DNA of 64,000 nt. Source: a virus. The notes beneath the pieces are model-generated. The model saw nothing but the letters and a program-made list of their open reading frames with translations, ran no database searches and had not been told where the DNA came from. The DNA lies in the IMG/VR virus record IMGVR_UViG_3300032607_001425, positions 1 through 64,000 of that record. One strand, 5' to 3'. Numbering within the stretch: position 1 is the stretch's first letter; every line of letters starts with the position of its first letter. This document shows positions 1 through 64,000 of the stretch, piece by piece. Made by a program: the position numbers and the translations under genes.

Positions 1-138
1 AACCAATTCACTATAAATCTGCGAGAATTTATCTTTAACAATATTCAATGAATATTCATTATTACTAAAATGGTGCTCTTTTTCTATTTTATTTAAGAAA
101 TTAATATAATTTCTATCAAACAAGCTGTATTTTGACAT
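1..138 (-). CDS. Partial hypothetical protein, cut by the left edge
   Basis: An open frame starts with ATG at 138 (MSKYSLFDRNYINFLNKIEK...) and runs off the window after 46 codons with no stop. I chose this start because a promoter lies 29-59 bases upstream and the leader ends in AAAAGTT before ATG, as for many neighbours. The visible part is charged and looks helical. No family recognised. Confidence 0.6.
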   Translation of the reverse strand, partial: MSKYSLFDRNYINFLNKIEKEHHFSNNEYSLNIVKDKFSQIYSELV

Positions 139-166
139 AACTTTTGTTGTTTTAATTATTAATACC

Positions 167-197
167 TAAAGATACTTAAAAGAAAGCAGACCAGCAA
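167..197 (-). promoter_or_regulatory. Bacteroidetes-type promoter (for the gene ending at 138)
   Basis: On the minus strand TTG (195-197), a 20-base spacer, then TATCTTTA (167-174). It matches the -33/-7 form of the Bacteroidetes primary sigma factor. The TTG is the loop of the terminator hairpin at 185-207. Confidence 0.75.
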
Positions 198-207
198 CTG
201 ATCTGCT
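185..207 (-). terminator. Terminator hairpin overlapping a promoter
   Basis: A 10-bp stem (one G-U pair on the minus strand) closes a three-base TTG loop. It is followed on the minus strand by TTTCTTTT and preceded by eight A. It should stop transcripts of the 221-583 gene, and its loop is the -33 element of the next gene. Confidence 0.75.
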
Positions 208-220
208 AACTTTTTTTTAA

Positions 221-583
221 TTATTCTTGCTCAGAAGAAACTAAAATTAATTCTGAATCTTGCTCAACTTCTTCCTCTTCTTCAAGTTCACACAAATTAT
301 TCTCAATTGCTTCTCTGATATAATCAAAGTTAATTGGAACTTCAGTTAATTCAATTTTATTATTGTAACCAATATCAAATTCAGCTGAATCTCTATCTAC
401 AATATCGTCAGAACAATTCTCTAAACTAGACATTATATTATCAACTAATCTTCCAAGATCTTGAGCATTAACTCCTTTCTTCACTTCAATTGCATTGATA
501 AGAAATAATACATCTTCTTTTGAGAAGATTGAACTAATTGAACTTTGAACTTGAGCGATTGCATTTTCTTTTGTAATTTTCAT
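221..583 (-). CDS. Acidic hypothetical protein, 120 aa
   Basis: Starts MKITKENAIA and ends in a strongly acidic tail (ELEEEEEVEQDSE). It has its own promoter upstream and a terminator downstream, so it is a single-gene early-type unit. No signal peptide or membrane segment. The acidic tail would fit a small protein that binds a host protein or mimics DNA charge, but that is a guess. Family not recognised. Confidence 0.75.
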   Translation of the reverse strand: MKITKENAIAQVQSSISSIFSKEDVLFLINAIEVKKGVNAQDLGRLVDNIMSSLENCSDDIVDRDSAEFDIGYNNKIELTEVPINFDYIREAIENNLCELEEEEEVEQDSELILVSSEQE

Positions 584-610
584 AATGTTTGTTTGTTTTA
601 ATTATTTTGA

Positions 611-641
611 TAAAGATACTAAATTAATATACTACTCACAA
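611..641 (-). promoter_or_regulatory. Promoter for the 221-583 gene
   Basis: Minus-strand TTG (639-641), 20 bases, TATCTTTA (611-618), followed by an A-rich leader. Confidence 0.75.
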
Positions 642-649
642 CTTTTTTA

Positions 650-997
650 CTAATTATTTTCAAAGTTTTTTACATCAAACTCAATTAAGAATTCTCTCTG
701 AAAATCTTCATTAACAACTTTGTCAAATTCATCTGCAATTAACTTTTGCAAATCAACTCCAAATTCTAAATGAAATTGTTTCAACTTCTTCCATCCTTCA
801 TATCCTTTCACAGGCATATCCATGTAAGTTTCATTATCTTGATCCATAAATTCAAAATCACCAGTAAGCAATCCTGATTGTCTATCTTTGTAAACATACG
901 CTTGAGCGATTGCGTTTAACTTAACTTGACCAACTACGATAGGAAATTCGAAATTAACCATCATCATTTTGTTTGTAATCTTAACTTGATTTTTCAT
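650..997 (-). CDS. Hypothetical protein, 115 aa
   Basis: Starts MKNQVKITNKMMM and ends FDVKNFENN. A beta-rich N-terminal half is followed by a more helical charged C-terminal half (KKLKQFHLEFG). Own promoter directly upstream. The leader AAACAAACATG resembles that of the 221-583 gene. No cysteine clusters or membrane segment. Function unknown. Confidence 0.72.
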   Translation of the reverse strand: MKNQVKITNKMMMVNFEFPIVVGQVKLNAIAQAYVYKDRQSGLLTGDFEFMDQDNETYMDMPVKGYEGWKKLKQFHLEFGVDLQKLIADEFDKVVNEDFQREFLIEFDVKNFENN

Positions 998-1021
998 GTT
1001 TGTTTGTTTTAATTATTTTGA

Positions 1022-1052
1022 TAAAGATGCTAAATTAATACTTTGTATGCAA
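1022..1052 (-). promoter_or_regulatory. Promoter for the 650-997 gene
   Basis: Minus-strand TTG (1050-1052), 20 bases, CATCTTTA (1022-1029): one base off the usual -7 sequence. Confidence 0.65.
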
Positions 1053-1057
1053 CTTTT

Positions 1058-1273
1058 TTATTGATTATTATCTACTCCGTATAATAATGCTGAGTTGTAA
1101 TCTTCTTCATCTTCTTCATCTAATCCAAAGTTAACTAAAGCAGCTTGCATTGCTTCTGAAGCCTCAGCTCCTGATAACCAATTGTTAACTAAAAATTCTA
1201 CTAATGAACTATCTGAGATTCCATTCTCAATTAATCTTTCTTGTAATTCAAAGGCTTTGTTTCTGTCTGACAT
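1058..1273 (-). CDS. Small acidic hypothetical protein, 71 aa
   Basis: Starts MSDRNKAFELQERLIENG. Mostly helical, with an acidic stretch DEEDEEDYN near the C terminus. It stands alone behind its own promoter, as do several early-type genes here. No family recognised. Confidence 0.7.
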   Translation of the reverse strand: MSDRNKAFELQERLIENGISDSSLVEFLVNNWLSGAEASEAMQAALVNFGLDEEDEEDYNSALLYGVDNNQ

Positions 1274-1299
1274 GATTTGTTGTTTTAATTATTAATACC

Positions 1300-1330
1300 T
1301 AAAGATACTGAATTAATACATTCCCAGCAA
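1300..1330 (-). promoter_or_regulatory. Promoter for the 1058-1273 gene
   Basis: Minus-strand TTG (1328-1330), 20 bases, TATCTTTA (1300-1307). Confidence 0.75.
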
Positions 1331-1342
1331 CAAAAAAGTGAA

Positions 1343-1783
1343 TTATTTTAATCTTTTTTTTATACTCTCTAACCAATCATATTGCTTCTGAGATATATCA
1401 TTATTGTGTTGGATGTCTGTGAGAAACTTTACTTCAATATCTTTTAGTTGGTACCTTGTCTTATTCTTTAATATACCATAAATAACTTTCTTCCTACTTT
1501 GAACTTTCTGAGCTTTGGAAGAAGGCTTACCTACTTTTTTAATAGGCTTGCCTTTAGTTGAAGTTATATTACCATCTAATTGGTACCTCCTTATAACTTC
1601 TTCCTTGTAGGTGATCTTAGATTTTAAATCTAGGACCTCAGCAAAAATTCTATTGTGGGAAGTTTGTAAGTCTCCATTCTCCCTCTTTAAAGTAACGACC
1701 TGTTGTTGTAGATCTTTGATCCTGCGTTGTAATTCTTCATTTGCAGATTTATACTCAGCAATTGTTAGGGTGGTTAAATCCAT
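1343..1783 (-). CDS. Coiled-coil protein with basic middle, 146 aa
   Basis: Residues about 10-70 show heptad spacing of I, L and V (EELQRRIKDLQQQVVTLKRE), a coiled coil. Residues about 75-105 are rich in K, R and S (KGKPIKKVGKPSSKAQ), and the C terminus ends WLESIKKRLK. The layout suggests a dimer that binds nucleic acid, but no known fold is recognised. No standard promoter lies directly upstream; 1784-1998 between it and the small-RNA terminator holds nothing else I can identify. Confidence 0.7.
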   Translation of the reverse strand: MDLTTLTIAEYKSANEELQRRIKDLQQQVVTLKRENGDLQTSHNRIFAEVLDLKSKITYKEEVIRRYQLDGNITSTKGKPIKKVGKPSSKAQKVQSRKKVIYGILKNKTRYQLKDIEVKFLTDIQHNNDISQKQYDWLESIKKRLK

Positions 1784-1999
1784 CTTTTTAAATAATCAAT
1801 AAAAATTAAACATAGTTCAAGATATGTAGGTTTTACCCTATCTTGAAAATTTTCAGCACTCATTGATATTTTTCAAAGCTATCTTACCTTTAGACATCCG
1901 TCCAATTACAGAAGGTTTAGATTGGCTACTAATTTACGCTTGTTGGGAATACTACAACCCTAATCAATAATATGTCTTGTAGTACAATAAGGGGAAAAG

Positions 2000-2158
2000 A
2001 AAAAGGCCTCTCAATTAAGAGAAGCCTTTTATGATTATCCCTTAAGTGGAGTGACATGCACACGAAAGAGAGTATTCTAAAATAAATATAAGGAAAAAAT
2101 CCTTTGTATCCAACTATTATGCTCTGTTAAGACTAGATGTCACTCTATTGTCATTACA
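2000..2158 (-). ncRNA. Candidate small structured RNA
   Basis: There is no gene between 1784 and 2263. A late-type promoter motif (2161-2173) points into this stretch and a strong terminator (2001-2030) ends it. Two complementary nine-base segments, 2137-2145 and 2049-2057 (ATGTCACTC and GAGTGACAT), would close a long arm. The longest frame inside is trivial. I infer an RNA of roughly 155 bases. The promoter and paired arm resemble the leaders at 40, 52, 59 and 62 kb, but here no reading frame follows directly. Confidence 0.45.
2001..2030 (-). terminator. Terminator of the candidate small RNA
   Basis: The minus strand reads AAAAGGCTTCTC, a short loop, then GAGAGGCCTTTTTCTTTT: a long near-perfect stem with a U run. 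Confidence 0.75.
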
Positions 2159-2160
2159 TA

Positions 2161-2173
2161 TATAAATAGCAAC
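2161..2173 (-). promoter_or_regulatory. Late-type promoter motif
   Basis: The minus strand reads GTTGCTATTTATA, the same 13-mer found before the 36149-36469 gene and before three of the structured leaders. Its promoter role is inferred from repeated position, not known. Confidence 0.45.
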
Positions 2174-2263
2174 TAATTATCAAAAGCCATGTTTTTTAAA
2201 CCAGGAAAAGGAGCCTAAGCTCCTCGTTCCATCGATCAATAATTTAGGGTAACAACTCCCTAA

Positions 2264-3001
2264 TCATACCAACTCTGAAGCTGATACAATATTGTCATGA
2301 AAATATACAGCTTGATTCAATATATTCTCTACGTTACAATTTTCTTCTCTTGTATGAAATCCATCTCTAGTAGTATATATCATAGTACAAGTTTTTCCTG
2401 ACTTAGAAAAATCAATCATCTTCAATGACTTAACTTTAATTGCATAACTTCTCTTGAACTCAATATAAACATATTGGTCAAAAACTATTCCCTCTTTCAA
2501 AGAAAGTTCAATCTCAAGCTTTCTTCTTTCATCATTAGCTTTCTGATAAGCTCTTTTCTCTTTCTCATATCCATCCTGAATAGAATACAACTCACTTTCT
2601 CTTTCTTGATTTGACTTTCTAACATCAGCAATCTCCTTCAAGATAATCTCAGATCTTGTTTTAATAATTCTAGCAACTTTTCCTAAATGAATCAATCTAT
2701 CAAGTTCAAATTCAGACTGAGTATTTGTAGTATAGTAAGATAACTCTAATCTAGTATCCTCTTTATATCTAGAATAAAAATAGATAGAGAATAACTTTTT
2801 TAACCTTCCATCCTCTTCATCTTTCAACTCGAAGTAAGCTGATTCTCCTGATACTTGGATAGTAAATTCTCTAAAAGTATTGAAGTGATCATCAAATACA
2901 GATTGAACTTTCAAGTCAGTAGACTTTTTTAATTCAAATCTCTCAGCTGAAACTTTATTGATAAGTTCCTCTAATTGTGTAATTTCGTTTAAATGGTACA
3001 T
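2264..3001 (-). CDS. Coiled-coil hypothetical protein, 245 aa
   Basis: N terminus MYHLNEITQLEELINK. A long helical charged segment at about residues 105-170 (SNQERESELYSIQDGYEKEK) looks like a coiled coil. The C-terminal 70 residues are beta-rich (VYIEFKRSYAIKVKS). No signal peptide, no catalytic motif. Own promoter upstream; the frame ends about 90 bases before the late-type motif at 2161-2173. Function unknown. Confidence 0.75.
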   Translation of the reverse strand: MYHLNEITQLEELINKVSAERFELKKSTDLKVQSVFDDHFNTFREFTIQVSGESAYFELKDEEDGRLKKLFSIYFYSRYKEDTRLELSYYTTNTQSEFELDRLIHLGKVARIIKTRSEIILKEIADVRKSNQERESELYSIQDGYEKEKRAYQKANDERRKLEIELSLKEGIVFDQYVYIEFKRSYAIKVKSLKMIDFSKSGKTCTMIYTTRDGFHTREENCNVENILNQAVYFHDNIVSASELV

Positions 3002-3029
3002 GTTGTTATATGTTTTAATTAGTAATACC

Positions 3030-3060
3030 TAAAGATAGTTAAAAGAAAGCAGACTAGCAA
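3030..3060 (-). promoter_or_regulatory. Promoter for the 2264-3001 gene
   Basis: Minus-strand TTG (3058-3060), 20 bases, TATCTTTA (3030-3037). The TTG is the loop of the hairpin at 3048-3070. Confidence 0.75.
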
Positions 3061-3070
3061 CTAATCTGCT
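3048..3070 (-). terminator. Terminator hairpin overlapping a promoter
   Basis: Ten-base arms, AGCAGATTAG and CTAGTCTGCT on the minus strand, around a TTG loop, then TTTCTTTT. Same design as at 185-207 and 3953-3975. Confidence 0.72.
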
Positions 3071-3088
3071 AACTTTTTTTAAAATAAT

Positions 3089-3283
3089 CTACTCTTGTTC
3101 TTCTAGATCTTGTAAATAATCATCAAACTGTGACATAAAAACAAAATCAGCATTGTCATCAACTTGTTGTAGTACTACTTTCTCAACAAAGTCTTTACAA
3201 TGTTTTTCAATTTCATCTTTGTTCCAACCAAAATCTTCATAGTACTCTACAAAATTGTCATCAACTTCAAATGTAATTTTCAT
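3089..3283 (-). CDS. Small acidic hypothetical protein, 64 aa
   Basis: Starts MKITFEVDDNFVEYYEDFGW and ends DDYLQDLEEQE. Many D and E residues and one Cys. Single-gene unit with its own promoter upstream and the 3048-3070 terminator downstream. No family recognised. Confidence 0.68.
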   Translation of the reverse strand: MKITFEVDDNFVEYYEDFGWNKDEIEKHCKDFVEKVVLQQVDDNADFVFMSQFDDYLQDLEEQE

Positions 3284-3312
3284 AATGTTTGTTGTTTTTA
3301 GTTATTAATACC

Positions 3313-3343
3313 TAAAGATACTCAATTAATACTCCGTATGCAA
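3313..3343 (-). promoter_or_regulatory. Promoter for the 3089-3283 gene
   Basis: Minus-strand TTG (3341-3343), 20 bases, TATCTTTA (3313-3320). Confidence 0.75.
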
Positions 3344-3355
3344 CTTTTTATTGAA

Positions 3356-3433
3356 TTATTTTTGTAACATTTCTTTTGTTAACAATCCTTTAGTGTACAG
3401 ATCGTACAATTCTAATAACGTATAATTTTTCAT
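3356..3433 (-). CDS. Very small protein, 25 aa
   Basis: ATG at 3433 opens MKNYTLLELYDLYTKGLLTK, followed by five residues and TAA. It resembles a short helical domain (LLxLYDLYTKGLLTKEML). It has its own promoter 29-59 bases upstream and the common AAAGGTT-ATG context, which argues for a real gene. Confidence 0.55.
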   Translation of the reverse strand: MKNYTLLELYDLYTKGLLTKEMLQK

Positions 3434-3461
3434 AACCTTTGTTATTTTAATTAATAATACC

Positions 3462-3492
3462 TAAAGATACTAAATTAATACTTTGCTTGCAA
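3462..3492 (-). promoter_or_regulatory. Promoter for the 3356-3433 gene
   Basis: Minus-strand TTG (3490-3492), 20 bases, TATCTTTA (3462-3469). It sits just after the two tRNA-like sequences. Confidence 0.75.
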
Positions 3493-3514
3493 CTTTTTTA
3501 CTAAGTATTTTTGT

Positions 3515-3571
3515 GGAGAGCAAGGACTTGAACCTTGTGCCTGTAGCTCTACGGCTTTCTCCGACCTCTCC
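3515..3571 (-). tRNA. Degenerate tRNA-like sequence, 57 nt
   Basis: On the minus strand a perfect T arm (CAAGG-TTCAAGT-CCTTG) is followed by CTCTCC, which pairs with GGAGAG at the 5' end. Only about 33 bases lie between the acceptor 5' strand and the T arm, too few for normal D and anticodon arms. What is there folds into small stems (CGG/CCG and GTAG/CTAC). I read it as a decayed tRNA or a tRNA mimic; no anticodon can be assigned. Confidence 0.4.
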
Positions 3572-3618
3572 TGGACCTGCAGATCCCTTGTCAATAATTG
3601 TTCAATCTAATTATTTGA

Positions 3619-3688
3619 TGTTGTGGCAGGATTCGAACCTGAAACCTATTGGAAAACCCAATGCTCTAGCCAATTGAGCTACACAACA
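3619..3688 (-). tRNA. tRNA-like gene with shortened anticodon arm, 70 nt
   Basis: Acceptor stem TGTTGTG/CACAACA is perfect, the D arm is normal (GCTC/GAGC with GG in the loop) and the T loop is canonical (TTCGAAT on a CAGG/CCTG stem). The middle forms a perfect five-base stem ATTGG/CCAAT, but its loop is only GTTTT, five bases instead of seven, and base 26 is missing. No 3' CCA is encoded. It could be a non-decoding tRNA mimic, a damaged tRNA or one whose anticodon arm folds unusually. Amino acid not assignable. Confidence 0.55.
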
Positions 3689-3698
3689 AACTTATTTT

Positions 3699-3800
3699 TT
3701 ATTCTACAATTTGAAATGCTCTCTCCATTCTAACATTGTCTGCTGTATGAATGTTTCCCATCTTAAGTAACCACTGATAAAACTTTTCTTGATTTGACAT
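3699..3800 (-). CDS. Very small hypothetical protein, 33 aa
   Basis: ATG at 3800 opens MSNQEKFYQWLLKMGNIHTA and the frame ends FQIVE-stop at 3699, eleven bases before the tRNA-like gene. Helical, no cysteine. It lies downstream of the 31-aa membrane peptide and probably shares the promoter at 3935-3965. Confidence 0.5.
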   Translation of the reverse strand: MSNQEKFYQWLLKMGNIHTADNVRMERAFQIVE

Positions 3801-3810
3801 AGCTTATTGA

Positions 3811-3906
3811 TTAAATGTTTTGCATTATTGCTGATGCTAATACTGCTACTTGAAATACTACTAGAACTGCTAGTACTACTAATAAACCTACTTCTTTGTT
3901 TACCAT
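3811..3906 (-). CDS. Single-pass membrane peptide, 31 aa
   Basis: ATG at 3906 opens MVNKEVGLLVVLAVLVVFQV and continues with AVLASAIMQNI. Residues 6-28 are one continuous hydrophobic helix with a short charged N terminus. The promoter is 29 bases upstream and the context is AAAGGTT-ATG. It could be a small inner-membrane effector, but nothing in the sequence says which. Confidence 0.55.
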   Translation of the reverse strand: MVNKEVGLLVVLAVLVVFQVAVLASAIMQNI

Positions 3907-3934
3907 AACCTTTGTTGTTTTAATTACTAATACC

Positions 3935-3965
3935 TAAAGATACTTAAAAGAAAGCGGACTAGCAA
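3935..3965 (-). promoter_or_regulatory. Promoter for the small genes at 3699-3906
   Basis: Minus-strand TTG (3963-3965), 20 bases, TATCTTTA (3935-3942). The TTG is the loop of the hairpin at 3953-3975. Confidence 0.75.
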
Positions 3966-3975
3966 CTAATCCGCT
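3953..3975 (-). terminator. Terminator hairpin overlapping a promoter
   Basis: Same ten-base stem and TTG loop as at 185 and 3048, but one A-T pair is replaced by G-C on both sides (GCGGA/TCCGC against GCAGA/TCTGC). The compensating change supports the stem. Confidence 0.75.
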
Positions 3976-3985
3976 AACTTTTTTA

Positions 3986-4237
3986 CTAATTATTTTCAAC
4001 AAAATATTTAAAATAAGCTCTGCAATCCCCGTCCTCTTGCAGCAAAATTCTCTTGTATAGGCCCTTACCAAGGCCCCGTCTTAGCATATCTGCATACTTT
4101 TTGTTAGATTCATAGCTTGAACTTCTGAAATATCCGAATACTTTTTGCTGGATTTCAGTTTCTGTTTGAAAAGGATTGTCTTTTAAGAAATTTGCAATCT
4201 CTTTAACTGAGCGATAAGGTGCTGGTGATTTCCACAT
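3986..4237 (-). CDS. Hypothetical protein, 83 aa
   Basis: Starts MWKSPAPYRSVKEIANFLKD. The first 60 residues look like a small helical, winged-helix-like domain (SVKEIANFLKDN...TEIQQKVFGYF...KYADMLRRGL), of the sort seen in small DNA-binding regulators, then a short tail. Own promoter upstream and terminator downstream. The DNA-binding idea is inference from helix pattern only. Confidence 0.68.
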   Translation of the reverse strand: MWKSPAPYRSVKEIANFLKDNPFQTETEIQQKVFGYFRSSSYESNKKYADMLRRGLGKGLYKRILLQEDGDCRAYFKYFVENN

Positions 4238-4265
4238 AACTTTTGTAGTTTTAATTATTAATACC

Positions 4266-4296
4266 TAAAGATACTCAATTAATACACTACTGACAA
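4266..4296 (-). promoter_or_regulatory. Promoter for the 3986-4237 gene
   Basis: Minus-strand TTG (4294-4296), 20 bases, TATCTTTA (4266-4273). Confidence 0.75.
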
Positions 4297-4314
4297 CTTT
4301 TTTATAAGTTATTT

Positions 4315-4392
4315 TACTTACACTTTTTGTACAAGCATCAAAGGATCTACTTACACTTTTGGTCCGAGAGGGAGAGGATCAGCTTACACTTG
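4315..4392 (+). repeat. Three spaced copies of CTTACACTT
   Basis: CTTACACTT occurs at about 4316, 4350 and 4383, spaced 33-34 bases apart, in a gene-free stretch between the promoter at 4266 and the terminator at 4404. The even spacing (about three helical turns) suggests a protein-binding array; the binding protein is unknown. Confidence 0.5.
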
Positions 4393-4403
4393 ACAAGCAA
4401 ACA

Positions 4404-4434
4404 TAAAAAAAGAGAGATGAATTAACATCTCTCT
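4404..4434 (-). terminator. Terminator of the 4449-4844 gene
   Basis: Arms AGAGAGATG and CATCTCTCT around a six-base loop, followed on the minus strand by a run of T. Confidence 0.75.
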
Positions 4435-4448
4435 CTACTTAATTTAAT

Positions 4449-4844
4449 CTAATTTAATAATGAATTTAAAGTATCAATATGTTCTTGATAAACTTCTATG
4501 TCATTACTTTTTTGATACTCAATAATCTCTTGAAGAACTTGAATAACTTCTTCTTTCTTGTAAGTTAACATTTCATCATTAATAGTAACAATGAGAGGAC
4601 AGTGTTGAGACACTCTATCTCTTTGTTCTTGAGATACTAAATGAATAAAACACTTAGAATACTCAAATTCACTAGCTTCTATCTCTTCTAAGAAGCTCTC
4701 AAAAGAGACGATAGAGTCTTCAAAATCTAAAAACTTCTTTACTTCAGAAATAGCTTCATCTAAAGAATTACTAACTGATTCAACATACATTACGTTGTCT
4801 TCATAAAGAACTACTTGATCTTTTACTACTTTACATTTTGTCAT
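4449..4844 (-). CDS. Hypothetical protein, 131 aa
   Basis: Starts MTKCKVVKDQVVLYEDNVMY. Acidic and helix-rich, with a C-terminal helical segment (YKKEEVIQVLQEIIEYQKSN). No membrane segment or recognisable catalytic motif. Single-gene unit with its own promoter and terminator. Family not recognised. Confidence 0.74.
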   Translation of the reverse strand: MTKCKVVKDQVVLYEDNVMYVESVSNSLDEAISEVKKFLDFEDSIVSFESFLEEIEASEFEYSKCFIHLVSQEQRDRVSQHCPLIVTINDEMLTYKKEEVIQVLQEIIEYQKSNDIEVYQEHIDTLNSLLN

Positions 4845-4868
4845 AGAACTTGTTTTTATTTGTTTTGA

Positions 4869-4899
4869 TAAAGATACTCAATTAATACGATCGAGACAA
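4869..4899 (-). promoter_or_regulatory. Promoter for the 4449-4844 gene
   Basis: Minus-strand TTG (4897-4899), 20 bases, TATCTTTA (4869-4876). It is back to back with the plus-strand promoter at 4954-4984. Confidence 0.75.
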
Positions 4900-4953
4900 C
4901 AGCTACAGCTTATTTAGAATACAAATAAATAATAAAAATAAATGATCAAACTG

Positions 4954-4984
4954 TTGTGAGATCAAAACTTATAGAGTATCTTTA
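4954..4984 (+). promoter_or_regulatory. Plus-strand promoter, divergent
   Basis: TTG (4954-4956), 20 bases, TATCTTTA (4977-4984) followed by GGTATT. It is as good a match as any minus-strand copy and is the only one found pointing right. It is divergent from 4869-4899, with 54 bases between the two TTG boxes. Confidence 0.7.
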
Positions 4985-4990
4985 GGTATT

Positions 4991-5218
4991 GAAAAAAAGG
5001 GGCCTGCTAAAATGATACTTAGTGGAAGAGTAGACCGGACAGCACCTTTGTTTAGGTAGTAGGTGATACATAGTACCTGTCTATAGCCACTTAAAGCTAT
5101 ACTTTAACTTAAAGCTTTACTTTCACTTCCATCAACACTTTAACTGAAAGTATCCCTTTAACTGAAAGTATTACTTTAGGTATGGGAAAAGGGACCCTTT
5201 TGAGATCCCTTGTTTTTG
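4991..5218 (+). ncRNA. Candidate plus-strand regulatory RNA
   Basis: It begins just after the plus-strand promoter and ends at an AAGGGA/TCCCTT hairpin (5189-5211) followed by TGTTTTTG. The longest frame starting near the 5' end has 15 codons, so I read it as non-coding. It carries repeated ACTTTAACTGAAAGTA-like segments (about 5136-5175) that can form short hairpins. Its 3' end is antisense to the small gene at 5176-5313, so it could repress that gene. Confidence 0.5.
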
Positions 5219-5313
5219 TGTTTGTCCTTTCGGTCGTAACTTTTTTTGCTCTTGTGCACCTTGTGCTGGGAAGCAGCCCATCTTTCCTGTAAGGTTACCT
5301 GAATAGTTTTCAT
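5176..5313 (-). CDS. Small basic hypothetical protein, 45 aa
   Basis: ATG at 5313 opens MKTIQVTLQERWAASQHKVH. The C-terminal half is very basic and disordered-looking (HKSKKSYDRKDKHKNKGSQK), which fits binding to RNA or DNA. It starts five bases after the end of the 5319-5525 gene and so is probably in the same transcript. The last 13 codons overlap the terminator of the plus-strand RNA. Confidence 0.55.
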   Translation of the reverse strand: MKTIQVTLQERWAASQHKVHKSKKSYDRKDKHKNKGSQKGPFSHT

Positions 5314-5318
5314 AGTGT

Positions 5319-5525
5319 TTAAATTGTTAGGGTTGTGGTTACTTCGCACTGCATCTGTCTGAATATATAGTGTGGGTTTCTGAAATACTTCCCTAAGAAC
5401 TCCAAGATCACTTCATGTTGCAATTCCCCCATAAGATTAAACTTAGTTACTAGGGCAGGGGCTGCTATAAACATTTGATTAGTCAGTAACCATTCATAAA
5501 CCTTAAGTGTTCTCATTGTTCTCAT
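5319..5525 (-). CDS. Hypothetical protein, 68 aa
   Basis: I use ATG at 5525 (MRTMRTLKVYEWLLTNQMFI), because a longer frame from 5561 would include the -7 element. The sequence is helical with a hydrophobic middle (MFIAAPALVTKF) and ends CEVTTTLTI. No family recognised. It heads the two-gene unit that includes 5176-5313. Confidence 0.6.
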   Translation of the reverse strand: MRTMRTLKVYEWLLTNQMFIAAPALVTKFNLMGELQHEVILEFLGKYFRNPHYIFRQMQCEVTTTLTI

Positions 5526-5548
5526 ATCGTTTTGCTTTTTTAGATACC

Positions 5549-5579
5549 TAAAGATAGCCAATTAATATGTACGAGGCAA
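5549..5579 (-). promoter_or_regulatory. Promoter for the 5176-5525 genes
   Basis: Minus-strand TTG (5577-5579), 20 bases, TATCTTTA (5549-5556). Confidence 0.75.
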
Positions 5580-5603
5580 CAGTTGATAGGTTTTTTTAAT
5601 CAG

Positions 5604-6226
5604 TTTTTCAAACGGTTTGCTAGTCGGTTCACCAAACGGTTCACTAGACGGTTTTGCAATCGGTTTTCTAGCACCAGATCGGTTCGCTAGACGGTTAGCC
5701 AAACGGTTTTCTACACCCTGATCGGTTCCCTAAACGGTTCCCTAAACGGTTTTTTACATTATTCGCAATGATTTGAACATTTGCTATAGGGGACGATTAT
5801 GATATTCTCACATAAATTGCTGTTGTATTGCGAATGTGATCGGTTTTCTAGGTACCAAACGGTTCGGTAAACGGTTATGTCAACGGTTCTCTAGGTGCAA
5901 AACTGTCTTTGTATAGGCAATTTGCTTTGAGGGAGACAAGTGTGACTACTATTTCCCGTTATAACCCTTCCCTTACACATCTTGTTTTGTACACATTACT
6001 ATATGGTTGGTAGTACTTTGTATGACCTAGTACTATTTGATTTATACACTTGCAATCGGTTTTACAAACGTTACATTGTCAGACTCCCTCACACATATAC
6101 ATCATCTCTACGTGTATTTACGTGTATCTACGACGTGATCTATTAGTATGTGAACGGTTTGCCAGATCGTTACTCAATCGGTTTTATAAACGGTTATCGA
6201 AACGGTTTGGTAGTCGGTTATCTAAA
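5604..6226. repeat. Field of 12-bp WCGGTT repeats, origin-like
   Basis: WCGGTT recurs with six-base spacers, so five successive copies from about 5608 fall exactly 12 bases apart. More clusters follow at about 5675-5756, 5838-5898, 6055 and 6150-6226. The stretch 5580-6183 has no gene. Iterated binding sites like this are typical of replication origins or partition sites. The last cluster runs into the 3' end of the 6184-6411 gene. It is not a CRISPR array: units are too short and spacers not unique. Confidence 0.65.
5761..5835. repeat. Inverted repeat inside the repeat field
   Basis: ATTCGCAAT (5761-5769) and its complement ATTGCGAAT (5827-5835) flank a 57-base AT-rich stretch between two clusters of WCGGTT repeats. 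It could form a cruciform or bind a dimeric protein. Confidence 0.5.
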
Positions 6227-6411
6227 TGAGTTTCATACCATCTATCAAGTAGCATTTGTCCTATCTTCATTCTACTGTCTAGGTATCTTAACTCTTTGAG
6301 TACCTTAGGAGTTTGTTCCCTCATTAGTAATTGCTCCCTTCTCTTCTCTACCTTCCTTATGATATGATTTGAATACGCATCGTTTAGTTTATTTATTCCC
6401 CATACTTCCAT
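6184..6411 (-). CDS. Hypothetical protein with repeat-derived C terminus, 75 aa
   Basis: Starts MEVWGINKLNDAYSNHIIRK; basic and helical. The last 13 residues (HLDNRLPNRFDNRL region) come from the 12-bp WCGGTT repeat array read on the minus strand, so each unit adds N-R plus two residues. The array has therefore grown into the gene end. Overlap by clustering with 6415-6648 suggests one operon down to this gene. Function unknown. Confidence 0.65.
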   Translation of the reverse strand: MEVWGINKLNDAYSNHIIRKVEKRREQLLMREQTPKVLKELRYLDSRMKIGQMLLDRWYETHLDNRLPNRFDNRL

Positions 6412-6414
6412 GCT

Positions 6415-6648
6415 CTATAGTATTATTGCTTTTACTATTTGAAATTGTTTTCTTGCCTTTAGTAGTACATCATCTACGTTTTCATGTCTACCGTAGTACC
6501 ATTGATCATTTACATCTAATGCTACATCTATAGGGTGTATGTTTACTATCTCTACATCATTATATCCCCCTTCATATCCTTTTACCATTACTAATGTATC
6601 TTGATCTTTTATAGTGCTGAGTATTGCTATTAGTTGTTTTACGGTCAT
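6415..6648 (-). CDS. Hypothetical protein, 77 aa
   Basis: Starts MTVKQLIAILSTIKDQDTLV. The sequence (LIAILSTIKDQDTLVMVKGY...VALDVNDQWYYGRHENVDD) resembles small phage proteins of the kind that begin VKELIEeLkklPqDa, often of unknown role. It ends in TAG and its start overlaps the upstream stop as TAATG. Confidence 0.7.
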   Translation of the reverse strand: MTVKQLIAILSTIKDQDTLVMVKGYEGGYNDVEIVNIHPIDVALDVNDQWYYGRHENVDDVLLKARKQFQIVKAIIL

Positions 6649-6815
6649 TACTTTACTATTATTAGGTTCTTTCTCTTTTCGTATGCAAGTTCCTCCTTTA
6701 ATATTTTATTCTCTTGCAGTAACTTGTCTACTAATTCATTCAATACTTTGATCTCTATTTGAGGATCACCATGAATCTCTATCCAATCTTTAATGATATT
6801 ACCTTCTGTCTTCAT
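6648..6815 (-). CDS. Small coiled-coil protein, 55 aa
   Basis: ATG at 6815 (MKTEGNIIKDWIEIHGDPQI) and TAA overlapping the next ATG. Residues about 20-50 (VLNELVDKLLQENKILKEEL) form a short coiled coil. Its TAATG coupling to 6415-6648 argues for a real gene. Function unknown. Confidence 0.6.
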   Translation of the reverse strand: MKTEGNIIKDWIEIHGDPQIEIKVLNELVDKLLQENKILKEELAYEKRKNLIIVK

Positions 6816-6816
6816 A

Positions 6817-7005
6817 CTACTTATCTATACTTAATAAAAATGCAAACACTGCACTAATTATCATATATGCTCTAACAACTCCCCATTGAATGTTTACTTC
6901 AAGAATGCTCCATGATACAAAGCATCCTAGTAAATAAACTACTGCTACTAATGCTAGTGGTAATGCTATAAAGAATGCTAGGTAAATTTGTAAAAAATCT
7001 TTCAT
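6817..7005 (-). CDS. Two-pass membrane protein, 62 aa
   Basis: Starts MKDFLQIYLAFFIALPLALV. Hydrophobic helices at about residues 8-32 and 42-59. Its start overlaps the end of 7002-7565 and it is followed closely by 6648-6815, so it belongs to the same operon. No family recognised. Confidence 0.68.
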   Translation of the reverse strand: MKDFLQIYLAFFIALPLALVAVVYLLGCFVSWSILEVNIQWGVVRAYMIISAVFAFLLSIDK

Positions 7006-7565
7006 ATGTATTGTTTATTAATTGTAAATGATTTGTACATTGTCTTAGGTTCACTTGGTGCATTACCATTCGAACTTAACCATAACTTATAATCGTCCTC
7101 ATTGACTTTATATCCCCAATGAAGTAATGATTGCTGAATTCTAGGAGATACATTCCAATCTTGTGTAGCATGTATTCTACTGTAGATATTACTTCTCCAT
7201 CTTCCTTTCACTCCACAAAAGTCATTCCATCTTTGTATCTGTCTATCATCATCTGAACATCTTCTCCCAAGGGAGTAGTTACAATACCACTGGAACCATC
7301 CTCTTGGATCATGATGAGATATCCATTTGTTATCTTTCCAAAATCTATAATCCTTACCACTTCTTATCCCAAACTTATTACTGTTGGGTGAGTACTTGGT
7401 TAACATATATAGGTTGGTATCAAGTCCTTTGAACAAACTTTCAAACAGATCTTTGTAGTCGTCGTCTGAATCATCTATAGCAATACCAAAGTAGCTACAT
7501 CCAAATGCTCCTGATTGTATAACGTCTCTTGGAGTTACATTAGGTTTAAAGGTATTGTTATCCAT
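7002..7565 (-). CDS. Conserved-looking protein rich in W and D, 187 aa
   Basis: Starts MDNNTFKPNVTPRDVIQSGA. It has the block DPRGWFQWYCNYSLGRRCSD followed by QIQRWNDFCGVKGRW and IHATQDWNVSPRIQQSLLHW. I recall similar blocks in uncharacterised proteins of phages and some eukaryotes, but I cannot name a family. Abundant Trp, Arg and Asp suggest an enzyme. Two Cys are present but no metal-binding pattern. Confidence 0.72.
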   Translation of the reverse strand: MDNNTFKPNVTPRDVIQSGAFGCSYFGIAIDDSDDDYKDLFESLFKGLDTNLYMLTKYSPNSNKFGIRSGKDYRFWKDNKWISHHDPRGWFQWYCNYSLGRRCSDDDRQIQRWNDFCGVKGRWRSNIYSRIHATQDWNVSPRIQQSLLHWGYKVNEDDYKLWLSSNGNAPSEPKTMYKSFTINKQYI

Positions 7566-7575
7566 GTTAATTATA

Positions 7576-7764
7576 TTACGTTATGTGTTTAATTGAATCA
7601 ATGTGTACTGCATGTGGGAAGTTGTTTACATCCCTAAGAACTACTGTATTTAGTTCTGGTACTTGGTGTACTGCTATTCCCTCTACCATAGTTCCACTTG
7701 CCTTCCTTGAGTTGAATGTTACTTTGGGTCCTTTATACTTTTTGGTGTATAGTGTTATGTCCAT
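7576..7764 (-). CDS. Small hypothetical protein, 62 aa
   Basis: Starts MDITLYTKKYKGPKVTFNSR. Beta-rich with short turns (GIAVHQVPELNTVVLRDVNN), compatible with a small SH3-like barrel. Ten bases upstream of the 7002-7565 gene, same operon. Function unknown. Confidence 0.65.
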   Translation of the reverse strand: MDITLYTKKYKGPKVTFNSRKASGTMVEGIAVHQVPELNTVVLRDVNNFPHAVHIDSIKHIT

Positions 7765-7804
7765 GTTGTATAATTATTTGTTAAAAATCCGCGTCACAGC
7801 TTGG

Positions 7805-7915
7805 TTAGCGCCCTCTCCTGCTTTTTACTATGCTTTCAATAATCAATCCAAAACCTATTACAAATCCTCCAACGACGCATCCTCCTGCTATCGCTCCTAC
7901 TATTGCATGTATCAT
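7805..7915 (-). CDS. Small glycine-rich membrane peptide, 36 aa
   Basis: ATG at 7915 opens MIHAIVGAIAGGCVVGGFVI. One glycine-rich hydrophobic segment is followed by a basic tail KSRRGR. It overlaps the upstream gene by ATGA, which supports translation. The Gly-zipper pattern suggests that copies may pack together in the membrane. Confidence 0.6.
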   Translation of the reverse strand: MIHAIVGAIAGGCVVGGFVIGFGLIIESIVKSRRGR

Positions 7916-8010
7916 ATTGTATCTATTTGTTCTTGCGTTAAACTATCTCTCCATTTGTTGATGTAAGTCTCTTCTTCATCACATAGCGCTTGTAATTCTT
8001 CGTCTGTCAT
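7912..8010 (-). CDS. Small acidic protein, 32 aa
   Basis: ATG at 8010 opens MTDEELQALCDEEETYINKW and TGA overlaps the next ATG. Helical and acidic. It is the first gene after the promoter at 8038-8068. Function unknown. Confidence 0.58.
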   Translation of the reverse strand: MTDEELQALCDEEETYINKWRDSLTQEQIDTI

Positions 8011-8037
8011 AACCTTTATTTGTTTGTTTCTAATACT

Positions 8038-8068
8038 TAAAGATACGCAAAAAGAGTTACCGAAGCAA
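8038..8068 (-). promoter_or_regulatory. Promoter for the 6184-8010 operon
   Basis: Minus-strand TTG (8066-8068), 20 bases, TATCTTTA (8038-8045), overlapping the hairpin at 8050-8075. Confidence 0.72.
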
Positions 8069-8075
8069 CTCTTTT
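8050..8075 (-). terminator. Terminator with TTCG loop overlapping a promoter
   Basis: The minus strand forms an 11-bp stem (AAAAGAGTTGC/GTAACTCTTTT, one G-U) closed by TTCG, then T and the -7 box. It would end the 8093-9449 operon. Confidence 0.72.
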
Positions 8076-8092
8076 GTCAATTATTTTTAAAA

Positions 8093-8332
8093 CTATAATT
8101 CGTTCTCTGGTGTTCCTGTTAATGAATCTTCTGAAATGTATTTTGCATTCACTTGCTCCTTGAGTACTTCTCTTAGATACTTTACGTTATCAACTCCTCC
8201 TACTCCTCGTATAGCTTTCTGAGGATCTTTGAATAATTTGTCGTGAGTCTTTCCATTCTTTTTGATAACTTGGAAATAGTTACCATTGACAGCTGCCATT
8301 AATTCTTTTGGTGTTTTTACTTTTGCGTCCAT
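8093..8332 (-). CDS. Small basic hypothetical protein, 79 aa
   Basis: Starts MDAKVKTPKELMAAVNGNYF. Lysine-rich first half, acidic end (SEDSLTGTPENEL). It is the last gene of the operon headed by the DUF932 gene. No family recognised. Confidence 0.68.
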   Translation of the reverse strand: MDAKVKTPKELMAAVNGNYFQVIKKNGKTHDKLFKDPQKAIRGVGGVDNVKYLREVLKEQVNAKYISEDSLTGTPENEL

Positions 8333-8382
8333 AACTTACTTTTTACTTATTTACTATTACTATATCTAACTATACTGAAGTA

Positions 8383-8619
8383 TTAGTCGATATAAATAAG
8401 GCTTCCTGCTTGATCTTCTATTTTTGTTACATCCATCTTCTTGTCCATGAACTCTAATACGAATGGTCCATTCATTTGGAAGTACATATTAAAAGTTTGT
8501 TGGAATACTTCAAACGGAGGTGTAGGTCTATTTCTATCCTTATTGTCTAGGAAGTATTGGTAGAACCAGGCCAAATCATATTGGCCTGATCTTCTCATCT
8601 GTATATACTGCTCTCTCAT
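8383..8619 (-). CDS. Hypothetical protein, 78 aa
   Basis: Starts MREQYIQMRRSGQYDLAWFY. Rich in aromatic residues, Gln and Met (FQQTFNMYFQMNGPFVLEFM). Its start touches the stop of 8619-9449, so the two are translationally coupled. Function unknown. Confidence 0.7.
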   Translation of the reverse strand: MREQYIQMRRSGQYDLAWFYQYFLDNKDRNRPTPPFEVFQQTFNMYFQMNGPFVLEFMDKKMDVTKIEDQAGSLIYID

Positions 8620-9449
8620 TAGTTGATAAATGCTGTTGCTAATTTGAACAAGTCTTGGTTCACTTGAAGATCTCTTTCAAAACTTTTAATCTTCTTAACC
8701 TTTCTTACCTTAGCTCCTCTCAATGCTGCTGAGTACCCTCCGTTGATGATAGACTCTTGTACTCTGTTAAATACTAACCACAAGCTGTCTCCTTCGTCCT
8801 CTTTTCTAGTAGCAGTAAGTACTTCTTCGATTGAAGCCTCATCATACTTAGCATCAGGATTTGTAGATCTCAAAGCCATAGCACTGATTGCCAATTGTCT
8901 TTGCTCCTCAGCAGTAAGCATTCTAGCTTGCATCTTATTAAGGACCTCAACCTTATTAGGAAGATCTGCAACAGCTGAAGCTACTACTGTTTGTAATTCC
9001 TCAAACGTATAACCTTTGTGCTTGATACTAAATGCTGAGAATTCTTCATCAGCTACTACCAATCCATTAGAACAAACGAAGCGGTAGATCCCAACTCTAA
9101 ACTGAAATGAACTAAGTCCATCGTGAGAGTTTGTAACAATGATTCTAGGACATGCATCATCACCATCCTTACCCTTAATCATAAGATCAGGATTCTGGAA
9201 TGATATCATATGCTTTGATCTAATTGTAGGAGATCCATCTCTTCTTGGTTTAGTTCTTCTTTGCATTGCAGTAACTGGAAACCATCCTAACTTTGCTAAG
9301 TCGTCGATAACTGTTTCAGTATTAACATGAAGATACTTCTCACTAACATTCTTGTTAGTAGGTTCTGTAGCGAACACAACTGGTGCTACTGCTTTGATTT
9401 GTTCTTTTGATAAATAAGAATCTAACTGTGTTGAAAATTTTGACATCAT
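8619..9449 (-). CDS. DUF932-family protein, 276 aa
   Basis: The body matches DUF932 (phage/plasmid-like TIGR03299 relatives): GWFPVTAMQRRTKPRRDGSP near residue 60, then ISFQNPDLMIKGKD, a FQFRVGIYRFVCSNGLVVAD core and a helical C-terminal half (SIEEVLTATRKEDEGDSLWL). Members occur widely in phages and plasmids and are mostly uncharacterised. ATG is doubled at 9449/9446. It heads an operon with 8383-8619 and 8093-8332. Confidence 0.85.
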   Translation of the reverse strand: MMSKFSTQLDSYLSKEQIKAVAPVVFATEPTNKNVSEKYLHVNTETVIDDLAKLGWFPVTAMQRRTKPRRDGSPTIRSKHMISFQNPDLMIKGKDGDDACPRIIVTNSHDGLSSFQFRVGIYRFVCSNGLVVADEEFSAFSIKHKGYTFEELQTVVASAVADLPNKVEVLNKMQARMLTAEEQRQLAISAMALRSTNPDAKYDEASIEEVLTATRKEDEGDSLWLVFNRVQESIINGGYSAALRGAKVRKVKKIKSFERDLQVNQDLFKLATAFIN

Positions 9450-9480
9450 AACCTTTTTTGTTTTAATTGTTTCTAATACT

Positions 9481-9511
9481 TAAAGATACTGCTAAAGTTT
9501 AGTTCTAGCAA
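9481..9511 (-). promoter_or_regulatory. Promoter for the DUF932 operon
   Basis: Minus-strand TTG (9509-9511), 20 bases, TATCTTTA (9481-9488). Confidence 0.75.
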
Positions 9512-9529
9512 CTTTTTTTGTAATTATTT

Positions 9530-9769
9530 TTAAATTATTTTTAAAGCTTTTGCTCTAGCGTAGCTTACTTCATTTCCTGTTGCAGGATTAAGATACAACC
9601 TCCTTGTCTTAGGAAGATTATCCTGACTCTTGCTTTTTTTCTTGAAAGAGTCTAGATACCCTGCTGGATATTCAAACTCTGCTTTTGCTATACCGCTAAC
9701 AATACTACTGCCATTGTAGGTGTAAGTTGTTTTAATTCCAGTAACTTCACATGTGAAAACTTTTGTCAT
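9530..9769 (-). CDS. Small hypothetical protein, 79 aa
   Basis: I use ATG at 9769 (MTKVFTCEVTGIKTTYTYNG), which overlaps the upstream stop as ATGA; a TTG start at 9796 is less likely. It begins like a small zinc- or beta-fold protein with one Cys and ends in a helical basic tail (GNEVSYARAKALKII). Function unknown. Confidence 0.68.
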   Translation of the reverse strand: MTKVFTCEVTGIKTTYTYNGSSIVSGIAKAEFEYPAGYLDSFKKKSKSQDNLPKTRRLYLNPATGNEVSYARAKALKII

Positions 9770-10059
9770 GATTTTATTTTTTGAATTAATTGCCAAGTAT
9801 CTATTTCGTCATCTTGCATTCCCCATTCACGAAAATGGCTTAAGCAGTTCTGCAATGCTGTTTCCCACTCCTTAGTTCTAATTGAAATTTCAAAAGCAGT
9901 ATCCATTCCATCCATTTCTATTTCAAATAGAAACGCTGTTTTCTTTTTACCAACAAAAGCCTCTTGTATGCTATCTCGAATACTGGTTGTCATGTCAACT
10001 GTCTTATTTTTAAACAGAGTGTCTAATTGGTCTAATGATTCTATCTGCAACTTTTTCAT
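9766..10059 (-). CDS. Hypothetical protein, 97 aa
   Basis: Starts MKKLQIESLDQLDTLFKNKT. A mixed alpha/beta pattern with MTTSIRDSIQEAFVGKKKTA and a C-terminal helix (DDEIDTWQLIQKIKS). It overlaps both neighbours by four bases (ATGA), a tight three-gene operon. Function unknown. Confidence 0.7.
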   Translation of the reverse strand: MKKLQIESLDQLDTLFKNKTVDMTTSIRDSIQEAFVGKKKTAFLFEIEMDGMDTAFEISIRTKEWETALQNCLSHFREWGMQDDEIDTWQLIQKIKS

Positions 10060-10361
10060 ATGCGATTACTATTTTGTAGGGATTTTTGTGTTACTGTGAT
10101 GCTGGGATTGGTTATTATAGTTTCGGAGTACACTCTCTGTACTTGTATGTTTGTCTGAACAACATACACAGGTCCATTGTAATCGTACGTATGCTGTGTA
10201 GCTGATTGTAGTACCGGTTCGGTTATCCTCCTGTTTCCATCAAATGATCTAAATTCTCTTGCTGTTGTTCGATACCAATTACCTTTAATACAAACTTCAC
10301 ATACTCCTGATGTGTTGAAGTCGTATGCAAGTTTAACTGTATTGCCTGTTTTTTCTGCCAT
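10056..10361 (-). CDS. Beta-rich hypothetical protein, 101 aa
   Basis: Starts MAEKTGNTVKLAYDFNTSGV. Alternating hydrophobic pattern with two close Cys (SGVCEVCIKGNWYRTTAREF). First gene of the operon from the promoter at 10380-10410. Function unknown. Confidence 0.7.
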   Translation of the reverse strand: MAEKTGNTVKLAYDFNTSGVCEVCIKGNWYRTTAREFRSFDGNRRITEPVLQSATQHTYDYNGPVYVVQTNIQVQRVYSETIITNPSITVTQKSLQNSNRI

Positions 10362-10379
10362 AACTTCTATTTGTTTTGA

Positions 10380-10410
10380 TAAAGATACGGATAAAGTTTT
10401 GTTCTAGCAA
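10380..10410 (-). promoter_or_regulatory. Promoter for the 9530-10361 operon
   Basis: Minus-strand TTG (10408-10410), 20 bases, TATCTTTA (10380-10387). Confidence 0.75.
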
Positions 10411-10446
10411 CTATTTTTTAAATAATTTTTAAGATATGTACAAAAT

Positions 10447-11106
10447 TTATTGTTGTTCACTTCGTTTGTAGTTCTCTGAAATGTAGTTGTTTCCATCTGT
10501 AGCGTCAAAATCCTCTTTCCATAGTCCTAACGATTGTAAGTGTTGCTGGGTGGCTTCATCAATGTCCCATTCAATATCTGGTGCCATCTTCTCAATATAA
10601 TCTTCCATCTTCTCTACTTGCTTGTCAGATATTGGAGAGATTGCATATAAGTACGAACAATTGTAACACATCAGCTCAATATTTTCTAGCTCGTAGTTCT
10701 TTTTATTTCGATCCTTGAATTGTAGTATTAATGGAATCTTTTGATCATCTATTCTTTCTTCGTGAAAGCCACATCTGCTACACTCTTCCTTCAAGTATCC
10801 TTCAAATACTAATCTCTGTTTGATCTTAGCTGGTTCAAAGCTTTCAATAGAAAGAGTACCTGCTATCAGTTCTTTAAGTGGAGCTTTTCTTCCTTTGTTG
10901 GATAGAAATTTGGGAATACCTTTGCCTGAAGGATTCTTGTGTAGGTCATTTAGGGTTAGGCCTGTAGCCTCATCTACGTATACTGTTGCATACTTCTTAT
11001 AGTGGTTCAATGAACACCTAAGAAACCTTGCAGCACCATGATTACTCTTGGTGTTTTGCATGGCTCTTAAAATATCTTCTTTAGATAAAAATTTACTTGG
11101 TGGCAT
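10447..11106 (-). CDS. HTH plus HNH-like nuclease, 219 aa
   Basis: The N-terminal 35 residues look like a helix-turn-helix (KEDILRAMQNTKSNHGAARF). Residues about 100-155 hold an HNH-like zinc fold: ECSRCGF, then LQFKDRNKKNYELENIELMC and YNC. The classic first His is replaced (LILQFKD where LHHxDG is usual), so activity is uncertain. Related proteins occur free-standing in many phages. It is coupled to 11107-11526 with no gap. Confidence 0.75.
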   Translation of the reverse strand: MPPSKFLSKEDILRAMQNTKSNHGAARFLRCSLNHYKKYATVYVDEATGLTLNDLHKNPSGKGIPKFLSNKGRKAPLKELIAGTLSIESFEPAKIKQRLVFEGYLKEECSRCGFHEERIDDQKIPLILQFKDRNKKNYELENIELMCYNCSYLYAISPISDKQVEKMEDYIEKMAPDIEWDIDEATQQHLQSLGLWKEDFDATDGNNYISENYKRSEQQ

Positions 11107-11526
11107 TTATTCGTCGTCGTCTTCAAGTTCTAAACCTTCAGCATCCTCGATGTCTTGTAGATCTGATAACTCATTATCATCCTCATCTACTTGTAGTTCT
11201 CCTTCTAAAGCTTTGTCGGTAGCCTCTACAATTGCTCTACTATCATCTGATAATTCATCCTCATCAAAGTTTAGGATCTCTAATGGAACATTACGTACTC
11301 CTCTTGAGCTATTTTCTAACTCCTGAAGTCTCTTAGCTGTATCCTGATCGACAATATCTAATTCGGTAACCGTGTAATCTCCTTGTCCAACTACTCGCAC
11401 CCTTCCTACTTTAGGTTTTACATCTGAGCAGTTAATGCAGAAGTCGTATCCGTAAGTGTCCAACCTTAGTTTAGGCATATTACTTTTACATTTTGAACAC
11501 CTAATCATTTCTAAATTCACATTCAT
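11107..11526 (-). CDS. DksA/TraR-like zinc-finger protein, 139 aa
   Basis: N-terminal RCSKCKSNMPKLRLDTYGYD followed by CINCSD gives a Cys4 zinc site spaced as in DksA/TraR zinc fingers. The second half is very acidic (DEDELSDDSRAIVEATDKAL, ending ELEDDDE). It could act on host RNA polymerase as TraR does, but the coiled-coil finger with acidic tip is not evident. Own promoter upstream. Confidence 0.68.
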   Translation of the reverse strand: MNVNLEMIRCSKCKSNMPKLRLDTYGYDFCINCSDVKPKVGRVRVVGQGDYTVTELDIVDQDTAKRLQELENSSRGVRNVPLEILNFDEDELSDDSRAIVEATDKALEGELQVDEDDNELSDLQDIEDAEGLELEDDDE

Positions 11527-11553
11527 ATAACTTATTTTTTAAATTTCTATAGC

Positions 11554-11584
11554 TAAATATAAGGACAATTTAAGTTCTATGCAA
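11554..11584 (-). promoter_or_regulatory. Promoter for the 10447-11526 genes
   Basis: Minus-strand TTG (11582-11584), 20 bases, TATATTTA (11554-11561). It is the first copy, going right, with TATATTTA in place of TATCTTTA. Confidence 0.7.
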
Positions 11585-11596
11585 CTTTTTTATTAA

Positions 11597-11995
11597 CTAT
11601 TTTAAACTATTAATAACAGTCCAAACTTCATCAGGTGTTTCAAACTTAACCGTAATCATATCCTTTCCATCAGAAATATCAATTAAACCATCCCAGTCCT
11701 GTATAGTTGGAACTTGGTATAGGTAGTATTGTATTAGTGAGAATTGTTCTTTGGTGAAGTGAACTTTAAATAGGTTTTCTATTATCTGTAGGAACTTTTC
11801 TTCATACATTGACATATCCATTCCAATCTCTTCCTCCATGAAGTCTCTTCGATCTTCTATCTCCCTTAGTAGTATAATGCTTTCGATAAACAGTTTCTTT
11901 TCTATTACGTCTCTAGCCATATCCTTTTCCTTTATTTGAACACTACCCTTTAAGTAGTTGTTTAGCGTTTTCCTTAATTCCTTCTTGAGCACCAT
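11597..11995 (-). CDS. Hypothetical helical protein, 132 aa
   Basis: Starts MVLKKELRKTLNNYLKGSVQ. Helical and charged (KKLFIESIILLREIEDRRDF), no cysteine or membrane segment. It overlaps the end of 11943-12155 by 53 bases in another frame, so a later ATG (MARDVIEKKL, at about 11920) is a possible alternative start. Function unknown. Confidence 0.68.
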   Translation of the reverse strand: MVLKKELRKTLNNYLKGSVQIKEKDMARDVIEKKLFIESIILLREIEDRRDFMEEEIGMDMSMYEEKFLQIIENLFKVHFTKEQFSLIQYYLYQVPTIQDWDGLIDISDGKDMITVKFETPDEVWTVINSLK

Positions 11996-12155
11996 AGGTA
12001 TAGTTTTTTACTTCGAAAATTGTTAGAAAATCATTTACTGGTAGTTGCTTTGATAGTGAGAAGAATGTTATAGCTTCTTCTCTGCTCTGAGCGTTTAAAA
12101 CTCCTACTGGCTCTTGTGTAGGATTATTTTTTGAATAAAAACAAAACTGTGGCAT
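11943..12155 (-). CDS. Hypothetical protein, 70 aa
   Basis: Starts MPQFCFYSKNNPTQEPVGVL. Residues 15-45 (PVGVLNAQSREEAITFFSLS) resemble small phage proteins with a beta-alpha-beta sensor-like pattern. Six bases after the 12162-12515 gene. Function unknown. Confidence 0.65.
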   Translation of the reverse strand: MPQFCFYSKNNPTQEPVGVLNAQSREEAITFFSLSKQLPVNDFLTIFEVKNYTYGAQEGIKENAKQLLKG

Positions 12156-12161
12156 ATTTTT

Positions 12162-12515
12162 TTATTTAGTTGGTTCTGGTTGTGCTGCTTGGTTCAAAGC
12201 ATTGATGATAATTTTATCTAGGTACTCAATGTAGATGAAGAAACCTAAGATAGTTTTATCTTTTAGTTCTCTATCTCTCTCAACTGTTAATCCTAACTGA
12301 GCTAGTCCTTGGTTTAGCTTAGCTCCTAAGTCCATTGCAATCTCATCCTGTTGTTGCTTGGACATTCCTGCGAATGTGGTTGGAAGAAATTGTACTTTAA
12401 TTCCTTTTTTGTTTGGATCTTCGTTTACATCTATCTTTAGTACAAACTTATTTCCTTTGAAGTTTACCTTTGTAACTTCAGATAGCATTTCTTTTATTTC
12501 GTTGATTAAGCTCAT
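12162..12515 (-). CDS. Hypothetical protein, 117 aa
   Basis: Starts MSLINEIKEMLSEVTKVNFK. Alternating beta and alpha, with Lys-rich KIDVNEDPNKKGIKVQF and a C-terminal helix. No catalytic motif recognised. A late-type promoter motif lies about 10 bases upstream, so it may start a late transcript. Confidence 0.7.
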   Translation of the reverse strand: MSLINEIKEMLSEVTKVNFKGNKFVLKIDVNEDPNKKGIKVQFLPTTFAGMSKQQQDEIAMDLGAKLNQGLAQLGLTVERDRELKDKTILGFFIYIEYLDKIIINALNQAAQPEPTK

Positions 12516-12525
12516 ATGTTTTTAG

Positions 12526-12537
12526 TATAAATAGTTA
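12526..12537 (-). promoter_or_regulatory. Late-type promoter motif
   Basis: The minus strand reads TAACTATTTATACTAAAAAC before ATG at 12515, the CTATTTATAnTAAA variant of the motif seen before several homing endonuclease genes. Confidence 0.4.
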
Positions 12538-13704
12538 ATTTTTACATACTATTAGATCGTTCTGATATTCTGTAAGAGAGTTGATTGTTACTTTAAATAT
12601 ATCTAATTCAAACTCTCCTACCTCTCCACTCTCTTTTAGTATCTCTGGAAGTTGTTGAATGATGCTAAAGGATTCATGTGTGAACTGTTTCATGTCAAAC
12701 TCTAATACGATATCATTTTCTACTTTCGGATCACTATACTCTATAGTGTATATCCTTTTTGATAGATCAAATTTAGTATTTGACTGTTGATCATCTAGAT
12801 AGTGTACTGTCAGTACTTGCATTTCATCACCAATATAAAGTCTATCGCACCAAGGTTCAAACGCTTTTAGCATCTCAAAGTTACAGTTCCTAATTATAAA
12901 TGCTACATTATACTTAGGGTGTATGATTGGATGCTGGTATTCGTCATTCTTAACCCAGTTACCCCATTTACGTAGGTAGTTTCTAGCAGCATTTTCTTTC
13001 ATTATATGAAAAGTACTGTCTGTTGTTACTTTCTCAACTCCATCCTGAAACTGACCTCCTCTGCATGTAAGGTGGTATACAAGTGCATCTCTACTTTGGA
13101 TACACGTCATTCCAGATAAAATCATTCTATTGAATATATCCGAATCTTCTTGATAGGAATGGAATAATTCATCGTGAAGACCTATTTGTAGTAGCTCCGA
13201 CTTATAGCAAGCCCATGGTGCAAAGATTCCATATGTTACTTGGTTTTTAGAAGTTTCTTGCTCTTGTTGTACAAAGGCATTGAAAGACTCCTCAGTAAAA
13301 TCTTCTGGATACATTCCAAAGTCTTTTACAATCTTCTCCTTTCCTTCTGGATGGAGAGGTGGTTCAATTCTAGTACCTGCTATAACTGTCTTAGGTTTTA
13401 AATGTTTGAGGATATTCCTATCGAAGTCCTTTCCCATAAACATATCAGCATGGAACATGCACACTATATCTGTTTTTGCAGCTTCAATGCATCTGTTGTA
13501 TGCATATGCTATTCCCTTAGGTGTATCTGTCTCATTTACTAAGTACGTAACTTTATTTGCTTGTAGCCATTCAATAGTTCCATCATTGCTAGCATCAACA
13601 TATACAATTATTTTATTATGTTGACTGCTATTTTTCTTTATAGAAGCAATACTGCTTTTCAGGTATCGTAAGTTGTTCTTACTTGGTATACAAAATGTTA
13701 TCAT
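12535..13704 (-). CDS. GT2 family glycosyltransferase, 389 aa
   Basis: N-terminal GT-A fold: MITFCIPSKNNLRYLKSSIA, then VYVDASNDGTIEWL (nucleotide-binding region) and CMFHADMFMGKDF (the DxD-like metal site). The C-terminal 120 residues are extra and not recognised. It would transfer a sugar from a nucleotide donor in the cytoplasm. It is the last gene of the sugar cluster, ten bases after the nucleotidyltransferase. Confidence 0.85.
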   Translation of the reverse strand: MITFCIPSKNNLRYLKSSIASIKKNSSQHNKIIVYVDASNDGTIEWLQANKVTYLVNETDTPKGIAYAYNRCIEAAKTDIVCMFHADMFMGKDFDRNILKHLKPKTVIAGTRIEPPLHPEGKEKIVKDFGMYPEDFTEESFNAFVQQEQETSKNQVTYGIFAPWACYKSELLQIGLHDELFHSYQEDSDIFNRMILSGMTCIQSRDALVYHLTCRGGQFQDGVEKVTTDSTFHIMKENAARNYLRKWGNWVKNDEYQHPIIHPKYNVAFIIRNCNFEMLKAFEPWCDRLYIGDEMQVLTVHYLDDQQSNTKFDLSKRIYTIEYSDPKVENDIVLEFDMKQFTHESFSIIQQLPEILKESGEVGEFELDIFKVTINSLTEYQNDLIVCKN

Positions 13705-13714
13705 AGCTGTTATT

Positions 13715-15286
13715 TTATCCTTTATTAAAGTAGTCTTCCCAGTAATTGTAGGTTCTAAAGTCGTTAGGAGTACCCCAACAGATATAATTCTCTACCTCAA
13801 ATACCTTAACCTTTAGTCCATCTTTTATGTTTTGATTAAGTACGTCATCTACGTAGAACTCTCCATTAGTTCTAATGTTTTCTTTTATATTATTACTATA
13901 TCCTTTAGTAAAGTATTCACATTTTCTAAAAAACATAGTGCCAACAATGGCATGGGTTGTCAATGGATCTTCATAGATAAACTTCTTACAAGAAACATGC
14001 TTAACGAATCCACTGTCATCAACATCTAACCATGCATATGCATTGGGATTTGTTTTACTAGCTTGATTGTTTCTGAATGTCCATACGATTATATCTATGG
14101 AAGTATCGTTAACCATGTCTAGGTACTTCTGAGAATCGTAATACACACCATTGTCGCATGCAGAAATTAAAATAGGAGACTGCAAATTTATACCCACTTT
14201 GTCTATACCTATCTGGCATGTTGATGCCTGGCCCTGTGTTGTTGTATCAATTGACACTACTTTGGTATTACTATAATACTCAGTCAATTTCCTATCAAGG
14301 CTAAAGTTGTTAATATGGTCTTTCAAGCACATAAATACACTATTGTCTGACTGAGGTAGGCAGTCAACTGCTTGTAGGATCATTGGTAGGTTGTCAACTG
14401 GTAGTAATGGTTTTGGCAGTGTGTACCCTTCTTCTTCAAACCTACTTCCTCTACCTGCCATTGGAAGAAGCAGCGTAGTACCTTGTGGGTTTTTAACTTT
14501 TGGTTGAGCATTTTTTAAATTATTAAAATAATTAGACCAGCTTCTGTAATTCTCCAAGTCATAAGGTGTACCCCATTGTAGCATTTTGTCAATTAGGAAT
14601 GTTGTTACAACTAGACTATCTCTAATAAGTAAGTTGTATACTAGGCTAACGTAATATTCTCCGTTCAAAGAATCTCCTATCTCTACTAATTCTTTAAAAT
14701 ACTTCTTTACTGTAGTTCCATTTTTAAAATAGTAAGTGCCATTAGATGCTAATTCTGATATTTTGTCATCAGTAAAGGGTTTCTTTTCCTGAACCGCTAC
14801 AGCTTTACTACCTTCCATTTTTACAAATGCATAGTTGTCTGAGCCTAGCATGTGAGGATGAAATCCAGTGTAGCATGCAATTGCTCCGTCAGAATTTGCT
14901 TCTCTGGTTTGTTTTAAGAATTTACTATAATCCCAACTAGTTCCATAATCACAGTAGCTAACAATAACCTCCCTGTCATCGTCAATATATTGAGCAACTT
15001 GGTTGACTGCATCTACAGGTCCTTTTCTATTTTCATTTGGAACTGATAATATTTTACAGTTTGGTGATAGTGTCTGTAGTATACTCTCCATGTTAGTATC
15101 TCTTAAATGTATCTCATTACAAATAAAGATGACATCATCAGGACTATCAAACATTTCAACTACATGTTGAATTATTGGTTTCTCATTAACAACAATTAGG
15201 GATTTGGTATCAGCATAACCTGCATCGACAAAACGCTTACCTACACCAGACATGGGTATCACTAATTGAACTTTGTTTTGTATCAT
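13715..15286 (-). CDS. Tandem nucleotidyltransferase (sugar-phosphate activating), 523 aa
   Basis: Two NTP-transferase domains in one chain. Domain 1 starts with VIPMSGVGKRFVDAGYADTK, domain 2 (about residue 270) with LLPMAGRGSRFEEEGYTLPK. Both keep the G-x-G-x-R-F phosphate loop and the following Lys. Domain 2 is closest to the usual glucose-1-phosphate-type signature (PKPLLPV). Such enzymes join a sugar or polyol phosphate to an NTP. A double domain is unusual and could give two activities or an active/regulatory pair. Context: phosphatase, aldolase and transferases next door. Confidence 0.82.
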   Translation of the reverse strand: MIQNKVQLVIPMSGVGKRFVDAGYADTKSLIVVNEKPIIQHVVEMFDSPDDVIFICNEIHLRDTNMESILQTLSPNCKILSVPNENRKGPVDAVNQVAQYIDDDREVIVSYCDYGTSWDYSKFLKQTREANSDGAIACYTGFHPHMLGSDNYAFVKMEGSKAVAVQEKKPFTDDKISELASNGTYYFKNGTTVKKYFKELVEIGDSLNGEYYVSLVYNLLIRDSLVVTTFLIDKMLQWGTPYDLENYRSWSNYFNNLKNAQPKVKNPQGTTLLLPMAGRGSRFEEEGYTLPKPLLPVDNLPMILQAVDCLPQSDNSVFMCLKDHINNFSLDRKLTEYYSNTKVVSIDTTTQGQASTCQIGIDKVGINLQSPILISACDNGVYYDSQKYLDMVNDTSIDIIVWTFRNNQASKTNPNAYAWLDVDDSGFVKHVSCKKFIYEDPLTTHAIVGTMFFRKCEYFTKGYSNNIKENIRTNGEFYVDDVLNQNIKDGLKVKVFEVENYICWGTPNDFRTYNYWEDYFNKG

Positions 15287-15306
15287 ATTATAAACTTCTT
15301 ATAAAA

Positions 15307-15783
15307 TTAATTATATAAACCTTTTTGTTTTAAGATGTACTTAGCAAAGGTCATATAGTCCGTACACACTGCATATGTTGCTATACCCTCGTACTCCAAT
15401 AAATCCTTTTCATCTAAGAGAGGTATAATTACCCTACTACCTACCTTTATTGCTAACTCATGAGCCCAAACATAACCGTTACTTGTTAACACAAAAGGAT
15501 CTGATGTGTGACAAAAAAATTGTAACGAACCTACTTTGCTAAGTTCATTAGCAGCTTCTATGTTTTTACAATGTATCCACAACCTATCTTTTCTTTTTAT
15601 CAACCATGCTTGAGTTACTTCGTAGTCTGGTGTGTCATGTCCTAGATAGTATTTGTTATTAATAAACTTTATATCAACTTCTACATCGTACCCTGCAGAT
15701 ATTGCAGTATCTATATAGGATGGAGTGTTTTCTCGATTTGGATTTGGACCTACTATGTTTCCTCTATGTGAAATTAATTTCAT
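15307..15783 (-). CDS. GDPD-like protein (glycerophosphodiesterase fold), 158 aa
   Basis: The opening MKLISHRGN, then NRENTPSYIDTAISAGYDVE and VDIKFINNKYYLGHD match the GDPD catalytic face (HRG, EN, E/D-x-D, GHD). The family usually has about 230-250 residues; this one is short, as in homologues from capsule or LPS clusters. It may act on a glycerol-phosphate-containing precursor. The lack of a signal peptide implies cytoplasmic action. Confidence 0.78.
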   Translation of the reverse strand: MKLISHRGNIVGPNPNRENTPSYIDTAISAGYDVEVDIKFINNKYYLGHDTPDYEVTQAWLIKRKDRLWIHCKNIEAANELSKVGSLQFFCHTSDPFVLTSNGYVWAHELAIKVGSRVIIPLLDEKDLLEYEGIATYAVCTDYMTFAKYILKQKGLYN

Positions 15784-15792
15784 AACTTTGTT

Positions 15793-16692
15793 TTAATTTA
15801 TAAATTGAAGTTTTTCAAGATCTGGTTCTATGTAGTAGGTGAACTTAGCATTCCTAAAACTAGTAACCAGTATATCCCTTTCCTTAGCATTTTGGTACTC
15901 GTTATAAAAATCTTGACCAAATATTATTACAGTCACCTTTTTACATTTATCGGATAGGTATATAAAATTTTTCATAAAAGTTGTACCCCAAGAAAACACA
16001 ACCTCCTCTGAGTTGTATAATATGTTTGCTAAACCTATTTCACCTACGTCAGATGGTTCAACAGATACGTACCCATTTCTTTCACAAAAACTATTCGCTA
16101 CTTTAGAATCGACAACACCCATAGTTGATGATACCGAAGATTCTAGCTTCTTTATTATTGCAGTTTTTGTATAGTTTGTTTTATAATCTACATCTACAAT
16201 TCTACTTTGTATAAAATTTGATATGTTTCTTGTGATTTTTTCACTTTCCAAAAAACTATGTAAAGAATTGGGTATCAATAACACTTCCCTAAATCTATAC
16301 AAAGTATCAGATTCTAAGTAAATTATCCTAGATTTACTTACTAGTTTTTCAACTACTTCTAATATCCCAGATTGTAGTTCCCTAAAAACTATAAACTTGT
16401 ACTTAGAGTTTTCGGCTTTGCTAAAGTAGTTTAGCAGTATTGAGTAAACTCCACTATAAGCATGTACACCTGTGTGGAACGATGTTACTAGTGGCACTAC
16501 TGCTTCATCTATCGTTACATAGTCTTTCCCTAAAACTGGAGTGTGTGAATGACCTTTGATTAAATAGTGCCAGTCGTTTGATTGTTCTATGAAAGATCGG
16601 TCACTGTCAAAACAATATCCTTGGTTATTTGTTATAGTAAAGAAGCAGTTTTCATAAACTACTGGTGTTATCTTTTCGATTGAATAGCTCAT
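15793..16692 (-). CDS. Putative glycosyltransferase, GT61-like, 299 aa
   Basis: Starts MSYSIEKITPVVYENCFFTI. Weak resemblance to GT61/DUF563 proteins: an N-terminal beta domain, VHAYSGVYSILLNYFSKAEN in the middle, and VVFSWGTTFMKNFIYLSDKC near the end where GT61 has its GAGLAN-type loop. That loop is not conserved here, so the family call is tentative. It overlaps the downstream start of 16689-16985 by ATGA. Confidence 0.55.
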   Translation of the reverse strand: MSYSIEKITPVVYENCFFTITNNQGYCFDSDRSFIEQSNDWHYLIKGHSHTPVLGKDYVTIDEAVVPLVTSFHTGVHAYSGVYSILLNYFSKAENSKYKFIVFRELQSGILEVVEKLVSKSRIIYLESDTLYRFREVLLIPNSLHSFLESEKITRNISNFIQSRIVDVDYKTNYTKTAIIKKLESSVSSTMGVVDSKVANSFCERNGYVSVEPSDVGEIGLANILYNSEEVVFSWGTTFMKNFIYLSDKCKKVTVIIFGQDFYNEYQNAKERDILVTSFRNAKFTYYIEPDLEKLQFIN

Positions 16693-16985
16693 AACTCTTC
16701 GATTCTTAATGTCTTGTCGTCAATAAATAAATCATAATAGGGCTTTGTAACATTCAACTCGTGGTGTTTTGCCCCCCATTCAGCTAGCTGCTGCTTAGTT
16801 AAATCATACCAATTGACTTGCGTCCTACTACCTCGAGCAGTCCAATAGACTATTGTATTACCCTGATCGTATAGTTTGTTGATCTTTTCAATGTTGTGCT
16901 TTATTGGCCTAGCCTTGGAGTAATCCCTAGGTTCTGGTGTTTCACAGATGGTTTCGTCTATGTCCACGTATATTACTTTTGTCAT
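16689..16985 (-). CDS. HAD phosphatase, EcbF/BcbF-like, 98 aa
   Basis: HAD motif I IYVDIDETIC (D-x-D), motif II in VYWTARG (Thr) and motif IV in DLFIDDK. Length and layout fit the capsule-locus EcbF/BcbF type, which lacks a cap domain. It would remove a phosphate from a sugar or polyol phosphate in the pathway next to the nucleotidyltransferase and aldolase. Overlaps both neighbours by four bases. Confidence 0.82.
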   Translation of the reverse strand: MTKVIYVDIDETICETPEPRDYSKARPIKHNIEKINKLYDQGNTIVYWTARGSRTQVNWYDLTKQQLAEWGAKHHELNVTKPYYDLFIDDKTLRIEEL

Positions 16986-17656
16986 AATTGCTCTAATCTA
17001 TATTTTTCTTTTTCATCCTTTACTAGGCTACCTACTTGTTGATCTGATAGAAACTGTATGTTTCCCATACTAAGGCTTTTTATATAAACCTCAGCAGCTT
17101 TTTCACAAATATCTGTAATGGTAGTACACTCTCTGATTGAACTTCCACATGCAATTACTCCATGATTCTTTAATAGAATTAGTTTAGGAAAGTATCCTTG
17201 TGTCTTAATAAAGGAGTTTACATGCAGCTTAACTAGTTCAGTTAGTTCCTCTCCTGGTTTGGCGTAAGGTACTAAGCACGTCTTTGATCCATTAAACACC
17301 ACTTGGTCTGGAAATAATCTATTGCTTGCAAAGTCCGAAGCATACTCAGTGCATAGTACTGCTAGTGTATGTGCTGGGTGAGTGTGTGCTACATACTTCA
17401 CGTTGGGAAAACCTATCAGAAAAGTATGAAAACCTAACTCCATGCTTCCTTTTTTGTCAAAATTATCTAGCTGGGTATTGCTAAAGTCGAAGGTAATTAG
17501 GTCTGTGTTTTTCAAACCCTGTAAGCTATGTCCACTAGCTTTTATTAAAAACGAACTGTTATCTGCTTTACCGGAGATGTTACCTTCCATTCCTACACAA
17601 TACTTAGATACTGTATCAGCTAATAACCCTAACTCGGTAGCAACTCTCCTATCCAT
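16982..17656 (-). CDS. Class II aldolase/adducin-family enzyme, 224 aa
   Basis: N-terminal GNISGK loop (about residue 25), zinc ligands in YVAHTHPAHTLAVL and KNHGVIACG, with glycine-rich turns typical of L-fuculose-1-phosphate-type aldolases and methylthioribulose dehydratases. It would make or break a carbon bond in a sugar phosphate. Length is normal for the family. It sits one base after the methyltransferase gene in the sugar cluster. Confidence 0.83.
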   Translation of the reverse strand: MDRRVATELGLLADTVSKYCVGMEGNISGKADNSSFLIKASGHSLQGLKNTDLITFDFSNTQLDNFDKKGSMELGFHTFLIGFPNVKYVAHTHPAHTLAVLCTEYASDFASNRLFPDQVVFNGSKTCLVPYAKPGEELTELVKLHVNSFIKTQGYFPKLILLKNHGVIACGSSIRECTTITDICEKAAEVYIKSLSMGNIQFLSDQQVGSLVKDEKEKYRLEQL

Positions 17657-17657
17657 A

Positions 17658-18386
17658 TTAAAAACCTTTCTTAACTATAAATGCTGTTGGTGCAATCCAA
17701 CCTGTACTCTGTAATGTGTATTCCATATTTCTTTCTTTTAGAAATCTCTTAACACCAATACTCTCACTGAACTTATGGTACTCGTACTCGTCAAATAAAA
17801 TAACTCCTCCAGGTAGCAACCTATCCCACATATTGAATAAGGTATGATAAGTAGGTCTTTCTAAATCTACGTCAATATAGATTAAAGATGCTCTGAAGCC
17901 AGGGTTTTCCTGTAGGAAGGTTGGCATTGAAAATTCAACATCTCCATCTATGAGTTTAAATTTATCTGTCTTTGTGTCTGATAGTCTTTTGTAAACAGCC
18001 TCTAGTGTTAGCTCACTATCGCTAACTCTATCATATACAACATTCATAGCATCTCTGTCAAGCTTGCTATCCTTATTTAGTATAGCACTACTCTCTTCTC
18101 TGCTGAATATATCAAATCCTATAACTTTCTTATTAGAATTAGGACAGAATATTTCTATAAATTTTAGAAAAGATGACATGCCTGATCCTTTAAATACCCC
18201 AACCTCTACAATGTCTCCTGGTAGGTGTTGTACTTCTAAGAAGTGCTTAAACCTATGTAAAAGCTTTCCTGTTAACTTTAAATCTTCTGAAAATATGAAA
18301 TCGTTAAATGCTTTATAAGTATCCGTAGATACATTATTTAGCTTGTTTTCATTAGTAATTTGGTCTAATCCAATTTTTTTATTCAT
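17658..18386 (-). CDS. TylF-like SAM-dependent methyltransferase, 242 aa
   Basis: The SAM loop is GDIVEVGVFKGSGMSSFL, with acidic motif VIGFDIF and the TylF-type YIDVDLERPTY plus LLPGGVILFDEY. Enzymes of this kind methylate a sugar hydroxyl in a nucleotide sugar or glycan and need a divalent metal. No signal peptide. It probably modifies the sugar handled by the adjacent transferases. Confidence 0.85.
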   Translation of the reverse strand: MNKKIGLDQITNENKLNNVSTDTYKAFNDFIFSEDLKLTGKLLHRFKHFLEVQHLPGDIVEVGVFKGSGMSSFLKFIEIFCPNSNKKVIGFDIFSREESSAILNKDSKLDRDAMNVVYDRVSDSELTLEAVYKRLSDTKTDKFKLIDGDVEFSMPTFLQENPGFRASLIYIDVDLERPTYHTLFNMWDRLLPGGVILFDEYEYHKFSESIGVKRFLKERNMEYTLQSTGWIAPTAFIVKKGF

Positions 18387-18423
18387 TTTATTTACTTTTG
18401 CTTTTTATTAATATAGGAAAAAA

Positions 18424-19866
18424 TTAGCTAACTTCCAACCCTAAATTAAGAATAAAGTATATTAGATAATCATAATAATTGTGATAGACTGGTATTGTAG
18501 GGTCTTCCCATAGCGATTTGTCCTTATACTTTAAAAAAGTAATTGACGTAAAGTCTCCTTGAGATCCTACTTCGTATCCTACGTTACATCTACGTAAGGT
18601 CTCTAGTATCTTTCCTATATCATGCTTATTATGTACCAATAGTTGTAGCTGTGTGTTTCCATCTTTGTCTAAAAAGAATCTTACAACTAAGTCAGAGTTG
18701 TCTCGTTGAGGATGAATATACTTTTTGTAATCATCTCTTCTTTTATTAATCTGATCCAATACCTTCTCCAGGGTATGTCCTCTTTCATTTACATCCCTCT
18801 GTATCTTCCATTGTGTTTTTAATTGTTCATCTGTATCTATGAATATTTTTAGATTGTATAAATGATCATCTTTGCTATATAAACTATGTAGTCCACATAC
18901 AATTGTATTCTCACTTGGTTCTATTAGCTGACTCTCTGTGAAGGTTCCTGTCTTATGATCATAGTCTACCTGGTATATTGAATTTCCTAACTTAAGGTTG
19001 AATATATCTTCATTCATTTTTGTTATGTAGTTTGCATCAGGATTTAGGTGTGTATACTTTTCCCAATTTTGATTCCCTCTTTCCCACTTATGGTACCTAT
19101 CGCACTCTAATGCAAAAGAGTTTGAAAAGAACTTTTTAAGTAAGTTTGTAAGAGTTGTCTTTCCAGAACCGGAATCTCCACAAATACCAAATACATTACA
19201 TTTTGATAGTATTATTTCATAATCTAAATTAAGTAGCTTGTAGTTGGTACCGGTGTCGGCAAGGTAGTGGTATAGTGACGTTTCTGATACCGGACCTGTC
19301 TTGCTTATTAAATCCTGGAGGTGTTCATAGATGTTGAAGTAGGTATCCATTGCTGTTGAAGTTCCATATGCAAAAGTATCACATAGGTACTGGTCACTTG
19401 AATTGGTTAGCTTGACTCTATCTATTTTACTGTCTTTGGGTATGTAGATTCCATTACCACTATCTAAAGCTTCTTCGAAATTAATCTCTTCTTTAAGAAG
19501 AACGTCGGGTCTATACCTGATAACTAGATCGTATTTAAAGTTAGAGGATGCTTCTTCAACTTTCTTTAGTTCATTGAGTCTGTATAACTTACTCCACTGG
19601 TTCATGGTTGCATTCTCTAATTTGTGATCTGAGTACTTCCTGTTTGTTTCTATTAGTACGCTAGTAGGGTTTAGTATTGAAATAACTTTTTCAAAGTCTT
19701 TATTCTCATTTATTAAATTAAAGTATCTATCTTCTCGGTTTTCATTTTTAGTTATGTGAAGAAATACATCAACATCAAAAGATTGTTCAATTAGTTGATT
19801 TTTTATAAAAGTAATACCACTTTCATAGTTTCTTAAATATCCAGATATCAATAAGGCAGCTCTCAT
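18424..19866 (-). CDS. Glycosyltransferase-like domain fused to uridine-kinase-like domain, 480 aa
   Basis: Residues 1-200 look like a sugar transferase of capsule loci (MRAALLISGYLRNYESGITF; DLVIRYRPDVLL). From residue about 225 a P-loop kinase begins: VFGICGDSGSGKTTLTNLLK with ECDRYHKW and GLHSLYS, the uridine kinase/phosphoribulokinase pattern. The last 80 residues are extra. The kinase half would phosphorylate a nucleoside or sugar, perhaps the substrate of the nucleotidyltransferase. The fusion is unusual and I know no characterised example. Confidence 0.75.
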   Translation of the reverse strand: MRAALLISGYLRNYESGITFIKNQLIEQSFDVDVFLHITKNENREDRYFNLINENKDFEKVISILNPTSVLIETNRKYSDHKLENATMNQWSKLYRLNELKKVEEASSNFKYDLVIRYRPDVLLKEEINFEEALDSGNGIYIPKDSKIDRVKLTNSSDQYLCDTFAYGTSTAMDTYFNIYEHLQDLISKTGPVSETSLYHYLADTGTNYKLLNLDYEIILSKCNVFGICGDSGSGKTTLTNLLKKFFSNSFALECDRYHKWERGNQNWEKYTHLNPDANYITKMNEDIFNLKLGNSIYQVDYDHKTGTFTESQLIEPSENTIVCGLHSLYSKDDHLYNLKIFIDTDEQLKTQWKIQRDVNERGHTLEKVLDQINKRRDDYKKYIHPQRDNSDLVVRFFLDKDGNTQLQLLVHNKHDIGKILETLRRCNVGYEVGSQGDFTSITFLKYKDKSLWEDPTIPVYHNYYDYLIYFILNLGLEVS

Positions 19867-20759
19867 ATTATCAAATTTATATTTTTATTATTACTCTCAA
19901 TCATTTGCTTAACAGTATTTTTTAGATTGCCCTTGTTAAAAATTCTATCGTAATACTCCTCGTAGTTCCTATTAACATCTAATACTTTACTTGGCAAGTC
20001 TTTATAATCAGCCCATATAATAGATTCACTGTATGGAATTTTTTCCTTTAACGGTACATGTTCACTCACAATTAGTACACCCCTAAGGAGAGCAGGTAGC
20101 ACTCTAAGTTCTTCAAAGGTGTCGTGGTGATTGGTCTGGTGTATATTTACGAGTATTTTAGTTCTGTTATAGAGTGCTTGTAGTGCTTTACTTTCAAAAC
20201 AATTTGTAACGTTGTTAATGTTTATATTTAAGTTTCGCATCTTATCAACAATAAAGTCTCTCCTTTCATTCCCACTATTAAATAGACATACAATATCGTC
20301 CCTTCCCTGCATAGTGCCATATCGTTCCTCATACAGTGTCGGGTATACGTGAATCACCTTTTTAAGGTATTGGTCAAAAATACTGTTAGTACTAATGTTA
20401 TACATGTTAGGAAAGCTGTACTCTATGACGTAATCCAGAGCATTATAGTATCCAAACTTTGGTATACGAATTAAATATACTTGCTGGTTTGCGTACTGCA
20501 CTGTGCCGTATATGTGCTCTTCGACGGATCTTCCACCTGCTTTTACCAATGTGTGTTCAACTTGAAGATCAATCCTAACTACTTTGTTTTGATTTGGAAA
20601 TACTACAGCATAAGGTCCAAGTACTACGTTTATGCTACCACTATAGTTTGCTAGCCGATCTCTTAAGAGAGATATGCAGTACATGTAGTATTCCCTAATA
20701 TGCATATCGTGTTCGAGATTGTATGCTAAGTAGCACTGATTTATCTGTTCTATTTTCAT
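19863..20759 (-). CDS. GT-B-like glycosyltransferase, 298 aa
   Basis: Starts MKIEQINQCYLAYNLEHDMH. The C-terminal part has the donor-site pattern NIHQTNHHDTFEELRVLPAL followed by LRGVLIVSEHVPLKE, as in family 1/4-like phage and capsule transferases. Overlaps the neighbours tightly (ATGA). Acceptor and donor unknown. Confidence 0.7.
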   Translation of the reverse strand: MKIEQINQCYLAYNLEHDMHIREYYMYCISLLRDRLANYSGSINVVLGPYAVVFPNQNKVVRIDLQVEHTLVKAGGRSVEEHIYGTVQYANQQVYLIRIPKFGYYNALDYVIEYSFPNMYNISTNSIFDQYLKKVIHVYPTLYEERYGTMQGRDDIVCLFNSGNERRDFIVDKMRNLNININNVTNCFESKALQALYNRTKILVNIHQTNHHDTFEELRVLPALLRGVLIVSEHVPLKEKIPYSESIIWADYKDLPSKVLDVNRNYEEYYDRIFNKGNLKNTVKQMIESNNKNINLII

Positions 20760-21524
20760 TTAATACTTATCTACTGTGTTTTCATTTTTTTGTTGGACTA
20801 CTTTTGTAAAGAAGCTGTCGACATTGTCGTGGTACGGATCAACTGTCCAACAGTCATACTTCTCTTTTAAGTCTCTAATATCACCATCTAGATCGAAGTT
20901 GGAATATCCATTTAACTCCCACAATATTCTTGCTAGGTACCTCTCAGCTCCTTCACTATCCAGTCTTGTCTGCTGTACTATTGTTTTTAAAATGCGGTAA
21001 AGCTCCTCAGCATGCACACTATCTATAATAAAGCTACTGCACCAACAAAACGTAATCTTGTCTAAATTGTTATTCATTCCTAGATTTTCTAGAACAGGAT
21101 ACCATACTTCTCTACAAGCCCCATCTGGGTAGTAGCTGTTTATTGGACAGGCCTTTATGTTCAAGTCTCTTAGTGCTTTGTAGTCTAATCCTTTATTTAA
21201 GATAAAATTATCTTGTGTGAAGTTGATGTAGCTGTACTTATGTATAAGCTGATTTGCTATTAGGTAGTGCAATCCAACTTGATATGCCCCTAGTTCAAAC
21301 TTGCTCTGTATATTGTTATCTAAAAATACTACATTTAACCTACTATCAATAGTCTCAAATACCTCATCCTTGTAGGTAGAATTATTATCTACTACAATAA
21401 CCAAAGCTTCTGGATAATACTCGAAGATGCGTTCCGTGTATAGTTTTAGGTAGGATGGGTATCCTCTGAAATACTTATGAGCTATGATAAAGCAAACTTT
21501 GTTAGGATGTACTAGTTGTTCCAT
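20760..21524 (-). CDS. GT-A-like glycosyltransferase, 254 aa
   Basis: Starts MEQLVHPNKVCFIIAHKYFR. ALVIVVDNNST is a GT-A nucleotide-binding strand, followed by YSYINFTQDNFIL (DxD-like region). The middle has a Cys/Trp-rich stretch (FCWCSSFII). The family is not certain; it lies between two other transferases with overlapping frames. Confidence 0.62.
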   Translation of the reverse strand: MEQLVHPNKVCFIIAHKYFRGYPSYLKLYTERIFEYYPEALVIVVDNNSTYKDEVFETIDSRLNVVFLDNNIQSKFELGAYQVGLHYLIANQLIHKYSYINFTQDNFILNKGLDYKALRDLNIKACPINSYYPDGACREVWYPVLENLGMNNNLDKITFCWCSSFIIDSVHAEELYRILKTIVQQTRLDSEGAERYLARILWELNGYSNFDLDGDIRDLKEKYDCWTVDPYHDNVDSFFTKVVQQKNENTVDKY

Positions 21525-22297
21525 TTTTTTGAATTTTTTAAATTATACTTATCTACTATCTGGATGTAGTGTTCTTTTACGTCAGAATAGGGTTGGTTAT
21601 ATATTGTTGTATAGGTTTCGTTTAGTGGTACTAGTCTACCGCCATGACTAATATGAAAGTACATAAAAAAGTCCACACAGTCAAAATGTCCACAACTAAC
21701 TTTAGTTGCTGTGTGTAGTTTGTATATGTTAAATTGTTTACAAAAAATTTGAACATCTAAATCTTCTATGTTTCTATAAGTTTTATGTGGAAAGTTATTT
21801 AGTATTTCTAACAAACAAGATTTTTTCCAAATCGAAGGATTAACATTGTATACATAGCTATGCGCATCTTCCTGCTTTACTAACAAGGTAGTTTGTCCTA
21901 TATAGGCAGTTAAGTCGTATAGCATACTACAGTTCATGTTGTCTGTGTATTTTAGATCAACTCTGTCAATATTTTCAACTAACATAGCTTGGTGTATTAT
22001 ATTGACTACATCATCGTCACAGTGTAGCAATATGTCTATGTCATGCATAAATAAGAAATATTCACAATTGAGTTGAGATATGCAGTAGCTAAGTCTTGTA
22101 GCATAGGTGTCATAATCATTGTAGAATATAACTTGTTGATATCTTGCGTATAGGTAGTCTAATTCAAGATTGTTTTTATTAATACACAAAATACAATTGC
22201 TTCGATTAGATGTAACATACTCAGATTGTATTTCTAATATATCTAAGTAGTCTGTATGTGAGTACACTACGTACGTCAGTAAACTATTTTGGTCCAT
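21512..22297 (-). CDS. GT-A-like glycosyltransferase, 261 aa
   Basis: Starts MDQNSLLTYVVYSHTDYLDI. FLFMHDIDILLHCDDD gives a clear acidic metal-site cluster after a Rossmann-like N-terminal half; later blocks are unfamiliar. The 13-base overlaps at both ends indicate one polycistronic unit. Acceptor unknown. Confidence 0.62.
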   Translation of the reverse strand: MDQNSLLTYVVYSHTDYLDILEIQSEYVTSNRSNCILCINKNNLELDYLYARYQQVIFYNDYDTYATRLSYCISQLNCEYFLFMHDIDILLHCDDDVVNIIHQAMLVENIDRVDLKYTDNMNCSMLYDLTAYIGQTTLLVKQEDAHSYVYNVNPSIWKKSCLLEILNNFPHKTYRNIEDLDVQIFCKQFNIYKLHTATKVSCGHFDCVDFFMYFHISHGGRLVPLNETYTTIYNQPYSDVKEHYIQIVDKYNLKNSKKWNN

Positions 22298-23522
22298 ATA
22301 AAACTTTTTTTAATTTTTCTAAATCTACTACCCATCGACAGTTTAACCCGTTGTCTAGTTTTTTACAACTACTTGACTCTACTGTAATTGTTTTAAATTC
22401 CACAGAACTATTCCATCCAGCAACTGGTTGATCTAGGTATGAGATAGTTACCTTAGTGCTTTCTATTGAAGTAATTTCTCCTACAATACCTTCGTACTGC
22501 ACTCTCATATATTTCTGAAAATTTTCCTTAGATGCTAGAGATGTATGTTGGAATAGGTTTCTATCTACTTGAGAAAAGCTATGTAAAAATCTTTCATTAA
22601 TCTCCAAAAACCCTGGTGAGCATATCGCTGTTAATTTACATTTAGTATTTCCAAATAATGTGTTAGCTAGACCTCCTCCAATGGCTCCTACTACGTGAGT
22701 AGCATTGCTAAAGAGTTGTATCTTTTGATGTGTAGTTAGTAGCTCTGTAAATACTTCTTCGTACCCAATTGTCGATAGGTACTCCACTAGCTCTTGTTCA
22801 TTTACCAAAAGCCTTCTACTTGTATAATTGGTTCCTATATTTGACAGGTCATTGTGCTTCCAGGTCTGTCTCGATATGTAAATTTTCTTAGGAAAAGTTT
22901 CAGTAGTATTCTTTAAAGCTTCTTGTTTTATTGTATTATATAGTCTATAGATTTCTTCCCTTGGAGGTACGTTTGAATCAAAACCGTGTGTGTAGGAATC
23001 TGAGATGTGTATATTATTGTACTTTGTGTTTTTCTGTGCTATTATGATGTTGCTCTCTTCTATTCCTAGTAACTTTAAAAATTCTAATACAAATTTATAG
23101 TGTGAATCTTTTTGAGGATTGGGATAGGTCATTAATAGCTTAACATCTTTCTGCTTTCTTAATGTCAAATAGCTTATTAGGTAAGGCAGTGTATCGTATA
23201 GAAAGTGGTAGTAGTTGTCTGTATTGTATGCAAAAAAGAATACATCAGAAAACACCTCACTGCTATAGCTCGGAGCTGTAATGTCAAAAGAGGTAGGTGC
23301 TACTTCTCGGAGAGACATTACTTTTTCATCTATAGGATTAAATATCTGATCCTGCCTCTCACTGTATAGCAGAACCTTAGGATACTGTAGTGCGTTGTCT
23401 ACAAATATGCAATCTTCTAACTTGTATATGTTGATAGCTCTTCGATTAGCATCCTCGGGTAGGTAGAGCACCTTGTCCTCTATCTCAGTCAGGTGATTTA
23501 TTTTATAAGTATTCTTTTCCAA
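22284..23522 (-). CDS. GT61 (DUF563) family glycosyltransferase, 412 aa
   Basis: The signature VVGAIGGGLANTLFGN (about residue 275) is the GAGLxN loop of GT61/DUF563. The N-terminal part has FAYNTDNYYHFLYDTLPYLI, the family's N/HW-x-x-D block. Predicted cytoplasmic, no signal peptide. In bacteria this family sits in capsule and O-antigen loci. Confidence 0.82.
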   Translation of the reverse strand: MEKNTYKINHLTEIEDKVLYLPEDANRRAINIYKLEDCIFVDNALQYPKVLLYSERQDQIFNPIDEKVMSLREVAPTSFDITAPSYSSEVFSDVFFFAYNTDNYYHFLYDTLPYLISYLTLRKQKDVKLLMTYPNPQKDSHYKFVLEFLKLLGIEESNIIIAQKNTKYNNIHISDSYTHGFDSNVPPREEIYRLYNTIKQEALKNTTETFPKKIYISRQTWKHNDLSNIGTNYTSRRLLVNEQELVEYLSTIGYEEVFTELLTTHQKIQLFSNATHVVGAIGGGLANTLFGNTKCKLTAICSPGFLEINERFLHSFSQVDRNLFQHTSLASKENFQKYMRVQYEGIVGEITSIESTKVTISYLDQPVAGWNSSVEFKTITVESSSCKKLDNGLNCRWVVDLEKLKKVLYGPK

Positions 23523-24330
23523 AAGTTACCAACTGTTCATTATAGTTATCTAAAATATATTGCTTATAACCTTTCTTTTCTAATATTGTATTAAAAATTG
23601 AAGGATTAATTTCTATACCTGCAACAATATCCTCTGGGGTGGCTACGGTATTGAATTGTAAGTTATTTACAACAGGATCGTACCTATCATTTATAAACTC
23701 AACACTATGGTTGTAATTTATAAATTCATAATGTTTGTACCAAAGCTGCTTAAGAGCATAAAACTCTGTGTTGATTGCCTGCAAGTGTATTACTCCTATA
23801 TCGTGAGTCACTGCTGCTGGTAGATGTATCTGTGGTGTTCTAGGTGTATGGTACTTCCATTGGGTTAGATCAAAGTGTCCTGTATGTTTCATAGGTAGTA
23901 TGAAACTTCTGTAGTTGCTAGCATAGGATGGATCCTGTCTCAACTTATTTACAGAACCTTCTACCACATTGTACCAGTAAAGTAGGAAGTTGGTAGTCTC
24001 ATAATTTTGTAAAATATCTTGAAACATTCCTTCAAAGTTTGCAGAAAGTAACTCATCACAATCTATAGTAAGTACGTAGTCTGCTCCTACTTTCCTACTA
24101 TATTCCAGCATTGCTGATCTATTATGGGATTCGCTAAAGGTGTTACGATCACTGTCAATTATATGTAATCTGTCTACTGGTATGTGTTTCTTAATAACGT
24201 CTACTGTGCTATCGCTGGAGCTGTCGTTAAAGAATACAAACTTATCTACAGGATACTTTACCCAGAAGGGAAGAACTACTTGTAGTAAATCTTCCTCGTC
24301 CTTTACCATTGTGTTAAAATGTACTAACAT
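23503..24330 (-). CDS. GT2-like (Glyco_tranf_2_4) glycosyltransferase, 275 aa
   Basis: MVKDEEDLLQVVLPFW, then FVFFNDSSSDSTVDVI and DYVLTIDCDELL form the expected order of this family: acceptor loop, nucleotide site and D-x-D. Ends about 20 bases inside the next gene. Substrate unknown. Confidence 0.83.
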   Translation of the reverse strand: MLVHFNTMVKDEEDLLQVVLPFWVKYPVDKFVFFNDSSSDSTVDVIKKHIPVDRLHIIDSDRNTFSESHNRSAMLEYSRKVGADYVLTIDCDELLSANFEGMFQDILQNYETTNFLLYWYNVVEGSVNKLRQDPSYASNYRSFILPMKHTGHFDLTQWKYHTPRTPQIHLPAAVTHDIGVIHLQAINTEFYALKQLWYKHYEFINYNHSVEFINDRYDPVVNNLQFNTVATPEDIVAGIEINPSIFNTILEKKGYKQYILDNYNEQLVTFGKEYL

Positions 24331-25110
24331 CTATTCGTAAGATTCATTTAGAGAGTTAAACTTTTTCATATTATGTTTGTTTTTTTTCACAAACATTTCA
24401 TAAGGATACTGTTGATAGTCTTCCCATACCTTTCTCATTGGAGTATCCCACATTCCTTTAAATCCATTGGCGTCTGGGGTGTATTTTGCTTCTCGAAGTC
24501 TTTTATTAACTGTCGGCTTGTTATCGACATGTATTTCGGAATTAATTGGCATATCATCGTACCTTGCAGCATTGTATATTCCACTTACTAATAATGTAGG
24601 TATGTTTTCGTTAAACATTTCTGCATACCTATGTACCATATCTCCATCCTCTTCTCCTAACGCTAGCAGTCTCTCATCGAAGTAGCCTAGTGTATGTAGC
24701 ATCTGCTTTGTAATTACAAAGTGTGAAAATCCATAATTCAAAGTAAAAAACTCAGCTTGAGTATTATCCAATTGCTCTCCAATAGTTTTTACGATATCTG
24801 CTTCATACTTAACATCATCTCCCATTACAAGTACATAGTCTGTTCTACTGAAGATTACAAGGTTGTTCCATAGTTTTGATAGACTTTTAAACTCAGGACA
24901 AACAAATGGATAGCAGTTACTCACTGTTGCACAGAAGTTAAGCATATCCATTCTATAGTCCTCATCTGTTAACTCCTCATTGTTTCCATTAATTATAAGA
25001 ATAATATCAACCTCCTCTTCACTATTTTGCCGAATACTTCGTACTAACTCTTTTACAATTTCTCTACGTTCCTTAAATGTTACAATTCCTATACTGATTT
25101 TATTTTTCAT
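24331..25110 (-). CDS. GT2 family glycosyltransferase, 259 aa
   Basis: KISIGIVTFKERREIVKELV opens a GT-A fold, IILIINGNNEEL is the nucleotide strand and YVLVMGDDVKYE the metal site. It ends with TAG, showing that TAG is a normal stop codon here. Substrate unknown. Confidence 0.83.
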   Translation of the reverse strand: MKNKISIGIVTFKERREIVKELVRSIRQNSEEEVDIILIINGNNEELTDEDYRMDMLNFCATVSNCYPFVCPEFKSLSKLWNNLVIFSRTDYVLVMGDDVKYEADIVKTIGEQLDNTQAEFFTLNYGFSHFVITKQMLHTLGYFDERLLALGEEDGDMVHRYAEMFNENIPTLLVSGIYNAARYDDMPINSEIHVDNKPTVNKRLREAKYTPDANGFKGMWDTPMRKVWEDYQQYPYEMFVKKNKHNMKKFNSLNESYE

Positions 25111-25130
25111 ATGTGTATTAAATTAATTTA

Positions 25131-25883
25131 CTATAACCTTATATGCTCAATACTTACTTGTCTTGTGTTGAAGTTTTTATACTTCTCTAAAAGTCTTGTA
25201 TTCTGATCTAATACTATTTTATCTCTGTAGCTTACATTGCTTACCGTTTCCTGGTGATCTAGATACAAGCAAAGGATTTCAGGTATAAGTTTAAATTTGT
25301 AACCACTCTCTGCCATACGGAGCCACATTTCCCAGTCTCCAATTGTCTTAAAATTTATATAATCAAAGTATCCAATTTTGCTATGAATATCCTTTCGCCA
25401 CATAGGATCAGGTCCACATAGGCAGGCAGTTTTTGCATACAGTTCGTAGTTGTCAGGAAAGTTAGTATAAGTTTTGCCTTCTGGTTGTATTGTATAGAAA
25501 GTGTCCTCCACATCTTGTGTTGTTACATAGTAGTTGTACGCAACTGAGTACTCTGGGTTGTTGTATAGTAGCTCGTACTTAATCTTTGTGTTGGTAGGAT
25601 ACCTTAGATCGTCTATATTCCAGTTAGTCACATACTGAGTTGTAGAAGCTTGTATTCCAATATTCCAAGCATTATACACTCCTAACTGTTTATCTTCTTG
25701 TATAAACCTTATGTTAGGATACTGTCGCAATACGTCTAATTGTGGACCTTCTTCTGAGTATACAACTATATGCTCTGTTTCTTCGAACAGTTCTTGCTCT
25801 ATTACATTAGCGGCAAATCTTGTAATAAACTTGCCATACACATGTAGTGGTCCAATTGCTGTTATACTAGTTAGTTTGTACAT
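25131..25883 (-). CDS. GT2 family glycosyltransferase, 250 aa
   Basis: GT-A pattern with HIVVYSEEGPQLDVLRQYPN, then LGVYNAWNIGIQASTTQYVT and NWNIDDLRYP (DxD-like). C-terminal GDWEMWLRMAESGYKFK is the usual GT2 E-x-W acceptor block. Good match to capsule-type GT2 enzymes. Confidence 0.85.
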   Translation of the reverse strand: MYKLTSITAIGPLHVYGKFITRFAANVIEQELFEETEHIVVYSEEGPQLDVLRQYPNIRFIQEDKQLGVYNAWNIGIQASTTQYVTNWNIDDLRYPTNTKIKYELLYNNPEYSVAYNYYVTTQDVEDTFYTIQPEGKTYTNFPDNYELYAKTACLCGPDPMWRKDIHSKIGYFDYINFKTIGDWEMWLRMAESGYKFKLIPEILCLYLDHQETVSNVSYRDKIVLDQNTRLLEKYKNFNTRQVSIEHIRL

Positions 25884-26860
25884 AGATATAATATAGTACT
25901 TAATTTCTGATTAAACAACTCTCTACTGTAATATTTTTTATAATTCTCCTTAGCTGTCTTACTGCACTGCTGATAGAACTTACCATCGTCTCTGAGTCTT
26001 TCAGCTAGCATTGCTGCCTTTTCTACATCTTCTACATCCACTGCTAGGTCTGGATGACAAAGTCTTTGTGTATCTACTTTTTCATTTCCTATGCAAGGTA
26101 TGCCAAAATAAGCACAATTTAAACTAAACGTACCAGCTGCTATGGTTGGCATGAGGTGTACTGCATATTTGAATGAGCTTAACTGCTTCATCCAATCTGT
26201 CCAGTATGCTCTTGGTAAGTGGTTTATTAATTGATCTTCCCCCTCTCTCATTGCGTGAGAAGTCTGTCCCCATATCGGAACATCAAACCTTTGTGCCACT
26301 GTGAAGCTTTCCATTCCTCCGTACCATCTAGCAAAATTTCCTCCTATGATAACTTTTTCCTCTGTAACAGGTTGAATACTTTCTACTATAGAATCTATCA
26401 TTAGAGTAGGCATAACATGCACAGGTACGTTAGGAAACATTCCTTTATAGTATTTTACATCATGTTCGTTGTGGGCAAAGATTCCATCACAAGCTACCAT
26501 CATGTTAAAGAACCTAACTTGATCAACCATATTATAATCATTCCACCACCAGTGAGGTCCCTCTTGGATACAGTATACTTTCTTATTATTTAGTTTTAAT
26601 CTCTCTACTGGTTCTTTTACTAGAAGATCGCTTACTGGGTTTGTTCCATCTACTATCTGCGAACCTTCTGCACTCAGGTATACTCTTCCTTTGGGAAAGA
26701 TTATAAAAATATGATTATAGTCTCTAACTTTAGGGAAATCGTGTATGTTAAAGTGGTCAGCATCTAATGCATGCATCCAAGCAAACTCTGTTCGCATATT
26801 AGGATGGTTGGAGGGAATCTTTCCTTCAAATCCCATCTCTGTTAAGAATGCTATCTTCAT
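25871..26860 (-). CDS. GT-B family glycosyltransferase, 329 aa
   Basis: Starts MKIAFLTEMGFEGKIPSNHP. VIIGGNFARWYGGMESF and the C-terminal YAVHLMPTIAAGTFSLNCAY followed by FGIPCIGNEKVDTQ fit a GT1/GT4-like donor-binding domain. Overlaps both neighbours. Confidence 0.75.
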   Translation of the reverse strand: MKIAFLTEMGFEGKIPSNHPNMRTEFAWMHALDADHFNIHDFPKVRDYNHIFIIFPKGRVYLSAEGSQIVDGTNPVSDLLVKEPVERLKLNNKKVYCIQEGPHWWWNDYNMVDQVRFFNMMVACDGIFAHNEHDVKYYKGMFPNVPVHVMPTLMIDSIVESIQPVTEEKVIIGGNFARWYGGMESFTVAQRFDVPIWGQTSHAMREGEDQLINHLPRAYWTDWMKQLSSFKYAVHLMPTIAAGTFSLNCAYFGIPCIGNEKVDTQRLCHPDLAVDVEDVEKAAMLAERLRDDGKFYQQCSKTAKENYKKYYSRELFNQKLSTILYLCTN

Positions 26861-27483
26861 AGTGTATTGTAATAGTTATTTTGTTTTTCTTGTCTGTCTA
26901 TTGTCTTTGGATGATATAGTGCATACTCCTCTTCTCTAGGAAGCAGAGACATTGTCTTGTATCCGTCAAGTACTTCGTGAACCTTCTTCTTCCATTTTAT
27001 AGTAGGATCGTTTCTATAAATTCTCCATTGGTAGTCCGGGAAGTTTACCCAACCTCTGTCATCTACATTCCATCTCCATTGACGAATATGGTCTTGCGTT
27101 AATCCTTCTACAGTGTTTACTCTAGGTACAAGAAATACATCTACCTCTTGATTAATTTCTAAGATGTATGGAAGTGCGTTAATAAGTTCTTCGTTAGGAA
27201 GTTCATCTGCATCTATCTGGAATATGTAATCTCCTGTACAATGTGATGTTAGTTTGTTTTTCCAATCAGCAAAGTGTCCTTGAAATGCATCTCTATAGCA
27301 TTGTATTTCGGTAGGGAGTGTTAGCAAGTACTTGTACACCTCATCTTTTCCATTTGAATGATCAAGGAGTATTACTACCTCATCATCCTCTCTTTTGCTA
27401 GAAAGGAGGAAGTTGACTAGTCTTTTCACTTCCTCCAATTCATTGCAAACTGTGATCCCGTATGACAACTTTATATTACTCAT
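26857..27483 (-). CDS. GT2 family glycosyltransferase, 208 aa
   Basis: YGITVCNELEEVKRLVNFLL begins the fold, VVILLDHSNGKDEV follows, and YIFQIDADELPNEELI is a clear D-x-D. WKKKVHEVLDGY is the usual late acceptor motif (xxVHE) of Kdo- or heptose-type GT2 enzymes. It overlaps the HNH gene end by eight bases. Confidence 0.85.
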   Translation of the reverse strand: MSNIKLSYGITVCNELEEVKRLVNFLLSSKREDDEVVILLDHSNGKDEVYKYLLTLPTEIQCYRDAFQGHFADWKNKLTSHCTGDYIFQIDADELPNEELINALPYILEINQEVDVFLVPRVNTVEGLTQDHIRQWRWNVDDRGWVNFPDYQWRIYRNDPTIKWKKKVHEVLDGYKTMSLLPREEEYALYHPKTIDRQEKQNNYYNTL

Positions 27484-28145
27484 ATCTTTTTCTTAGATTA
27501 TCTAACCAGGGTATAAACTGTAAATTATTAATTGAACCTATTATATTTGGATCTATTTTATTATTCCAACCTTCTTCTATAGAAATTCTATGATCTAACT
27601 GAAATCCTCCTTCTACTCCTGACCTTGTTCTAGGTTTGTCAAAATTTTCTAATTGATTTATGTCTTGTTGGTTTGTTATTCTCCAAACTTCTTTTCGATA
27701 CCTCTGCTTATCTTCTTTCCAGTTATTGTAAGTTTCCCAAGTCATACCTAAGTCCCTCATCTTCTTTCTAATAACCGGATGATTTTCTCCCGTCTTGGTC
27801 ATTAGCGGAGGATGAGTATTATTCTTAGCAGCACAAGATCTTCCACAATACTTAGCCAACTTATCTCTCTTAAATTCAGCTTTACACTCTTGACATATTT
27901 GCACTCCTATTCTACGCGCTTTATGAAAACATTTGCTAGAGCAAAATTTACTTGTCTCGTTCTTGTAGGGAAAGGGACTGTAAACTTCTTTACATTCTTC
28001 ACAGATCTTTTCCTGTCTTTTTCCTATAGGCTTCCTTAGCTTTTCCATCCAGTTTAGTTTTATTTCTCCAGTAATATTCCTTGGCCCATTTTCTTTGAGC
28101 ATCTTGTTGTTCTTCTACTGTATCGTATTTTTTTAATCTTCCCAT
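27476..28145 (-). pseudogene. HNH homing endonuclease, apparent frameshift near N terminus
   Basis: The main frame (27476-28102) has two Cys pairs (KICEECKEVYSPF, KFCSSKCFHKARR; QICQECKAEF, KYCGRSC) and an HNH core (GGFQLDHRISIEEG, NLQFIPWLDNLRKR). The normal start seems to be ATG at 28145 in another frame (MGRLKKYDTVEEQQDAQRKW and AKEYYWRNK), which stops after 48 codons. A late-type promoter precedes 28145, so I read one gene broken by a frameshift at about 28045-28060. Alternatively the shorter frame is translated from ATG at 28102. Confidence 0.6.
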
Positions 28146-28151
28146 CTTTAT

Positions 28152-28163
28152 TATAAATAGCTA
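28152..28163 (-). promoter_or_regulatory. Late-type promoter motif
   Basis: The minus strand reads CTAGCTATTTATAATAAAG directly before ATG at 28145, the same as before the HNH gene at 31702-32370. Confidence 0.4.
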
Positions 28164-28218
28164 GGTTTTTTAAAAAACTAAAAATAAAACTAAACTTAAT
28201 TGATCTCTTTTCATACTA

Positions 28219-28249
28219 CTAATATACGAAATCTATTCCGATTATGCAA
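28219..28249 (-). promoter_or_regulatory. Promoter upstream of the HNH and sugar cluster
   Basis: Minus-strand TTG (28247-28249), 20 bases, TATATTAG (28219-28226). It is the only promoter of this type found between 11.6 and 34.4 kb, so it may drive the genes from 28.1 down to 12.5 kb. Confidence 0.6.
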
Positions 28250-28888
28250 CTATGTTAAGGTAATTCTATTTGGAACTTTCTTTATAAGTCCTACCTGATA
28301 CCCTTCGAAAAGTACATCATACTGATTAGCGTACAGGCTCATGAACATCCGTATACCTAACTCAGGAGAGTTTATAGGAGACATATCTTTTAGATCCTTC
28401 CAACCAAAGTCGTCAAAGATTAAGATACCTCCTGGTCTAAGTAGCTTGTGCGCAAAGTACGCATCTACTAAAGTATCATCGGCTCGGTGCGAAGCATCTA
28501 TGTAAACTAAATCATACTTCTTTTCTTCACTAAGTTGTGGAAGAGTTTTTTGAGAAAAACCTTTATAAATTGTGAAGTCAATATTTGGGAAGAATGAAAT
28601 ATTGTGTTTAAAATTTTTTTCTATCGTAGATAGTCCCTGTGCTTGCCTATCCTTTTCATGAACCATTCCTGTCTCTGAGGTGCTTCCTTCAAAAGTGTCA
28701 ATCACGTCGTATGTACCTCCCATTTCAGTAAGTACGTTCTCGCATAACCATACTGTGGCTCTTCCTTCATAGCAGCCTATTTCAAGTACGTCTTTTATAT
28801 TTCGATCTGTATTCTTAAATACCTCAGTCCAGATTGGAATGGCTATGTCAAACCACTCTTCATTAAACCTATACCTTTCGTTAAACAT
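28250..28888 (-). CDS. Class I SAM-dependent methyltransferase, 212 aa
   Basis: VLEIGCYEGRATVWLCENVL is the SAM loop, YDVIDTFEG the acidic motif, and YDLVYIDASHRADDTLVDAY with LLRPGGILIFDDFGW complete a Methyltransf_24-type fold. Likely target: a sugar or small acceptor in the glycan pathway. Its stop touches the promoter at 28219-28249. Confidence 0.83.
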   Translation of the reverse strand: MFNERYRFNEEWFDIAIPIWTEVFKNTDRNIKDVLEIGCYEGRATVWLCENVLTEMGGTYDVIDTFEGSTSETGMVHEKDRQAQGLSTIEKNFKHNISFFPNIDFTIYKGFSQKTLPQLSEEKKYDLVYIDASHRADDTLVDAYFAHKLLRPGGILIFDDFGWKDLKDMSPINSPELGIRMFMSLYANQYDVLFEGYQVGLIKKVPNRITLT

Positions 28889-29354
28889 TCAGACCTCCCT
28901 CTTGCTCTGCAAGTTCTACATCAAAGAATTTGATTGCATCTAATGCTTCCATAAAGTCCTCTTTGTCAAAGTGTTTGATATTTTTCATATCCATTTTAGT
29001 TGTCTGACCTTTTGGAAACTTAGCTTTCTCTTCTTCCAGTATCTCTACTGAACTAACTGCAGCCCATCTCCAACTCTCTTTTGCCGTTCCGTCTAGGAAT
29101 ACCATTCCTTTGTTAGGAAGAGTGACTGTTGATGGGAACCAAACTTTCTTATCCTCATCAATGAACATAAGGTCTTTGTATAGTTCTGGTGATGCTTCTA
29201 ATGTTTTGTTTACTAATTCTCCTCCCTCAACCATTAAAGTTGAAGTTGAGTATCCACATCCGAAACAAAAGCTCGTTGTTACTTCTTCACTTACCTGCTG
29301 TTCGTAGCAAGCATTTCCTCCACAGTGTGGACAGATTGACATTTTTTCTTCCAT
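28881..29354 (-). CDS. Zinc-ribbon protein, 157 aa
   Basis: N-terminal MSICPHCGGNACYEQ and SFCFGCGYSTS give a CxxC...CxxC zinc ribbon. The rest is mixed alpha/beta with SWRWAAVSSVEILEEEKAKF and no catalytic motif. Overlaps the methyltransferase by eight bases and abuts the next glycosyltransferase. Function unknown. Confidence 0.7.
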   Translation of the reverse strand: MEEKMSICPHCGGNACYEQQVSEEVTTSFCFGCGYSTSTLMVEGGELVNKTLEASPELYKDLMFIDEDKKVWFPSTVTLPNKGMVFLDGTAKESWRWAAVSSVEILEEEKAKFPKGQTTKMDMKNIKHFDKEDFMEALDAIKFFDVELAEQEGGLNV

Positions 29355-30640
29355 TATACTTTTCTTAATTTTGGTAGTTCAATTTTCTTTAGCTGAGGTA
29401 GTTTTAATTGTACTTGTTTAGGAAACTCAGGTACGTACTGTGTTAGAATAGTATCTAGCGTTTCTCTCATCTTATCGTACGAGAACTCTGTTCTGCTTCG
29501 GTATCCCTGTCTCTTTGCTAATTCCTTATAAACTTTATAATCCTCAAACACATCCTTTAAAGCTTTTCCTACTAAGGCATCGTCTGGAGTAAACCATTGA
29601 CTCTCTTGTAGTATCATTTTATCAACAGCTGCAGATGGGTGTACGTTTGTTAAACTTCCTCCAATTTGTTTTGTAAATTTACTGTCTAAGAAGTCTATAT
29701 GACCTGACCATCCTGATGCTATGATTGGTTTGTTTACTAAACTAAATTCAAGTAATGGTCTTCCAAATCCTTCTCCTTTTGTTAAAGAGATCATTGCTTT
29801 CACCTTAGTGTGATTGTACAGTTCATTTACTTCACCATCAGACATTTCTCCATGAAGAAGATATATGTTTGGTAGTTTTCCTTTTACAGTTTTTCTAATT
29901 GCATCAATTCTATTTAGCACTTCCTCTCTATCCATAATGGACGTTCCTGATCCTGCTTGTACTTTTAGAATAAGTCCTGGCTGATCTTTCTTATTCTTAA
30001 ATGTTTCAAGGAATGCTTTAATAGTATATCCGATATTTTTTCTATCCTCTCCAAGTATTCCTGGAAGCCAATGTCCTACTGTTAGGAAGCAGAATGATTC
30101 GTCTATATTAGAAAGATCTAACTTAGTTGGAAATGCTAACGGAGTGTACTTTTGTATATCAGCTCCTTCAAATACAACCTCTACTTTTGTAGTAAGAGCT
30201 AGAGTTCCTGTTACCTGACCTGTGTTACTATCCTGTATATTGAATTTACTTTCTTCAAATACTTTCTTAGCATGCTGTGCTGATGCTATTACTAGGTCCA
30301 TTCTATTGCATCCTTCGATCCAAGAAGGATCGCAGATTGTAGTTTCTATTCCTGCAGTTACTCCAATACTATACTTACCTACTTTTTGAAATTCATTTGG
30401 TACAGTAATTTGAACCCAAATGTCTGGTTGTTGTGTTAGTTGAGGTATAATTCTGGAAGCTAGTGATTGATTGTTGTGATCCTTTAGATATCCAAATCTC
30501 GTATTACCCCATCTTTGTGATAGGATTTTCACATCGTACTTGTCTAGATCTATAATTGATTGTACAAAATCTCTTGCTCTTGCTCCATATCCTGAATAAG
30601 TGTCAATTGGACAGCTTACTGCTAATGTAGGTTTACTCAT
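29354..30640 (-). CDS. GT4-type glycosyltransferase, 428 aa
   Basis: GT-B fold with an N-terminal SGYGARARDFVQSI acceptor site and a C-terminal donor site KAMISLTKGEGFGRPLLEFS (the E-x7-E region), then KPIIASGWSGHIDFLD. Full-length and intact, in contrast to the split paralogue just upstream. It probably adds a hexose to the glycan. Confidence 0.88.
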   Translation of the reverse strand: MSKPTLAVSCPIDTYSGYGARARDFVQSIIDLDKYDVKILSQRWGNTRFGYLKDHNNQSLASRIIPQLTQQPDIWVQITVPNEFQKVGKYSIGVTAGIETTICDPSWIEGCNRMDLVIASAQHAKKVFEESKFNIQDSNTGQVTGTLALTTKVEVVFEGADIQKYTPLAFPTKLDLSNIDESFCFLTVGHWLPGILGEDRKNIGYTIKAFLETFKNKKDQPGLILKVQAGSGTSIMDREEVLNRIDAIRKTVKGKLPNIYLLHGEMSDGEVNELYNHTKVKAMISLTKGEGFGRPLLEFSLVNKPIIASGWSGHIDFLDSKFTKQIGGSLTNVHPSAAVDKMILQESQWFTPDDALVGKALKDVFEDYKVYKELAKRQGYRSRTEFSYDKMRETLDTILTQYVPEFPKQVQLKLPQLKKIELPKLRKV

Positions 30641-30642
30641 AA

Positions 30643-31575
30643 CTAGTATATTAATTTATGTTTAACGTATTTTTTTGGTCTGTCTGCTATTTTATATACA
30701 TCAAACCTAGATCTAGGAACAAACTTTGCAAATGTTTCATCCATTGCATCAATAACATTTTCACACATTTGACGTGCTGACATTCCTGATTCATCTGACG
30801 TTACCCATTCTCTAGCTAATAGTCCCCTTCTAGTTCTCTCTTCCTTGCCCATATCGTAAACTGTACAAAGAGCTTTTGCTACATCTTCTGGTGCACATCT
30901 GTCATCATATATGTATGGAGTTGGAACTGAACCTACTAAGGAGATGTTTGAAGGATATACAGGCACTGCCCATAGTCCATGATCTCTATAAGTACCTCTA
31001 TGGTTAGAAGGAAAGTCAGAGCTAAAGTCAATCCACTCACCATTGTTATTTGTAAATCTCATCTGATCTTGCATACCTCCTGTTACATTAGCAATAATCA
31101 TTTTACCTGCCATCATAGTTTCAGTTAGAGATAATCCCCATCCTTCGTTTGAAGTGATAAGCATTCCTACATCAGCTATATTATAAAGTAGATTCATTTG
31201 TGGAGTGTCCAATCTCTCTTGAGAGAAGAATACATTTACATAACTGTCATCACAAACTGCTTCTCTTACTGCATAAAGATCTGTACCATTTTCATCTACA
31301 GCTTGTGTATGCATTACTAAAGCACATTTCTTAGCTTCTTCTTCTCCAATCATATCACAGAACATTCTGTATGACAAAATTACATCTCCTGGAGATTTTC
31401 TTCTAATGTTTCTTGAATTGAAGAATGCTACGAATTCAATATCCTTTCCTTGGAATAGATTCTTCTTAAACTGATCTAGAAGTTTAATATCTTCTACTGA
31501 AGTCATTGGAAAGAAATGTTCGTGGTTTATTCCATGAGGAACATACTTTGCTATTGTTTTTCTTTTTTCTTGCAT
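30643..31575 (-). CDS. Split GT4 glycosyltransferase, C-terminal part, 310 aa
   Basis: It begins inside the GT4 fold: KYVPHGINHEHFFP is the typical interdomain segment, LIASNEGW-like LITSNEGWGLSLTETMMAGK is the donor site. The N-terminal domain is encoded separately at 32430-32981 and an HNH gene plus a small RHH frame lie between. The start used is ATG at 31575. Either the two polypeptides assemble or an intron is removed; no splice sites could be identified. Confidence 0.78.
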   Translation of the reverse strand: MQEKRKTIAKYVPHGINHEHFFPMTSVEDIKLLDQFKKNLFQGKDIEFVAFFNSRNIRRKSPGDVILSYRMFCDMIGEEEAKKCALVMHTQAVDENGTDLYAVREAVCDDSYVNVFFSQERLDTPQMNLLYNIADVGMLITSNEGWGLSLTETMMAGKMIIANVTGGMQDQMRFTNNNGEWIDFSSDFPSNHRGTYRDHGLWAVPVYPSNISLVGSVPTPYIYDDRCAPEDVAKALCTVYDMGKEERTRRGLLAREWVTSDESGMSARQMCENVIDAMDETFAKFVPRSRFDVYKIADRPKKYVKHKLIY

Positions 31576-31700
31576 AACTTTTCTTTTATTATTATTTCTA
31601 AATATTTTGTAATCTTAAGTCCATTTTCTAAGCAATGTGCTTTCAAAATGGCATAGACATCCTCACCTATATTTACTGATTTATTTTTAAATACTTCCAT
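31551..31700 (-). CDS. Small ribbon-helix-helix-like protein, 49 aa
   Basis: ATG at 31700 opens MEVFKNKSVNIGEDVYAILK, followed by AHCLENGLKITKYLEIII, the strand-helix-helix pattern of RHH DNA-binding proteins (KSVNI strand, DVYAILKAHCLENG helix, KITKYLEIIIKEKL helix). It ends with TAG inside the next gene's start region. It may regulate or accompany the HNH insertion. Confidence 0.6.
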   Translation of the reverse strand: MEVFKNKSVNIGEDVYAILKAHCLENGLKITKYLEIIIKEKLCKKKEKQ

Positions 31701-31701
31701 T

Positions 31702-32370
31702 CTATAATTTATTACTTTTTAGTACATTTTCCAACCAAGGAATCATTTTCAAATTTAAAATATTCCCTATCTCCTCAGCTGGTATTTTATTGATAAATCC
31801 TAGAGAGATTGGATAAATGTGATCTAATTGATAAGCTCCTCCTTTTCCACTTTGTCCTCTCTTACTGAAATTCTCTAAAAGATGTATTGGCTGCTGTCTT
31901 GTTATTGCAAATACTTTTAGATAGTAAAGCCTTTTCTCTGTTTGCAAAGCTTCCCATTCACCTTTTTCCAATGTAGGATAAAATCTTGCAACATTTATCT
32001 GTCTTCGCTTATCGCTATACTCTTCGCAATTCATAGCATCCTTAAAAGCTTTTGACTGCTTATGTGACTTACTAAGATTATCTCTCCATTCTTGGGAGAA
32101 TATCTCCCTAGACCTTCCAGTTAGCTTTTCAGAATGACTCTGCTTTAGTTTAGCTGCTAGCTCTTCTCCGTAAATCTCTTCATATGTTTTTCCTTTTCTA
32201 TAAGCAGAAACTGCCTTTCCTATTTTCTCGTAATGCTCTTTTGTCCTTCTTAAAGCTATACAACTTTTGCAGGAAGTATTTGATTTCGAAGCAACTCGAT
32301 GTCCTTCGTATCCTTTATAGAGAATTTCTCTATTACAAGTTGGGCAATTTCTGTTAAATATATCTTTCAT
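31702..32370 (-). CDS. HNH homing endonuclease inserted in a glycosyltransferase, 222 aa
   Basis: Zinc pair CPTCNREILYKG and SCKSCIALRR at the N terminus, then a DNA-binding segment with SGKGGAYQLDHIYPISLGFI (the HNH H-x-D core) and LKMIPWLENVLKSNK. It lies between the two halves of a GT4 gene, which marks the insertion site. A late-type promoter motif is 13 bases upstream. Confidence 0.82.
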   Translation of the reverse strand: MKDIFNRNCPTCNREILYKGYEGHRVASKSNTSCKSCIALRRTKEHYEKIGKAVSAYRKGKTYEEIYGEELAAKLKQSHSEKLTGRSREIFSQEWRDNLSKSHKQSKAFKDAMNCEEYSDKRRQINVARFYPTLEKGEWEALQTEKRLYYLKVFAITRQQPIHLLENFSKRGQSGKGGAYQLDHIYPISLGFINKIPAEEIGNILNLKMIPWLENVLKSNKL

Positions 32371-32382
32371 ATTACTCTTTAT

Positions 32383-32394
32383 TATAAATAGCTA
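32383..32394 (-). promoter_or_regulatory. Late-type promoter motif
   Basis: The minus strand reads CTAGCTATTTATAATAAAG just before the HNH gene starting at 32370. Confidence 0.4.
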
Positions 32395-32397
32395 GTA

Positions 32398-32432
32398 AAA
32401 AGAAAAACATTAAAAAACATTAAAAAACATTA
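32398..32432 (-). repeat. Short tandem repeat at the HNH/GT junction
   Basis: AAAAACATT recurs three times with a 10-11 base period between 32400 and 32430, exactly at the stop of the first GT half. It may be a slippage product of the insertion event. Confidence 0.45.
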
Positions 32433-32981
32433 CTTTAAATCTAAGTCAACTATCTCCATATTAGAACGTTCTAATAAGATTTTAGTCATAGCTTTTGTCT
32501 GTTTTGAGATACACATATGTAAATCACATGATTCATAATAAGCCTGATTGTACAAAGGAACTGGCCAATCATCCCAGATTGAATAGTACATTAGTGGAAT
32601 TTCATTTCTTAGCTCTCTCTCAATTTCAAATAACCAAGTCCAGTATCTTGGATCTGTAAAGATAAAGATTGCATCTGGCTTTTCTTGAGCAATTAACGAT
32701 CTAATCTGCATTGCATCTCCATACCCATTATTAGGAAGTACTTTTACATCTGCATCTTGTATTGCATTTAACTTATTGACTTCTGCAGATATATCAAATC
32801 CCTTTCCTGCTTCTGGATGGTTGATAGCTGCTCCTAGATTTACCCAGTTGAAGTGGTGAGATGTTCCTACGACAATCTCTCGGGCCATTGTTGCGATACC
32901 GGAATGCATCCTAATATCATCACATAGCAGAAGAATCTTCTTACGATCCTCCTTCTTAACATAGCGAAACTTTTCTTTCAT
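32430..32981 (-). CDS. Split GT4 glycosyltransferase, N-terminal part, 183 aa
   Basis: KKILLLCDDIRMHSGIATMA starts a GT-B N-terminal domain, with FIFTDPRYWTWLFEIERELR and PLMYYSIWDDWPVPLYN (acceptor side) and ISKQTKAMTKILLE at the end of the first Rossmann domain. It stops with TAA just where the fold should cross to the C-terminal domain, found at 30643-31575. Together they give about 490 residues, normal for the family. Confidence 0.78.
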   Translation of the reverse strand: MKEKFRYVKKEDRKKILLLCDDIRMHSGIATMAREIVVGTSHHFNWVNLGAAINHPEAGKGFDISAEVNKLNAIQDADVKVLPNNGYGDAMQIRSLIAQEKPDAIFIFTDPRYWTWLFEIERELRNEIPLMYYSIWDDWPVPLYNQAYYESCDLHMCISKQTKAMTKILLERSNMEIVDLDLK

Positions 32982-32985
32982 GTAA

Positions 32986-33168
32986 CTATTTTAATTTAAT
33001 ATTTGTTTGTGTGTGTAACTTTTGCTTGAACTCCTCTTGTGTAAGATACAGAAAAATTGCTCTGTCTACAAGCTTCTGTAACGAAAATTTATATCGTACG
33101 CATTGTTCTTTAAATTCCTGTAGAAGCTCCTCTTCTACTTTAACTGATGTTAATTTTTTTGTGTTCAT
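32986..33168 (-). CDS. Ribbon-helix-helix protein, 60 aa
   Basis: LTSVKVEEELLQEFKEQCVR followed by FSLQKLVDRAIFLYLTQEEF is a good RHH pattern (strand SVKV, helix LLQEFKEQC, turn, helix LQKLVDRAIFLYL). Small RHH regulators like this bind operators as dimers. It ends four bases before the first half of the split glycosyltransferase gene. A weak second copy lies at 31551-31700. Confidence 0.75.
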   Translation of the reverse strand: MNTKKLTSVKVEEELLQEFKEQCVRYKFSLQKLVDRAIFLYLTQEEFKQKLHTQTNIKLK

Positions 33169-33201
33169 AGTTTATTTGTTTATTATATATAAATATATAC
33201 T

Positions 33202-34143
33202 CTAAACAAAAACACCTGCATGACAATGTTCAGTACCCTTAAAGTCACAAAACATACAGTTGGACTTGGATGGCTTCTTATCATACTCCTTATCAATATA
33301 CTTTCCATCCGAGTCAAAAGCATCCTCAATAAATTTTGTAAGAGCTGTAGTGGCTTGACCTCTTTTAATCTTTCCTGAGGGTGGTGCAAACTCTTGAACC
33401 CTTCTCCCCATTGCTGGATAGTCTGGATCAGCTGGTACTTTTCTTTTTACGATGAAGTACTTTACATTTACTTTATCTACGTCTAAGTTAAATTGTCTTG
33501 CTAAGAATTCTTTATACAGAAGTAGTTGTGCTAATTTTTTATCATCTTTCTTTGCATACTCATTCCATCCTGAGGTAGATGTTTTAATGTCTAGGATGAT
33601 GTATTTGTCTTCTTGCTGATCGTATAGTACGATGTCGATAAATCCTTTGAAGAAAACATTGTTAGCTATTTTATGTATTAATGGAATTTCTACTCCAACC
33701 AACTTATAATACTTGGTTCCAAAGTAACTAGAGCGTTTCTTACGAACGTATTCTAAAATCTCAGTACCGTCACTAAGAAACTCCGAAAGCTGTTCAGAAC
33801 TAGAAAAGTGTTGTCCATAATTATCCTTCTCTTGGGTATACAAATCAAACAATCTATCATATAGCATACCAGCAAGATCCATCTCATTTGATTTCTTTAC
33901 CATTCCATCATACAATTCGGTAAGCCATGCTTGCATAACTTCATGCAATGCTGTACCAAAGATTAGATGTATCGAAGGTTTTTGTATTTTTAACTTCTTT
34001 ATGTACGATAAGCTCCATTGGTGTGGACAAGTACTGTAAGATAGTGTTTGGCTGTATGAGATTGATTTTTGATTAGCATAATCTATGGCCGGAGTAATGT
34101 GTCCTTTTATAAGCTCTACTTGCTTAATAGTCTTCTTTGCCAT
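33202..34143 (-). CDS. RecB/Cas4-like PD-(D/E)XK exonuclease, 313 aa
   Basis: SQTLSYSTCPHQWSLSYIKK starts the RecB-family nuclease; GTALHEVMQAWL holds the helical H, GFIDIVLY the first D, and KYIILDIKTST the D-x-K. Four Cys (CPH..., CMFCDFKGTEHC) suggest an iron-sulphur cluster as in Cas4 and AddB. Length suits the Cas4/RecB family. Likely role in phage DNA recombination or end processing. It overlaps the DUF3310 gene. Confidence 0.85.
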   Translation of the reverse strand: MAKKTIKQVELIKGHITPAIDYANQKSISYSQTLSYSTCPHQWSLSYIKKLKIQKPSIHLIFGTALHEVMQAWLTELYDGMVKKSNEMDLAGMLYDRLFDLYTQEKDNYGQHFSSSEQLSEFLSDGTEILEYVRKKRSSYFGTKYYKLVGVEIPLIHKIANNVFFKGFIDIVLYDQQEDKYIILDIKTSTSGWNEYAKKDDKKLAQLLLYKEFLARQFNLDVDKVNVKYFIVKRKVPADPDYPAMGRRVQEFAPPSGKIKRGQATTALTKFIEDAFDSDGKYIDKEYDKKPSKSNCMFCDFKGTEHCHAGVFV

Positions 34144-34396
34144 CTTTCTTTAGTGCTTTAATTTCTCTTTTTAAATACCAAAGAGCTTTTTCTAATTCCT
34201 GAACTATGTTGTCTTTTTTTCCTGCTCTGGAAATATACTTGATGGTATTTCCTAAACAGAAACCTAAGTCCCATGCTTCAATCACTTTTATCGCTTCGTA
34301 CTTGTTGTCTTTTCCTCCGTAGTGTTGAGGATGATCAACCATTTTGTTTATAACCTTTTCTTTGATAAGAGGTTTTACATCACTGTTCTTTGTCAT
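34124..34396 (-). CDS. DUF3310 protein, 90 aa
   Basis: MVDHPQHYGGKDNKYEAIKV and DLGFCLGNTIKYISRAGKKD match the DUF3310 (SaV-like) family, a frequent phage protein thought to bind nucleotides; function uncertain. It starts at 34396, twelve bases downstream of a likely transcription start. First gene of its operon. Confidence 0.85.
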   Translation of the reverse strand: MTKNSDVKPLIKEKVINKMVDHPQHYGGKDNKYEAIKVIEAWDLGFCLGNTIKYISRAGKKDNIVQELEKALWYLKREIKALKKDGKEDY

Positions 34397-34414
34397 ATCA
34401 TACTTTATATAGAT

Positions 34415-34445
34415 ATAATATACAAAAAAAGACTTGCGTGTGCAA
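34415..34445 (-). promoter_or_regulatory. Promoter for DUF3310, nuclease and RHH genes
   Basis: Minus-strand TTG (34443-34445), 20 bases, TATATTAT (34415-34422), overlapping the terminator at 34427-34451. Confidence 0.62.
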
Positions 34446-34451
34446 GCCTTT
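34427..34451 (-). terminator. Terminator after the lysis genes, overlapping a promoter
   Basis: The minus strand forms AAAGGCTTGC-ACAC-GCAAGTCTTT followed by T residues, ending the lysis operon. Confidence 0.7.
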
Positions 34452-34458
34452 GTTTATT

Positions 34459-35097
34459 TTATTTTTTTAGTCTTATCTTCCAATAAATACCTCCTTGTAC
34501 ACAGACTGCCTTATTGATACCATACCCTACTCCTAACGAGTAAATATGGTCCTGCTTAGTTTTTAATAACACAGAAGGTCCTATAAAGTTTACAACATTT
34601 ACTTTATCAAATCCAGCTGTACCTCCAACATATAATTGAACTTTAGGTAATTCTTTTACAATGGTAACATCGTGAATTATCTTTTGGTTAATTTTAGAAT
34701 TCCAAGTTCTTGCTACTATTTTGTTTTGAGATATAGTATCTGTAACATTTACTGTACCTAAATTATCATCTAATCTTAAAGTATCTTTAAAAGTATACTT
34801 GGCATAATAATCATTTAGTACCTCAGTGGTATCTATCTTAGTTGGTAATTCAACATATATAGGCTTATCTCTCCATATAGTCCTACCATCCTTATAAACT
34901 GTTTTAGTTTTTACAATTGTAACTGTATCGATGGTATGTTTTAGTACTTCGTAGGTTTTACCATCTACTTTAATTGTAGGTGATGTTGATTGTTGTCCTG
35001 ATGAGCAGGTTTTTGTTAAAAGCAATGCTAGGATTAATCCTACTATTAATATTGATTTTAAGTCTAATCCTAATAAGAATTTTTTAATTTGATTCAT
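34459..35097 (-). CDS. Spanin-like membrane-anchored protein, 212 aa
   Basis: One N-terminal hydrophobic helix (residues 8-30, LKSILIVGLILALLL) followed by a long polar periplasmic part with coiled and beta segments (KPIYVELPTKIDTTEVLNDY) and a beta-rich end (VQLYVGGTAGFDKVNVVNF). Its place after holin and endolysin genes makes it a candidate i-spanin or outer-membrane disrupting protein. No family match claimed. Confidence 0.55.
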   Translation of the reverse strand: MNQIKKFLLGLDLKSILIVGLILALLLTKTCSSGQQSTSPTIKVDGKTYEVLKHTIDTVTIVKTKTVYKDGRTIWRDKPIYVELPTKIDTTEVLNDYYAKYTFKDTLRLDDNLGTVNVTDTISQNKIVARTWNSKINQKIIHDVTIVKELPKVQLYVGGTAGFDKVNVVNFIGPSVLLKTKQDHIYSLGVGYGINKAVCVQGGIYWKIRLKK

Positions 35098-35515
35098 AGT
35101 TCTCTCTCTCTCCTTTATGTTTGTCTAACTTATCCAATATTTGAGTCACTAATTCATTTTTAACTATACCTACCATTGAAGCATTTTTTAAAATAGAAAT
35201 TAATTGGAATACTAAGAATGGGGCCATGATAGTTTCACTTAACCAAGATGTTCCCTTAAATCCTTTTTCTATTGATAAAATTGCTGATAGCATTATTATC
35301 CAAAAGCCAAATGTTTTTAGCACACTTAATGCTTTTCTGGTTTGAAAACCCTCTCTTTTAACTCCTGCCCATATACCAAAAAAACCATCAGCAAAAATAA
35401 CTAACCCTACAGCTAGAAATTGTTCGATGTTATCTACTGTTAGATGCATAAAATATGTACCTATAAAAGCTAATGCTGTTGTCAATGATAATGTAATTAG
35501 TAGTGATGTTTTCAT
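35084..35515 (-). CDS. Holin (toxin-secretion/phage lysis family), 143 aa
   Basis: Three to four hydrophobic helices (about residues 4-24, 32-52, 70-85, 95-112) with EQFLAVGLVIFADGFFGIWA and RKALSVLKTFGFWIIML, resembling holin family 4 of Bacteroidetes and Firmicutes phages. The C terminus is short and charged. It overlaps the spanin-like gene and follows the endolysin, the usual lysis order. Confidence 0.75.
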   Translation of the reverse strand: MKTSLLITLSLTTALAFIGTYFMHLTVDNIEQFLAVGLVIFADGFFGIWAGVKREGFQTRKALSVLKTFGFWIIMLSAILSIEKGFKGTSWLSETIMAPFLVFQLISILKNASMVGIVKNELVTQILDKLDKHKGERENYESN

Positions 35516-35526
35516 GTTACAGTAAC

Positions 35527-36141
35527 TTATTTAACGTATTCGTAATATTTTTTAGTTTTCTCTGAGCGATCTGCTAATCCATGAGTACCACCGTTAATTT
35601 TTTTTGTAAGAGCTATGATCGAAGCATCGTTCACTCCTTGATCACATATTGACCATAATTTATTTTTATCAAAAAAGAACATCGCTGATTCAAAAGAGTA
35701 TGTAGTTGCTACTAAATCTGGATTTGTCATGATCTCTGGTTTTTTCAAGTAATCAGAAAAAGCTCGGTAGTTTTCTTTACCTGTTAATTGAAGAGCTCCC
35801 CTTCCTCTGAACTTATATCCATCTCCTGAAGTTGAAAGGCCATTTCCCATTCTCCCTGCATATACCCTATTGGCAATCTTCTCGGGGTTTTTTTCAAAAA
35901 ACTTAGCTGTTGCCTCATTTATAAAATACTTTTTAAATGTAGTAACTAGTCCTTTTGCTGAGTAGTTTAAGTTTTCTGCGAATGCAGTAAACCCTCCTGT
36001 TTCGTGTGCGGTTTGAGCAAAAAAATGTGCTGCCCTAACTGGAGTTAATTTGTAAAACTCCATCGCCTTTTTCATTGTTCCTGGACCGAAGGACCCATCA
36101 GCTCCTACTCCAATTTTTTGTTGTAAACTTTTTAAACTCAT
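35527..36141 (-). CDS. GH19 endolysin (chitinase-like lysozyme), 204 aa
   Basis: The GH19 fold is clear: AAHFFAQTAHETGGFTAFAE holds the catalytic Glu (HETGG), YKFRGRGALQLTGKENY and the C-terminal TKKINGGTHGLADR follow in the family order. It would cut the peptidoglycan glycan strand. No signal peptide, so it needs the adjacent holin. Length normal. Confidence 0.9.
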   Translation of the reverse strand: MSLKSLQQKIGVGADGSFGPGTMKKAMEFYKLTPVRAAHFFAQTAHETGGFTAFAENLNYSAKGLVTTFKKYFINEATAKFFEKNPEKIANRVYAGRMGNGLSTSGDGYKFRGRGALQLTGKENYRAFSDYLKKPEIMTNPDLVATTYSFESAMFFFDKNKLWSICDQGVNDASIIALTKKINGGTHGLADRSEKTKKYYEYVK

Positions 36142-36148
36142 AATTTAA

Positions 36149-36469
36149 TTATTCTTGTACTGGTTCCTCTTGTACTGGCTCTTCCTTTTTAGGTTCTGGA
36201 ACAAATCTCTCTAATCCAGCAATTCCAAATGATCCCAATGTAATATACATGAACGCATCAAATACGTTGTTGTTTATAGCAAGTACTCTATTGATACATC
36301 CTGCTACTAGGTCTACCATCATTACAATTGTCATCACTGTAAATGATAGAAAGCCAACTACTGTTTTTTCATTATAGTCGTTTGATTTTTTAAAGATGTC
36401 TTTAAATGCCATAATATATTTTATAAGGTTAGTTAACCTATAACCAATTTGGCGTAACGTGCTTTTCAT
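36149..36469 (-). CDS. Small membrane protein, holin-cassette partner, 106 aa
   Basis: After an N-terminal basic stretch there are two hydrophobic segments (VVGFLSFTVMTIVMMVDLVA and VFDAFMYITLGSFGIAGLER), then an acidic Pro/Glu tail (PKKEEPVQEEPVQE). MAFKDIFKKSN at residue 20 is an alternative start. Its place just before the endolysin suggests a second holin or antiholin. A late-type promoter lies immediately upstream. Confidence 0.65.
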   Translation of the reverse strand: MKSTLRQIGYRLTNLIKYIMAFKDIFKKSNDYNEKTVVGFLSFTVMTIVMMVDLVAGCINRVLAINNNVFDAFMYITLGSFGIAGLERFVPEPKKEEPVQEEPVQE

Positions 36470-36482
36470 ACAAACTATTTAA

Positions 36483-36495
36483 TATAAATAGCAAC
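36483..36495 (-). promoter_or_regulatory. Late-type promoter for the lysis operon
   Basis: The minus strand reads GTTGCTATTTATA 14 bases before ATG at 36469, right after a terminator. This is the clearest case where the motif must start a transcript, because the upstream unit ends at 36502. Confidence 0.55.
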
Positions 36496-36497
36496 AA

Positions 36498-36521
36498 AAA
36501 AAAGAGGCACAAGGCCTCTTT
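36498..36521 (-). terminator. Terminator before the lysis operon
   Basis: The minus strand forms AAAGAGGC-CTTGT-GCCTCTTT followed by eight T. Confidence 0.8.
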
Positions 36522-36542
36522 GATGTTTAAGTAAACTGTGCC

Positions 36543-36776
36543 TTACTGTCCAATATTGAGATGCTTTAGCTCCTTTGGAAGAAATTCTGTATTAACATGG
36601 CCGCAGGCCTTACACGCGAATACTGGTATTGGCATGTACGTGGTTTGTCCTGTACCTGTTAATATTCCCGATGCTTTTCTAATGTGAAGAGCTTCTTCAA
36701 AAAATGTATGATTACATTTCTCACACTCTACCGGTAGTGTTTGGTCAATCGATAGATTCATTTGTGGTTGCTGCAT
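36543..36776 (-). CDS. Zinc-ribbon protein, 77 aa
   Basis: CEKCNHTFFEEALHIRKASG followed by FACKACGHVNTEFLPKEL gives a CxxC...CxxC zinc ribbon of about 35 residues separation, with a basic loop between. Similar small proteins are common in T4-like and Bacteroidetes phages with unknown roles. Last gene before the terminator at 36498. Confidence 0.72.
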   Translation of the reverse strand: MQQPQMNLSIDQTLPVECEKCNHTFFEEALHIRKASGILTGTGQTTYMPIPVFACKACGHVNTEFLPKELKHLNIGQ

Positions 36777-36782
36777 TTTATT

Positions 36783-37031
36783 TTATTTTGTATTACATAA
36801 TTCATCTACCTTAATAGCATCTGCTGCTATTTGAAACACAACTACAGGTGAGAGGTTTGGACCTTGCTTTGATATTTCAACAACTTTTGCTAGAAGATCT
36901 TTAGTAAGAGATATATGCTCACTTGCGTGTAGTATCTGTACAATAGTACCCACACTTGTTTGGTGTTGTGTACTATCAACAAACGATGGATCTTGTTGCA
37001 ACTGTTCGTATTTGGCTCTTGAATTGGACAT
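36783..37031 (-). CDS. Hypothetical protein, 82 aa
   Basis: Starts MSNSRAKYEQLQQDPSFVDS. Mostly helical with a hydrophobic C-terminal half (PVVVFQIAADAIKVDELCN). It overlaps the start of 37031-37426 by one base, so it is coupled. Function unknown. Confidence 0.65.
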   Translation of the reverse strand: MSNSRAKYEQLQQDPSFVDSTQHQTSVGTIVQILHASEHISLTKDLLAKVVEISKQGPNLSPVVVFQIAADAIKVDELCNTK

Positions 37032-37426
37032 TATTTGTTCTTTCTAGGGTAGTATTTTCTTTTGCTCTTAGCCTTATCAATAGGCGACTCTGGCTTTGTA
37101 GGATTGTCCTTTTTGATTTGCTCCACTATTGCCTCAACGTTTACTGTTCCCATTTGTGGTGCTGCTTTGGCAATGTGCACTACTTTGTCGATAACTTGTG
37201 GTGTGATGTCTTGTGATGTTACCTCTTTGGTGTTAGCACATACCTTAGGTGCAGTTGGACGTAGTTGTTTGTCAAAAAGTTCTTGTGCCACTTCTTCGAT
37301 TTGTTCGTTGTCAAAGTCTAGTTTGAATTGTGACATGGGTTTTATTCCTCTTTGTAAATTGTATCCAATGATTGAGGCTACTATTGAGATAGCTATTACT
37401 AGAATAATTGATGTGAAAATTGTCAT
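37031..37426 (-). CDS. Membrane-anchored hypothetical protein, 131 aa
   Basis: N-terminal hydrophobic helix (TIFTSIILVIAISIVASIIG, residues 2-21) then a mostly polar, helical domain with KVVHIAKAAPQMGTVNVEAI and a basic end (KAKSKRKYYPRKNK). It may be a small inner-membrane protein with a cytoplasmic nucleic-acid-binding tail. Family not recognised. Confidence 0.66.
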   Translation of the reverse strand: MTIFTSIILVIAISIVASIIGYNLQRGIKPMSQFKLDFDNEQIEEVAQELFDKQLRPTAPKVCANTKEVTSQDITPQVIDKVVHIAKAAPQMGTVNVEAIVEQIKKDNPTKPESPIDKAKSKRKYYPRKNK

Positions 37427-37504
37427 ATGTTTATTTGTTGGTTAAAATTTGCGCGTGACACCTTCGGTGAGGAGGTTTGCGCCACCTCACCTCTCGGTCT
37501 CTTG

Positions 37505-37672
37505 TTATTTACTCTCTACTGTTGAAGCTTTTCTGTAATCTGTGATTAATTTTTTAACCTCTCCAATTTGCTTTCTTGCTTGTGCTTGAGATTTCTTAGT
37601 AGTACCATTGTGCTCTTTTGCGAAACTCTGATACAGCTCATCGATTTGTTCGAATAATTCTTGCTTGTTCAT
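37505..37672 (-). CDS. Hc1-like (histone H1-like) small DNA-binding protein, 55 aa
   Basis: ATG at 37672 opens MNKQELFEQIDELYQSFAKE. The second half, KSQAQARKQIGEVKKLITDY followed by RKAS, follows the histone-H1-like Hc1 pattern of Bacteroidetes and Chlamydiae (ARK..LExLxKxFRK). Length 55 aa is normal for the short Bacteroidetes form. It could condense phage or host DNA. Located 20 bases before groEL. Confidence 0.65.
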   Translation of the reverse strand: MNKQELFEQIDELYQSFAKEHNGTTKKSQAQARKQIGEVKKLITDYRKASTVESK

Positions 37673-37694
37673 TTTTATTTATTTTTAATTAATA

Positions 37695-39326
37695 TTACAT
37701 GAACTGAGAAGGATCTATTCCTGCTTGTTCATCTTTAGGTTTTATATTTGTAATAACACATTCTGTGATTAACATTGTTCCTGCAACTGATGCTGCATTC
37801 TCTAAAGCGAGTCTTGTCACTTTAGTTGGATCAATAATTCCTTCTTTAAGCATATCAACATACTCTCCTACTCTTGGATTAAATCCAACCCACTTATCTC
37901 CACCTACTAAGTATGCTTCTCTCTCTTCGATTACTTGTTGAGTTTCTCCTGCATTTAGTAGTATTTGTTCGAATGGCTTTCTGATTGCTCTCATTACAAT
38001 ATTGAATCCTTTTTCTTGATCTGGATGAGAAGCTACTAGTGGATTTTCGAATAAGTAAAATGCTGCATTTAGTAAAGCAATTCCTCCACCTGGAAGTATT
38101 CCTTCTTGTAGTGCTGCTTTAGTTGCATGAAGAGCATCGTCTACTCTGTCTTTCTTTTCTTTCATTTCAACTTCAGTATGACCTCCAACATGAATCATAG
38201 CTACTCCTCCAATAAGTTTTGCTAACCTGTCTTGTAAGATTTCAATCTCATAAGGTGAAACTGTATTCTCAATTTGCTCTTTCAGCTCTTCGATTCTTTT
38301 TGTAATAGCTTCTTCAGTTCCTTTACCATCTACAATGGTAGTGTCATCTTTACCTACTGTTACTTTTCTTGAATTACCAAACCATTGTAAATCAAACTTA
38401 TCCAACTTCATTCCTTTTTCTTCAGACACAACTGTACCTCCTGTTAGGGCTGCAATGTCCTCAAGCATAGCTTTCTTCTTGTCTCCGAACTCAGGAGCCT
38501 TAACTGCTACTACTCTAAGAATTCCCCTCATTTTGTTTACAACTAATGTTGAAAGAGCTTCTCCGTCAATATCATCTGCAATGATAAGTAAGTCTTTGTT
38601 TTGTTGCGATACTGATTCTAGTAGTGGAAGTAGTTCTTTGATTGCTTGAATTCTCTTATCTGTGATAAGGATTAAAGGATTGTTGAGTACTGAAGTCATT
38701 GTATTGTTGTCTGTAACAAAGTATGGAGATTTGTATCCTCTATTGAATTGCATACCCTCTACAGTCTCAAGATAAGTTTCTCCTGTCTTAGATTCTTCAA
38801 TAGTTACCAATCCATCTCTACCAACTTTATCCATTGCTGTTGCAATAAGATTTCCTACTTCTGGATCATTGTTCCCTGAGATTGTTGCTACTTGTTTGAT
38901 TTGCTCTTCTTCAGTAACTTCTTTTGAGTAATCCTCTCTAAGGTATTTGATTACTGCTTTGGTTGCAATATCAATTCCTCTTTTAATTTCTACCGCATTT
39001 GAATTTTCTAGTTCAGATAATCCTTGGCTATAAATTTCTCTTGCAAGTAATGTTGCTGTGGTAGTTCCATCTCCAGCTAACCTGGCTGATTCTATTGCTA
39101 CTTGCTTTACAGCTTGTGCTCCAGTATTTTCAATTGGATCTTCCAATTCTACTTCTTTGGCTACTGTTACACCATCCTTTGTTGAGGTTGGGTTACCTCC
39201 TTGTTGTTGAATAAAAACATTTCGACCTGATGGTCCTAATGTACATACAACTGCATCTGCTAGTTGGTTTACTCCTGATAGTAATTTCTCTCTAGCTTCT
39301 TTTGAAAAACTAATTTGTTTTGACAT
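37695..39326 (-). CDS. groEL: Phage GroEL-like chaperonin, 543 aa
   Basis: The full Hsp60 fold is present: [19 protein letters not shown]-binding [11 protein letters not shown] (Asp about 86), apical segment [20 protein letters not shown] and [20 protein letters not shown] (the second catalytic Asp). Substrate binding is typical but the flexible GGM-rich C-terminal tail is absent (ends DPSQFM). It would fold phage or host proteins in the cytoplasm. groES lies at 40147-40449 but the two are separated by a GIY-YIG gene. Confidence 0.95.
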
Positions 39327-39351
39327 ACTCTTTTTTAATTAAAACTTTTTA

Positions 39352-39382
39352 ATAATATAACTAATATTTCTCTAATATACAA
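39352..39382 (-). promoter_or_regulatory. Promoter for groEL
   Basis: Minus-strand TTG (39380-39382), 20 bases, TATATTAT (39352-39359). The -33 lies near the end of the GIY-YIG gene. Confidence 0.6.
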
Positions 39383-40018
39383 CTAAATAAATTCCATTGT
39401 TGATTTATTTTTATTTCTACCTGATAGCCAGGCTTGTAAAGTTGCTGGTAGTACTCCTATTGCTTTTGCTGCTGCTCGAACTGTCTCATAAACCTGTTCT
39501 GTCTCTGTATCCCGAACTGCTCTTGCACTTGGATTATTTGCTCCTTTCCAACTCTCTGCACCAGTCTTTGCCATCCTTATCTCTCGAAACTTCTGCCTTG
39601 TTATTTCTGAAGGTTTATTTCCTTTAAGTGAGTTTGATAGGTTCTTTTTATGCTCTTCTGTTCTTGGAGGCTTCTTCTTACCTCTATTACCATCTCCTAT
39701 TCTATTTGCTGTTTCTTGTGAGCAGTGTCCAGTTCTATCGTTTGTTTGAGTCAGTCGAAGATTTAATCCACCCTCTCCCAGTACGTTAAAGAAATCTTGC
39801 CAGTGTCTCTCACGGACGTTCAATTGATCTATCTCACACTCTTCCACTACTTCAAAGATATGCTCAGAGAAACCATATTTTACTAGTGAAACATATAGCT
39901 TTTTTTGATTTTTGCAACTCTGTAGGTGGCTGTATTCTCGTCGTCTCTTTTTTAGGTTGACCGATTGTCCAATATAAACTTTTCCACTTGGACTTGTAAT
40001 TTTGTAAATTCCTACCAT
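39383..40018 (-). CDS. GIY-YIG homing endonuclease between groEL and groES, 211 aa
   Basis: N-terminal GIYKITSPSGKVYIGQSVNL is the GIY-YIG core (GIY, then YIG, then R/K pairs). The middle has NUMOD3-like repeats (GNRGKKKPPRTEEHKKNLSN) and the end a NUMOD1-type DNA-binding segment (VRAAAKAIGVLPATLQAWLS). Free-standing endonuclease. Its 5' leader is the structured RNA at 40020-40109. Confidence 0.88.
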   Translation of the reverse strand: MVGIYKITSPSGKVYIGQSVNLKKRRREYSHLQSCKNQKKLYVSLVKYGFSEHIFEVVEECEIDQLNVRERHWQDFFNVLGEGGLNLRLTQTNDRTGHCSQETANRIGDGNRGKKKPPRTEEHKKNLSNSLKGNKPSEITRQKFREIRMAKTGAESWKGANNPSARAVRDTETEQVYETVRAAAKAIGVLPATLQAWLSGRNKNKSTMEFI

Positions 40019-40019
40019 A

Positions 40020-40109
40020 ATAAAAAAAGCTTAGGCTTTCAAGATTGGAGACTCTACTTGCCATAAGCTTTAGTTGATATTTTCTTTAAATATGTAGCTC
40101 CAATTCTAC
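40020..40109 (-). ncRNA. Structured leader RNA of the GIY-YIG gene (copy B)
   Basis: The outer stem AAAGCTTATGGC (40060-40071) with GCCTAAGCTTT (40026-40036) is followed by T residues and ATG. A small hairpin GTAG/CTAC (40106-40109 with 40094-40097) carries ATTGGAG (40098-40104) in its loop. This can pair with CTCCAAT (40044-40050) inside the outer stem, a pseudoknot. Paralogues at 52.5 and 62.2 kb keep the pairing with other bases; 59.5 kb is a variant. Confidence 0.65.
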
Positions 40110-40112
40110 GTA

Positions 40113-40125
40113 TATAAATAGCAAC
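40113..40125 (-). promoter_or_regulatory. Late-type promoter of the GIY-YIG leader
   Basis: The minus strand reads AAAAAGTTGCTATTTATA just upstream of the structured leader. Confidence 0.5.
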
Positions 40126-40146
40126 TTTTTGTAGAAACCTACCAAA

Positions 40147-40449
40147 CTACTCTGCCTTCCTAATGGTAGCAAGGATTTCTCTGTCTGGTGTAATGAAGTA
40201 CTCTTGACCTTCAAAGTCAATACGAATGGTTCCTATCTTAGGAATCAATACAATGTCTCCTACTTTAGCTTCTACTCTAATAAATTGTCCAAATTCAGAC
40301 TGGCGTCCTGGACCTACGGAAACTACTTCACCCATTTCTGGTCTTTCTTTTCCCATGTCTGGAATGATAATACTTCCAAACCTTTCTTCTCCTGACTCTA
40401 CAGGCTTAACGATAACTCTATCGCTGTTTGCTGATAACTGTTGTGACAT
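40147..40449 (-). CDS. groES: GroES-like co-chaperonin, 100 aa
   Basis: The Cpn10 fold is clear: SDRVIVKPVESGEERFGSII opens it, then mobile-loop region IIIPDMGKERPEMGEVVSVG and PGRQSEFGQFIRVEAKVGDI. It would cap the phage or host GroEL. Length normal for GroES. A promoter lies directly upstream and the GIY-YIG gene downstream. Confidence 0.93.
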   Translation of the reverse strand: MSQQLSANSDRVIVKPVESGEERFGSIIIPDMGKERPEMGEVVSVGPGRQSEFGQFIRVEAKVGDIVLIPKIGTIRIDFEGQEYFITPDREILATIRKAE

Positions 40450-40479
40450 AAACTGATTTTAATTTAAAACTTATTTCTA

Positions 40480-40510
40480 TTAATATAACAATAAATAGTA
40501 CGTGAGACAA
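40480..40510 (-). promoter_or_regulatory. Promoter for groES
   Basis: Minus-strand TTG (40508-40510), 20 bases, TATATTAA (40480-40487). Its TTG lies beside the stop codon of the DNA polymerase gene. Confidence 0.6.
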
Positions 40511-40513
40511 CTT

Positions 40514-42847
40514 CTAATGTCCTTCAGCAAAGTTATTTGCTAATTGTGGTGGTGCTTTTAATGTTACTCCTGGTAGTTGTGTTGTTAGTTCCATTAACTC
40601 TTTTACGTATGGCATAAACATTTCTGCTTGATCTTCTCTTACGTTTATAATTAACTGGTCATGAATTTGAGCTTGCACTCTTGCATCTACTCCTAACTCT
40701 TTTGCCTTTCTGTTAATTTGAATTGCTGCTCTGTTTACAACCGCTGCTGCTAGACTCTGTAATTGAAAATTTAAACAGTTATTGATTCCATTTCGATAAT
40801 CCATGTACATTTTGTTGACTGGATCTTTTCCATATCTACTCTCTAGATCTTTTCTAAATCTCCAATCCAATACCTGATCTCCAAACTTTTCAAAGATCTG
40901 TTTTACTTTTGGTAAATGTCTAATCCTTCCTACTTTATTTGTAACAAATCCATGAGTCTTTGCTTGGTTACGTGAAGCAATCATCCATTCTCTTAGTTGT
41001 GGGAATCCACTTAAGTATCCTTCGACCAATTTATCTCCTTCCTTAGCAGAGATTCCCAATGTCATTGCTAATGCATATCCTGACATTCCATATGCTACTC
41101 CTAAAGAGTATGACTTTGCTTGTTGTCTTTTGACTGGATCTAGTTTTTTTAGAAAGATTGGTGACTTGGTATCTGGTGATACTCCGTTTGGATACCTTAG
41201 TGTATTTTGATCTAACTTTTCTGTCTTGATTGCAATTGTAGAATAAAAGTCCCATCCATTGTTAAAAATATCCTGCAGTCCTTTATCTCCTGATACACTT
41301 GCAAAGCAGTGAGGTTCTAATGAAGTATAGTCATTATCAATCAACTTTCTACCTTCCCCAGCAATTAGAAATTCTCTTACTACATTTGTGTAATGTACAA
41401 GTAGTGCAGTTTCTTCTCCCTCCTCTTTTGGCTTTGGAAGTTGTTGAGCATCTGAACCGTAACGTCCTGATACTGTTCCATTTTGCTTGTAGTAAAAATA
41501 GTATCGTCCATCCTCTTGTCCGTCTAAGAATCTATCAATGTATGTTGATTTGATCTTAACTAATTTATTGTACGTTCTAAGATTATTGGCCCACTCATAC
41601 GTCTTAGCAAGCTCCTCTAACATATCCATATCAAATTGGTCTTGACCTTTCTTTGTTTGAGTAAGTGGTTTGATTCCCATATACTTAAATGCAATCTCAC
41701 CTAAGTGTTTCTTTGATTGGATGTTTAAGTACACTCCCTCATTCTCATCTTTCCACATTGACATAGAAATTCTAACAACTTCCATTTGATCTAATAAACT
41801 TAGATCTCCTGTTTGAAGGAATTGTTTTATGTTATCGTCGTCTAGGTTGTCGATGTCTTTTTTTGCTAAAGAATATTTCTTTGTTTTCTCACTTCTTGGT
41901 AATGGTAGTGAGTACATCATTGCTAAGTTCTGAGCCCAGTTACCTCTATGTGAAGGTGGATACGTTGCTAGTGCTGTATCTACTACCCATTCTTTTGCTT
42001 CTGGAATTGCTAGGATGCTGTCTATTACAATTTTCTTGTTTGCTTCTAAATCTCTTATGATATCCTCTTTGGTCTTTTCCAATAGTGGAAGATCCAATGC
42101 TACTCCTAACTCTTCCATTGGAACAGTAACTTCTCTGTAAAGAGGCATTACTTCTTCCTCAAAGAAAAAAGTTTCTAGGTTTTCTTGTCTTAAAACTTTT
42201 AAGAAATGATTACAAACTCTAAGAGTCAAATCGGTATCGGCTGCTGCATACTTGGATAAAATCTCCATATCTGCTTTGAAGATCTCGTAGTTGTCTTTTG
42301 TAATAGATCCTCCATTCTTTTTAATAGACTCCTTAAGCTCTACCTGTTCTTTGTTGGCTGCTTGTTGTACATCCAATCCAATCTCTTCTTGAATAGAAAT
42401 TGCCAGTGCCTTTAGTCCAAACACTCCCATACCTGCTCCTTCTTCTTGTACTGTATGAACAAGTAGTGCTGTATCAACCCAAAGATCTTCTAATAGAGAT
42501 ACTCCGTAGTAGTTTTTAGTATAACGGCAGTCAAAAGAAGCATTGTGCATTACCAGCTTCTTGCCCTTGAGCAGCGGGAGTAGCTTCTTAGTAATACCAT
42601 GTGCTCCTTTGCCGCCAATGATACATTCCTCTAATTGATTTGTTTCGTTATTCCATTTCTGAGTTGGGAGGTAAAATCCTATTCCTTCTTCACCTGATAC
42701 AGACCATCCTACAATAGATCCTTTTCTTACATTTAACCCATCTGTTTCTGTATCATAAGCAATAACCTCAGACTGATTGATATGTTCGATAAGAAGGTTG
42801 ACTGTGTCGATACTGTCAACGTGGTAGTATTTTTTTTCTATTTGCAT
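40514..42847 (-). CDS. polA: Family A DNA polymerase with 3'-5' exonuclease, 777 aa
   Basis: Start chosen at ATG 42847 (MQIEKKYYHV), because the promoter -7 lies at 42866-42873. Exo domain: IAYDTETDGLN (DxE), NASFDCRYTKNYYG and YAAADTDLTLR. Polymerase: motif A DYTSLEPHCFASVSGD, motif B RQQAKSYSLGVAYGMSGYAL and motif C QIHDQLIINV. Motif C has HDQ where Pol I has HDE, a change at a residue near the catalytic Asp. No 5' nuclease domain. This is likely the phage replicase. Confidence 0.92.
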   Translation of the reverse strand: MQIEKKYYHVDSIDTVNLLIEHINQSEVIAYDTETDGLNVRKGSIVGWSVSGEEGIGFYLPTQKWNNETNQLEECIIGGKGAHGITKKLLPLLKGKKLVMHNASFDCRYTKNYYGVSLLEDLWVDTALLVHTVQEEGAGMGVFGLKALAISIQEEIGLDVQQAANKEQVELKESIKKNGGSITKDNYEIFKADMEILSKYAAADTDLTLRVCNHFLKVLRQENLETFFFEEEVMPLYREVTVPMEELGVALDLPLLEKTKEDIIRDLEANKKIVIDSILAIPEAKEWVVDTALATYPPSHRGNWAQNLAMMYSLPLPRSEKTKKYSLAKKDIDNLDDDNIKQFLQTGDLSLLDQMEVVRISMSMWKDENEGVYLNIQSKKHLGEIAFKYMGIKPLTQTKKGQDQFDMDMLEELAKTYEWANNLRTYNKLVKIKSTYIDRFLDGQEDGRYYFYYKQNGTVSGRYGSDAQQLPKPKEEGEETALLVHYTNVVREFLIAGEGRKLIDNDYTSLEPHCFASVSGDKGLQDIFNNGWDFYSTIAIKTEKLDQNTLRYPNGVSPDTKSPIFLKKLDPVKRQQAKSYSLGVAYGMSGYALAMTLGISAKEGDKLVEGYLSGFPQLREWMIASRNQAKTHGFVTNKVGRIRHLPKVKQIFEKFGDQVLDWRFRKDLESRYGKDPVNKMYMDYRNGINNCLNFQLQSLAAAVVNRAAIQINRKAKELGVDARVQAQIHDQLIINVREDQAEMFMPYVKELMELTTQLPGVTLKAPPQLANNFAEGH

Positions 42848-42865
42848 AACCTTTTTATATTTGTA

Positions 42866-42896
42866 ATAAGATACAAAAAGAGTCACATTTCTGCAA
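42866..42896 (-). promoter_or_regulatory. Promoter for DNA polymerase
   Basis: Minus-strand TTG (42894-42896), 20 bases, TATCTTAT (42866-42873), overlapping the hairpin at 42875-42904. Confidence 0.68.
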
Positions 42897-42904
42897 CTCT
42901 TTTT
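42875..42904 (-). terminator. Terminator overlapping the polymerase promoter
   Basis: The minus strand forms AAAAAGAGT, an 11-base loop, then ACTCTTTTT, ending the upstream genes. Confidence 0.65.
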
Positions 42905-42913
42905 CTATTTATT

Positions 42914-43105
42914 TTACTCTGGATTGTTCGTTAAATCAGCATCGAGAATGCTGTTATGTAGATCAGACACTATACTATCTAGTGATTCTAACATTTTTAC
43001 ATTACTTGCTGTTTGCATAGCCTGTAATGCCACTGCTAACGGAACCATCTGCACTCCTTGTACATCCTGTGCACTTGCCTGTAGGTATTGTTCTAACTCT
43101 TCCAT
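42914..43105 (-). CDS. Small hypothetical protein, 63 aa
   Basis: Starts MEELEQYLQASAQDVQGVQM. Helical and acidic; VPLAVALQAMQTASNVKMLE is a hydrophobic middle. It overlaps the end of the dpdA-like gene by 13 bases, so the two are coupled. Function unknown. Confidence 0.65.
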   Translation of the reverse strand: MEELEQYLQASAQDVQGVQMVPLAVALQAMQTASNVKMLESLDSIVSDLHNSILDADLTNNPE

Positions 43106-43890
43106 ACTGCTGTCTTATGTGCTTGGTTGAGTAAAAACTGTACATTACTCTCAATTAGTTCACGATTAACACTTGACATATCAAACGTCTCTAAGAAGTT
43201 ATGAGGTGTAGGGGTGCGTGTTGTATGATCTTTTGTAAAATCCTGTCCTAGAGACGCTGCAAACACTGGATATACTGAGTCAGTACTCCTCATCATTGGA
43301 TGATCATAGTATGCGAACTCTGTTGGATCTCCTTGTCCTAAACAGTGAATAGGCTTTACTAATAATCCTTTTTCCTTCAAGTAATCATATGCCATGTGAC
43401 GTGCTTCCTTAATTCCTTGATCGTCTGTATAATTTTCTAGGAATACATTTGGTACTGCTATTTTTGAAAATCCTATTATATCAATCCAACTTTGGTTTAT
43501 TGCCCAGTTGTATGCATTCAACCATGCTTCTTTAGTCTCTCCTTGTGGACAGAAAAAGATATCAATCGTTCCTAACAATCCTTCTTGCTCCATACGATCT
43601 CTAAACATTCTCGCATTAGCAATTGTATCCTCTTTATTAAATAAAACGTCTGGTGCTATTACTTCGTCAGGCATTAACTCTCTACAGATTTCAATTAAGA
43701 TATCTTCTGTTACCAATGCTCTTTCAGCTGCTGAGTTATCTAATGTAATGAACTTTCCTTGCTCTTTTTGATCTAGGATAAATGCTCTGTACTCTGGAAA
43801 CTGAACCCATAAGTGAGCCAATGCGAAGATGCGATCTCCCAACTTCATTGGCTCTAAGTCACTTACTGGTGATATTACGTATACGTCCAT
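43093..43890 (-). CDS. dpdA: DpdA-like DNA-guanine transglycosylase, 265 aa
   Basis: A TIM-barrel TGT-like enzyme: KFITLDNSAAERALVTEDIL carries the region where TGTs have their first catalytic Asp, followed by PDEVIAPDVLFNKEDTIANA. IDIIGFSKIAVPN is a later strand. Viral DpdA proteins use this scaffold to exchange guanine in DNA for a 7-deazaguanine base. It lacks the zinc-site Cys cluster of tRNA TGTs, as expected for DpdA. The FolE/QueD/QueE genes nearby supply the base. Recognition is moderate. Confidence 0.7.
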   Translation of the reverse strand: MDVYVISPVSDLEPMKLGDRIFALAHLWVQFPEYRAFILDQKEQGKFITLDNSAAERALVTEDILIEICRELMPDEVIAPDVLFNKEDTIANARMFRDRMEQEGLLGTIDIFFCPQGETKEAWLNAYNWAINQSWIDIIGFSKIAVPNVFLENYTDDQGIKEARHMAYDYLKEKGLLVKPIHCLGQGDPTEFAYYDHPMMRSTDSVYPVFAASLGQDFTKDHTTRTPTPHNFLETFDMSSVNRELIESNVQFLLNQAHKTAVWKS

Positions 43891-43893
43891 TAT

Positions 43894-44649
43894 TTATTTT
43901 TTTAATTGTTTATATTCATATATTTGCTTTACCATACTAAAAAAATCCTGTTCTGGCAAATCCATTTTCATTTTATTAATGTGCTTATGAACCCACTGTA
44001 TATTTCCTAGTACATATCCCTGCTTTGAGTCTATCCTATCAAGAGAAGCTGTGCTAATCTCCTTTGCTCCAAGAGTTCCTTTACCCTTGTCTGAAAATTC
44101 TATCTGCATATTTGATATAGCACATCGTCTGTTTTGTTGTTCGTACAGCTCATACAAATACTGTGGAGTTACTAGCCATTGCTTCTTTCTTAATCTAGCA
44201 CCCTGTTCGTAACGTCTTATATCTCCCATTGGTATACATCCTACTTTTTCTACTAGATACTTTTGCAATCTACACTTTTCACACTGTGTTGATAAGCCTC
44301 TTGTTATGTGAGATGTTCTAATATGCTTTTCTGTTCCACAGTCGCATCTACAATTGTACTGACGTTCTAGTATATTTCCATTCTTCCTATATAGAAGTGT
44401 ATAGTCGTTCACGTCTATTACAGTCCACTTTCCAAAGCGTTTTCCAGTTACAATTCCTGCTTTTGGCTTTTTTGCATAGCAGGAGGTGCATTGCTTAGTA
44501 ACTCCTCTTAGTAGGTCTGTTTGTCGTTGTTGTTTAGTAAATCCACAATCACAGATACAATCAATCTTTTGAGCTGTGTGTGTTTGCGTAACTGTCCAAT
44601 GCCAGAAGCGATCTCCTGCTTGCACTTTAATAGTAGAAATATCAGCCAT
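43894..44649 (-). CDS. HNH-type endonuclease with zinc repeats, 251 aa
   Basis: Two pairs of zinc-like Cys clusters (IDCICDCGFTKQQRQTDLLR, QCTSCYAKK; YNCRCDCGTEKHIRTSHITR, QCEKCRLQK) precede an HNH core (QNRRCAISNMQIEF, then TASLDRIDSKQGYVLGNIQW and VHKHINKMK). Free-standing homing-type endonuclease between folE and dpdA. A late-type motif is about 17 bases upstream of its start. Confidence 0.85.
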   Translation of the reverse strand: MADISTIKVQAGDRFWHWTVTQTHTAQKIDCICDCGFTKQQRQTDLLRGVTKQCTSCYAKKPKAGIVTGKRFGKWTVIDVNDYTLLYRKNGNILERQYNCRCDCGTEKHIRTSHITRGLSTQCEKCRLQKYLVEKVGCIPMGDIRRYEQGARLRKKQWLVTPQYLYELYEQQNRRCAISNMQIEFSDKGKGTLGAKEISTASLDRIDSKQGYVLGNIQWVHKHINKMKMDLPEQDFFSMVKQIYEYKQLKK

Positions 44650-44665
44650 AGTTATAGTATTTTAT

Positions 44666-44678
44666 TATAAATATAGCC
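44666..44678 (-). promoter_or_regulatory. Late-type promoter motif
   Basis: The minus strand reads GGCTATATTTATAATAAAA before the HNH start at 44649. Confidence 0.35.
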
Positions 44679-44699
44679 AATATTCCTAAAGCAAGATTT

Positions 44700-45350
44700 T
44701 TACAGTCTTGAGTTTTCAATCAAACTAAAAAACTCTTGGCGAGTGCCTATCTCATTGGTGTAGAAGTATTGGGATAGTTGAGATGTTTTCATTACACTTT
44801 CGTGATTCAAACCTCTACATCTTACACAATTATGCTGACTCTCAATAACTACTGCCACTCCTCTGTTACCAATACACAGCTTATCGACGTGGTCGTGGAT
44901 CTGCTTTGTAAGCGATTCCTGAACTTGTGGTCTGCGGCTGTAGAAGTCTACAATACGGTTCAACTTACTTAGTCCAATAACCTGATCTGTCTTTCCAGTT
45001 CCTGGGATGTATGCAACATGGGCCAATCCCAAAAATTGTAAATTATGGTGTCCACACATACTTATTACAGGAATTCGAGTCTGACAGATAAGTCCTGTGT
45101 ACCCTTCATCGTTAGGGAAGCTAGTAATAACTGGCTCGGCACTTACACTACCTGCAATAAGATCATTGATCCAAGCCTTTGCTACTCTCTTTGGAGTATT
45201 GGCTGAGTGTGGATCTTTTTCCCAATCAAATCCCAAAGCATTTAAAAACTGTCCATAGTAGATAGCTGCTTGGTCAATCATTTGGAGTTTCTCTTCTGCT
45301 GTACGTGGCATGTTTCCATTTGCCTTCTGTAACAATTCTAACTGTTTCAT
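44700..45350 (-). CDS. folE: GTP cyclohydrolase I (FolE), 216 aa
   Basis: Catalytic region [20 protein letters not shown] (Cys-Gly-His-His), [20 protein letters not shown] and [20 protein letters not shown] (Cys pair of the zinc site) are all intact. It makes dihydroneopterin triphosphate from GTP, the first step of 7-deazaguanine synthesis. Length normal. Confidence 0.95.
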
Positions 45351-45355
45351 ATAAC

Positions 45356-45829
45356 TTATATTTTGTTTTGTTCTTTTAATATACTAAATAATTCTGATAA
45401 TCCCAACTCATTATCTCTTTTTTCTGCTTCTTCGAATGTTAAAGTATCTTTTGGATCTTTACGAGCTTCAAACCTTCTTTTACGCTCTGCACTACTAACC
45501 TCCAACCATTTGTATTCTAACTCTACGTTCTTAAACTGCTCAGTAAGCCATCGTTCAATTGGTTGTAAAACTGTATACTGTCTGATTCCATCTATGATGT
45601 AACACTCTGGTGATCCTTCAGCGTAGGCCATGTAGTTCCAGATAGTCTTAACTATTTCATCTACAATTCTAGTATCAAGATGCTTGGAATTTTGTAACAC
45701 CTCTCTATCCTCAGATTGCATTAATTCCTTAACAAAATCTGAAACTATTAGCTTTACTGAATGCTCGTCGTTGTGGTTGTATGTGCTCTTGCCTGAGCAT
45801 ATCTCTCCAAATAAAAATACTACTTTCAT
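45356..45829 (-). CDS. P-loop nucleotide kinase-like protein, 157 aa
   Basis: The P-loop is [31 protein letters not shown] is the base-binding region and [14 protein letters not shown] the lid Arg cluster, a layout like T4-type deoxynucleotide monophosphate kinases. It lies between folE and the T-fold gene, so it may phosphorylate a modified nucleotide or ordinary dNMPs. Specificity not visible. Confidence 0.7.
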
Positions 45830-46170
45830 TATTTCTCAACTATTCCAAAGAACTCTCCGTCTTCTGACACTGAGCACTTATCTAGGTTAAACTGTACTAG
45901 TAAATCCTCTGCAATATGCTCACAAGACATGCTTCCAAAGTTACAGCAGCTATATGTAGCATCGTACCACTTCTCTTGTATGTACGATCTAATTTTGTGC
46001 TTAAAATCAATAAACTCTGTTTCTCTATTTGAGTGACCTACTTCCAGCATGCATGCTACTTGGAATGTATGTCTGTGTGGATATTTTAGGTACTGTACAT
46101 TTGGTAGATTACAATCATCCCAACAGTGTAGTCCTTCTATATCAATTCTTACTTCTATACTTTTTTTCAT
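45829..46170 (-). CDS. QueD-related T-fold protein, DpdL-like candidate, 113 aa
   Basis: Second start used: ATG at 46170 (MKKSIEVRIDIEGLHCWDDC). Blocks NLPNVQYLKYPHRHTFQVAC, NRETEFIDFKHKIRSYIQEK and NFGSMSCEHIAEDLL follow the 6-pyruvoyl-tetrahydropterin/QueD plan, with His residues placed for metal binding but without the QueD Cys motif. From memory, a QueD paralogue (DpdL) decarboxylates the base in Cellulophaga phages. The frame continues upstream into an HNH gene with no stop. Confidence 0.6.
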   Translation of the reverse strand: MKKSIEVRIDIEGLHCWDDCNLPNVQYLKYPHRHTFQVACMLEVGHSNRETEFIDFKHKIRSYIQEKWYDATYSCCNFGSMSCEHIAEDLLVQFNLDKCSVSEDGEFFGIVEK

Positions 46171-46776
46171 AATATTTCCTTTATACTTTCTTATTTTTAA
46201 ATTTTCTTCCCAACTAATAAATCGTAGGTTGGTTAAATCTGATACTTGTTCGGGAGTCCATCCTTCGTACCAGCAGTCTATTATTGGTCTTATGTGGTCA
46301 ATTTGATATGCTCCAGGTATTCCTGCCCTACCTCTTTTATCCTCAACATACCCTTCTATCTGCTCCTTTACTCGTTCAGTAAGTACCACTACTCTATTAC
46401 GAAACTGCTTATAAGTTTGTTGTGTATTGTGATACTTAAATTTACCATAATTTGGATTACGATCTCCTGCAGTACCTCCACTAAGCTGCTTAGTTTGTTT
46501 AATTTTCTCCCTAGTCACTTCATCCCTAGGCACTCCCCTATTCCATGCAGGCTTACCTTTACTTGGATTATTTTGAAGAAACCTTTGAGACTGTTTAAGT
46601 ACTGCTTCAGGATCTGACCATCGTTTATTATTACTTGCCGTTGTTGCACAGCTTTTGCATACCCGACCTTCTTTTTCAAACCGCTTAGCAGTGTCATCTG
46701 CTCTTTTTTGGCTATGTAATGATGTATTTTGAATTAAACTCCTACAGTCACTGCATATTCTACTTGATTTGTACAT
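46171..46776 (-). CDS. HNH homing endonuclease in frame with the T-fold gene
   Basis: ATG at 46776 opens MYKSSRICSDCRSLIQNTSL. CSDC and CKSC zinc pairs, then a central NPNYGKFKYHNTQQTYKQFR and HNH core (GIPGAYQIDHIRPIIDCWYE, NLRFISWEENLKIRKYKG). There is no stop before MKKSIE at 46170, so the HNH can be read as a 315-aa fusion with the T-fold protein. Other HNH genes here end at this same point (PWLDNLRKR-stop). A late-type motif precedes 46776. Confidence 0.75.
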
Positions 46777-46788
46777 ACTATCTTTTAG

Positions 46789-46801
46789 TATAAATAGTAG
46801 G
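46789..46801 (-). promoter_or_regulatory. Late-type promoter motif
   Basis: The minus strand reads CCTACTATTTATACTAAAA before ATG at 46776. Confidence 0.38.
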
Positions 46802-46831
46802 GAATTCACATTAACCGTTATATGGAACAGG

Positions 46832-47311
46832 TTACTTGTAGTCCTTTTCTCCCAACCATTGACCGTTGTAGGCCTCTGCATCGTTATTATCAAATACGAT
46901 AATTTGGGCCACTCTTGCGCCTTTTTCTATTGTAATTGGTCGAGTTGCAATAAGTACTGCTCCCATTTCATCCACATAGAAAGATGGATCATAAACTCCT
47001 GACGTAATGGTTGCTCCACATCTTAGAACACTTGATCTGTGTCTGATGAAAGCTGTCTTGTTACTTGGAAGTTTTACTCCTTGTTCGAATGTTAGGCTGT
47101 AGCTTCCTGGACTAAGATTATATACTATTTTACCTTCTTTGGTAAAGGTTGGTACTTCTAGGTACGGCAATACTACAGTCTTATCTGAGGATACTGTTCC
47201 TCCTACAATCTGCTTAACTTCTTTCAGAGTTAGATCATAACCTACTTGAGCTTTCGCCCCTTTACCATTTGCCTGTAGAAGCTGTTCTACTTGGTTTGCG
47301 TTGTTTAGCAT
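46832..47311 (-). CDS. dUTPase/dCTP-deaminase family protein, 159 aa
   Basis: AQVGYDLTLKEV, then TAFIRHRSSVLRCGATITSG with VYDPSFYVDEMGAVLIATRP and ITIEKGARVAQIIVF follow the trimeric dUTPase/dCTP deaminase fold. RHRSSVLRCG is the dCTP-deaminase-like variant of the motif usually R-S-S-x5-G. It lowers dUTP or makes dUMP for thymidylate synthase. Own promoter upstream. Confidence 0.8.
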   Translation of the reverse strand: MLNNANQVEQLLQANGKGAKAQVGYDLTLKEVKQIVGGTVSSDKTVVLPYLEVPTFTKEGKIVYNLSPGSYSLTFEQGVKLPSNKTAFIRHRSSVLRCGATITSGVYDPSFYVDEMGAVLIATRPITIEKGARVAQIIVFDNNDAEAYNGQWLGEKDYK

Positions 47312-47326
47312 AACTTTATTTTTTTA

Positions 47327-47357
47327 CTAATATACAAAGAAGCCTCCGAAGAGGCAA
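47327..47357 (-). promoter_or_regulatory. Promoter for the dUTPase-like gene
   Basis: Minus-strand TTG (47355-47357), 20 bases, TATATTAG (47327-47334), overlapping the hairpin at 47338-47359. Confidence 0.68.
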
Positions 47358-47359
47358 CT
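47338..47359 (-). terminator. Terminator with TTCG loop overlapping a promoter
   Basis: The minus strand GCCTC-TTCG-GAGGC is a very stable hairpin followed by TTCTTT. Confidence 0.72.
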
Positions 47360-47362
47360 TTT

Positions 47363-47563
47363 TTATTCGATTATTTTAATAATTTTTGTCTGAGCTACTC
47401 GAATTACTTCGAAGTTGCTCTCTCCTTCAAACTCTTTATAGATCTTACTTTCTGCTTCTGTTGCTGAAACTGCATCTACTATATACTGCTCGTTTACTCT
47501 TTGTACTTTTCCCTTATCACTTTCGTGCTGTAACTGTACCGTTACTTGCCAATAATTGTTCAT
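47363..47563 (-). CDS. Small hypothetical protein, 66 aa
   Basis: Starts MNNYWQVTVQLQHESDKGKV. The pattern VDAVSATEAESKIYKEFEGE resembles small phage beta-alpha-beta proteins (DUF4494-like), which begin W-x-V-x-V and have the VxAxSxxEAExx helix; a tentative match. Function unknown. Confidence 0.6.
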   Translation of the reverse strand: MNNYWQVTVQLQHESDKGKVQRVNEQYIVDAVSATEAESKIYKEFEGESNFEVIRVAQTKIIKIIE

Positions 47564-47579
47564 GTTTATTTAATTTTAG

Positions 47580-47984
47580 TTATTTTTTTAAGTAATCTTG
47601 AATTGCTTCTGAGTCCTTTCTTTCCCATGGATAAATTATCCACTCATCCCCTTGGTGCACTTCTGCAAACATGCTTGGTGTAAATACTGATGTGTGAGGT
47701 TTATAATGGAGAACTGCTGTTGGAACTCCTTGCACTAGTGCTTTTAACGTTTCTCCTGTATCACAAATATCATCTATGACCAATGTACTTGCATTAATAG
47801 ATTCTACGTAAGGAATGTTCAGTCTGTGTGAGATCATTACTGCTGGTACCAATCCTCCTCTTTCAATTCCTGTTACACTTTTTATGTCAGGTCCTACTCT
47901 CTGAATTGTAATACATAGTTTGTTTACTAGTTCATCTACGTCATCCCAACTTAGATAAATTTTATTACCTGCTTTTAATGCCAT
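47580..47984 (-). CDS. Phosphoribosyltransferase-type protein, 134 aa
   Basis: The PRPP-binding loop TLVIDDICDTGETLKALVQG is diagnostic of type I phosphoribosyltransferases, and VTGIERGGLVPAVMISHRLN is the N-terminal PPi-binding loop. It is short for Gpt or Hpt (about 150-180 aa). Expected reaction: base plus PRPP to nucleotide. Located between QueE and dUTPase-like genes, so it could salvage purines or process a deazaguanine base. Confidence 0.83.
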   Translation of the reverse strand: MALKAGNKIYLSWDDVDELVNKLCITIQRVGPDIKSVTGIERGGLVPAVMISHRLNIPYVESINASTLVIDDICDTGETLKALVQGVPTAVLHYKPHTSVFTPSMFAEVHQGDEWIIYPWERKDSEAIQDYLKK

Positions 47985-48262
47985 TACACTTTTGCTATTG
48001 TAATACCTTCTACTCCTGTAATAACAATCTCTCCTACTGCTAATTGTATTGTATCGTTTTGAAGTTCTGCTGTAACATACTTTACTAGTTCCTGTACCGA
48101 TACTTTATCTTTGAATCCAGCTTTGCTTGAATTGCTTACAATTAGTTCTAAGTTTGTAGCATCTATTAATTTGTAATCCCAGATGTAAAGTCCATCTGCT
48201 TTAGGATATGATTTTAAAAGGTCTCTGTCTTGTGCTAAATTAATTAGGTCTTGTAACGTCAT
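47984..48262 (-). CDS. Hypothetical protein, 92 aa
   Basis: Starts MTLQDLINLAQDRDLLKSYP. Small alpha/beta protein (LYIWDYKLIDATNLELIVSN). Its end touches the start of the phosphoribosyltransferase gene. Function unknown. Confidence 0.65.
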   Translation of the reverse strand: MTLQDLINLAQDRDLLKSYPKADGLYIWDYKLIDATNLELIVSNSSKAGFKDKVSVQELVKYVTAELQNDTIQLAVGEIVITGVEGITIAKV

Positions 48263-48268
48263 TTTTAT

Positions 48269-48454
48269 TTATTTAATTGTGTATTTGGTTTTACCGTCTT
48301 GTGTTTGTGCTTTTATTTCTCCATTTGCTAGAACTGTTAGTTCTAGTTCAAACTCTTCTTTTAAAAGCCTCTTTACTGTAACAATGTTCATTGCCCTGTG
48401 CTTCCACATAGTGTGGAATACTCTTAATGTTTCCTCTGCATTTGCTTTTCTCAT
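48269..48454 (-). CDS. Small hypothetical protein, 61 aa
   Basis: I use ATG at 48454 (MRKANAEETLRVFHTMWKHR), which overlaps the queE stop as TAATG; the longer frame from 48499 lies inside queE. Basic and helical, with NGEIKAQTQDGKTKYTIK at the end. Function unknown. Confidence 0.62.
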   Translation of the reverse strand: MRKANAEETLRVFHTMWKHRAMNIVTVKRLLKEEFELELTVLANGEIKAQTQDGKTKYTIK

Positions 48455-49242
48455 TACACTTCTCTTTGGTCCTGAAATGCAATTATGTGAGGTCTCCAAG
48501 TTAATCTATAACCATTATCTCTCACCCAATCAAATAATTTTGGATATGATTTGAATAAAGCCTCTCTTGTATCTCCTGCTGGCATGAAATATATCTTGTC
48601 TTGAGGAATATCCATCATTCGAATAAAATCTATTATCTCTCCTAGGGCTACTTGATCTTCTCCATCCCATACTGGTTTTAAATGGTAATCAGAATGATAT
48701 GTAATCATTTTAGACATTGCATCATAATTAAGTCTTAGCTTGTTGTGTTGCTTAATCATTTTTTCATCCGTAACATCTCCTTGAGGAGTAAGTACTCCGA
48801 CTTTAGGTATCGAGTTACTAAATTTAGGTGATATGGAAAGTAAATTAATAGGATAGTCAGTCTCCAGAAAATGACTTCCTTCAGTTTCAATAGTGATAAA
48901 TATCTTTCTTTCATGTGCAAAATGCGTTAGTTCATTTACTAATTTAGGCCACATAGTTGGGCTTCCGCCTGTAAGCATCATCTCTGTGATGTGTGGATTT
49001 TCATTATAAATCCTAATTATATCATCAAAACTATATTTTGATTTATCAGGATGGATACTCGTGTACCAACTGTCGCACCAACCGCCTTCACCGAAATAGC
49101 AGCGGTGAGTGCAGCCTGTAGTTCGAATTACTACTGTAGGGTATCCAGCTCTACTCCCCTCTGATTGCACCGCTGTATAGAGCTCAGTAATTGCTGAGAT
49201 TTTATTTTTCTCCGCTTCTGTCATTCTTGTTATTTGTCCCAT
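48454..49242 (-). CDS. queE: 7-carboxy-7-deazaguanine synthase (QueE), 262 aa
   Basis: Radical SAM enzyme: VIRTTGCTHRCYFGEGGWCD holds the cluster Cys in an atypical C-x3-C-x7-C spacing. MLTGGSPTMWPKLVNEL is the SAM/metal G-G-x-P motif, and LLSISPKFSNSIPKVGVL the later substrate block. With FolE and QueD it makes CDG. It is longer than many phage QueE enzymes. Confidence 0.88.
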   Translation of the reverse strand: MGQITRMTEAEKNKISAITELYTAVQSEGSRAGYPTVVIRTTGCTHRCYFGEGGWCDSWYTSIHPDKSKYSFDDIIRIYNENPHITEMMLTGGSPTMWPKLVNELTHFAHERKIFITIETEGSHFLETDYPINLLSISPKFSNSIPKVGVLTPQGDVTDEKMIKQHNKLRLNYDAMSKMITYHSDYHLKPVWDGEDQVALGEIIDFIRMMDIPQDKIYFMPAGDTREALFKSYPKLFDWVRDNGYRLTWRPHIIAFQDQREV

Positions 49243-49715
49243 CGTAATGTTATGTGTTGATTTAGTAATTTATCTTTATATTTAATGTAGTATTCAATTA
49301 AGTAGTCCAACTCTCTTTGTTTACAATTCTCTTTAGAGGCCTCTTCTATTACTTCAAACTTAATCTTTTCAGGAGCATTATCGTAAGCAGCTTGTAAATA
49401 CTTATTGAAGTGATTACCTCTCTTTAAAGAGGCGTAGTGTCCTTGACTTCTCTCTCTCAATAAGCCTCTTCCTATATAGAATTCTTCAGTATCAATATTC
49501 CCTATTCTATAAATTCCATACCCACCTCTTAGTATAAAAGCCTTTGAATGTTTGCTAGAATTTCCTTTTTCCCTATTCCAAGACTTTCTACACTCTTTAC
49601 ACCTAGACTCTATTCCGTCTTTCCTACTTTTACTTTTGTAAAAATACTCGAATTCTAACTCCTTGCTGCAGATACAGCAGACTTTAGTTTTGGTACCTAC
49701 CGTATTGCTACCCAT
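49230..49715 (-). CDS. GIY-YIG endonuclease with N-terminal zinc cluster, 161 aa
   Basis: N-terminal CCICSKELEFEYFYKSKSRK then CKECRKSW forms a zinc cluster, followed by GIYRIGNIDTEEFYIGRGLL (GIY-YIG core) with RSQGHYASLKRGNHFNKYLQ and conserved Glu in KIKFEVIEEA. It ends 13 bases inside queE. No structured leader is seen upstream; the start overlaps the 49697-49999 gene by 19 bases. Confidence 0.82.
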   Translation of the reverse strand: MGSNTVGTKTKVCCICSKELEFEYFYKSKSRKDGIESRCKECRKSWNREKGNSSKHSKAFILRGGYGIYRIGNIDTEEFYIGRGLLRERSQGHYASLKRGNHFNKYLQAAYDNAPEKIKFEVIEEASKENCKQRELDYLIEYYIKYKDKLLNQHITLRWDK

Positions 49716-49999
49716 TCATAGGTAATTTTTTCTACTTTTTCTACTCTAGTTAGTTCTGAGAAATTATCTTCAAATCCATAATTATCATCCCAAACTACTT
49801 CATTAGTTTGCCATGTTCCTAAGTACTTATCAAAATCTTCTATATCTGTAAAATGATTTTTATGTTCTGGTAAAAATTCTATAATGTCTGTTCTATAAAA
49901 ATTGGATCCTCTTCTATGGTCCATATCGCTATCTATTGAGAATTCATCTATTTCATCAAACAATAATGGCTCTTCTTGGTATGTTACTCTGTTTATCAT
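49697..49999 (-). CDS. Hypothetical acidic protein, 100 aa
   Basis: Starts MINRVTYQEEPLLFDEIDEF. Acidic (about one residue in four D or E), many aromatic residues (FYRTDIIEFLPEHKNHFTDI), no known motif. It starts one base before the 2H phosphoesterase gene ends. Function unknown. Confidence 0.66.
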   Translation of the reverse strand: MINRVTYQEEPLLFDEIDEFSIDSDMDHRRGSNFYRTDIIEFLPEHKNHFTDIEDFDKYLGTWQTNEVVWDDNYGFEDNFSELTRVEKVEKITYEWVAIR

Positions 50000-50000
50000 C

Positions 50001-50540
50001 TTATCTTAGTTTAATTTGTAATTCAATTTTGTCTCCATTTGGTTTAGAGTATACAGCATGTGTTGGAGTTAATTCAAATTCCTGTCCTTTTAACATCTCA
50101 ACATATTTTTTACCAGTTCCTGGTTTTAAATAAGCAATAGTTGCATGAGGGTGATAATCAGGAAAATTTGTTGTATGAGGATATTTAGTCAATTCAGCAT
50201 TAGTTTCATGTAAGCTAGGACCTTTAACATTAAACTTAAATACATCGTATTGAGGATTATTAAATATAGAAGCATTAAATAATTTACAAGTTCCGAATTT
50301 AAATTTATCTAGAACATTAATTACATCCTCATCTGATACCTCTTCATGTAAACCAAATAATAGTGTAGTATGTGGTTCATCTTCAAAGCCAAATGATCTA
50401 TCACCTTCCTCGGTGTATGCATCTTCGGGGTTTATAACATTTTGGACTTTACTCATTTCAGGAAAATCAAAGTATAACATAGCACACCCGAACTCAAATT
50501 TCTGTTTTTCTTCCTTAAGAAGATCCATTAATTTTATCAT
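50001..50540 (-). CDS. 2H phosphoesterase-superfamily protein, 179 aa
   Basis: Start chosen at ATG 50540 (MIKLMDLLKEEKQ), one base after the queD stop. Two H-x-T motifs, EPHTTLLFG (about residue 60) and YHPHATIAYLKPG (about residue 130), mark the 2H superfamily (2'-5' RNA ligase, CPDase, Acb1). It could cut cyclic-nucleotide signals of CBASS as Acb1 does, or heal RNA ends with the ligase. Low certainty on role. Confidence 0.78.
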   Translation of the reverse strand: MIKLMDLLKEEKQKFEFGCAMLYFDFPEMSKVQNVINPEDAYTEEGDRSFGFEDEPHTTLLFGLHEEVSDEDVINVLDKFKFGTCKLFNASIFNNPQYDVFKFNVKGPSLHETNAELTKYPHTTNFPDYHPHATIAYLKPGTGKKYVEMLKGQEFELTPTHAVYSKPNGDKIELQIKLR

Positions 50541-50541
50541 C

Positions 50542-51006
50542 TTACTCTCCATATATTGCTGAATTTTTATGGTTTTCAAAAAATTGTACTTGAGTAACGT
50601 GGACTCTACCCGCTGTTTCCTCTTGTATGAATGCGTCTAGTTTTTCGTAAATATACTTTGCAAATTGCTCTGCTCCTATTACCGATAAGACTCTTACTTG
50701 AGCTACTCCTGCTTCATCCATTTTCTTAAACGATTCTAAGAAAGGATCATCCTCAGATACTATAAGAGTGTGGTCAAACATATAGTCCATCCACTCTTTT
50801 GCATTCATACCATCAATCTTTGTTTTTGCTCTTTTTAAAATTCCAAAATCAGCTACCCAGTTTCTATGGTCTAAGTCACCTTGAAAAGTAACATCAAAGT
50901 ATACGTCATAGCCATGTAGTTTCGAACAGTGCGTATCATCTGCTTTCCATTGACGAAATACCGTACTAAATCCTTCATACCTTTTTTTACTTCTAAATTT
51001 TTCCAT
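50542..51006 (-). CDS. queD: QueD, 6-carboxytetrahydropterin synthase, 154 aa
   Basis: YEGFSTVFRQWKADDTHCSK and LHGYDVYFDVTFQG hold the zinc His and the Cys near the end of strand one. WVADFGILKRAK and MFDHTLIVSEDDPF are the other signature blocks. It converts dihydroneopterin triphosphate to CPH4, step two of the pathway. Length normal for phage QueD. Confidence 0.88.
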   Translation of the reverse strand: MEKFRSKKRYEGFSTVFRQWKADDTHCSKLHGYDVYFDVTFQGDLDHRNWVADFGILKRAKTKIDGMNAKEWMDYMFDHTLIVSEDDPFLESFKKMDEAGVAQVRVLSVIGAEQFAKYIYEKLDAFIQEETAGRVHVTQVQFFENHKNSAIYGE

Positions 51007-51007
51007 T

Positions 51008-51730
51008 CTACTTTTTTATGTTTAAAGTTTGTAAATCTATTAAATTTGTATCAATTATATCGGATACCGTATAACTGCCGTACCCTGCTTCTCTAAAGGT
51101 CTTACCAATGTATATTCTATCATGTTCTTTCAGTTTATGATCAGTTGCAGCTACAGCTACTGCTGTTACTACTTTGTCTGGATTAGTGCATCTTCTACTT
51201 AGTGTACTCATGTCAATTCCTATTTCCCTATGTGCAATTTGTAATGAAGAGTAATTACCCAAAGGAGTAGTGTATATGTACTTGGTTTTTGCTCCTACTT
51301 TAAAAATATCTTGTTTAAATTCTACTAAAGAGCATGATCCTCTAAGTCCTGTTGATAGATGTAAATAACTGACCATTCCTACTAGTGGCTCCCTCTTAGC
51401 TCTTTTTTTTAGTTTAACCCGTAACTCTACCATCTCATTTTGAGATAATCCTGCATAAGTATTACCTCCTTCTCCACCTGTTGCTATATTATAAAATAAC
51501 TTACTTTGTACAGCATTTAGCAACTTTATCCATCTTACTTCTCCACTTCGGCAATCTTCTTTGTTGGAATACCTTTCTAGTATAATTCTAGTAAAGTTAT
51601 CTTTTCCGTACTTCTGTACTGCTCTTTTTAATAATTTACCTGACCCTAGGTAATTATCAGACTCCGGTCCTTCGTACTTACCTACATAACTCTTCCCATT
51701 AAACAAACATACTGTGAGATATACAAACAT
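51008..51730 (-). CDS. GIY-YIG homing endonuclease, 240 aa
   Basis: MFVYLTVCLFNGKSYVGKYE (GIY-YIG variant: VYL/YVG) with LGSGKLLKRAVQKYGKDNFT and the metal Glu in RIILERY. The C-terminal half has DNA-binding repeats (YSSLQIAHREIGIDMSTLSR). Next to queD but in its own frame. A late-type TATTTATTATAAA motif precedes the start. Confidence 0.83.
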   Translation of the reverse strand: MFVYLTVCLFNGKSYVGKYEGPESDNYLGSGKLLKRAVQKYGKDNFTRIILERYSNKEDCRSGEVRWIKLLNAVQSKLFYNIATGGEGGNTYAGLSQNEMVELRVKLKKRAKREPLVGMVSYLHLSTGLRGSCSLVEFKQDIFKVGAKTKYIYTTPLGNYSSLQIAHREIGIDMSTLSRRCTNPDKVVTAVAVAATDHKLKEHDRIYIGKTFREAGYGSYTVSDIIDTNLIDLQTLNIKK

Positions 51731-51841
51731 ACTTTTTTATAATAAATAGTACCGAAGTCTAAGAACTAGAGTTTGGAGGTACTAAAGATCTTTGTTGATT
51801 GAAATTTATTCATTTATTTGTTTTTATATAATGTACGAACT

Positions 51842-52492
51842 TTATTTTAAGATTCCAAACTTTTTATTAGATTTTTTTATATTATCTTGAGCCCACAGTG
51901 GTTGAAAATTTGTGTAATGATTTAGTTTATAAATTTCTTCTAAGGTTTGTGCAGATGAAATTGGGATAATATGATCAAAATGCCACTCACCATGGTTACT
52001 TAATGTCATACCTTCCTGAAATTTGTGCTCGATGTATATTAAAAATTCCTGCATTGAGCATCCTAAAATCTCTTCAGTAAGTTTGCTCTTTTTATAAAGT
52101 CCTTTACAAGCTCTACCAAAAGAACCTCCTACTAATGCCCTTACGCCACATATGGTTTTAAATAAAGGATCTACTTCTCTTCTACGAGTTGCATATTCTT
52201 GAGTACGTTTTTTAACATGCTCTATATTATTTTTATAATATTCAGAATAGCTATTAGGATTTTTTTCTTCCCACTGTTTCATATAGTTAGGATTTTGCTC
52301 CATCCATTCCTTTAGGTAATTAGGGTTTTCTAAATACCATTTTTGAAGATAATCAGGATTTTTTTCTCTCCAACTAGTATTCCTTATTTTACAACATTCT
52401 TTACATTCCCCAAACCTACCATCTAGGTTTCTTACATTCTTATAGTAATCTTCTAATAACTTTTCTTGATTACAAGTTATACATTTTTTCAT
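51842..52492 (-). CDS. HNH endonuclease with tandem N-terminal repeats, 216 aa
   Basis: Zinc cluster CITCNQEKLLEDYYKNVRNL and CKECCKIR, then about four tandem 11-residue repeats of NPNYLKEWMEQ type (NPDYLQKWYLE, NPNYLKEWMEQ, NPNYMKQWEEK), then HNH core HGEWHFDHIIPISSAQTLEE and NFQPLWAQDNIKKSNK. Free-standing; its 5' leader is the structured RNA at 52497-52586. Confidence 0.85.
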   Translation of the reverse strand: MKKCITCNQEKLLEDYYKNVRNLDGRFGECKECCKIRNTSWREKNPDYLQKWYLENPNYLKEWMEQNPNYMKQWEEKNPNSYSEYYKNNIEHVKKRTQEYATRRREVDPLFKTICGVRALVGGSFGRACKGLYKKSKLTEEILGCSMQEFLIYIEHKFQEGMTLSNHGEWHFDHIIPISSAQTLEEIYKLNHYTNFQPLWAQDNIKKSNKKFGILK

Positions 52493-52496
52493 AATA

Positions 52497-52586
52497 AAAA
52501 AAAGCTTAGGCTTTCGAGGTCGGACGCTCTACTTGCCATAAGCTTTAAATTGATGTTTTCGATATAAATATAGGTCCGACGCTATG
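52497..52586 (-). ncRNA. Structured leader RNA of the HNH gene (copy C)
   Basis: Outer stem: AAAGCTTATGGC (52535-52546) with GCCTAAGCTTT (52501-52511). A hairpin ATAG/CTAT carries GTCGGAC (minus strand, 52574-52580) and can pair with GTCCGAC (52519-52525). Both pseudoknot arms differ from copies A and B but remain complementary, so the pairing is supported by covariation. Confidence 0.65.
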
Positions 52587-52588
52587 CA

Positions 52589-52601
52589 TATAAATATCGA
52601 C
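52589..52601 (-). promoter_or_regulatory. Late-type promoter of the HNH leader
   Basis: The minus strand reads AAAAAGTCGATATTTATA, a variant of AAAAAGTTGCTATTTATA. Confidence 0.42.
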
Positions 52602-52627
52602 TTTTTATGAAAAGTACGGTTTATTTT

Positions 52628-52969
52628 TTAATTCTTCCAAAATAATTGCACACCCATTATTGCTAATGCCAATCCAAGGCAGATTAAAGTCTTCAAAGAT
52701 AAGGGCTCTCTAAACCAAGCCCAAGACATTATAGTAAAAACTATTGCTCCTATAGCAAATCCTAGTAAACGTGAAGGCCAAAGCTGGCCTTCAAAATGTG
52801 CTACCATATACTTGACTGATGCTAGGTATAGAAGTGATAGAGGAAATCCTAAAAGAGCCATGTAGATTGGATTATCTTTTGCCCATTCAAACTTAAATTG
52901 ACCTTGTAGTTGTACGAATGTAAGTATTTGTGCTAATATTCCTAATATTAATCCTAGTATAAAATTCAT
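52628..52969 (-). CDS. Four-helix membrane protein, EmrE/DMT-like, 113 aa
   Basis: Four hydrophobic helices (NFILGLILGILAQILTFVQL, YMALLGFPLSLLYLASVKYM, LGFAIGAIVFTIMSWAWF, TLICLGLALAIMGVQLFW) fit small multidrug-resistance/drug-metabolite-type transporters, but the key membrane Glu of EmrE is not obvious. Ends one base before thyA. It may move a small metabolite. Confidence 0.65.
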   Translation of the reverse strand: MNFILGLILGILAQILTFVQLQGQFKFEWAKDNPIYMALLGFPLSLLYLASVKYMVAHFEGQLWPSRLLGFAIGAIVFTIMSWAWFREPLSLKTLICLGLALAIMGVQLFWKN

Positions 52970-52970
52970 A

Positions 52971-54182
52971 TTAATTGCTTAAAGGTGCTTTGATTGTTGG
53001 GTGTGATTGGTAATCCTTTACTATGAAATCATCATTGTTTAAATGGCCTATCAAGCTTATTCTATTAGATAACGATTCGTAATAAGCGTCTGCTTTCAAA
53101 TGAACTAAGGTTGGTAATGCATAAGGTTGTCTTGTTCTAATTGGAGTTGGTTCGTAATAATCATTATCAAAATCAGGTAAGTTATTTGGATCAAAATTTC
53201 TTTCCATACCTGTTTCATAGTTATTGGTAAACCAAATATCGTATCTCTCTTCATCACTTAACTGTCTACCAATTTGTTCCTTTGCTTGTTCAATGTGATT
53301 TGAGTATAAATGAACATCTCCTAGATTTCCAATCAACTGGTCAGGAACCATATTAGCTTGTTTTGCAATTATTTCTAGTAACAATCCATAAGAAGCAATG
53401 TTGAATGGTAAACCTAAAAAGGTATCTACTGAACGTTGATTCCACATTAATGAGATTGCTCTATACTTTCCAGGATTGGTAATTTTTTCTTCTCTAGTTG
53501 TTGCTCTTGTATAAACTTGAAATCCATAATGACAAGGAGGTAGAGTCATTTGATCTAATTCTCCAACATTCCAAGCATTGACCATTAATCGTCTTGAGTC
53601 TGGATTTGTTTTAAGTTCGTTGATTAGATTTTGAATTTGGTCTATGTATCCGAAGGTGTCTGTTGCTGAGATGCTACCATTAGAAGTTTTATTTTTTCCT
53701 ATCCACTTTCTCCATTGTTTACCATAAATTGGACCTAACTCACCCCACTTGTTAGCAAACTCATCATCTCTTTTGATTGTATAGATGAACTCTTCTTGAG
53801 TCAAAAGTCTTATTTCATCCCCTACAACAAGTAGTAGTCTGTCATAAATCATATCATCCAAATCCCCAACGTCAGATTTCAACCACATTTTATCAACAGT
53901 ATCAACGTAGTTTTTATAAGCATCACCATCCCATATATGACAATTATTATCAACCAAATATTTAATATTTGTATCACCTCGAAGGAACCAAAGTAGTTCT
54001 GTTACAATTGTTTTGAATGGCATCTTCTTTGTTGTTAGAAGTGGAAAACCATCTTTCATATTGTGACGTATTTGTCTACCGAATATTGAGGTTGTTCCTG
54101 TACCTGTTCTGTCTTGTTTCTGTACTCCGTTGTCAAGAATGTCTTGGAGTAGGTCTATGTATTGCTTATCTAAAGTTGCCAT
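52971..54182 (-). CDS. thyA: Thymidylate synthase ThyA, enlarged, 403 aa
   Basis: DRTGTGTTSIFGRQIRHNMK, DSRRLMVNAWNVGELDQMTL, LPPCHYGFQVYT (catalytic Cys), QRSVDTFLGLPFNIASYGLL and NLGDVHLYSNHIEQ are all present. The Asn of PFN is kept, which fits dUMP rather than dCMP as substrate. It is longer than the usual 264-316 aa, with inserts at about 85-150 and 325-350. It supplies dTMP. Confidence 0.93.
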   Translation of the reverse strand: MATLDKQYIDLLQDILDNGVQKQDRTGTGTTSIFGRQIRHNMKDGFPLLTTKKMPFKTIVTELLWFLRGDTNIKYLVDNNCHIWDGDAYKNYVDTVDKMWLKSDVGDLDDMIYDRLLLVVGDEIRLLTQEEFIYTIKRDDEFANKWGELGPIYGKQWRKWIGKNKTSNGSISATDTFGYIDQIQNLINELKTNPDSRRLMVNAWNVGELDQMTLPPCHYGFQVYTRATTREEKITNPGKYRAISLMWNQRSVDTFLGLPFNIASYGLLLEIIAKQANMVPDQLIGNLGDVHLYSNHIEQAKEQIGRQLSDEERYDIWFTNNYETGMERNFDPNNLPDFDNDYYEPTPIRTRQPYALPTLVHLKADAYYESLSNRISLIGHLNNDDFIVKDYQSHPTIKAPLSN

Positions 54183-54184
54183 AA

Positions 54185-54529
54185 TTATAAATTGTTTATT
54201 ACTGCTTCCAACATTCTAGTTTCATTTTTGAAGATTACATCTTCAGATTTTTGCCTATCAATTTCCATTGCCCCTTCTATTAAATCTACAAGCATATTAA
54301 ATGCTTTAGGATGAATAATTTTTGCACAAAAGAATTTAGAATTTGTTATCTGAATTCCATTATCTCTTATCATTATTTCATAATGTTTTGCAGTATTGGA
54401 TAAATAATACTTGTGAGAGATTGGTGCCATCCTTAAAGATGTTTTAGGATGTTCTAATAGCTTTGTAACAATATCAATGAATTGTTGTTCTTGAAGTGTT
54501 GGCGTGTACTTGAAAAATTTATTAAACAT
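54185..54529 (-). CDS. Hypothetical protein, 114 aa
   Basis: Starts MFNKFFKYTPTLQEQQFIDI. Helix-rich first third, then beta (YYLSNTAKHYEIMIRDNGIQ) and a helix. Directly upstream of thyA with three bases between. Function unknown. Confidence 0.68.
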   Translation of the reverse strand: MFNKFFKYTPTLQEQQFIDIVTKLLEHPKTSLRMAPISHKYYLSNTAKHYEIMIRDNGIQITNSKFFCAKIIHPKAFNMLVDLIEGAMEIDRQKSEDVIFKNETRMLEAVINNL

Positions 54530-54558
54530 AACCTTTATTTTTATTTGTTTCTAATACT

Positions 54559-54589
54559 TAAATATACGAAAAAAGACCTGCGTAAGCAA
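54559..54589 (-). promoter_or_regulatory. Promoter for the 52628-54529 genes
   Basis: Minus-strand TTG (54587-54589), 20 bases, TATATTTA (54559-54566), overlapping the hairpin at 54571-54596. Confidence 0.7.
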
Positions 54590-54596
54590 GCCTTTT
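54571..54596 (-). terminator. Terminator overlapping a promoter
   Basis: The minus strand AAAAGGCTTGC-TTAC-GCAGGTCTTTT has an 11-bp stem with two G-U pairs. Confidence 0.7.
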
Positions 54597-54607
54597 ATTA
54601 TTTATTT

Positions 54608-55411
54608 TTACATTTCTTCGATAGGAGTGTACCCTACTATTGCTTGTGGAGGAATGTTTTGATAGGTATAAGCTCCTTGTCCTTTAAAATTTGGATCTTC
54701 GTAGAAAGCTCCTTTAAGTAGGCTAGTATCAATAGTTAGCTCTACTCCTTGATTCTTTCCAAAATGTTGCTTTAAACCTCTAAATAAAAAGTCAGAATCC
54801 TTCTTAGAAAGTGAAACATATATTCTTTCAGGATGTGCTGATCTCTTTTCTAATGTTTTTGGTGTGAGTCCTATTTGTTTAATTTTATCTACAAATCTTG
54901 TTGTTGTAGTATGGTAAACATACTTTGGAATCTCTACTTCTGGATCATATTTAGCTTCGAAAAAGAATTTAAGGTAAGGAGGCTGTTCATTTAAAACTAA
55001 CTCCCTAAACTTAGAAGAGCTATACTTCATTGAATATTGTTGATTATTATCGTTAAGAGAAGGAAATAGGATCGATTTAGGTTTTTGTTGATTGGGGTTG
55101 TTAAGTTTATAATATACTACGCTAGGAAAATATCCTAAGTTATTTGCTAGTTGAATTACTTTTGATATTTTAGGATCATATAAAGTTCCTGTACTGTACT
55201 TACTACTTTGTTCTGTAGCATAAGTAGGTTTGAATCCTAGTACAATAGTGTTACCATCATTTAAGAAATCAAGTTCAGGGTAATTTTCAACCTCTCTACC
55301 TAGAACTTCCATGGCCTGCTGTATAGGCACTGTCCTAGTCAGTCCTTCCTGTAAGTCTCCTGTAAACGGATCAAAAACAATCCCCCTTATTAAATCCTTT
55401 AATTTAATCAT
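54608..55411 (-). CDS. Putative ADP-ribosyltransferase-fold protein, 267 aa
   Basis: The C-terminal half, KYVYHTTTTRFVDKIKQIGL followed by RIYVSLSKK and later AYTYQNIPPQAIVGY, resembles the H-T...Y-S face of the ART superfamily (KptA, DUF4433/DarT-like). An N-terminal 150 residues is unrelated to any domain I know. If active it would transfer ADP-ribose to protein or nucleic acid, possibly as an anti-host factor. The motif is weak, so the call is tentative. Confidence 0.5.
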   Translation of the reverse strand: MIKLKDLIRGIVFDPFTGDLQEGLTRTVPIQQAMEVLGREVENYPELDFLNDGNTIVLGFKPTYATEQSSKYSTGTLYDPKISKVIQLANNLGYFPSVVYYKLNNPNQQKPKSILFPSLNDNNQQYSMKYSSSKFRELVLNEQPPYLKFFFEAKYDPEVEIPKYVYHTTTTRFVDKIKQIGLTPKTLEKRSAHPERIYVSLSKKDSDFLFRGLKQHFGKNQGVELTIDTSLLKGAFYEDPNFKGQGAYTYQNIPPQAIVGYTPIEEM

Positions 55412-55428
55412 ACTTTTTATAATAAATA

Positions 55429-56151
55429 TTATATAAATTCTATTGTATTTGTTTCCTTATCCCAATCAAACGTCATTGGCTTTTGAGTGTACTCATAACT
55501 CTCATCCAATACAGATGCATTGAAGAAGTGAGTACCATCTTTAAACTCATAACCATATCCTGAATGGATATGACCGCAAACGTGAATTTTAGGCCTTATT
55601 TGTTCTATTCTTTGTGCCAATAACTCACATCCTAAACCATCCCACTCTCTTCCTTTTACTGTATCTAAAGTTCCAAATGCTGGACCATGTGTAACTAGAA
55701 TGTCTGTGTTGTCAGGAATTGCTTCCCACTTACCTGCTAACTGTATTCCATTTTTAGGTAAATTGAATGCCCAAGAATAGAATTCAGGTTGCCAAGGGGA
55801 TCCATAAATACGAATGTTGTTCTCAGGCATATCTCCATTTGGACCATCACCATACAATGCTATTTGTTCATCTTGTAGATAGTCAATTAATGGAAAATCT
55901 TTTAGATATCCTTTCACATCCTCAGGATGATTCTCAAACATTCTATCATGATTACCTGCTATGAATATTTTATCTTCATATTGCTTTAGGGATTGGAACC
56001 AATTACAGAAGCTCCAGATATCATTTCTATTGTATCCTGAGTTCATTATGTCTCCTGCATGGATGAGAATATCTCCTCCAGGTAAATCCTCCATTGGGAT
56101 TAGTCCATGTCTTGTATGTGTGTCCGATAATACTGTTATACGTGTTTTCAT
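55429..56151 (-). CDS. Metallophosphoesterase (calcineurin-like), 240 aa
   Basis: VLSDTHTRHG (D-x-H), GGDILIHAGDIMNSGYNRND (GDxx), FIAGNHDRMFE (GNHD), VTHGPAFGT and CGHIHSGYGYEF (GHxH) are in the family order. Two metals expected. It could dephosphorylate nucleic acid ends or nucleotides; the substrate is not visible. A second paralogue lies at 62357. Confidence 0.9.
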   Translation of the reverse strand: MKTRITVLSDTHTRHGLIPMEDLPGGDILIHAGDIMNSGYNRNDIWSFCNWFQSLKQYEDKIFIAGNHDRMFENHPEDVKGYLKDFPLIDYLQDEQIALYGDGPNGDMPENNIRIYGSPWQPEFYSWAFNLPKNGIQLAGKWEAIPDNTDILVTHGPAFGTLDTVKGREWDGLGCELLAQRIEQIRPKIHVCGHIHSGYGYEFKDGTHFFNASVLDESYEYTQKPMTFDWDKETNTIEFI

Positions 56152-56152
56152 T

Positions 56153-56248
56153 TTATTCTCCTCCTCCTTTTTTAATTAAAAAATACCAAAACCAAATTAC
56201 TTTGGATCTTATTAGTTCGTATGCTATCCAAATTAGAATGTACTTCAT
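56153..56248 (-). CDS. Very small membrane peptide, 31 aa
   Basis: ATG at 56248 opens MKYILIWIAYELIRSKVIWF; residues 3-24 are aromatic and hydrophobic with one Arg and one Lys near the middle, then a polar tail KKGGGE. It lies one base after the 56250-56492 gene and is probably in the same transcript. Could be a small membrane-active peptide. Confidence 0.5.
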   Translation of the reverse strand: MKYILIWIAYELIRSKVIWFWYFLIKKGGGE

Positions 56249-56249
56249 T

Positions 56250-56492
56250 TTATCTGTTTAAAGATTTTAAATAAATTGCTTGTTGTCTGATTCCAAATTC
56301 TCTTGTAAGAATATTTACATGCATTTGATTTTTCATAAACATCTCCAGTCCAACTATCATTTCAGTAGCATCAAACTTTTTTGATCTACCTTGAATTTTT
56401 AAATCTTCATCAGCAAGTTTTAGCATTAAATATCCTAATTCGGTTTCACTTTCACATTGATTAACTTCTTGCCATTTTTGTAATTCTGTCAT
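56250..56492 (-). CDS. Hypothetical protein, 80 aa
   Basis: Starts MTELQKWQEVNQCESETELG. Helical and Met-rich (ATEMIVGLEMFMKNQMHVNI), ending FGIRQQAIYLKSLNR. No family recognised. First gene after the promoter at 56514-56544. Confidence 0.65.
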   Translation of the reverse strand: MTELQKWQEVNQCESETELGYLMLKLADEDLKIQGRSKKFDATEMIVGLEMFMKNQMHVNILTREFGIRQQAIYLKSLNR

Positions 56493-56513
56493 AACTTTAC
56501 CTTTTTATATAAC

Positions 56514-56544
56514 TAAATATACGAAATTTATTTCGATAAAACAA
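56514..56544 (-). promoter_or_regulatory. Promoter for the 54608-56492 genes
   Basis: Minus-strand TTG (56542-56544), 20 bases, TATATTTA (56514-56521). It lies in the last codons of the upstream gene. Confidence 0.65.
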
Positions 56545-56890
56545 ATAATTCATAACAAGAATTTTCAGTTGAAAATTTTATGTAATCGTCTCTGTGCTCT
56601 ACAATTTCAGTTACTATAGTAGTTTGCCAAATAAAAAACTCATTGAATGGAGACATAATTAAACTTGTATTAACTGCAATGTTTGGTGATTCTCCTTTAT
56701 ACCTTCCTTGCTCATTAAACTCTAACCACTTTATGTCTTTAGAGGTTTTTGTTAATTGGTCTCTTTCTCGAACTAGTTTATATTTATGCTCTTCTGGATT
56801 CCCAAAAACCATTTCAAACATTTGATCTAAATGTAAAGTATTACCATCTGCTTGAGATAGTAGTACTTTTGGCTGTGCTCCTGCTATCAT
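56528..56890 (-). CDS. Hypothetical protein, 120 aa
   Basis: Starts MIAGAQPKVLLSQADGNTLH. Mixed beta, with VNTSLIMSPFNEFFIWQTTI. Similar short proteins with ...TSxIMSPFNxFFxWxT... look like phage proteins named by size only. Function unknown. Overlaps 56887-57099 by ATGA. Confidence 0.66.
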   Translation of the reverse strand: MIAGAQPKVLLSQADGNTLHLDQMFEMVFGNPEEHKYKLVRERDQLTKTSKDIKWLEFNEQGRYKGESPNIAVNTSLIMSPFNEFFIWQTTIVTEIVEHRDDYIKFSTENSCYELFVLSK

Positions 56891-57099
56891 AATTCTTTTT
56901 CTTTTTTGTAGATTGCTAATAGTTCTTCGTATGTCTTAAGTGCTTTATCATTACGCCATTCACACCAATAAGCAAATCCAATAGCAAATTCATCAGCTAC
57001 TTTTTCGTGTTCAATAGATACAAGTTCTACCATTCCTTCATAATGTTCATCTTCTTCATCATTGATAAACCATTGTTGAAATTTTTCTTTTAGTGTCAT
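56887..57099 (-). CDS. Small acidic hypothetical protein, 70 aa
   Basis: Starts MTLKEKFQQWFINDEEDEHY. FAIGFAYWCEWRNDKALKTY and LLAIYKKEKEL show helices. Coupled to both neighbours. Function unknown. Confidence 0.66.
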   Translation of the reverse strand: MTLKEKFQQWFINDEEDEHYEGMVELVSIEHEKVADEFAIGFAYWCEWRNDKALKTYEELLAIYKKEKEL

Positions 57100-57102
57100 A
57101 AC

Positions 57103-57510
57103 TTATACTGTATGTTGAATTTGTACTCTTACACAATTTTGAGGTAAACGATGTATGTGTCTGTAGTTGTTAATGTACCCCATCATGTTACCACTTCCAA
57201 CTGCATTTGCAGAATGTACTACAACATCAACAACACAACCTCCATCAAGCCATTGATTGACCAACCATTTAGTACAATCCATTCCAGTTTTCTCTTTAAT
57301 ATTGTCATAATTCAATTCATAATTGTAGTAAACATTTTTATGCCATTCAGCCATTGCTGTATCTCCTAAATCGTGATCTAGAGAAATTACATCTATGTTT
57401 TCTAATCCAATGTAAGTAACTGTATCGACAAATTGCTCGTAGTTTCTTACTACAGTCCAAGATGTATCAACTGGTGTTCTTACATCATCTAGGTATATTT
57501 TCTTTTTCAT
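57103..57510 (-). CDS. Cyclic-phosphate-processing receiver (cREC) protein, 135 aa
   Basis: KKKIYLDDVRTPVDTSWTVV gives the acidic start of a receiver-like fold, VISLDHDLGDTAMAEWHKNV the conserved D-H-D block. GMDCTKWLVNQWLDGG and VVHSANAVGSGNMMGYINNY follow. This family was described in RNA-repair gene neighbourhoods and is thought to process 2',3'-cyclic phosphate ends. RNA ligase and kinase genes are 2-4 kb away. Confidence 0.78.
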   Translation of the reverse strand: MKKKIYLDDVRTPVDTSWTVVRNYEQFVDTVTYIGLENIDVISLDHDLGDTAMAEWHKNVYYNYELNYDNIKEKTGMDCTKWLVNQWLDGGCVVDVVVHSANAVGSGNMMGYINNYRHIHRLPQNCVRVQIQHTV

Positions 57511-57520
57511 TTTATTTGTT

Positions 57521-58144
57521 TTAATCCCACCACCCTTGAATCTGACTTTCCATTATTTTAAATAATAGTTTGTGTGCTCTTTGGTGGTTAATGTGAGCAA
57601 TATTCATTGCAATTCTCTGTTTTCTATCAGTACTAACGTTATCGTGATCTCCTAAAGAAAAGACACCTTCACCATTCATAACTCTTTTATAAATTAAAGG
57701 GTATTTTTTGAAGTAGTCATCAAACTTTTCCCATACTAATTCACTATTCATTAGAGACGAATCTGGTCTGTCTTCGCAAGGTGTAAACCATACCCTGTCT
57801 TTATGGTAATCCATATACTCCATTACATACTCCTCTTCTTGCACTTTTTGCATTAACTTAACACATATTCTCATATTACGAGCATCTTGCTGGGCACGAG
57901 TATGTCTATCCTTTGCTCCAATATAATCGGCTTGAGCTTTTAATTTATGTTTTAGTATTTCGTAGATGTAGTGCGAATCCCAATTTCTATCTTTCCAAAT
58001 GATTGGAAACCAATACCAAACGTTTTTTACTCCTTGTTTAAAGTATTTGTGATAATACTTTCCATCATGATTCCACCAAAGCTGTACCTTTCTAAGTATG
58101 TTTGGTCTAGGTCTGTTTTCTAATTCTTCGAAAAAATCTTCCAT
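57521..58144 (-). CDS. Conserved-looking phage protein, 207 aa
   Basis: Starts MEDFFEELENRPRPNILRKV. Rich in Trp, Tyr, Asp and Lys: NVWYWFPIIWKDRNWDSHYI and YEILKHKLKAQADYI, then KQRIAMNIAHINHQRAHKLL. It resembles an uncharacterised protein common in large phages. Nothing points to membrane or secretion. Function unknown. Confidence 0.72.
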   Translation of the reverse strand: MEDFFEELENRPRPNILRKVQLWWNHDGKYYHKYFKQGVKNVWYWFPIIWKDRNWDSHYIYEILKHKLKAQADYIGAKDRHTRAQQDARNMRICVKLMQKVQEEEYVMEYMDYHKDRVWFTPCEDRPDSSLMNSELVWEKFDDYFKKYPLIYKRVMNGEGVFSLGDHDNVSTDRKQRIAMNIAHINHQRAHKLLFKIMESQIQGWWD

Positions 58145-58164
58145 TGTTATCTGTTTTTATAATG

Positions 58165-58329
58165 TTATGCTTTTTGAATGCGTGAAGTCTTTACACAATA
58201 CAACATATCATTTCCTATATGTTCGTACTGTAAACCGTTGATCTCTATTGTTTCTCCGTGTTTCTTAGACGCTCTAATACTTTTTAGTATTAGAGATATG
58301 TCTTCACAATAAACTCTCTTTCCTCTCAT
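58165..58329 (-). CDS. Small hypothetical protein, 54 aa
   Basis: ATG at 58329 opens MRGKRVYCEDISLILKSIRA. Two short strands and a helix with two Cys. It lies between 57521-58144 and 58335-58523, with five bases to the latter. Function unknown. Confidence 0.55.
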   Translation of the reverse strand: MRGKRVYCEDISLILKSIRASKKHGETIEINGLQYEHIGNDMLYCVKTSRIQKA

Positions 58330-58334
58330 AACTT

Positions 58335-58523
58335 TTATTTTGTAAGTTTAATTGGGAAGGTTGAAATCATTATTATAAGTATTGCTTCTACAATAGATAT
58401 ACTACCACGTTGATCAATGGTCCACTCAGTTGCGTCGAGGTTACCTATTGCGAACGCCATTAGTAAATACCCTAATAAAAATCCGATTGCTGCTAGTAAG
58501 CTTCTTGCTATTATTTCTTTCAT
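58335..58523 (-). CDS. Two-pass membrane protein, 62 aa
   Basis: Starts MKEIIARSLLAAIGFLLGYL. Hydrophobic helices at about 8-27 and 42-58. A short basic end (KLTK). Coupled in the same operon as 58165-58329. Function unknown. Confidence 0.66.
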   Translation of the reverse strand: MKEIIARSLLAAIGFLLGYLLMAFAIGNLDATEWTIDQRGSISIVEAILIIMISTFPIKLTK

Positions 58524-58537
58524 AACCTTTATTTATT

Positions 58538-58684
58538 TTAAATTAGTATTTTCTTTTTAAAAAGGTAAAGTAGGCTGTTGGTCTTATCTATAACAACGGA
58601 TACTAATTCCCAACCATGTTGACCAGCATTATTAAGTTGTTCTCTTGTTACATCCCATTGCTTTAGGTATTCCCATTTTTCCAT
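58538..58684 (-). CDS. DUF4177-like small protein, 48 aa
   Basis: ATG at 58684 opens MEKWEYLKQWDVTREQLNNA; the pattern WEYL...LNNAGQHGWELVSVV and LLYLFKK matches DUF4177, a small beta/alpha protein of unknown function. First gene of the operon. Confidence 0.65.
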   Translation of the reverse strand: MEKWEYLKQWDVTREQLNNAGQHGWELVSVVIDKTNSLLYLFKKKILI

Positions 58685-58714
58685 AACTTTTATTTGTTTT
58701 AAATTTCTAATAAT

Positions 58715-58745
58715 TAAATATACGAAAAAAAGCTTGCCGAAGCAA
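58715..58745 (-). promoter_or_regulatory. Promoter for the 56528-58684 operon
   Basis: Minus-strand TTG (58743-58745), 20 bases, TATATTTA (58715-58722), overlapping the hairpin at 58728-58752. Confidence 0.7.
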
Positions 58746-58752
58746 GCCTTTT
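58728..58752 (-). terminator. Terminator with TTCG loop overlapping a promoter
   Basis: The minus strand AAGGCTTGC-TTCG-GCAAGCTTT, stem near-perfect, then T residues. Confidence 0.75.
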
Positions 58753-58757
58753 GCCAA

Positions 58758-59456
58758 TTATTTTTTAGAATATTTCCAGATAAATCCTCCTGCAGTTTTT
58801 ACCTTACCTTTTATACAGGTCGAGATGTTCCCTTTATCTATTCCTAGATCTTCACTGGCTTCTCTTCCTGAAGACCATTCTCTGATGAATCTTCCATCTC
58901 TATTGTATTGATTGATAGCTTTTTTGTTTTTCTCTGCTATTAGCTTATAATCTGTATTTTCTACCTTTATTATAAAGTTGGTATTTTTAATCCTTGCTGC
59001 TTCATCTCTACTAGCTGCTGATTTATTTCTGTTTCCTTTTCCTTCCTCGGTCATATTATAGACCCTTAGAGTCTCTGCTATTTGGGACTTTACCTCAACC
59101 CCCTTGGAAGTACTGTAGAGAAGCTTCTTAGCTGCTTTTATTTTATCCACTGTATTTTGGGAATGTACAGTCTTAGCTTCCTGCGTACTCTGTAACTTAC
59201 AGTTTAATCCATTTTCAGATAGAACATCGTAATATTCTTGCCAGTGTCTCTCACGAATGTTTAGTTCCTCTACCTTACACTGTTCTACTATTTCAAAGAT
59301 ATGCTCAGGGAAACCGTATTTTACTAGTGAGGCATAAAGTCTTATCTGATTCTTGCATCCTTTTCTAGCGTAAATTTTCTGCCTTGTTTCCAAGTCAGTA
59401 CTCTGCCCAATATATACTCTTCCCGTTGGACTTATAATTTTATAAATTCCTATCAT
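58758..59456 (-). CDS. GIY-YIG homing endonuclease, 232 aa
   Basis: GIYKIISPTGRVYIGQSTDL core, then RIYASLVKYGFPEHIFEIVE with the conserved Glu. The C terminus INQYNRDGRFIREWSSGREA and DLGIDKGNISTCIKGKVKTA resembles a NUMOD1/IENR1 DNA-binding element. It is a paralogue of the 39383-40018 endonuclease in the N-terminal half. Its leader is the structured RNA at 59463-59550. Confidence 0.88.
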   Translation of the reverse strand: MIGIYKIISPTGRVYIGQSTDLETRQKIYARKGCKNQIRLYASLVKYGFPEHIFEIVEQCKVEELNIRERHWQEYYDVLSENGLNCKLQSTQEAKTVHSQNTVDKIKAAKKLLYSTSKGVEVKSQIAETLRVYNMTEEGKGNRNKSAASRDEAARIKNTNFIIKVENTDYKLIAEKNKKAINQYNRDGRFIREWSSGREASEDLGIDKGNISTCIKGKVKTAGGFIWKYSKK

Positions 59457-59462
59457 ATTAAA

Positions 59463-59550
59463 TAAAAAAAGGAGAAATTAAAAATATAGTACCTGACCGT
59501 ACTAAATCTTTAAAATCTCCATATGCTCTTGTAGGTCGGTCAGTACCCTT
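59463..59550 (-). ncRNA. Structured leader RNA of the GIY-YIG gene (copy D, variant)
   Basis: Outer stem GGAGATTTTAAA (59509-59520) with TTTAATTTCTCC (59471-59482), then a T run before ATG. The inner hairpin AGTAC/GTACT has loop GGTCAG (59493-59498), which can pair with CTGACC (59538-59543) upstream. The plan matches copies A-C but the sequence is different. Confidence 0.55.
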
Positions 59551-59557
59551 TATTTAA

Positions 59558-59570
59558 TATAAATAGCAAC
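59558..59570 (-). promoter_or_regulatory. Late-type promoter of the GIY-YIG leader
   Basis: The minus strand reads AAAAAGTTGCTATTTATA. Confidence 0.5.
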
Positions 59571-59595
59571 TTTTTATAAAAACCGCTAGTTTTTA

Positions 59596-60741
59596 CTAGT
59601 GGCTGTCGCCATAATCGTGCTTCTCCGATGCAATTAAATATTCAGGGTTTATTACTTTTGCTACCTTTTTACGATCTCCAGATATGTGCTTTATGACTAT
59701 TCCCTCGTGAGGAGTTTTTGTCCTTTCAATGAAGTTGTTGAATACAAAACTGTCTTGGATTTCTTGGTTCCATTTACCTGCATATAGAACTTCTACATGA
59801 GGTAATCCTAATAGCTCATCTATTTCATATTGAGCAGAATCTGTTGGAAAGTATTCATTATCCATTTTTAAATCAAATCCTGTAAATCTAATATCCTCTA
59901 ACCCATAGGTGTAGTTCTTTTGAATTCCTGCTCCATAAATTTCTCCATAAAGAATTAGTCCATCACCAACATAGTCACTTCCATAGATGTAGCATAGGTT
60001 CCAAAGCCTTGCTTTGATTTGATACTTTCCAGCAATTGTTCTCCAAACATCAGTTGAGTAGAATCCTTGAGAATCACTCCCTTTTTCTACATTATGAGAT
60101 CCGTAGACATACTCGTAATCAATCCACTCATCAGTAATTCTTAGGAATTTTTTTACTTTATCCCAAAATGATAATTTAGATTTTTTAACTATTCCGTATC
60201 GTGCGTTAGTCCCATGAATCTTTCTAGTGATTTGAACTTCATCTTCTTGCGTAAACATTCCGTCAACGTTTTTAAGGTTTGGGAATCTGTAGTAGATGTG
60301 GAAGTTTTGATTATCTTGGTACTTAATCTTTCTACCTGAGGCAAGTTGAATTTGTTTAACTGGTGGTTCGTATTTGGTAATGTTTAGGTGAGACATACAA
60401 TCTCTCCCCTCAATTACTAAATCATAGTCACCCATTGATACTTTACCTTTAAGATAGCTTATTGGAATGATTAAGCATTCAGAATAAACTCCTCTTAATT
60501 TTACAGTCCTTACTCTATTGCCTTTTCTTAGGTAAGAAGTAACTCCCATCTGTTCAGATAATTTTTCTGGTATAACTGCATCGGTAGTTGCAATAACTGC
60601 TAACCCATCTACTTGAAATTCTCCTTTTTTAGTAATAGCATTCCATCCACCTGCAATCACAAGTTCGATGTTATCTGCTCCTTCAATGGCTCTTACTTCG
60701 TTTATTTTTGCTATAAAACAGCAGCTGTTATTATTTTCCAT
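59596..60741 (-). CDS. RNA ligase, DRB0094/Rnl5-like, 381 aa
   Basis: N-terminal OB-like domain (CCFIAKINEVRAIEGADNIE, VIATTDAVIPE), then the nucleotidyltransferase with motif I TRKIHGTNARYG (Lys), GDGLILYGEIYGAG motif IIIa, EGIVIKHISG motif IV and VAKVINPEYL motif V. The DRB0094 family seals nicked RNA or RNA/DNA ends. A kinase-like gene is next door, which suggests an RNA end-repair pair. Confidence 0.85.
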   Translation of the reverse strand: MENNNSCCFIAKINEVRAIEGADNIELVIAGGWNAITKKGEFQVDGLAVIATTDAVIPEKLSEQMGVTSYLRKGNRVRTVKLRGVYSECLIIPISYLKGKVSMGDYDLVIEGRDCMSHLNITKYEPPVKQIQLASGRKIKYQDNQNFHIYYRFPNLKNVDGMFTQEDEVQITRKIHGTNARYGIVKKSKLSFWDKVKKFLRITDEWIDYEYVYGSHNVEKGSDSQGFYSTDVWRTIAGKYQIKARLWNLCYIYGSDYVGDGLILYGEIYGAGIQKNYTYGLEDIRFTGFDLKMDNEYFPTDSAQYEIDELLGLPHVEVLYAGKWNQEIQDSFVFNNFIERTKTPHEGIVIKHISGDRKKVAKVINPEYLIASEKHDYGDSH

Positions 60742-60985
60742 TTTTATGTTCTTGTATTAAATTTTTTATTCCTTCTTTTTTCTCATCATTGAAAACATCT
60801 TCGAGTTTAATTTCTTTTTCTGCAAAATACATAAACTCTAAACATTTGTAAACACTCATTCCACTTTTACAACAATCTTCAATATAGTCTTTATACTTTT
60901 CAAAATCCTCATCAGTGTACTTGTAATTATCTTCTGTACGTCTGTCTTTTAGTCTTTGTAAATAATTTTCAAATGTTTCTTTCAT
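60731..60985 (-). CDS. Small acidic helical protein, 84 aa
   Basis: Starts MKETFENYLQRLKDRRTEDN. Helical throughout, highly charged, with SGMSVYKCLEFMYFAEKEIK. Sits between the RNA ligase and kinase genes with overlaps at both ends, so it could be a subunit or regulator. Function unknown. Confidence 0.68.
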   Translation of the reverse strand: MKETFENYLQRLKDRRTEDNYKYTDEDFEKYKDYIEDCCKSGMSVYKCLEFMYFAEKEIKLEDVFNDEKKEGIKNLIQEHKNGK

Positions 60986-61383
60986 AACAATATTCCGAAT
61001 CTTTTTTTCATAGTTTCTAATTTATCTTGTGGTACTCCATGCTCGTTTACTCCTCCGTGTCTATTTTCTACAATTAACGAGTAGACTCTATATCCGTATT
61101 TTTCTGCTAGATCATAGTATGGTTGCATTTCCCATTCTTGAGTGAATGTGTTTGACACTGTTATTCTTTCGTATTGTGCTTTAATTAAAGATGAAACTTC
61201 TTCTTGACACCAAGCATGTGCTTCTTTTAATTGGGAAGGATCAAACTTATAGTCTCCATTCTTATCTATAAAGTACATATCAGCTTCTCTATAATAATGT
61301 TCTTTGTAATTTGTCATTAATGACTTTGCTAATGTTGATTTACCTGATCCAGGTAATCCTCGTAAAAGAAACAATTCCTTCAT
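60982..61383 (-). CDS. AAA_33-type P-loop kinase, PNK-like, 133 aa
   Basis: The P-loop is LLRGLPGSGKSTLAKSLMTN. It lacks the phosphatase domain of T4 PNK. EADMYFIDKNGDYKFDPSQL and ITVSNTFTQEWEMQPYYDLA are the following family blocks. The substrate could be 5'-OH RNA ends, supplying the RNA ligase. Confidence 0.83.
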   Translation of the reverse strand: MKELFLLRGLPGSGKSTLAKSLMTNYKEHYYREADMYFIDKNGDYKFDPSQLKEAHAWCQEEVSSLIKAQYERITVSNTFTQEWEMQPYYDLAEKYGYRVYSLIVENRHGGVNEHGVPQDKLETMKKRFGILL

Positions 61384-61387
61384 AACC

Positions 61388-61513
61388 TTATTTGTTTTTA
61401 AGTTCTTTTTCTTTTAAAGTATTCATATATTTTAATTCAATTGCTACTCTATCTATTGCAAAATAAATAAGTAAACCTACAGTTAGTATTGTAAAAATTA
61501 ATAGTACCATCAT
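61388..61513 (-). CDS. Small membrane peptide, 41 aa
   Basis: ATG ATG at 61513/61510 opens MMVLLIFTILTVGLLIYFAI; residues 2-21 are one transmembrane helix, followed by a basic helix (LKYMNTLKEKELKNK). Own promoter upstream and four bases to the kinase gene. Function unknown. Confidence 0.6.
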   Translation of the reverse strand: MMVLLIFTILTVGLLIYFAIDRVAIELKYMNTLKEKELKNK

Positions 61514-61540
61514 AATCTTATTTGTTTTTAAATTTATACT

Positions 61541-61571
61541 TAAATATACGAATAATATCTCAGTCTACCAA
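61541..61571 (-). promoter_or_regulatory. Promoter for the RNA-repair operon (59596-61513)
   Basis: Minus-strand TTG (61569-61571), 20 bases, TATATTTA (61541-61548). Confidence 0.68.
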
Positions 61572-61583
61572 ATTATTTTTAAT

Positions 61584-62226
61584 TTATTTTACATATTTCC
61601 AAATAAATCCTCCTGCCGTCTTATTACGACCAGTCAGACAATTAGATATACTATTCCTAGATATTCCTAATGATCTCTCAATATCTCCCAGTGAAGGCCA
61701 AACTTGTACAACCACGTTGTCAAGCGTTAGTTGTTTAACTGAAACCATTCGCTTTATTGATCGCTTTTTAATGCTCTCTGGGTTTTGCATGTGATCTGTG
61801 GAAGGTTTAAATCCAATTGCTTTTCTTGTGGCTACAATTTTTGCAGCATGCTCTTTTGTTTTGGGGACATTTTTAAATTGAATAGATACGGCTAAGGCGT
61901 GCCTCTCTTTTACCTCCTGGTACATCCTTGCTGTTACTTTATGCTTAGGTTTGCTTATATCTCCCATTGTTACAAAAAACCACAGTGCCTGTGATAATTT
62001 TAGTTCGGTTGGGAAAATCCTACATAAAAGTAAATGTGCTACAAAATGTTCTCGAGCTGTAAGTAGTACAACATTTGGATGAGTTTTCCACTAACGTTCC
62101 AAACCTTCTCCTCCCATACATTTTGGAATAATGTGATGAGCTTCAAAATAAAACTCTCTACTCTTAACTCTGTTTTCACTTTGAGCTCTCTCAATTAGTT
62201 GATTGTAAATTCTTTGGTAATTCATA
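61584..62226 (-). pseudogene. HNH homing endonuclease interrupted by a TAG stop
   Basis: One frame from ATG at 62226 (MNYQRIYNQLIERAQSENRV) carries EAHHIIPKCMGGEGLER, an in-frame TAG, then WKTHPNVVLLTAREHFVAHL and continues without break into MGDISKPKHK and the C-terminal DNA-binding repeats (SLGDIERSLGISRNSISNCL). This is a T4 Seg/HNH-type endonuclease. TAG ends functional genes elsewhere, so the copy is probably a pseudogene. The downstream ATG at 61967 could still give a 127-aa DNA-binding fragment. Confidence 0.75.
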
Positions 62227-62317
62227 ATAAAAAAAGCTATGGCTTTCGAGGTAGGAGACTCTACTTGCCTATAGCTTTAGTTGATATTTTATTTAGTATT
62301 TGTAGCTCCTACACTAC
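62227..62317 (-). ncRNA. Structured leader RNA of the HNH gene (copy A)
   Basis: Outer stem AAAGCTATAGGC (62267-62278) with GCCATAGCTTT (62233-62243) and then T residues before ATG. A hairpin GTAG/CTAC (62302-62305, 62313-62316) carries GTAGGAG (62306-62312), complementary to CTCCTAC (62251-62257) inside the outer stem. The pairing is the third distinct version of the same pseudoknot. Confidence 0.65.
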
Positions 62318-62320
62318 ATA

Positions 62321-62333
62321 TATAAATAGCAAC
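62321..62333 (-). promoter_or_regulatory. Late-type promoter of the HNH leader
   Basis: The minus strand reads AAAAAGTTGCTATTTATA. Confidence 0.5.
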
Positions 62334-62356
62334 TTTTTATGGAAAACACCGTTTAT

Positions 62357-63007
62357 TTACACTCTAGCCTCATGATGATCCCTAGGAAGTGATGATTTTC
62401 TAACAGGCCTATCTTTGAGAATTTTAAGTACTTCATCCATCGAAATTGGTTCCAGACCATTTCCATCACATCCTACATCCATTGCTCTTCCCTCCATAAC
62501 TCTTAGGTGTGGTGGTAAGTGGACATGTCCAAACAGATGTATATTTTCATTGTTCATTCCGTCCCAACTAATGATAGGAAAATGCATGCAAACAAATGTA
62601 AAGCTCTCTGTTGTTGCTTTGTTGATTGGCCTTCTTACTTCAAGTCTTACGTATTGACTTACTGAAGAGAATAGTTTTTGTACTCCCTCTTTGTTCCTTT
62701 CGATATGGTGATCGTGATTTCCAAGTACCAGGTGAATGTTTTTACAAAGTATTCTATCTCTAAATTCTTGTATCTTTTCAAATCCTCCGAATGAAAAATC
62801 TCCTAAGTGGATTAAGATGTCATCTTCACCAACCATGCAGTTAATGTTGTTCACTAAAGTATCGTTCATATGATCAAGTGACTTAAACTCTCTTGTGAAG
62901 TTTGAAGCACCTTCCCATTTCGTAGTAGCACTACAAATGTTTGAGTGAGCGTAATGTGTGTCTGATGTGAAGAACAATTGTTGTCCTTTTTGTAATGTAA
63001 TTCTCAT
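62357..63007 (-). CDS. Metallophosphoesterase, 216 aa
   Basis: LFFTSDTHYAHSNICSATTK (D-x-H), DDILIHLGDFSFGGFEKIQE (GD), LVLGNHDHHIE (GNHD), CMHFPIISWDG and LFGHVHLPPH (GHVH) are in family order. Distinct from the 55429-56151 protein in sequence (different spacing after GNHD). Similar phage enzymes are often annotated as predicted phosphoesterases. Substrate not visible. Confidence 0.9.
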   Translation of the reverse strand: MRITLQKGQQLFFTSDTHYAHSNICSATTKWEGASNFTREFKSLDHMNDTLVNNINCMVGEDDILIHLGDFSFGGFEKIQEFRDRILCKNIHLVLGNHDHHIERNKEGVQKLFSSVSQYVRLEVRRPINKATTESFTFVCMHFPIISWDGMNNENIHLFGHVHLPPHLRVMEGRAMDVGCDGNGLEPISMDEVLKILKDRPVRKSSLPRDHHEARV

Positions 63008-63025
63008 AACTTATTTTCTTATACT

Positions 63026-63056
63026 TAAATATACAAAAAAAGACTTGAATAGACAA
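63026..63056 (-). promoter_or_regulatory. Promoter for the metallophosphoesterase gene
   Basis: Minus-strand TTG (63054-63056), 20 bases, TATATTTA (63026-63033), overlapping the hairpin at 63037-63064. Confidence 0.68.
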
Positions 63057-63064
63057 GCCTTTTT
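63037..63064 (-). terminator. Terminator after hemA, overlapping a promoter
   Basis: The minus strand AAAAAGGCTTG-TCTATT-CAAGTCTTTTT, 11-bp stem with one G-U pair, then T residues. Confidence 0.72.
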
Positions 63065-63073
63065 GCAATTATT

Positions 63074-64000
63074 TTAAATAAATTTTGATATATGAAACTC
63101 AATTAATTGTTGAGCTTTAGAAACATCCTCAACCCTAAGTTGTAAATTATTATCAGCGACTTTAGATAAAGTATCTAAATCTACCAATGTTACTGTGGAG
63201 AGTTGTGTTACATCGTGATCTACGTTAGCAGGTACTGATAGATCGAGTATTAATTTTGGGTTGTTATCGATATTGTTTTTGTTTAGTATAGGTGTTTCAG
63301 CATTTGTAGCTACTATTACTATGTCAGATACAAATATGTTTGCTTTTAGAGTATTGTAATGTGCTTTACCAACATGAAGTTCTTTTGAAAGTAAATCACT
63401 TACCTCCTCTGTCCTATTCATTAATGTAATTTTAGTACAGTGGAGATAGTCGATTAAATTTTTACAAGTGCTTCTTCCCATCTTGCCCATACCTACTATT
63501 AGTATATTTTTAGTACTTGCATCTGGAATATTCTTTTTTATGTATTCAATGGCTACTGATGATACTGAGACTATTCCTTTACTTAGGTTAGTATTATTTT
63601 TAACTTGTCTTGAGATGTGGATGACTTTGTTAGTTATTTTTTCTAACTTTCCTCCTAATTTTTGTGCTGTTTTAGATTTATTAATAGCACTTTTTAGTTG
63701 ACCTATTATTTCATAGTCACCAAGTATTTGTGAATCTAATCCACATGCTACTTGTGAAAGATGTCTCAAAGCATCTTCCCTACTTTTTATATAACATTGA
63801 TCGATAAAGTCATCCTTTGTTCCTTCTGTCTCAGAACATAGTAGTTCAATTAAACTATCAATACTAGGTCCATACCCATATATCTCAGTCCTATTACAAG
63901 TTGATAGAATAAAGAAGTTTGATAAGTTATTTGTAAGAAGTTTTTTGTACTTACTATCTGAGATAGAATATTTACCTCTTGTTAGTACATTTGATTTTTT
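63074..64000 (-). CDS. hemA: Glutamyl-tRNA reductase HemA-like, partial, 308 aa visible
   Basis: The frame is open at the right edge. It carries ILSTCNRTEIYGYG (catalytic Cys of GluTR), HLSQVACGLDSQILGDYEII (substrate block), VIHISRQVKNNTNLSKGIVS and the NADPH loop ILIVGMGKMGRSTCKNLIDY. It ends soon after DLSVPANVDHD and DDLDTLSK-type segments (VDLDTLSKVADNN), at the start of the dimerisation helix, so the C-terminal dimerisation domain (about 100 residues) is missing. GluTR makes glutamate-1-semialdehyde for tetrapyrroles. Finding one in a phage is unusual. Confidence 0.85.
   Translation of the reverse strand, partial: KKSNVLTRGKYSISDSKYKKLLTNNLSNFFILSTCNRTEIYGYGPSIDSLIELLCSETEGTKDDFIDQCYIKSREDALRHLSQVACGLDSQILGDYEIIGQLKSAINKSKTAQKLGGKLEKITNKVIHISRQVKNNTNLSKGIVSVSSVAIEYIKKNIPDASTKNILIVGMGKMGRSTCKNLIDYLHCTKITLMNRTEEVSDLLSKELHVGKAHYNTLKANIFVSDIVIVATNAETPILNKNNIDNNPKLILDLSVPANVDHDVTQLSTVTLVDLDTLSKVADNNLQLRVEDVSKAQQLIEFHISKFI

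Follow-up and report, generated by a model that had tools for sequence, protein, structure and literature searches.

The locus analysed here raises the question of which modified base a phage can place in its own DNA when the genes for FolE, QueD, QueE and a DNA guanine transglycosylase are present and QueC is missing. The window, that is, the whole stretch of DNA under analysis, comprises the first 64 kb of a linear virus record of 102,119 bp, and the full record was also searched. Judging from a nucleotide identity of 83% over part of its length to Flavobacterium phage vB_FspM_immuto (160 kb), the window belongs to an immuto-like phage, and the host is probably a member of the Bacteroidota. 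The record is linear, no repeats were found at its ends, and its relatives are longer, at 157-166 kb; it may therefore be incomplete. The locus is flanked by polA (40514-42886) and thyA (52971-54182), and all of its genes (dpdA, folE, kinase, T-fold, DCD-like, phosphoribosyltransferase, queE and queD, with homing-endonuclease-like ORFs interspersed) lie on the minus strand. The FolE, QueD, QueE, DpdA-like and second T-fold ORFs that the original prediction had placed here do exist at those positions and on that strand, and family searches and structural models agree with their assignment. The features are as follows.

43093-43890, minus strand: DpdA-type DNA guanine transglycosylase, small form, 265 aa (PHROG 20335, model and fold match)
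43894-44649, minus strand: HNH homing-endonuclease-like ORF between dpdA and folE, a mobile passenger outside the pathway (homologues elsewhere in the clusters of relatives)
44700-45350, minus strand: FolE, GTP cyclohydrolase I (Pfam PF01227, E 7e-43)
45356-45829, minus strand: small P-loop kinase, overlapping the stop codon of the T-fold gene (PHROG 19196, E 3e-13; AAA_33, E 6e-5)
45829-46170, minus strand: QueD-fold (T-fold) protein, 113 aa, proposed to process CDG and to replace QueC (PHROG 17812, E 7e-21; model)
46171-46893, minus strand: HNH homing-endonuclease-like ORF, a mobile passenger (PHROG 5104, E 8e-18)
46832-47311, minus strand: dCTP deaminase/dUTPase-like (DCD-like) protein (Pfam DCD, E 5e-11)
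47580-47984, minus strand: phosphoribosyltransferase (PHROG 8995, E 1e-16)
48454-49242, minus strand: QueE, 7-carboxy-7-deazaguanine (CDG) synthase, radical SAM (PHROG 2076, E 1e-51; 85% identical to immuto QueE)
49230-49715, minus strand: homing-endonuclease-like ORF adjoining queE, GIY-YIG-type by eye, a passenger (ORF list)
50542-51006, minus strand: QueD, CPH4 synthase (Pfam PTPS, E 3e-16; PHROG 2389, E 2e-38)

In the alignment, this QueD retains the C-x3-HG motif, the Asp-His pair and the C-terminal Glu. The phosphoribosyltransferase gene is a conserved neighbour, and its immuto copy is 65% identical.

A QueC profile (PF06508) run over the full 102,119 bp record gave no match, no SGGxDS motif was present in any of its frames, and no QueF was found in it. 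In immuto, queC is gene 028 and lies between genes 023 and 239, whose homologues occur here in conserved order at 74.61-74.92 and 73.31-73.56 kb of the record, while the slot between them (73.56-74.61 kb, about 1 kb) contains short ORFs only and no queC. Because this slot is covered and empty, the absence of QueC is not merely due to the possible incompleteness of the record. QueC and QueF are also absent from four relatives near the full immuto size (156.9, 162.0, 159.4 and 165.6 kb). The lack of QueC that had been predicted for the window thus extends to the whole record, and the search of the remaining genome for queC or its SGGxDS motif, which had been suggested as a check, found no queC within the record.

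The second T-fold protein was then considered as a member of a viral family. No convincing QueC was present in any of 61 records carrying it (the present record, 10 complete named phages and 50 IMG/VR records), where absence includes records with matches only to other ATPases or weak ones. Weak PF06508 matches occurred in 5 of the 50 IMG/VR records; three of the matched proteins were rejected because Pfam identifies them as NAD synthases with E values of at most 6e-40, and one, encoded on a contig of 328 kb, is an ambiguous PP-loop protein. Weak 16-bit matches were seen in the T-fold genomes G032 and phage X1, and Vibrio phage D479 encodes the T-fold protein together with a divergent QueC-like protein whose P-loop is changed to MSGIDS instead of SGGxDS. 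In the reciprocal direction, 80 viral loci were fetched with phage QueC (FolE in 71, QueE in 75, QueD in 65; 77 have FolE, QueD or QueE), and the T-fold protein was found in none of the 80 loci and in none of 37 of the corresponding whole records. It is likewise absent from six named phages with a QueC or QueC-like gene: immuto, phi38:2, CP220, JenP2, Iggy and Mendera. PHROG 17812 and QueC therefore exclude each other, over about 150 records and loci, and this family-wide rule is new here. Scans of viral contigs with the T-fold query alone gave one locus for the protein of Faecalibacterium phage Roos and none for that of phiST.

Two pairs of related phages have exchanged QueC for the T-fold protein or vice versa. 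The nearest named relative of the window's phage, immuto (Immutovirus), shares gene order with it, the genes being collinear, and its polA and QueE are 87% and 85% identical; its tailoring module differs, in that it combines queC and queF with a formyltransferase gene and a dpdA that has diverged (27% identity between the DpdA proteins) and has no T-fold gene, whereas the window's phage has the T-fold gene, the kinase and the other dpdA. This pair represents a natural experiment, in which one backbone carries two tailoring modules. The second pair is Mendera, with the order FolE, QueC-like, TGT-like and QueE, and ACP17, with FolE, TGT, glycosyltransferase, T-fold and QueE; the two phages are related (PMC9025141). 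The mutual exclusion and the two swaps together suggest that the T-fold protein most likely stands in for QueC and works on the QueE product CDG. Since QueE is followed by one or the other of the two proteins at a single fork of the pathway, CDG is very probably the substrate of the T-fold protein. It could be argued instead that a host QueC supplies preQ0, which DpdA would insert, and that the T-fold protein has an unrelated role, given that queC is present in many bacteria and that the DpdA of phage 9g can use preQ0 made by its host (PMC6884629). This would leave both the exclusion and the two swaps unexplained, and we regard it as very improbable.

What kind of protein might replace QueC was addressed by family and fold searches. 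The 113 aa protein matched nothing in Pfam, including PTPS (PF01242), or in NCBIfam, and the function of PHROG 17812 is annotated as unknown. Its AlphaFold model (pLDDT 95.5) gave Escherichia coli QueD as the top Foldseek match (E 2e-5, TM 0.72), and the best PDB fold matches are QueD and PTPS structures. A sequence-profile search of the PDB with the family gave no link to QueD, only chance matches such as bacterioferritin, so that the relationship is revealed by fold and not by sequence profiles of the PDB, and hhalign against phage QueD gave 85% for the C-terminal part only. The alignment of 126 members shows no variation at H15, H32, H34, F36, V44, R49 or E52, nor at S82-C83-E84 and E103-D104 in those members that have a residue there. 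By position, with the support of the fold match, H15, H32 and H34 would correspond to the zinc ligands of QueD and E103 to its anchoring Glu. The catalytic Cys of QueD precedes the HxH zinc motif by four residues; at the corresponding position the protein has L28, and all 126 members have Leu, which bears out the predicted lack of the QueD Cys motif and extends it to the family; the conserved Asp-His pair of QueD is not recognisable in the family alignment either. The protein thus resembles QueD/6-pyruvoyl-tetrahydropterin synthase in fold, zinc His triad and anchoring Glu and differs from it in the catalytic Cys, the Asp-His pair and the failure to match Pfam PTPS. With the Cys replaced and the pair unrecognisable, it is predicted to be a QueD-fold enzyme that could not run the QueD reaction in the way QueD does.

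The transglycosylase belongs to a family without a name (PHROG 20335, E 4e-51). Its model (pLDDT 93) has tRNA-guanine transglycosylase as best PDB fold (E 2.5e-8), and the best 50 matches listed are all TGT. D51, D81 and the pair D204-S205 are invariant across 34 aligned members and would fit the acid and nucleophile pattern of TGT, from which these putative roles are taken. The protein is related at the profile level to the annotated DpdA of immuto, and this kinship and its neighbours suggest that it may exchange guanine in DNA for a 7-deazaguanine.

From these components, we consider it probable that the locus encodes a QueC-independent pathway by which the phage incorporates a 7-deazaguanine base into its own DNA, with the T-fold protein decarboxylating CDG. 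FolE, QueD and QueE would convert GTP to CDG; the T-fold protein would use its zinc site and the anchoring Glu to bind CDG and would strip off the carboxyl group to give 7-deazaguanine; and the DpdA-type transglycosylase would swap guanine in phage DNA for this base, which is assumed to protect against host nucleases, as such bases are known to do. Decarboxylation of CDG at a zinc site that holds the carboxylate is chemically reasonable, and we favour this reaction, with more reserve than we accept the substrate. Both dDG and dCDG are real phage DNA bases. Cui et al. 2023 reportedly described DpdL as a QueD-like CDG decarboxylase that gives 7-deazaguanine. The T-fold protein, which would resemble the DpdL so described in its proposed reaction and its QueD-like nature, plausibly plays a role of this type, and it does occur with FolE, QueD, QueE and DpdA where QueC is missing; the name DpdL was found on no matching Pfam, NCBIfam or PHROG family model and nowhere in the literature searched. 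In tubercidin synthesis, a UbiD decarboxylase has been proposed to act on a CDG nucleotide (PMC6112128); such an enzyme was rejected as a candidate here, since none was found in 15 genomes.

As to the end base, preQ0 or archaeosine is unlikely, given the absence of QueC and the Cys-less QueD paralogue throughout the family, and CDG or a CDG derivative is likely. Of the two bases that the original prediction had allowed, CDG and 7-deazaguanine, plain CDG is the less favoured, because the T-fold protein tracks the loss of QueC so closely that a processed CDG is to be preferred; plain 7-deazaguanine is our single best guess. We think it unlikely that CDG itself is inserted, with the T-fold protein serving as a carrier or DpdA partner and not as a catalyst, although the pathway without QueC stops at CDG, the T-fold gene in phiST and MA9V-3 adjoins dpdA or lies one gene away, and dCDG is a known base. 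Catalysis is instead indicated by the metal-site and acid residues, none of which varies. Moreover, Mycobacterium phage Bipper is missing only QueC (PMC6884629), and no T-fold protein was found in it, so that QueC-free phages without a T-fold protein exist, which may insert CDG or depend on the host; stopping at CDG thus seems not to need the T-fold protein.

The T-fold loci are of two kinds, 43 with a small DpdA, as in the window, and 66 with a large TGT, which carries DSGG(F/Y)Q in 65 of 68 ORFs. ACP17, PA5oct and Phosso belong to the large-TGT branch, as do numerous viral contigs of aquatic origin. With representatives matched to Pfam, a GT4-like glycosyltransferase was found in 59 of its 66 loci and an NDP-sugar epimerase in 36, and none has the kinase. 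Among the 43 small-DpdA loci no glycosyltransferase was found and 32 have the small P-loop kinase gene, which is fused to the T-fold domain in loci L036 and L037; the DCD-like gene is a conserved neighbour within this branch (neighbour table). The invariant active-site residues of the T-fold protein are identical in both kinds of loci (126-member alignment).

A sister branch with transglycosylase and glycosyltransferase suggests sugar-bearing 7-deazaguanines and strains the decarboxylase reading. A glycosyltransferase would need a chemical handle for the sugar, and 7-deazaguanine offers none, so that the enzyme must have a different target unless the base made by the T-fold protein is still substituted; the same active site beside a glycosyltransferase thus counts against decarboxylation. 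The T-fold protein might instead act on CDG, free or in DNA, by converting or holding the 7-carboxyl group, and so leave a handle for the glycosyltransferases of the sister branch; the end base of the window's phage would then be a still-substituted 7-deazaguanine. The invariance of the active site with or without a glycosyltransferase and the frequency of the sugar genes are in keeping with this, and the kinase fused to the T-fold domain could provide activation. However, loci of the window's kind have no glycosyltransferase and the large-TGT loci have no kinase, the glycosyltransferase may have another target, and dDG is a genuine phage base, so we consider this alternative rather unlikely. 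Decarboxylation remains the reading that we prefer, with two further misfits: D479, with both a T-fold and a QueC-like protein, and Roos, where genes for a YhhQ-type transporter and a transglycosylase accompany the T-fold gene but none for FolE, QueD or QueE occurs within the 10 kb examined. More tentatively, PHROG 17812 might be a QueC-replacing, CDG-using family that forms the second great viral branch of 7-deazaguanine modification, with a glycosylated 7-deazaguanine in DNA as the base of its larger sub-branch. For phage genomes, the rule would be that after FolE, QueD and QueE either QueC or the T-fold protein, not both, sets the DNA base, and PHROG 17812 points to numerous viral contigs of aquatic origin as possible carriers of an undescribed, perhaps glycosylated, 7-deazaguanine in DNA.

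Cellulophaga phages with this gene set had been described in the original prediction as carrying CDG or 7-deazaguanine in DNA. The gene set itself was found in Cellulophaga phages phiST, phi13:1 and phi19:2, which cluster the genes for QueD, QueE, FolE, the T-fold protein and the kinase with a dpdA of the same subtype and have no QueC; their proteins are 31-72% identical by gene to those of the window, the phage backbone differs, and phiST has no homing endonucleases among these genes. Cellulophaga phage phi38:2, which has been called 7-deazaguanine-modified (PMC11515303), has QueC and QueF and no T-fold protein, so that the set is not shared by every modified Cellulophaga phage. Chryseobacterium phage MA9V-3 has QueD, QueE, FolE, DCD, T-fold, kinase and DpdA (46% identical) and no QueC; it differs from the window in having thyA and recA within the cluster and a T-fold domain whose HNH fusion partner comes from a different family. 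Its genome paper names only folE and queE of the cluster (PMC13120357).

The T-fold ORF and the upstream HNH ORF of the window form a single open frame (45829-46893) with no stop between them. This HNH ORF is absent at the same place in two related loci (L010 and L011), and so is that at 43894-44649, which has homologues at other positions in the same cluster of relatives. The T-fold protein is only 32-35% identical to the copies in L010 and L011, though the DpdA proteins are 91-93% identical, and 67-71% identical to those in L017 and L018, though DpdA is there 74-77% identical. The T-fold allele was likely co-converted with the homing endonuclease, and both alleles evidently function with a nearly identical DpdA.

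The T-fold gene, the proposed carrier of the CDG-processing step in place of QueC, was found fused to a neighbouring function in two viral loci, where a single ORF encodes both T-fold and P-loop kinase domains (L036, 6279-7262; L037, 9012-9980), which suggests that the two proteins act jointly in the small-DpdA branch to which the window belongs. Locus comparison also showed that the T-fold family has a large sister branch (loci L044-L128, L008, L009 and L135), whose TGT is large and of the DSGG(F/Y)Q type. A GT4-like glycosyltransferase and an NDP-sugar epimerase accompany the T-fold gene in this branch, and glycosylated 7-deazaguanine is therefore possible in the DNA of these phages. A DegT aminotransferase was present in 20 loci of the sister branch, and in 55 loci the gene directly upstream of the T-fold gene encodes a cluster c7 protein roughly 180 aa long.

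Two phages carry the T-fold gene in other settings. The locus of Faecalibacterium phage Roos (L007, 8001-9899) combines it with a TGT-like gene and a YhhQ/Vut_1 transporter (Pfam E 2e-42), and no FolE, QueD or QueE was found in the 10 kb covered; this locus is possibly a salvage version. In Vibrio phage D479 (L144, 1708-2514), the T-fold protein occurs together with a divergent QueC-like protein that has MSGIDS instead of SGGxDS and retains CxxCxxC, making this phage the sole possible exception among the named phages.

In the window, the modification cluster is crowded by at least six homing-endonuclease-like ORFs within 39383-52492:
39383, homing-endonuclease-like ORF
43894, homing-endonuclease-like ORF
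46171, homing-endonuclease-like ORF
49230, homing-endonuclease-like ORF
51008, homing-endonuclease-like ORF
51842, homing-endonuclease-like ORF
In the window (46171-46893) and in L005 (7647-8528), an HNH-type ORF runs in frame into the 5' end of the T-fold gene, and the HNH-type ORFs of the two phages differ from each other. Since, in addition, the ancestry of the window T-fold allele is unlike that of neighbouring genes, homing with co-conversion of this gene is likely.

In the QueD alignment (A5), the phage clade that includes the window QueD (50542-51006) has HGY replacing HGH and lacks His at the first zinc position, both of which were also observed in QueC-bearing phages. Judged from these residues, its metal site may differ from that of bacterial QueD. 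The start of queD is overlapped by one further gene:
50001-50579, 2H-phosphoesterase-like protein
The Pfam match of this protein to anti-CBASS Acb1 was weak, its E of 1e-4 falling below the cut-off, and its match to a phage RNA-ligase family was likewise weak.

What the first reader, a model, noticed from the sequence alone, without database searches (positions are those of the whole stretch)
63074..64000. A phage-borne glutamyl-tRNA reductase without its dimerisation domain
LSTCNRTEIY and the NADPH loop show GluTR. The visible C terminus stops where the V-shaped dimer's spine helix should begin. GluTR is the regulated first step of heme and B12-type tetrapyrrole synthesis and the enzyme also binds charged tRNA-Glu. 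A truncated form could bypass host feedback, act as a monomer, or titrate glutamyl-tRNA. I do not know a characterised phage GluTR.
Basis: partly seen in the sequence, partly recalled or inferred. Interest (0 to 1): 0.74.

Follow-up and report, generated by a model that had tools for sequence, protein, structure and literature searches.

The report
Short phage GluTR beside bilin genes
A phage that is a close relative of a Flavobacterium virus carries a shortened version of the enzyme that starts heme synthesis, placed directly after two genes that turn heme into a coloured bilin pigment, which suggests that the virus feeds its own pigment pathway at the point where the host's supply would limit it.

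Summary
Confirmed and extended. The window's right edge cuts a complete 321-aa glutamyl-tRNA reductase (GluTR) gene; its remaining 39 bases lie just beyond. The catalytic and NADPH domains are intact, but the protein ends about 22 residues into the spinal helix and the dimerisation domain (PF00745) is absent from the whole 102-kb record. Two further phage lineages encode equally short GluTRs (336-337 aa, 41-43% identical). The three form one clade, whereas all 80 nearest bacterial homologues have 395-434 aa. Both other short-GluTR lineages also encode heme oxygenase and bilin reductase. The published phage cassette has ALA synthase (Shemin pathway) in the third place; here it is the C5-pathway enzyme. 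The phage is collinear with cultured Flavobacterium phage immuto, which lacks the cassette, so the contig is not chimeric. Best reading: an auxiliary metabolic gene that supplies glutamate semialdehyde, and so heme, to phage-encoded bilin synthesis, as a stripped, probably monomeric GluTR. Enzyme activity is inferred, not shown. New variant of a known kind.

The parts
63074..64000 (-). Glutamyl-tRNA reductase (GluTR/HemA/GtrR), 321 aa, two-domain form; the first 39 bases of the gene lie just beyond the window (record 64001-64039). The other two cassette genes lie wholly beyond the window on the same strand: bilin reductase at record 64058-64702 (214 aa, 18 bp upstream of GluTR) and heme oxygenase at record 64686-65216 (176 aa, overlapping the bilin reductase by 17 bp)
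   Evidence: GluTR. Bilin reductase: PF05996 E 2.3e-27. Heme oxygenase: PF01126 E 6.9e-11
63074..63142 (-). C-terminal end of GluTR: start of the spinal helix (residues 299-320), after which the 70-90-residue dimerisation part of bacterial GluTR is absent
   Evidence: model helix 299-320; alignment A6 column 340
62357..63007 (-). Calcineurin-like phosphoesterase directly downstream (66 bp gap); 75% identical to the immuto phage gene; flank of the inserted cassette

Best explanation
The gene is a phage auxiliary metabolic gene for a catalytically competent GluTR reduced to its catalytic and NADPH-binding domains. It is co-transcribed with heme oxygenase and a ferredoxin-dependent bilin reductase (gene overlap and 18-bp gap; co-transcription is inferred). 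During infection it reduces charged glutamyl-tRNA to glutamate-1-semialdehyde; the host aminomutase HemL makes ALA, host enzymes make heme, and the phage heme oxygenase and bilin reductase convert heme to a phycobilin-type bilin. Loss of the dimerisation domain would make the enzyme a monomer (or differently assembled), uncouple it from the V-shaped dimer into which the host aminomutase is thought to dock, and remove any control acting through that domain. Shown here: gene identity, domain content, conserved catalytic residues, cassette order, co-occurrence with the bilin pair in all three lineages, common ancestry of the short form, cassette absent from the cultured relative. Inferred: enzyme activity, monomeric state, flux to bilin, physiological purpose.
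For: TIGR01035 above its equivalog cut-off. Catalytic Cys48 in STCNRTE, His93 and the GxGxxG loop are invariant among 41 phage and bacterial GluTRs and kept here. AlphaFold model mean pLDDT 94; best solved match is GluTR 5yjl, Z 35.5, rmsd 2.3 over 313 residues, and the spinal helix stops early. Three-gene order heme oxygenase, bilin reductase, GluTR on one strand with 17-bp overlap and 18-bp gap. The two other short-GluTR lineages (G001/G003 and G004) also carry heme oxygenase and bilin reductase, 37 kb and 10 kb away. The three short GluTRs form one clade, 99/98 support with the C-terminal columns left out (99/96). All 80 best bacterial relatives are full length. No aminomutase (PF00202) or ALA synthase in any of these phages, so the host must supply the next step. 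The flanks match Flavobacterium phage immuto, which lacks all three genes.
Against: No activity data. No ferredoxin of the Fer2 type in the record, so bilin reduction would depend on host electron donors. The heme oxygenase of this clade lacks the distal Asp (Asp140 of human HO-1), although active plant HO-1 also lacks it (PMC7948506). 0 of 395 Bacteroidota genomes have a bilin reductase, so no host use for the product is known. Most phages with the pair lack GluTR: 0 of 40 further records, many of them fragments.
Confidence: 0.6

Rival explanations
1. General heme booster: the short GluTR raises ALA and heme for respiration or heme proteins of the infected cell, and its place beside the bilin genes is secondary.
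For: Wegner et al. argue this for phage ALA synthase (PMC11480375). In two lineages GluTR is 10-37 kb away from the bilin pair. A separate Flavobacterium-type phage (L141/G005) has a GluTR with a dimerisation domain and no bilin genes in its 132-kb fragment.
Against: All three short-GluTR lineages hold the bilin pair, and in this record the gene is the last of a tight cassette that also destroys heme.
Confidence: 0.22
2. The truncated protein is not a productive GluTR but captures or hydrolyses glutamyl-tRNA, for example to slow host translation or to keep glutamyl-tRNA from the host's pathway.
For: The catalytic domain that holds glutamyl-tRNA is intact and the dimer domain is lost. GluTR can cleave glutamyl-tRNA without NADPH (own knowledge, not checked here).
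Against: The NADPH-binding domain is fully kept and conserved between lineages. The link to heme oxygenase and bilin reductase is unexplained. The phage's own tRNA-Glu is no special sign, since immuto also encodes one without GluTR.
Confidence: 0.08
3. Decaying or inactive gene, recently truncated after capture from a Bacteroidota host.
For: Loss of a whole domain; long branches in the tree.
Against: Three lineages 41-43% identical keep open frames of 321-337 aa and the catalytic residues. The short form is monophyletic and so old, not a recent accident.
Confidence: 0.05
4. Assembly chimera or bacterial contamination placing a host gene on a phage contig.
For: GluTR matches in the annotated phage collection look like such contaminants.
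Against: Flanks on both sides are collinear with a complete cultured phage; this GluTR groups with GluTRs of other phages and is short like them.
Confidence: 0.02

Closest known systems
Viral hemO - pcyA/X - valaS cassette of pelagiphages and freshwater phages (Wegner et al. 2024, PMC11480375)
   Same: Phage cassette joining heme oxygenase and a PcyA/X-type bilin reductase with the first committed enzyme of ALA synthesis; the bilin pair has the same order, with overlapping genes, as in pelagiphage Mosig
   Different: Third gene is GluTR of the C5 pathway, not ALA synthase of the Shemin pathway; phage is Immutovirus-like and the host probably Flavobacteriia; bilin reductase only 30-33% identical to pelagiphage PcyX
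Bacterial GluTR / HemA (TIGR01035), nearest Chitinophagaceae and Flavobacteriaceae
   Same: Catalytic domain with Cys48 and His93, NADPH domain, 38-48% identity
NCBIfam NF001909 (PRK00676), a 338-position GluTR model, recalled as chlamydial
   Same: A naturally short GluTR, so a short form is not without precedent; matched at E 2.4e-21
   Different: Far below that family's cut-off (76 against 478 bits) and not its close relative; the taxon is from memory, not tested
Flavobacterium phage vB_FspM_immuto_2-6A (Immutovirus, NC_055915)
   Same: Same gene order, 49-93% identity in most shared genes; same phosphoesterase flank
   Different: Has tRNA genes directly before the phosphoesterase and lacks heme oxygenase, bilin reductase and GluTR

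Membership tests
Glutamyl-tRNA reductase (GluTR, TIGR01035) | Score above the curated equivalog cut-off | tested here: met
   245.7 bits against 209.55, E 8e-73
Glutamyl-tRNA reductase (GluTR, TIGR01035) | N-terminal catalytic domain PF05201 with the STCNRTE cysteine and the conserved histidine | tested here: met
   PF05201 123 bits; C48 and H93 invariant in 41 sequences
Glutamyl-tRNA reductase (GluTR, TIGR01035) | NADPH-binding domain with glycine-rich loop | tested here: met
   PF01488 87.7 bits; G183, G185, G188 invariant; model matches 5yjl, a GluTR-NADPH complex
Glutamyl-tRNA reductase (GluTR, TIGR01035) | C-terminal dimerisation domain PF00745 (typical of the family; a 338-position GluTR model exists in NCBIfam, so perhaps not in all members) | tested here: not met
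   No match in the protein or the record at E 0.1; protein ends at M. kandleri residue 319. It is therefore called a two-domain variant of GluTR, not a canonical dimeric GluTR
Glutamyl-tRNA reductase (GluTR, TIGR01035) | NADPH-dependent reduction of glutamyl-tRNA to glutamate semialdehyde | not testable with these tools
   needs assay or complementation
Viral hemO - pcyA/X - valaS cassette | Heme oxygenase and PcyA/X-like bilin reductase adjacent | tested here: met
   17-bp overlap, same strand
Viral hemO - pcyA/X - valaS cassette | ALA synthase as third gene | tested here: not met
   No ALA synthase (TIGR01821) match in the record; GluTR in its place. Works like the cassette, is not a member of it
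PcyA (NF002760) for the adjacent bilin reductase | Score above the equivalog cut-off | tested here: not met
   105 bits against 206; a general Fe_bilin_red (PF05996) protein well above Pfam's cut-off. Residues aligned with PcyA Glu76, His88 and Asp105 are kept as E50, H61, D78
Canonical heme oxygenase for the adjacent gene | Proximal His ligand | tested here: met
   His12 invariant in alignment A7
Canonical heme oxygenase for the adjacent gene | Distal Gly-Asp (Asp140 of HO-1) | tested here: not met
   Asp replaced by Ile

The most novel reading that the evidence does not exclude
A minimal GluTR that works as a monomer without the dimerisation domain is used by Bacteroidota phages as the entry enzyme of a phage-run route from glutamyl-tRNA to a bilin, in hosts that have no bilin reductase of their own.
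Probability: 0.42. Interest if true: 0.78.

Novelty: new variant of a known kind. Interest (0 to 1): 0.66.

Why it matters
Phage ALA synthase was explained partly by economy: one Shemin enzyme instead of the two of the C5 pathway (PMC11480375). This cassette does the opposite: it takes the tRNA-dependent C5 enzyme alone, in shortened form, and leaves the second step to the host. Two unrelated routes to ALA joined to the same heme oxygenase and bilin reductase pair would show that phages repeatedly reinforce the start of the pathway to drive bilin synthesis. The short GluTR also allows a direct test of a basic enzymology question: does GluTR need its dimerisation domain? Finally, a whole clade of such pairs occurs in phages (at least 50 contigs) while no bilin reductase was found in 395 Bacteroidota genomes, so the use of the bilin is an open question.

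Tried and rejected
Single-protein scan of viral contigs with the window protein found no relative; alignment-based scans were needed. All eight GluTR matches in the annotated phage collection were set aside: one record is an Acinetobacter chromosomal contig (hemA beside lolB, a tetratricopeptide gene and dnaG), the others unannotated wastewater or faecal contigs with bacterial gene context where it was looked at. Out-of-frame dimerisation domain: rejected (66 bp of room; no PF00745 match). Phage-encoded aminomutase, ALA synthase and plant-type ferredoxin: not found. Exact-DNA scan for close relatives of this GluTR in viral contigs: none. A dN/dS test on GluTR itself was impossible because the three near copies are identical. 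Papers on the effect of removing the dimerisation domain, and the original GluTR structure papers, were not in the library.

Full report
Observation. The frame at window 63074-64000 (minus) is open to the window's edge. The window is the first 64,000 bases of a 102,119-bp viral record. Fetching the rest shows that only 13 codons were missing: the gene is record 63074-64039, ATG start, 321 aa. It is a GluTR by the curated hemA model (245.7 bits, cut-off 209.6), with the N-terminal catalytic and NADPH domains and no dimerisation domain. The best solved relatives are GluTRs of M. kandleri and Arabidopsis.

The missing domain. Bacterial relatives carry 70-90 more residues after the point where this protein ends. 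The AlphaFold model (mean pLDDT 94.2) matches Arabidopsis GluTR 5yjl with Z 35.5 over 313 residues and ends at M. kandleri residue 319. No dimerisation domain is found anywhere in the record. The stop codon is 66 bp from the next gene, an intact phosphoesterase, so a hidden out-of-frame domain is excluded.

Is it general? Alignment-based scans of IMG/VR found GluTR in two more short lineages: L010/L011/L012 (three contigs with identical genes, 337 aa) and L013 (336 aa), and one longer copy in L141 (393 aa). In trees with the C-terminal columns left out, the three short proteins form one clade (99/98), and L141 falls inside Flavobacterium; holding all four together is rejected (AU p 1.3e-6). 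So the short form is old and shared, and phages have taken GluTR at least twice. The 80 best bacterial relatives have 395-434 aa. In a sample of 395 Bacteroidota genomes 313 have the GluTR N-terminal domain, and every match listed (the best ones; the list was cut) sits in a frame of 398 aa or more. The scans use short peptide patterns, so further phage GluTRs with other motifs would be missed.

The cassette. Eighteen bp upstream of GluTR on the same strand is a ferredoxin-dependent bilin reductase (214 aa, record 64058-64702, PF05996 E 2.3e-27) and, overlapping it by 17 bp, a heme oxygenase (176 aa, record 64686-65216, PF01126 E 6.9e-11). A six-member profile of this heme oxygenase group matches solved heme oxygenases down to E 9e-24. 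Both other short-GluTR lineages carry the same pair: 37 kb from GluTR in G001 and G003, 10 kb away in G004. G002 has GluTR too near its end to show the pair. Their heme oxygenases and bilin reductases are 50-52% and 45-54% identical to those here. A pair of heme oxygenase and PcyA/X with ALA synthase is known from phages (Wegner et al. 2024, PMC11480375); that paper names GluTR only as the host enzyme and as a control. No phage here has ALA synthase or an aminotransferase of the HemL class.

Phage and host. The record is collinear with Flavobacterium phage immuto (NrdA 93%, GroEL 92%, RecA-like recombinase 87%, phosphoesterase 75%). Immuto has tRNA genes directly before the phosphoesterase and lacks the three genes. 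The cassette is therefore best seen as an accessory insertion, the contig is not chimeric at this place, and the host is most likely a flavobacterium (inference). Flavobacteria have their own full-length GluTR; none of 395 Bacteroidota genomes has a bilin reductase.

How it works. Best supported: glutamyl-tRNA to glutamate semialdehyde by the phage enzyme, then host steps to heme, then phage heme oxygenase and bilin reductase to a bilin. In the bilin reductase, the residues aligned with Glu76, His88 and Asp105 of PcyA are kept, while pelagiphage PcyX has Asp at the first position; which bilin is made is open. The heme oxygenase keeps its proximal His but not the distal Asp. This holds in every member of the clade whose motif could be read, while pelagiphage enzymes keep it. 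Plant heme oxygenase also lacks that Asp and is active (PMC7948506), and this clade's genes are under purifying selection (dN/dS 0.08-0.39 for heme oxygenase). So an active enzyme is plausible, not shown. The GluTR dimerisation domain is where FLU acts in plants (PMC4726326); whether bacterial control acts through it is unknown, so escape from feedback remains a conjecture.

Limits. All records with the cassette are metagenomic. No activity, expression or host link was measured. Co-occurrence rests on three lineages. GluTR is the exception among phages with the pair: 0 of 40 further records carry it, many being fragments.

Noticed in passing
record 64686-65216 (L002:4686-5216) and L142, L143, L151-L204: The heme oxygenase of this phage clade lacks the distal Asp (Asp140 of HO-1) in every locus whose motif could be read (about 50), yet is under purifying selection; pelagiphage enzymes keep it.
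   Followed up: partly
L151-L204, L014-L019: Heme oxygenase and bilin reductase pairs of this clade are common in IMG/VR: 52 of 54 newly fetched loci have both side by side, and the two others are cut at the contig end, while 0 of 395 Bacteroidota genomes have a bilin reductase.
   Followed up: partly
L141:7989-9170: A second, independent phage GluTR of Flavobacterium type, 393 aa, with most of the dimerisation domain (PF00745 positions 1-79 of 99), on a 132-kb viral contig without the bilin pair.
   Followed up: partly
L142:4827-5141 and L143:6902-7210: A small protein of unknown function (102-104 aa, 33% identical to each other, E 6e-15) follows the bilin reductase in the two other short-GluTR lineages; in the window's phage GluTR takes that place.
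   Followed up: no
L002:8550-12880 (record 68550-72880): Array of 21 tRNA genes with anticodons for nearly all amino acids, including tRNA-Glu(ttc); immuto also has tRNA-Glu without GluTR.
   Followed up: no
window 58758-59456; L002:5291-6124; L003:4891-5661, 7901-8617: Many proteins that look like GIY-YIG-type homing endonucleases are scattered through the record, one directly upstream of the heme oxygenase; they could have mobilised the cassette (by eye).
   Followed up: no
window 43228-51000: Homologues of immuto's queuosine-type genes (QueD, QueE, FolE, a weak DpdA match), which suggests 7-deazaguanine DNA modification.
   Followed up: no
annotated phage collection, H1-H8: GluTR genes on records named as phages (e.g. 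Acinetobacter phage MD-2021a) look like bacterial contamination.
   Followed up: yes
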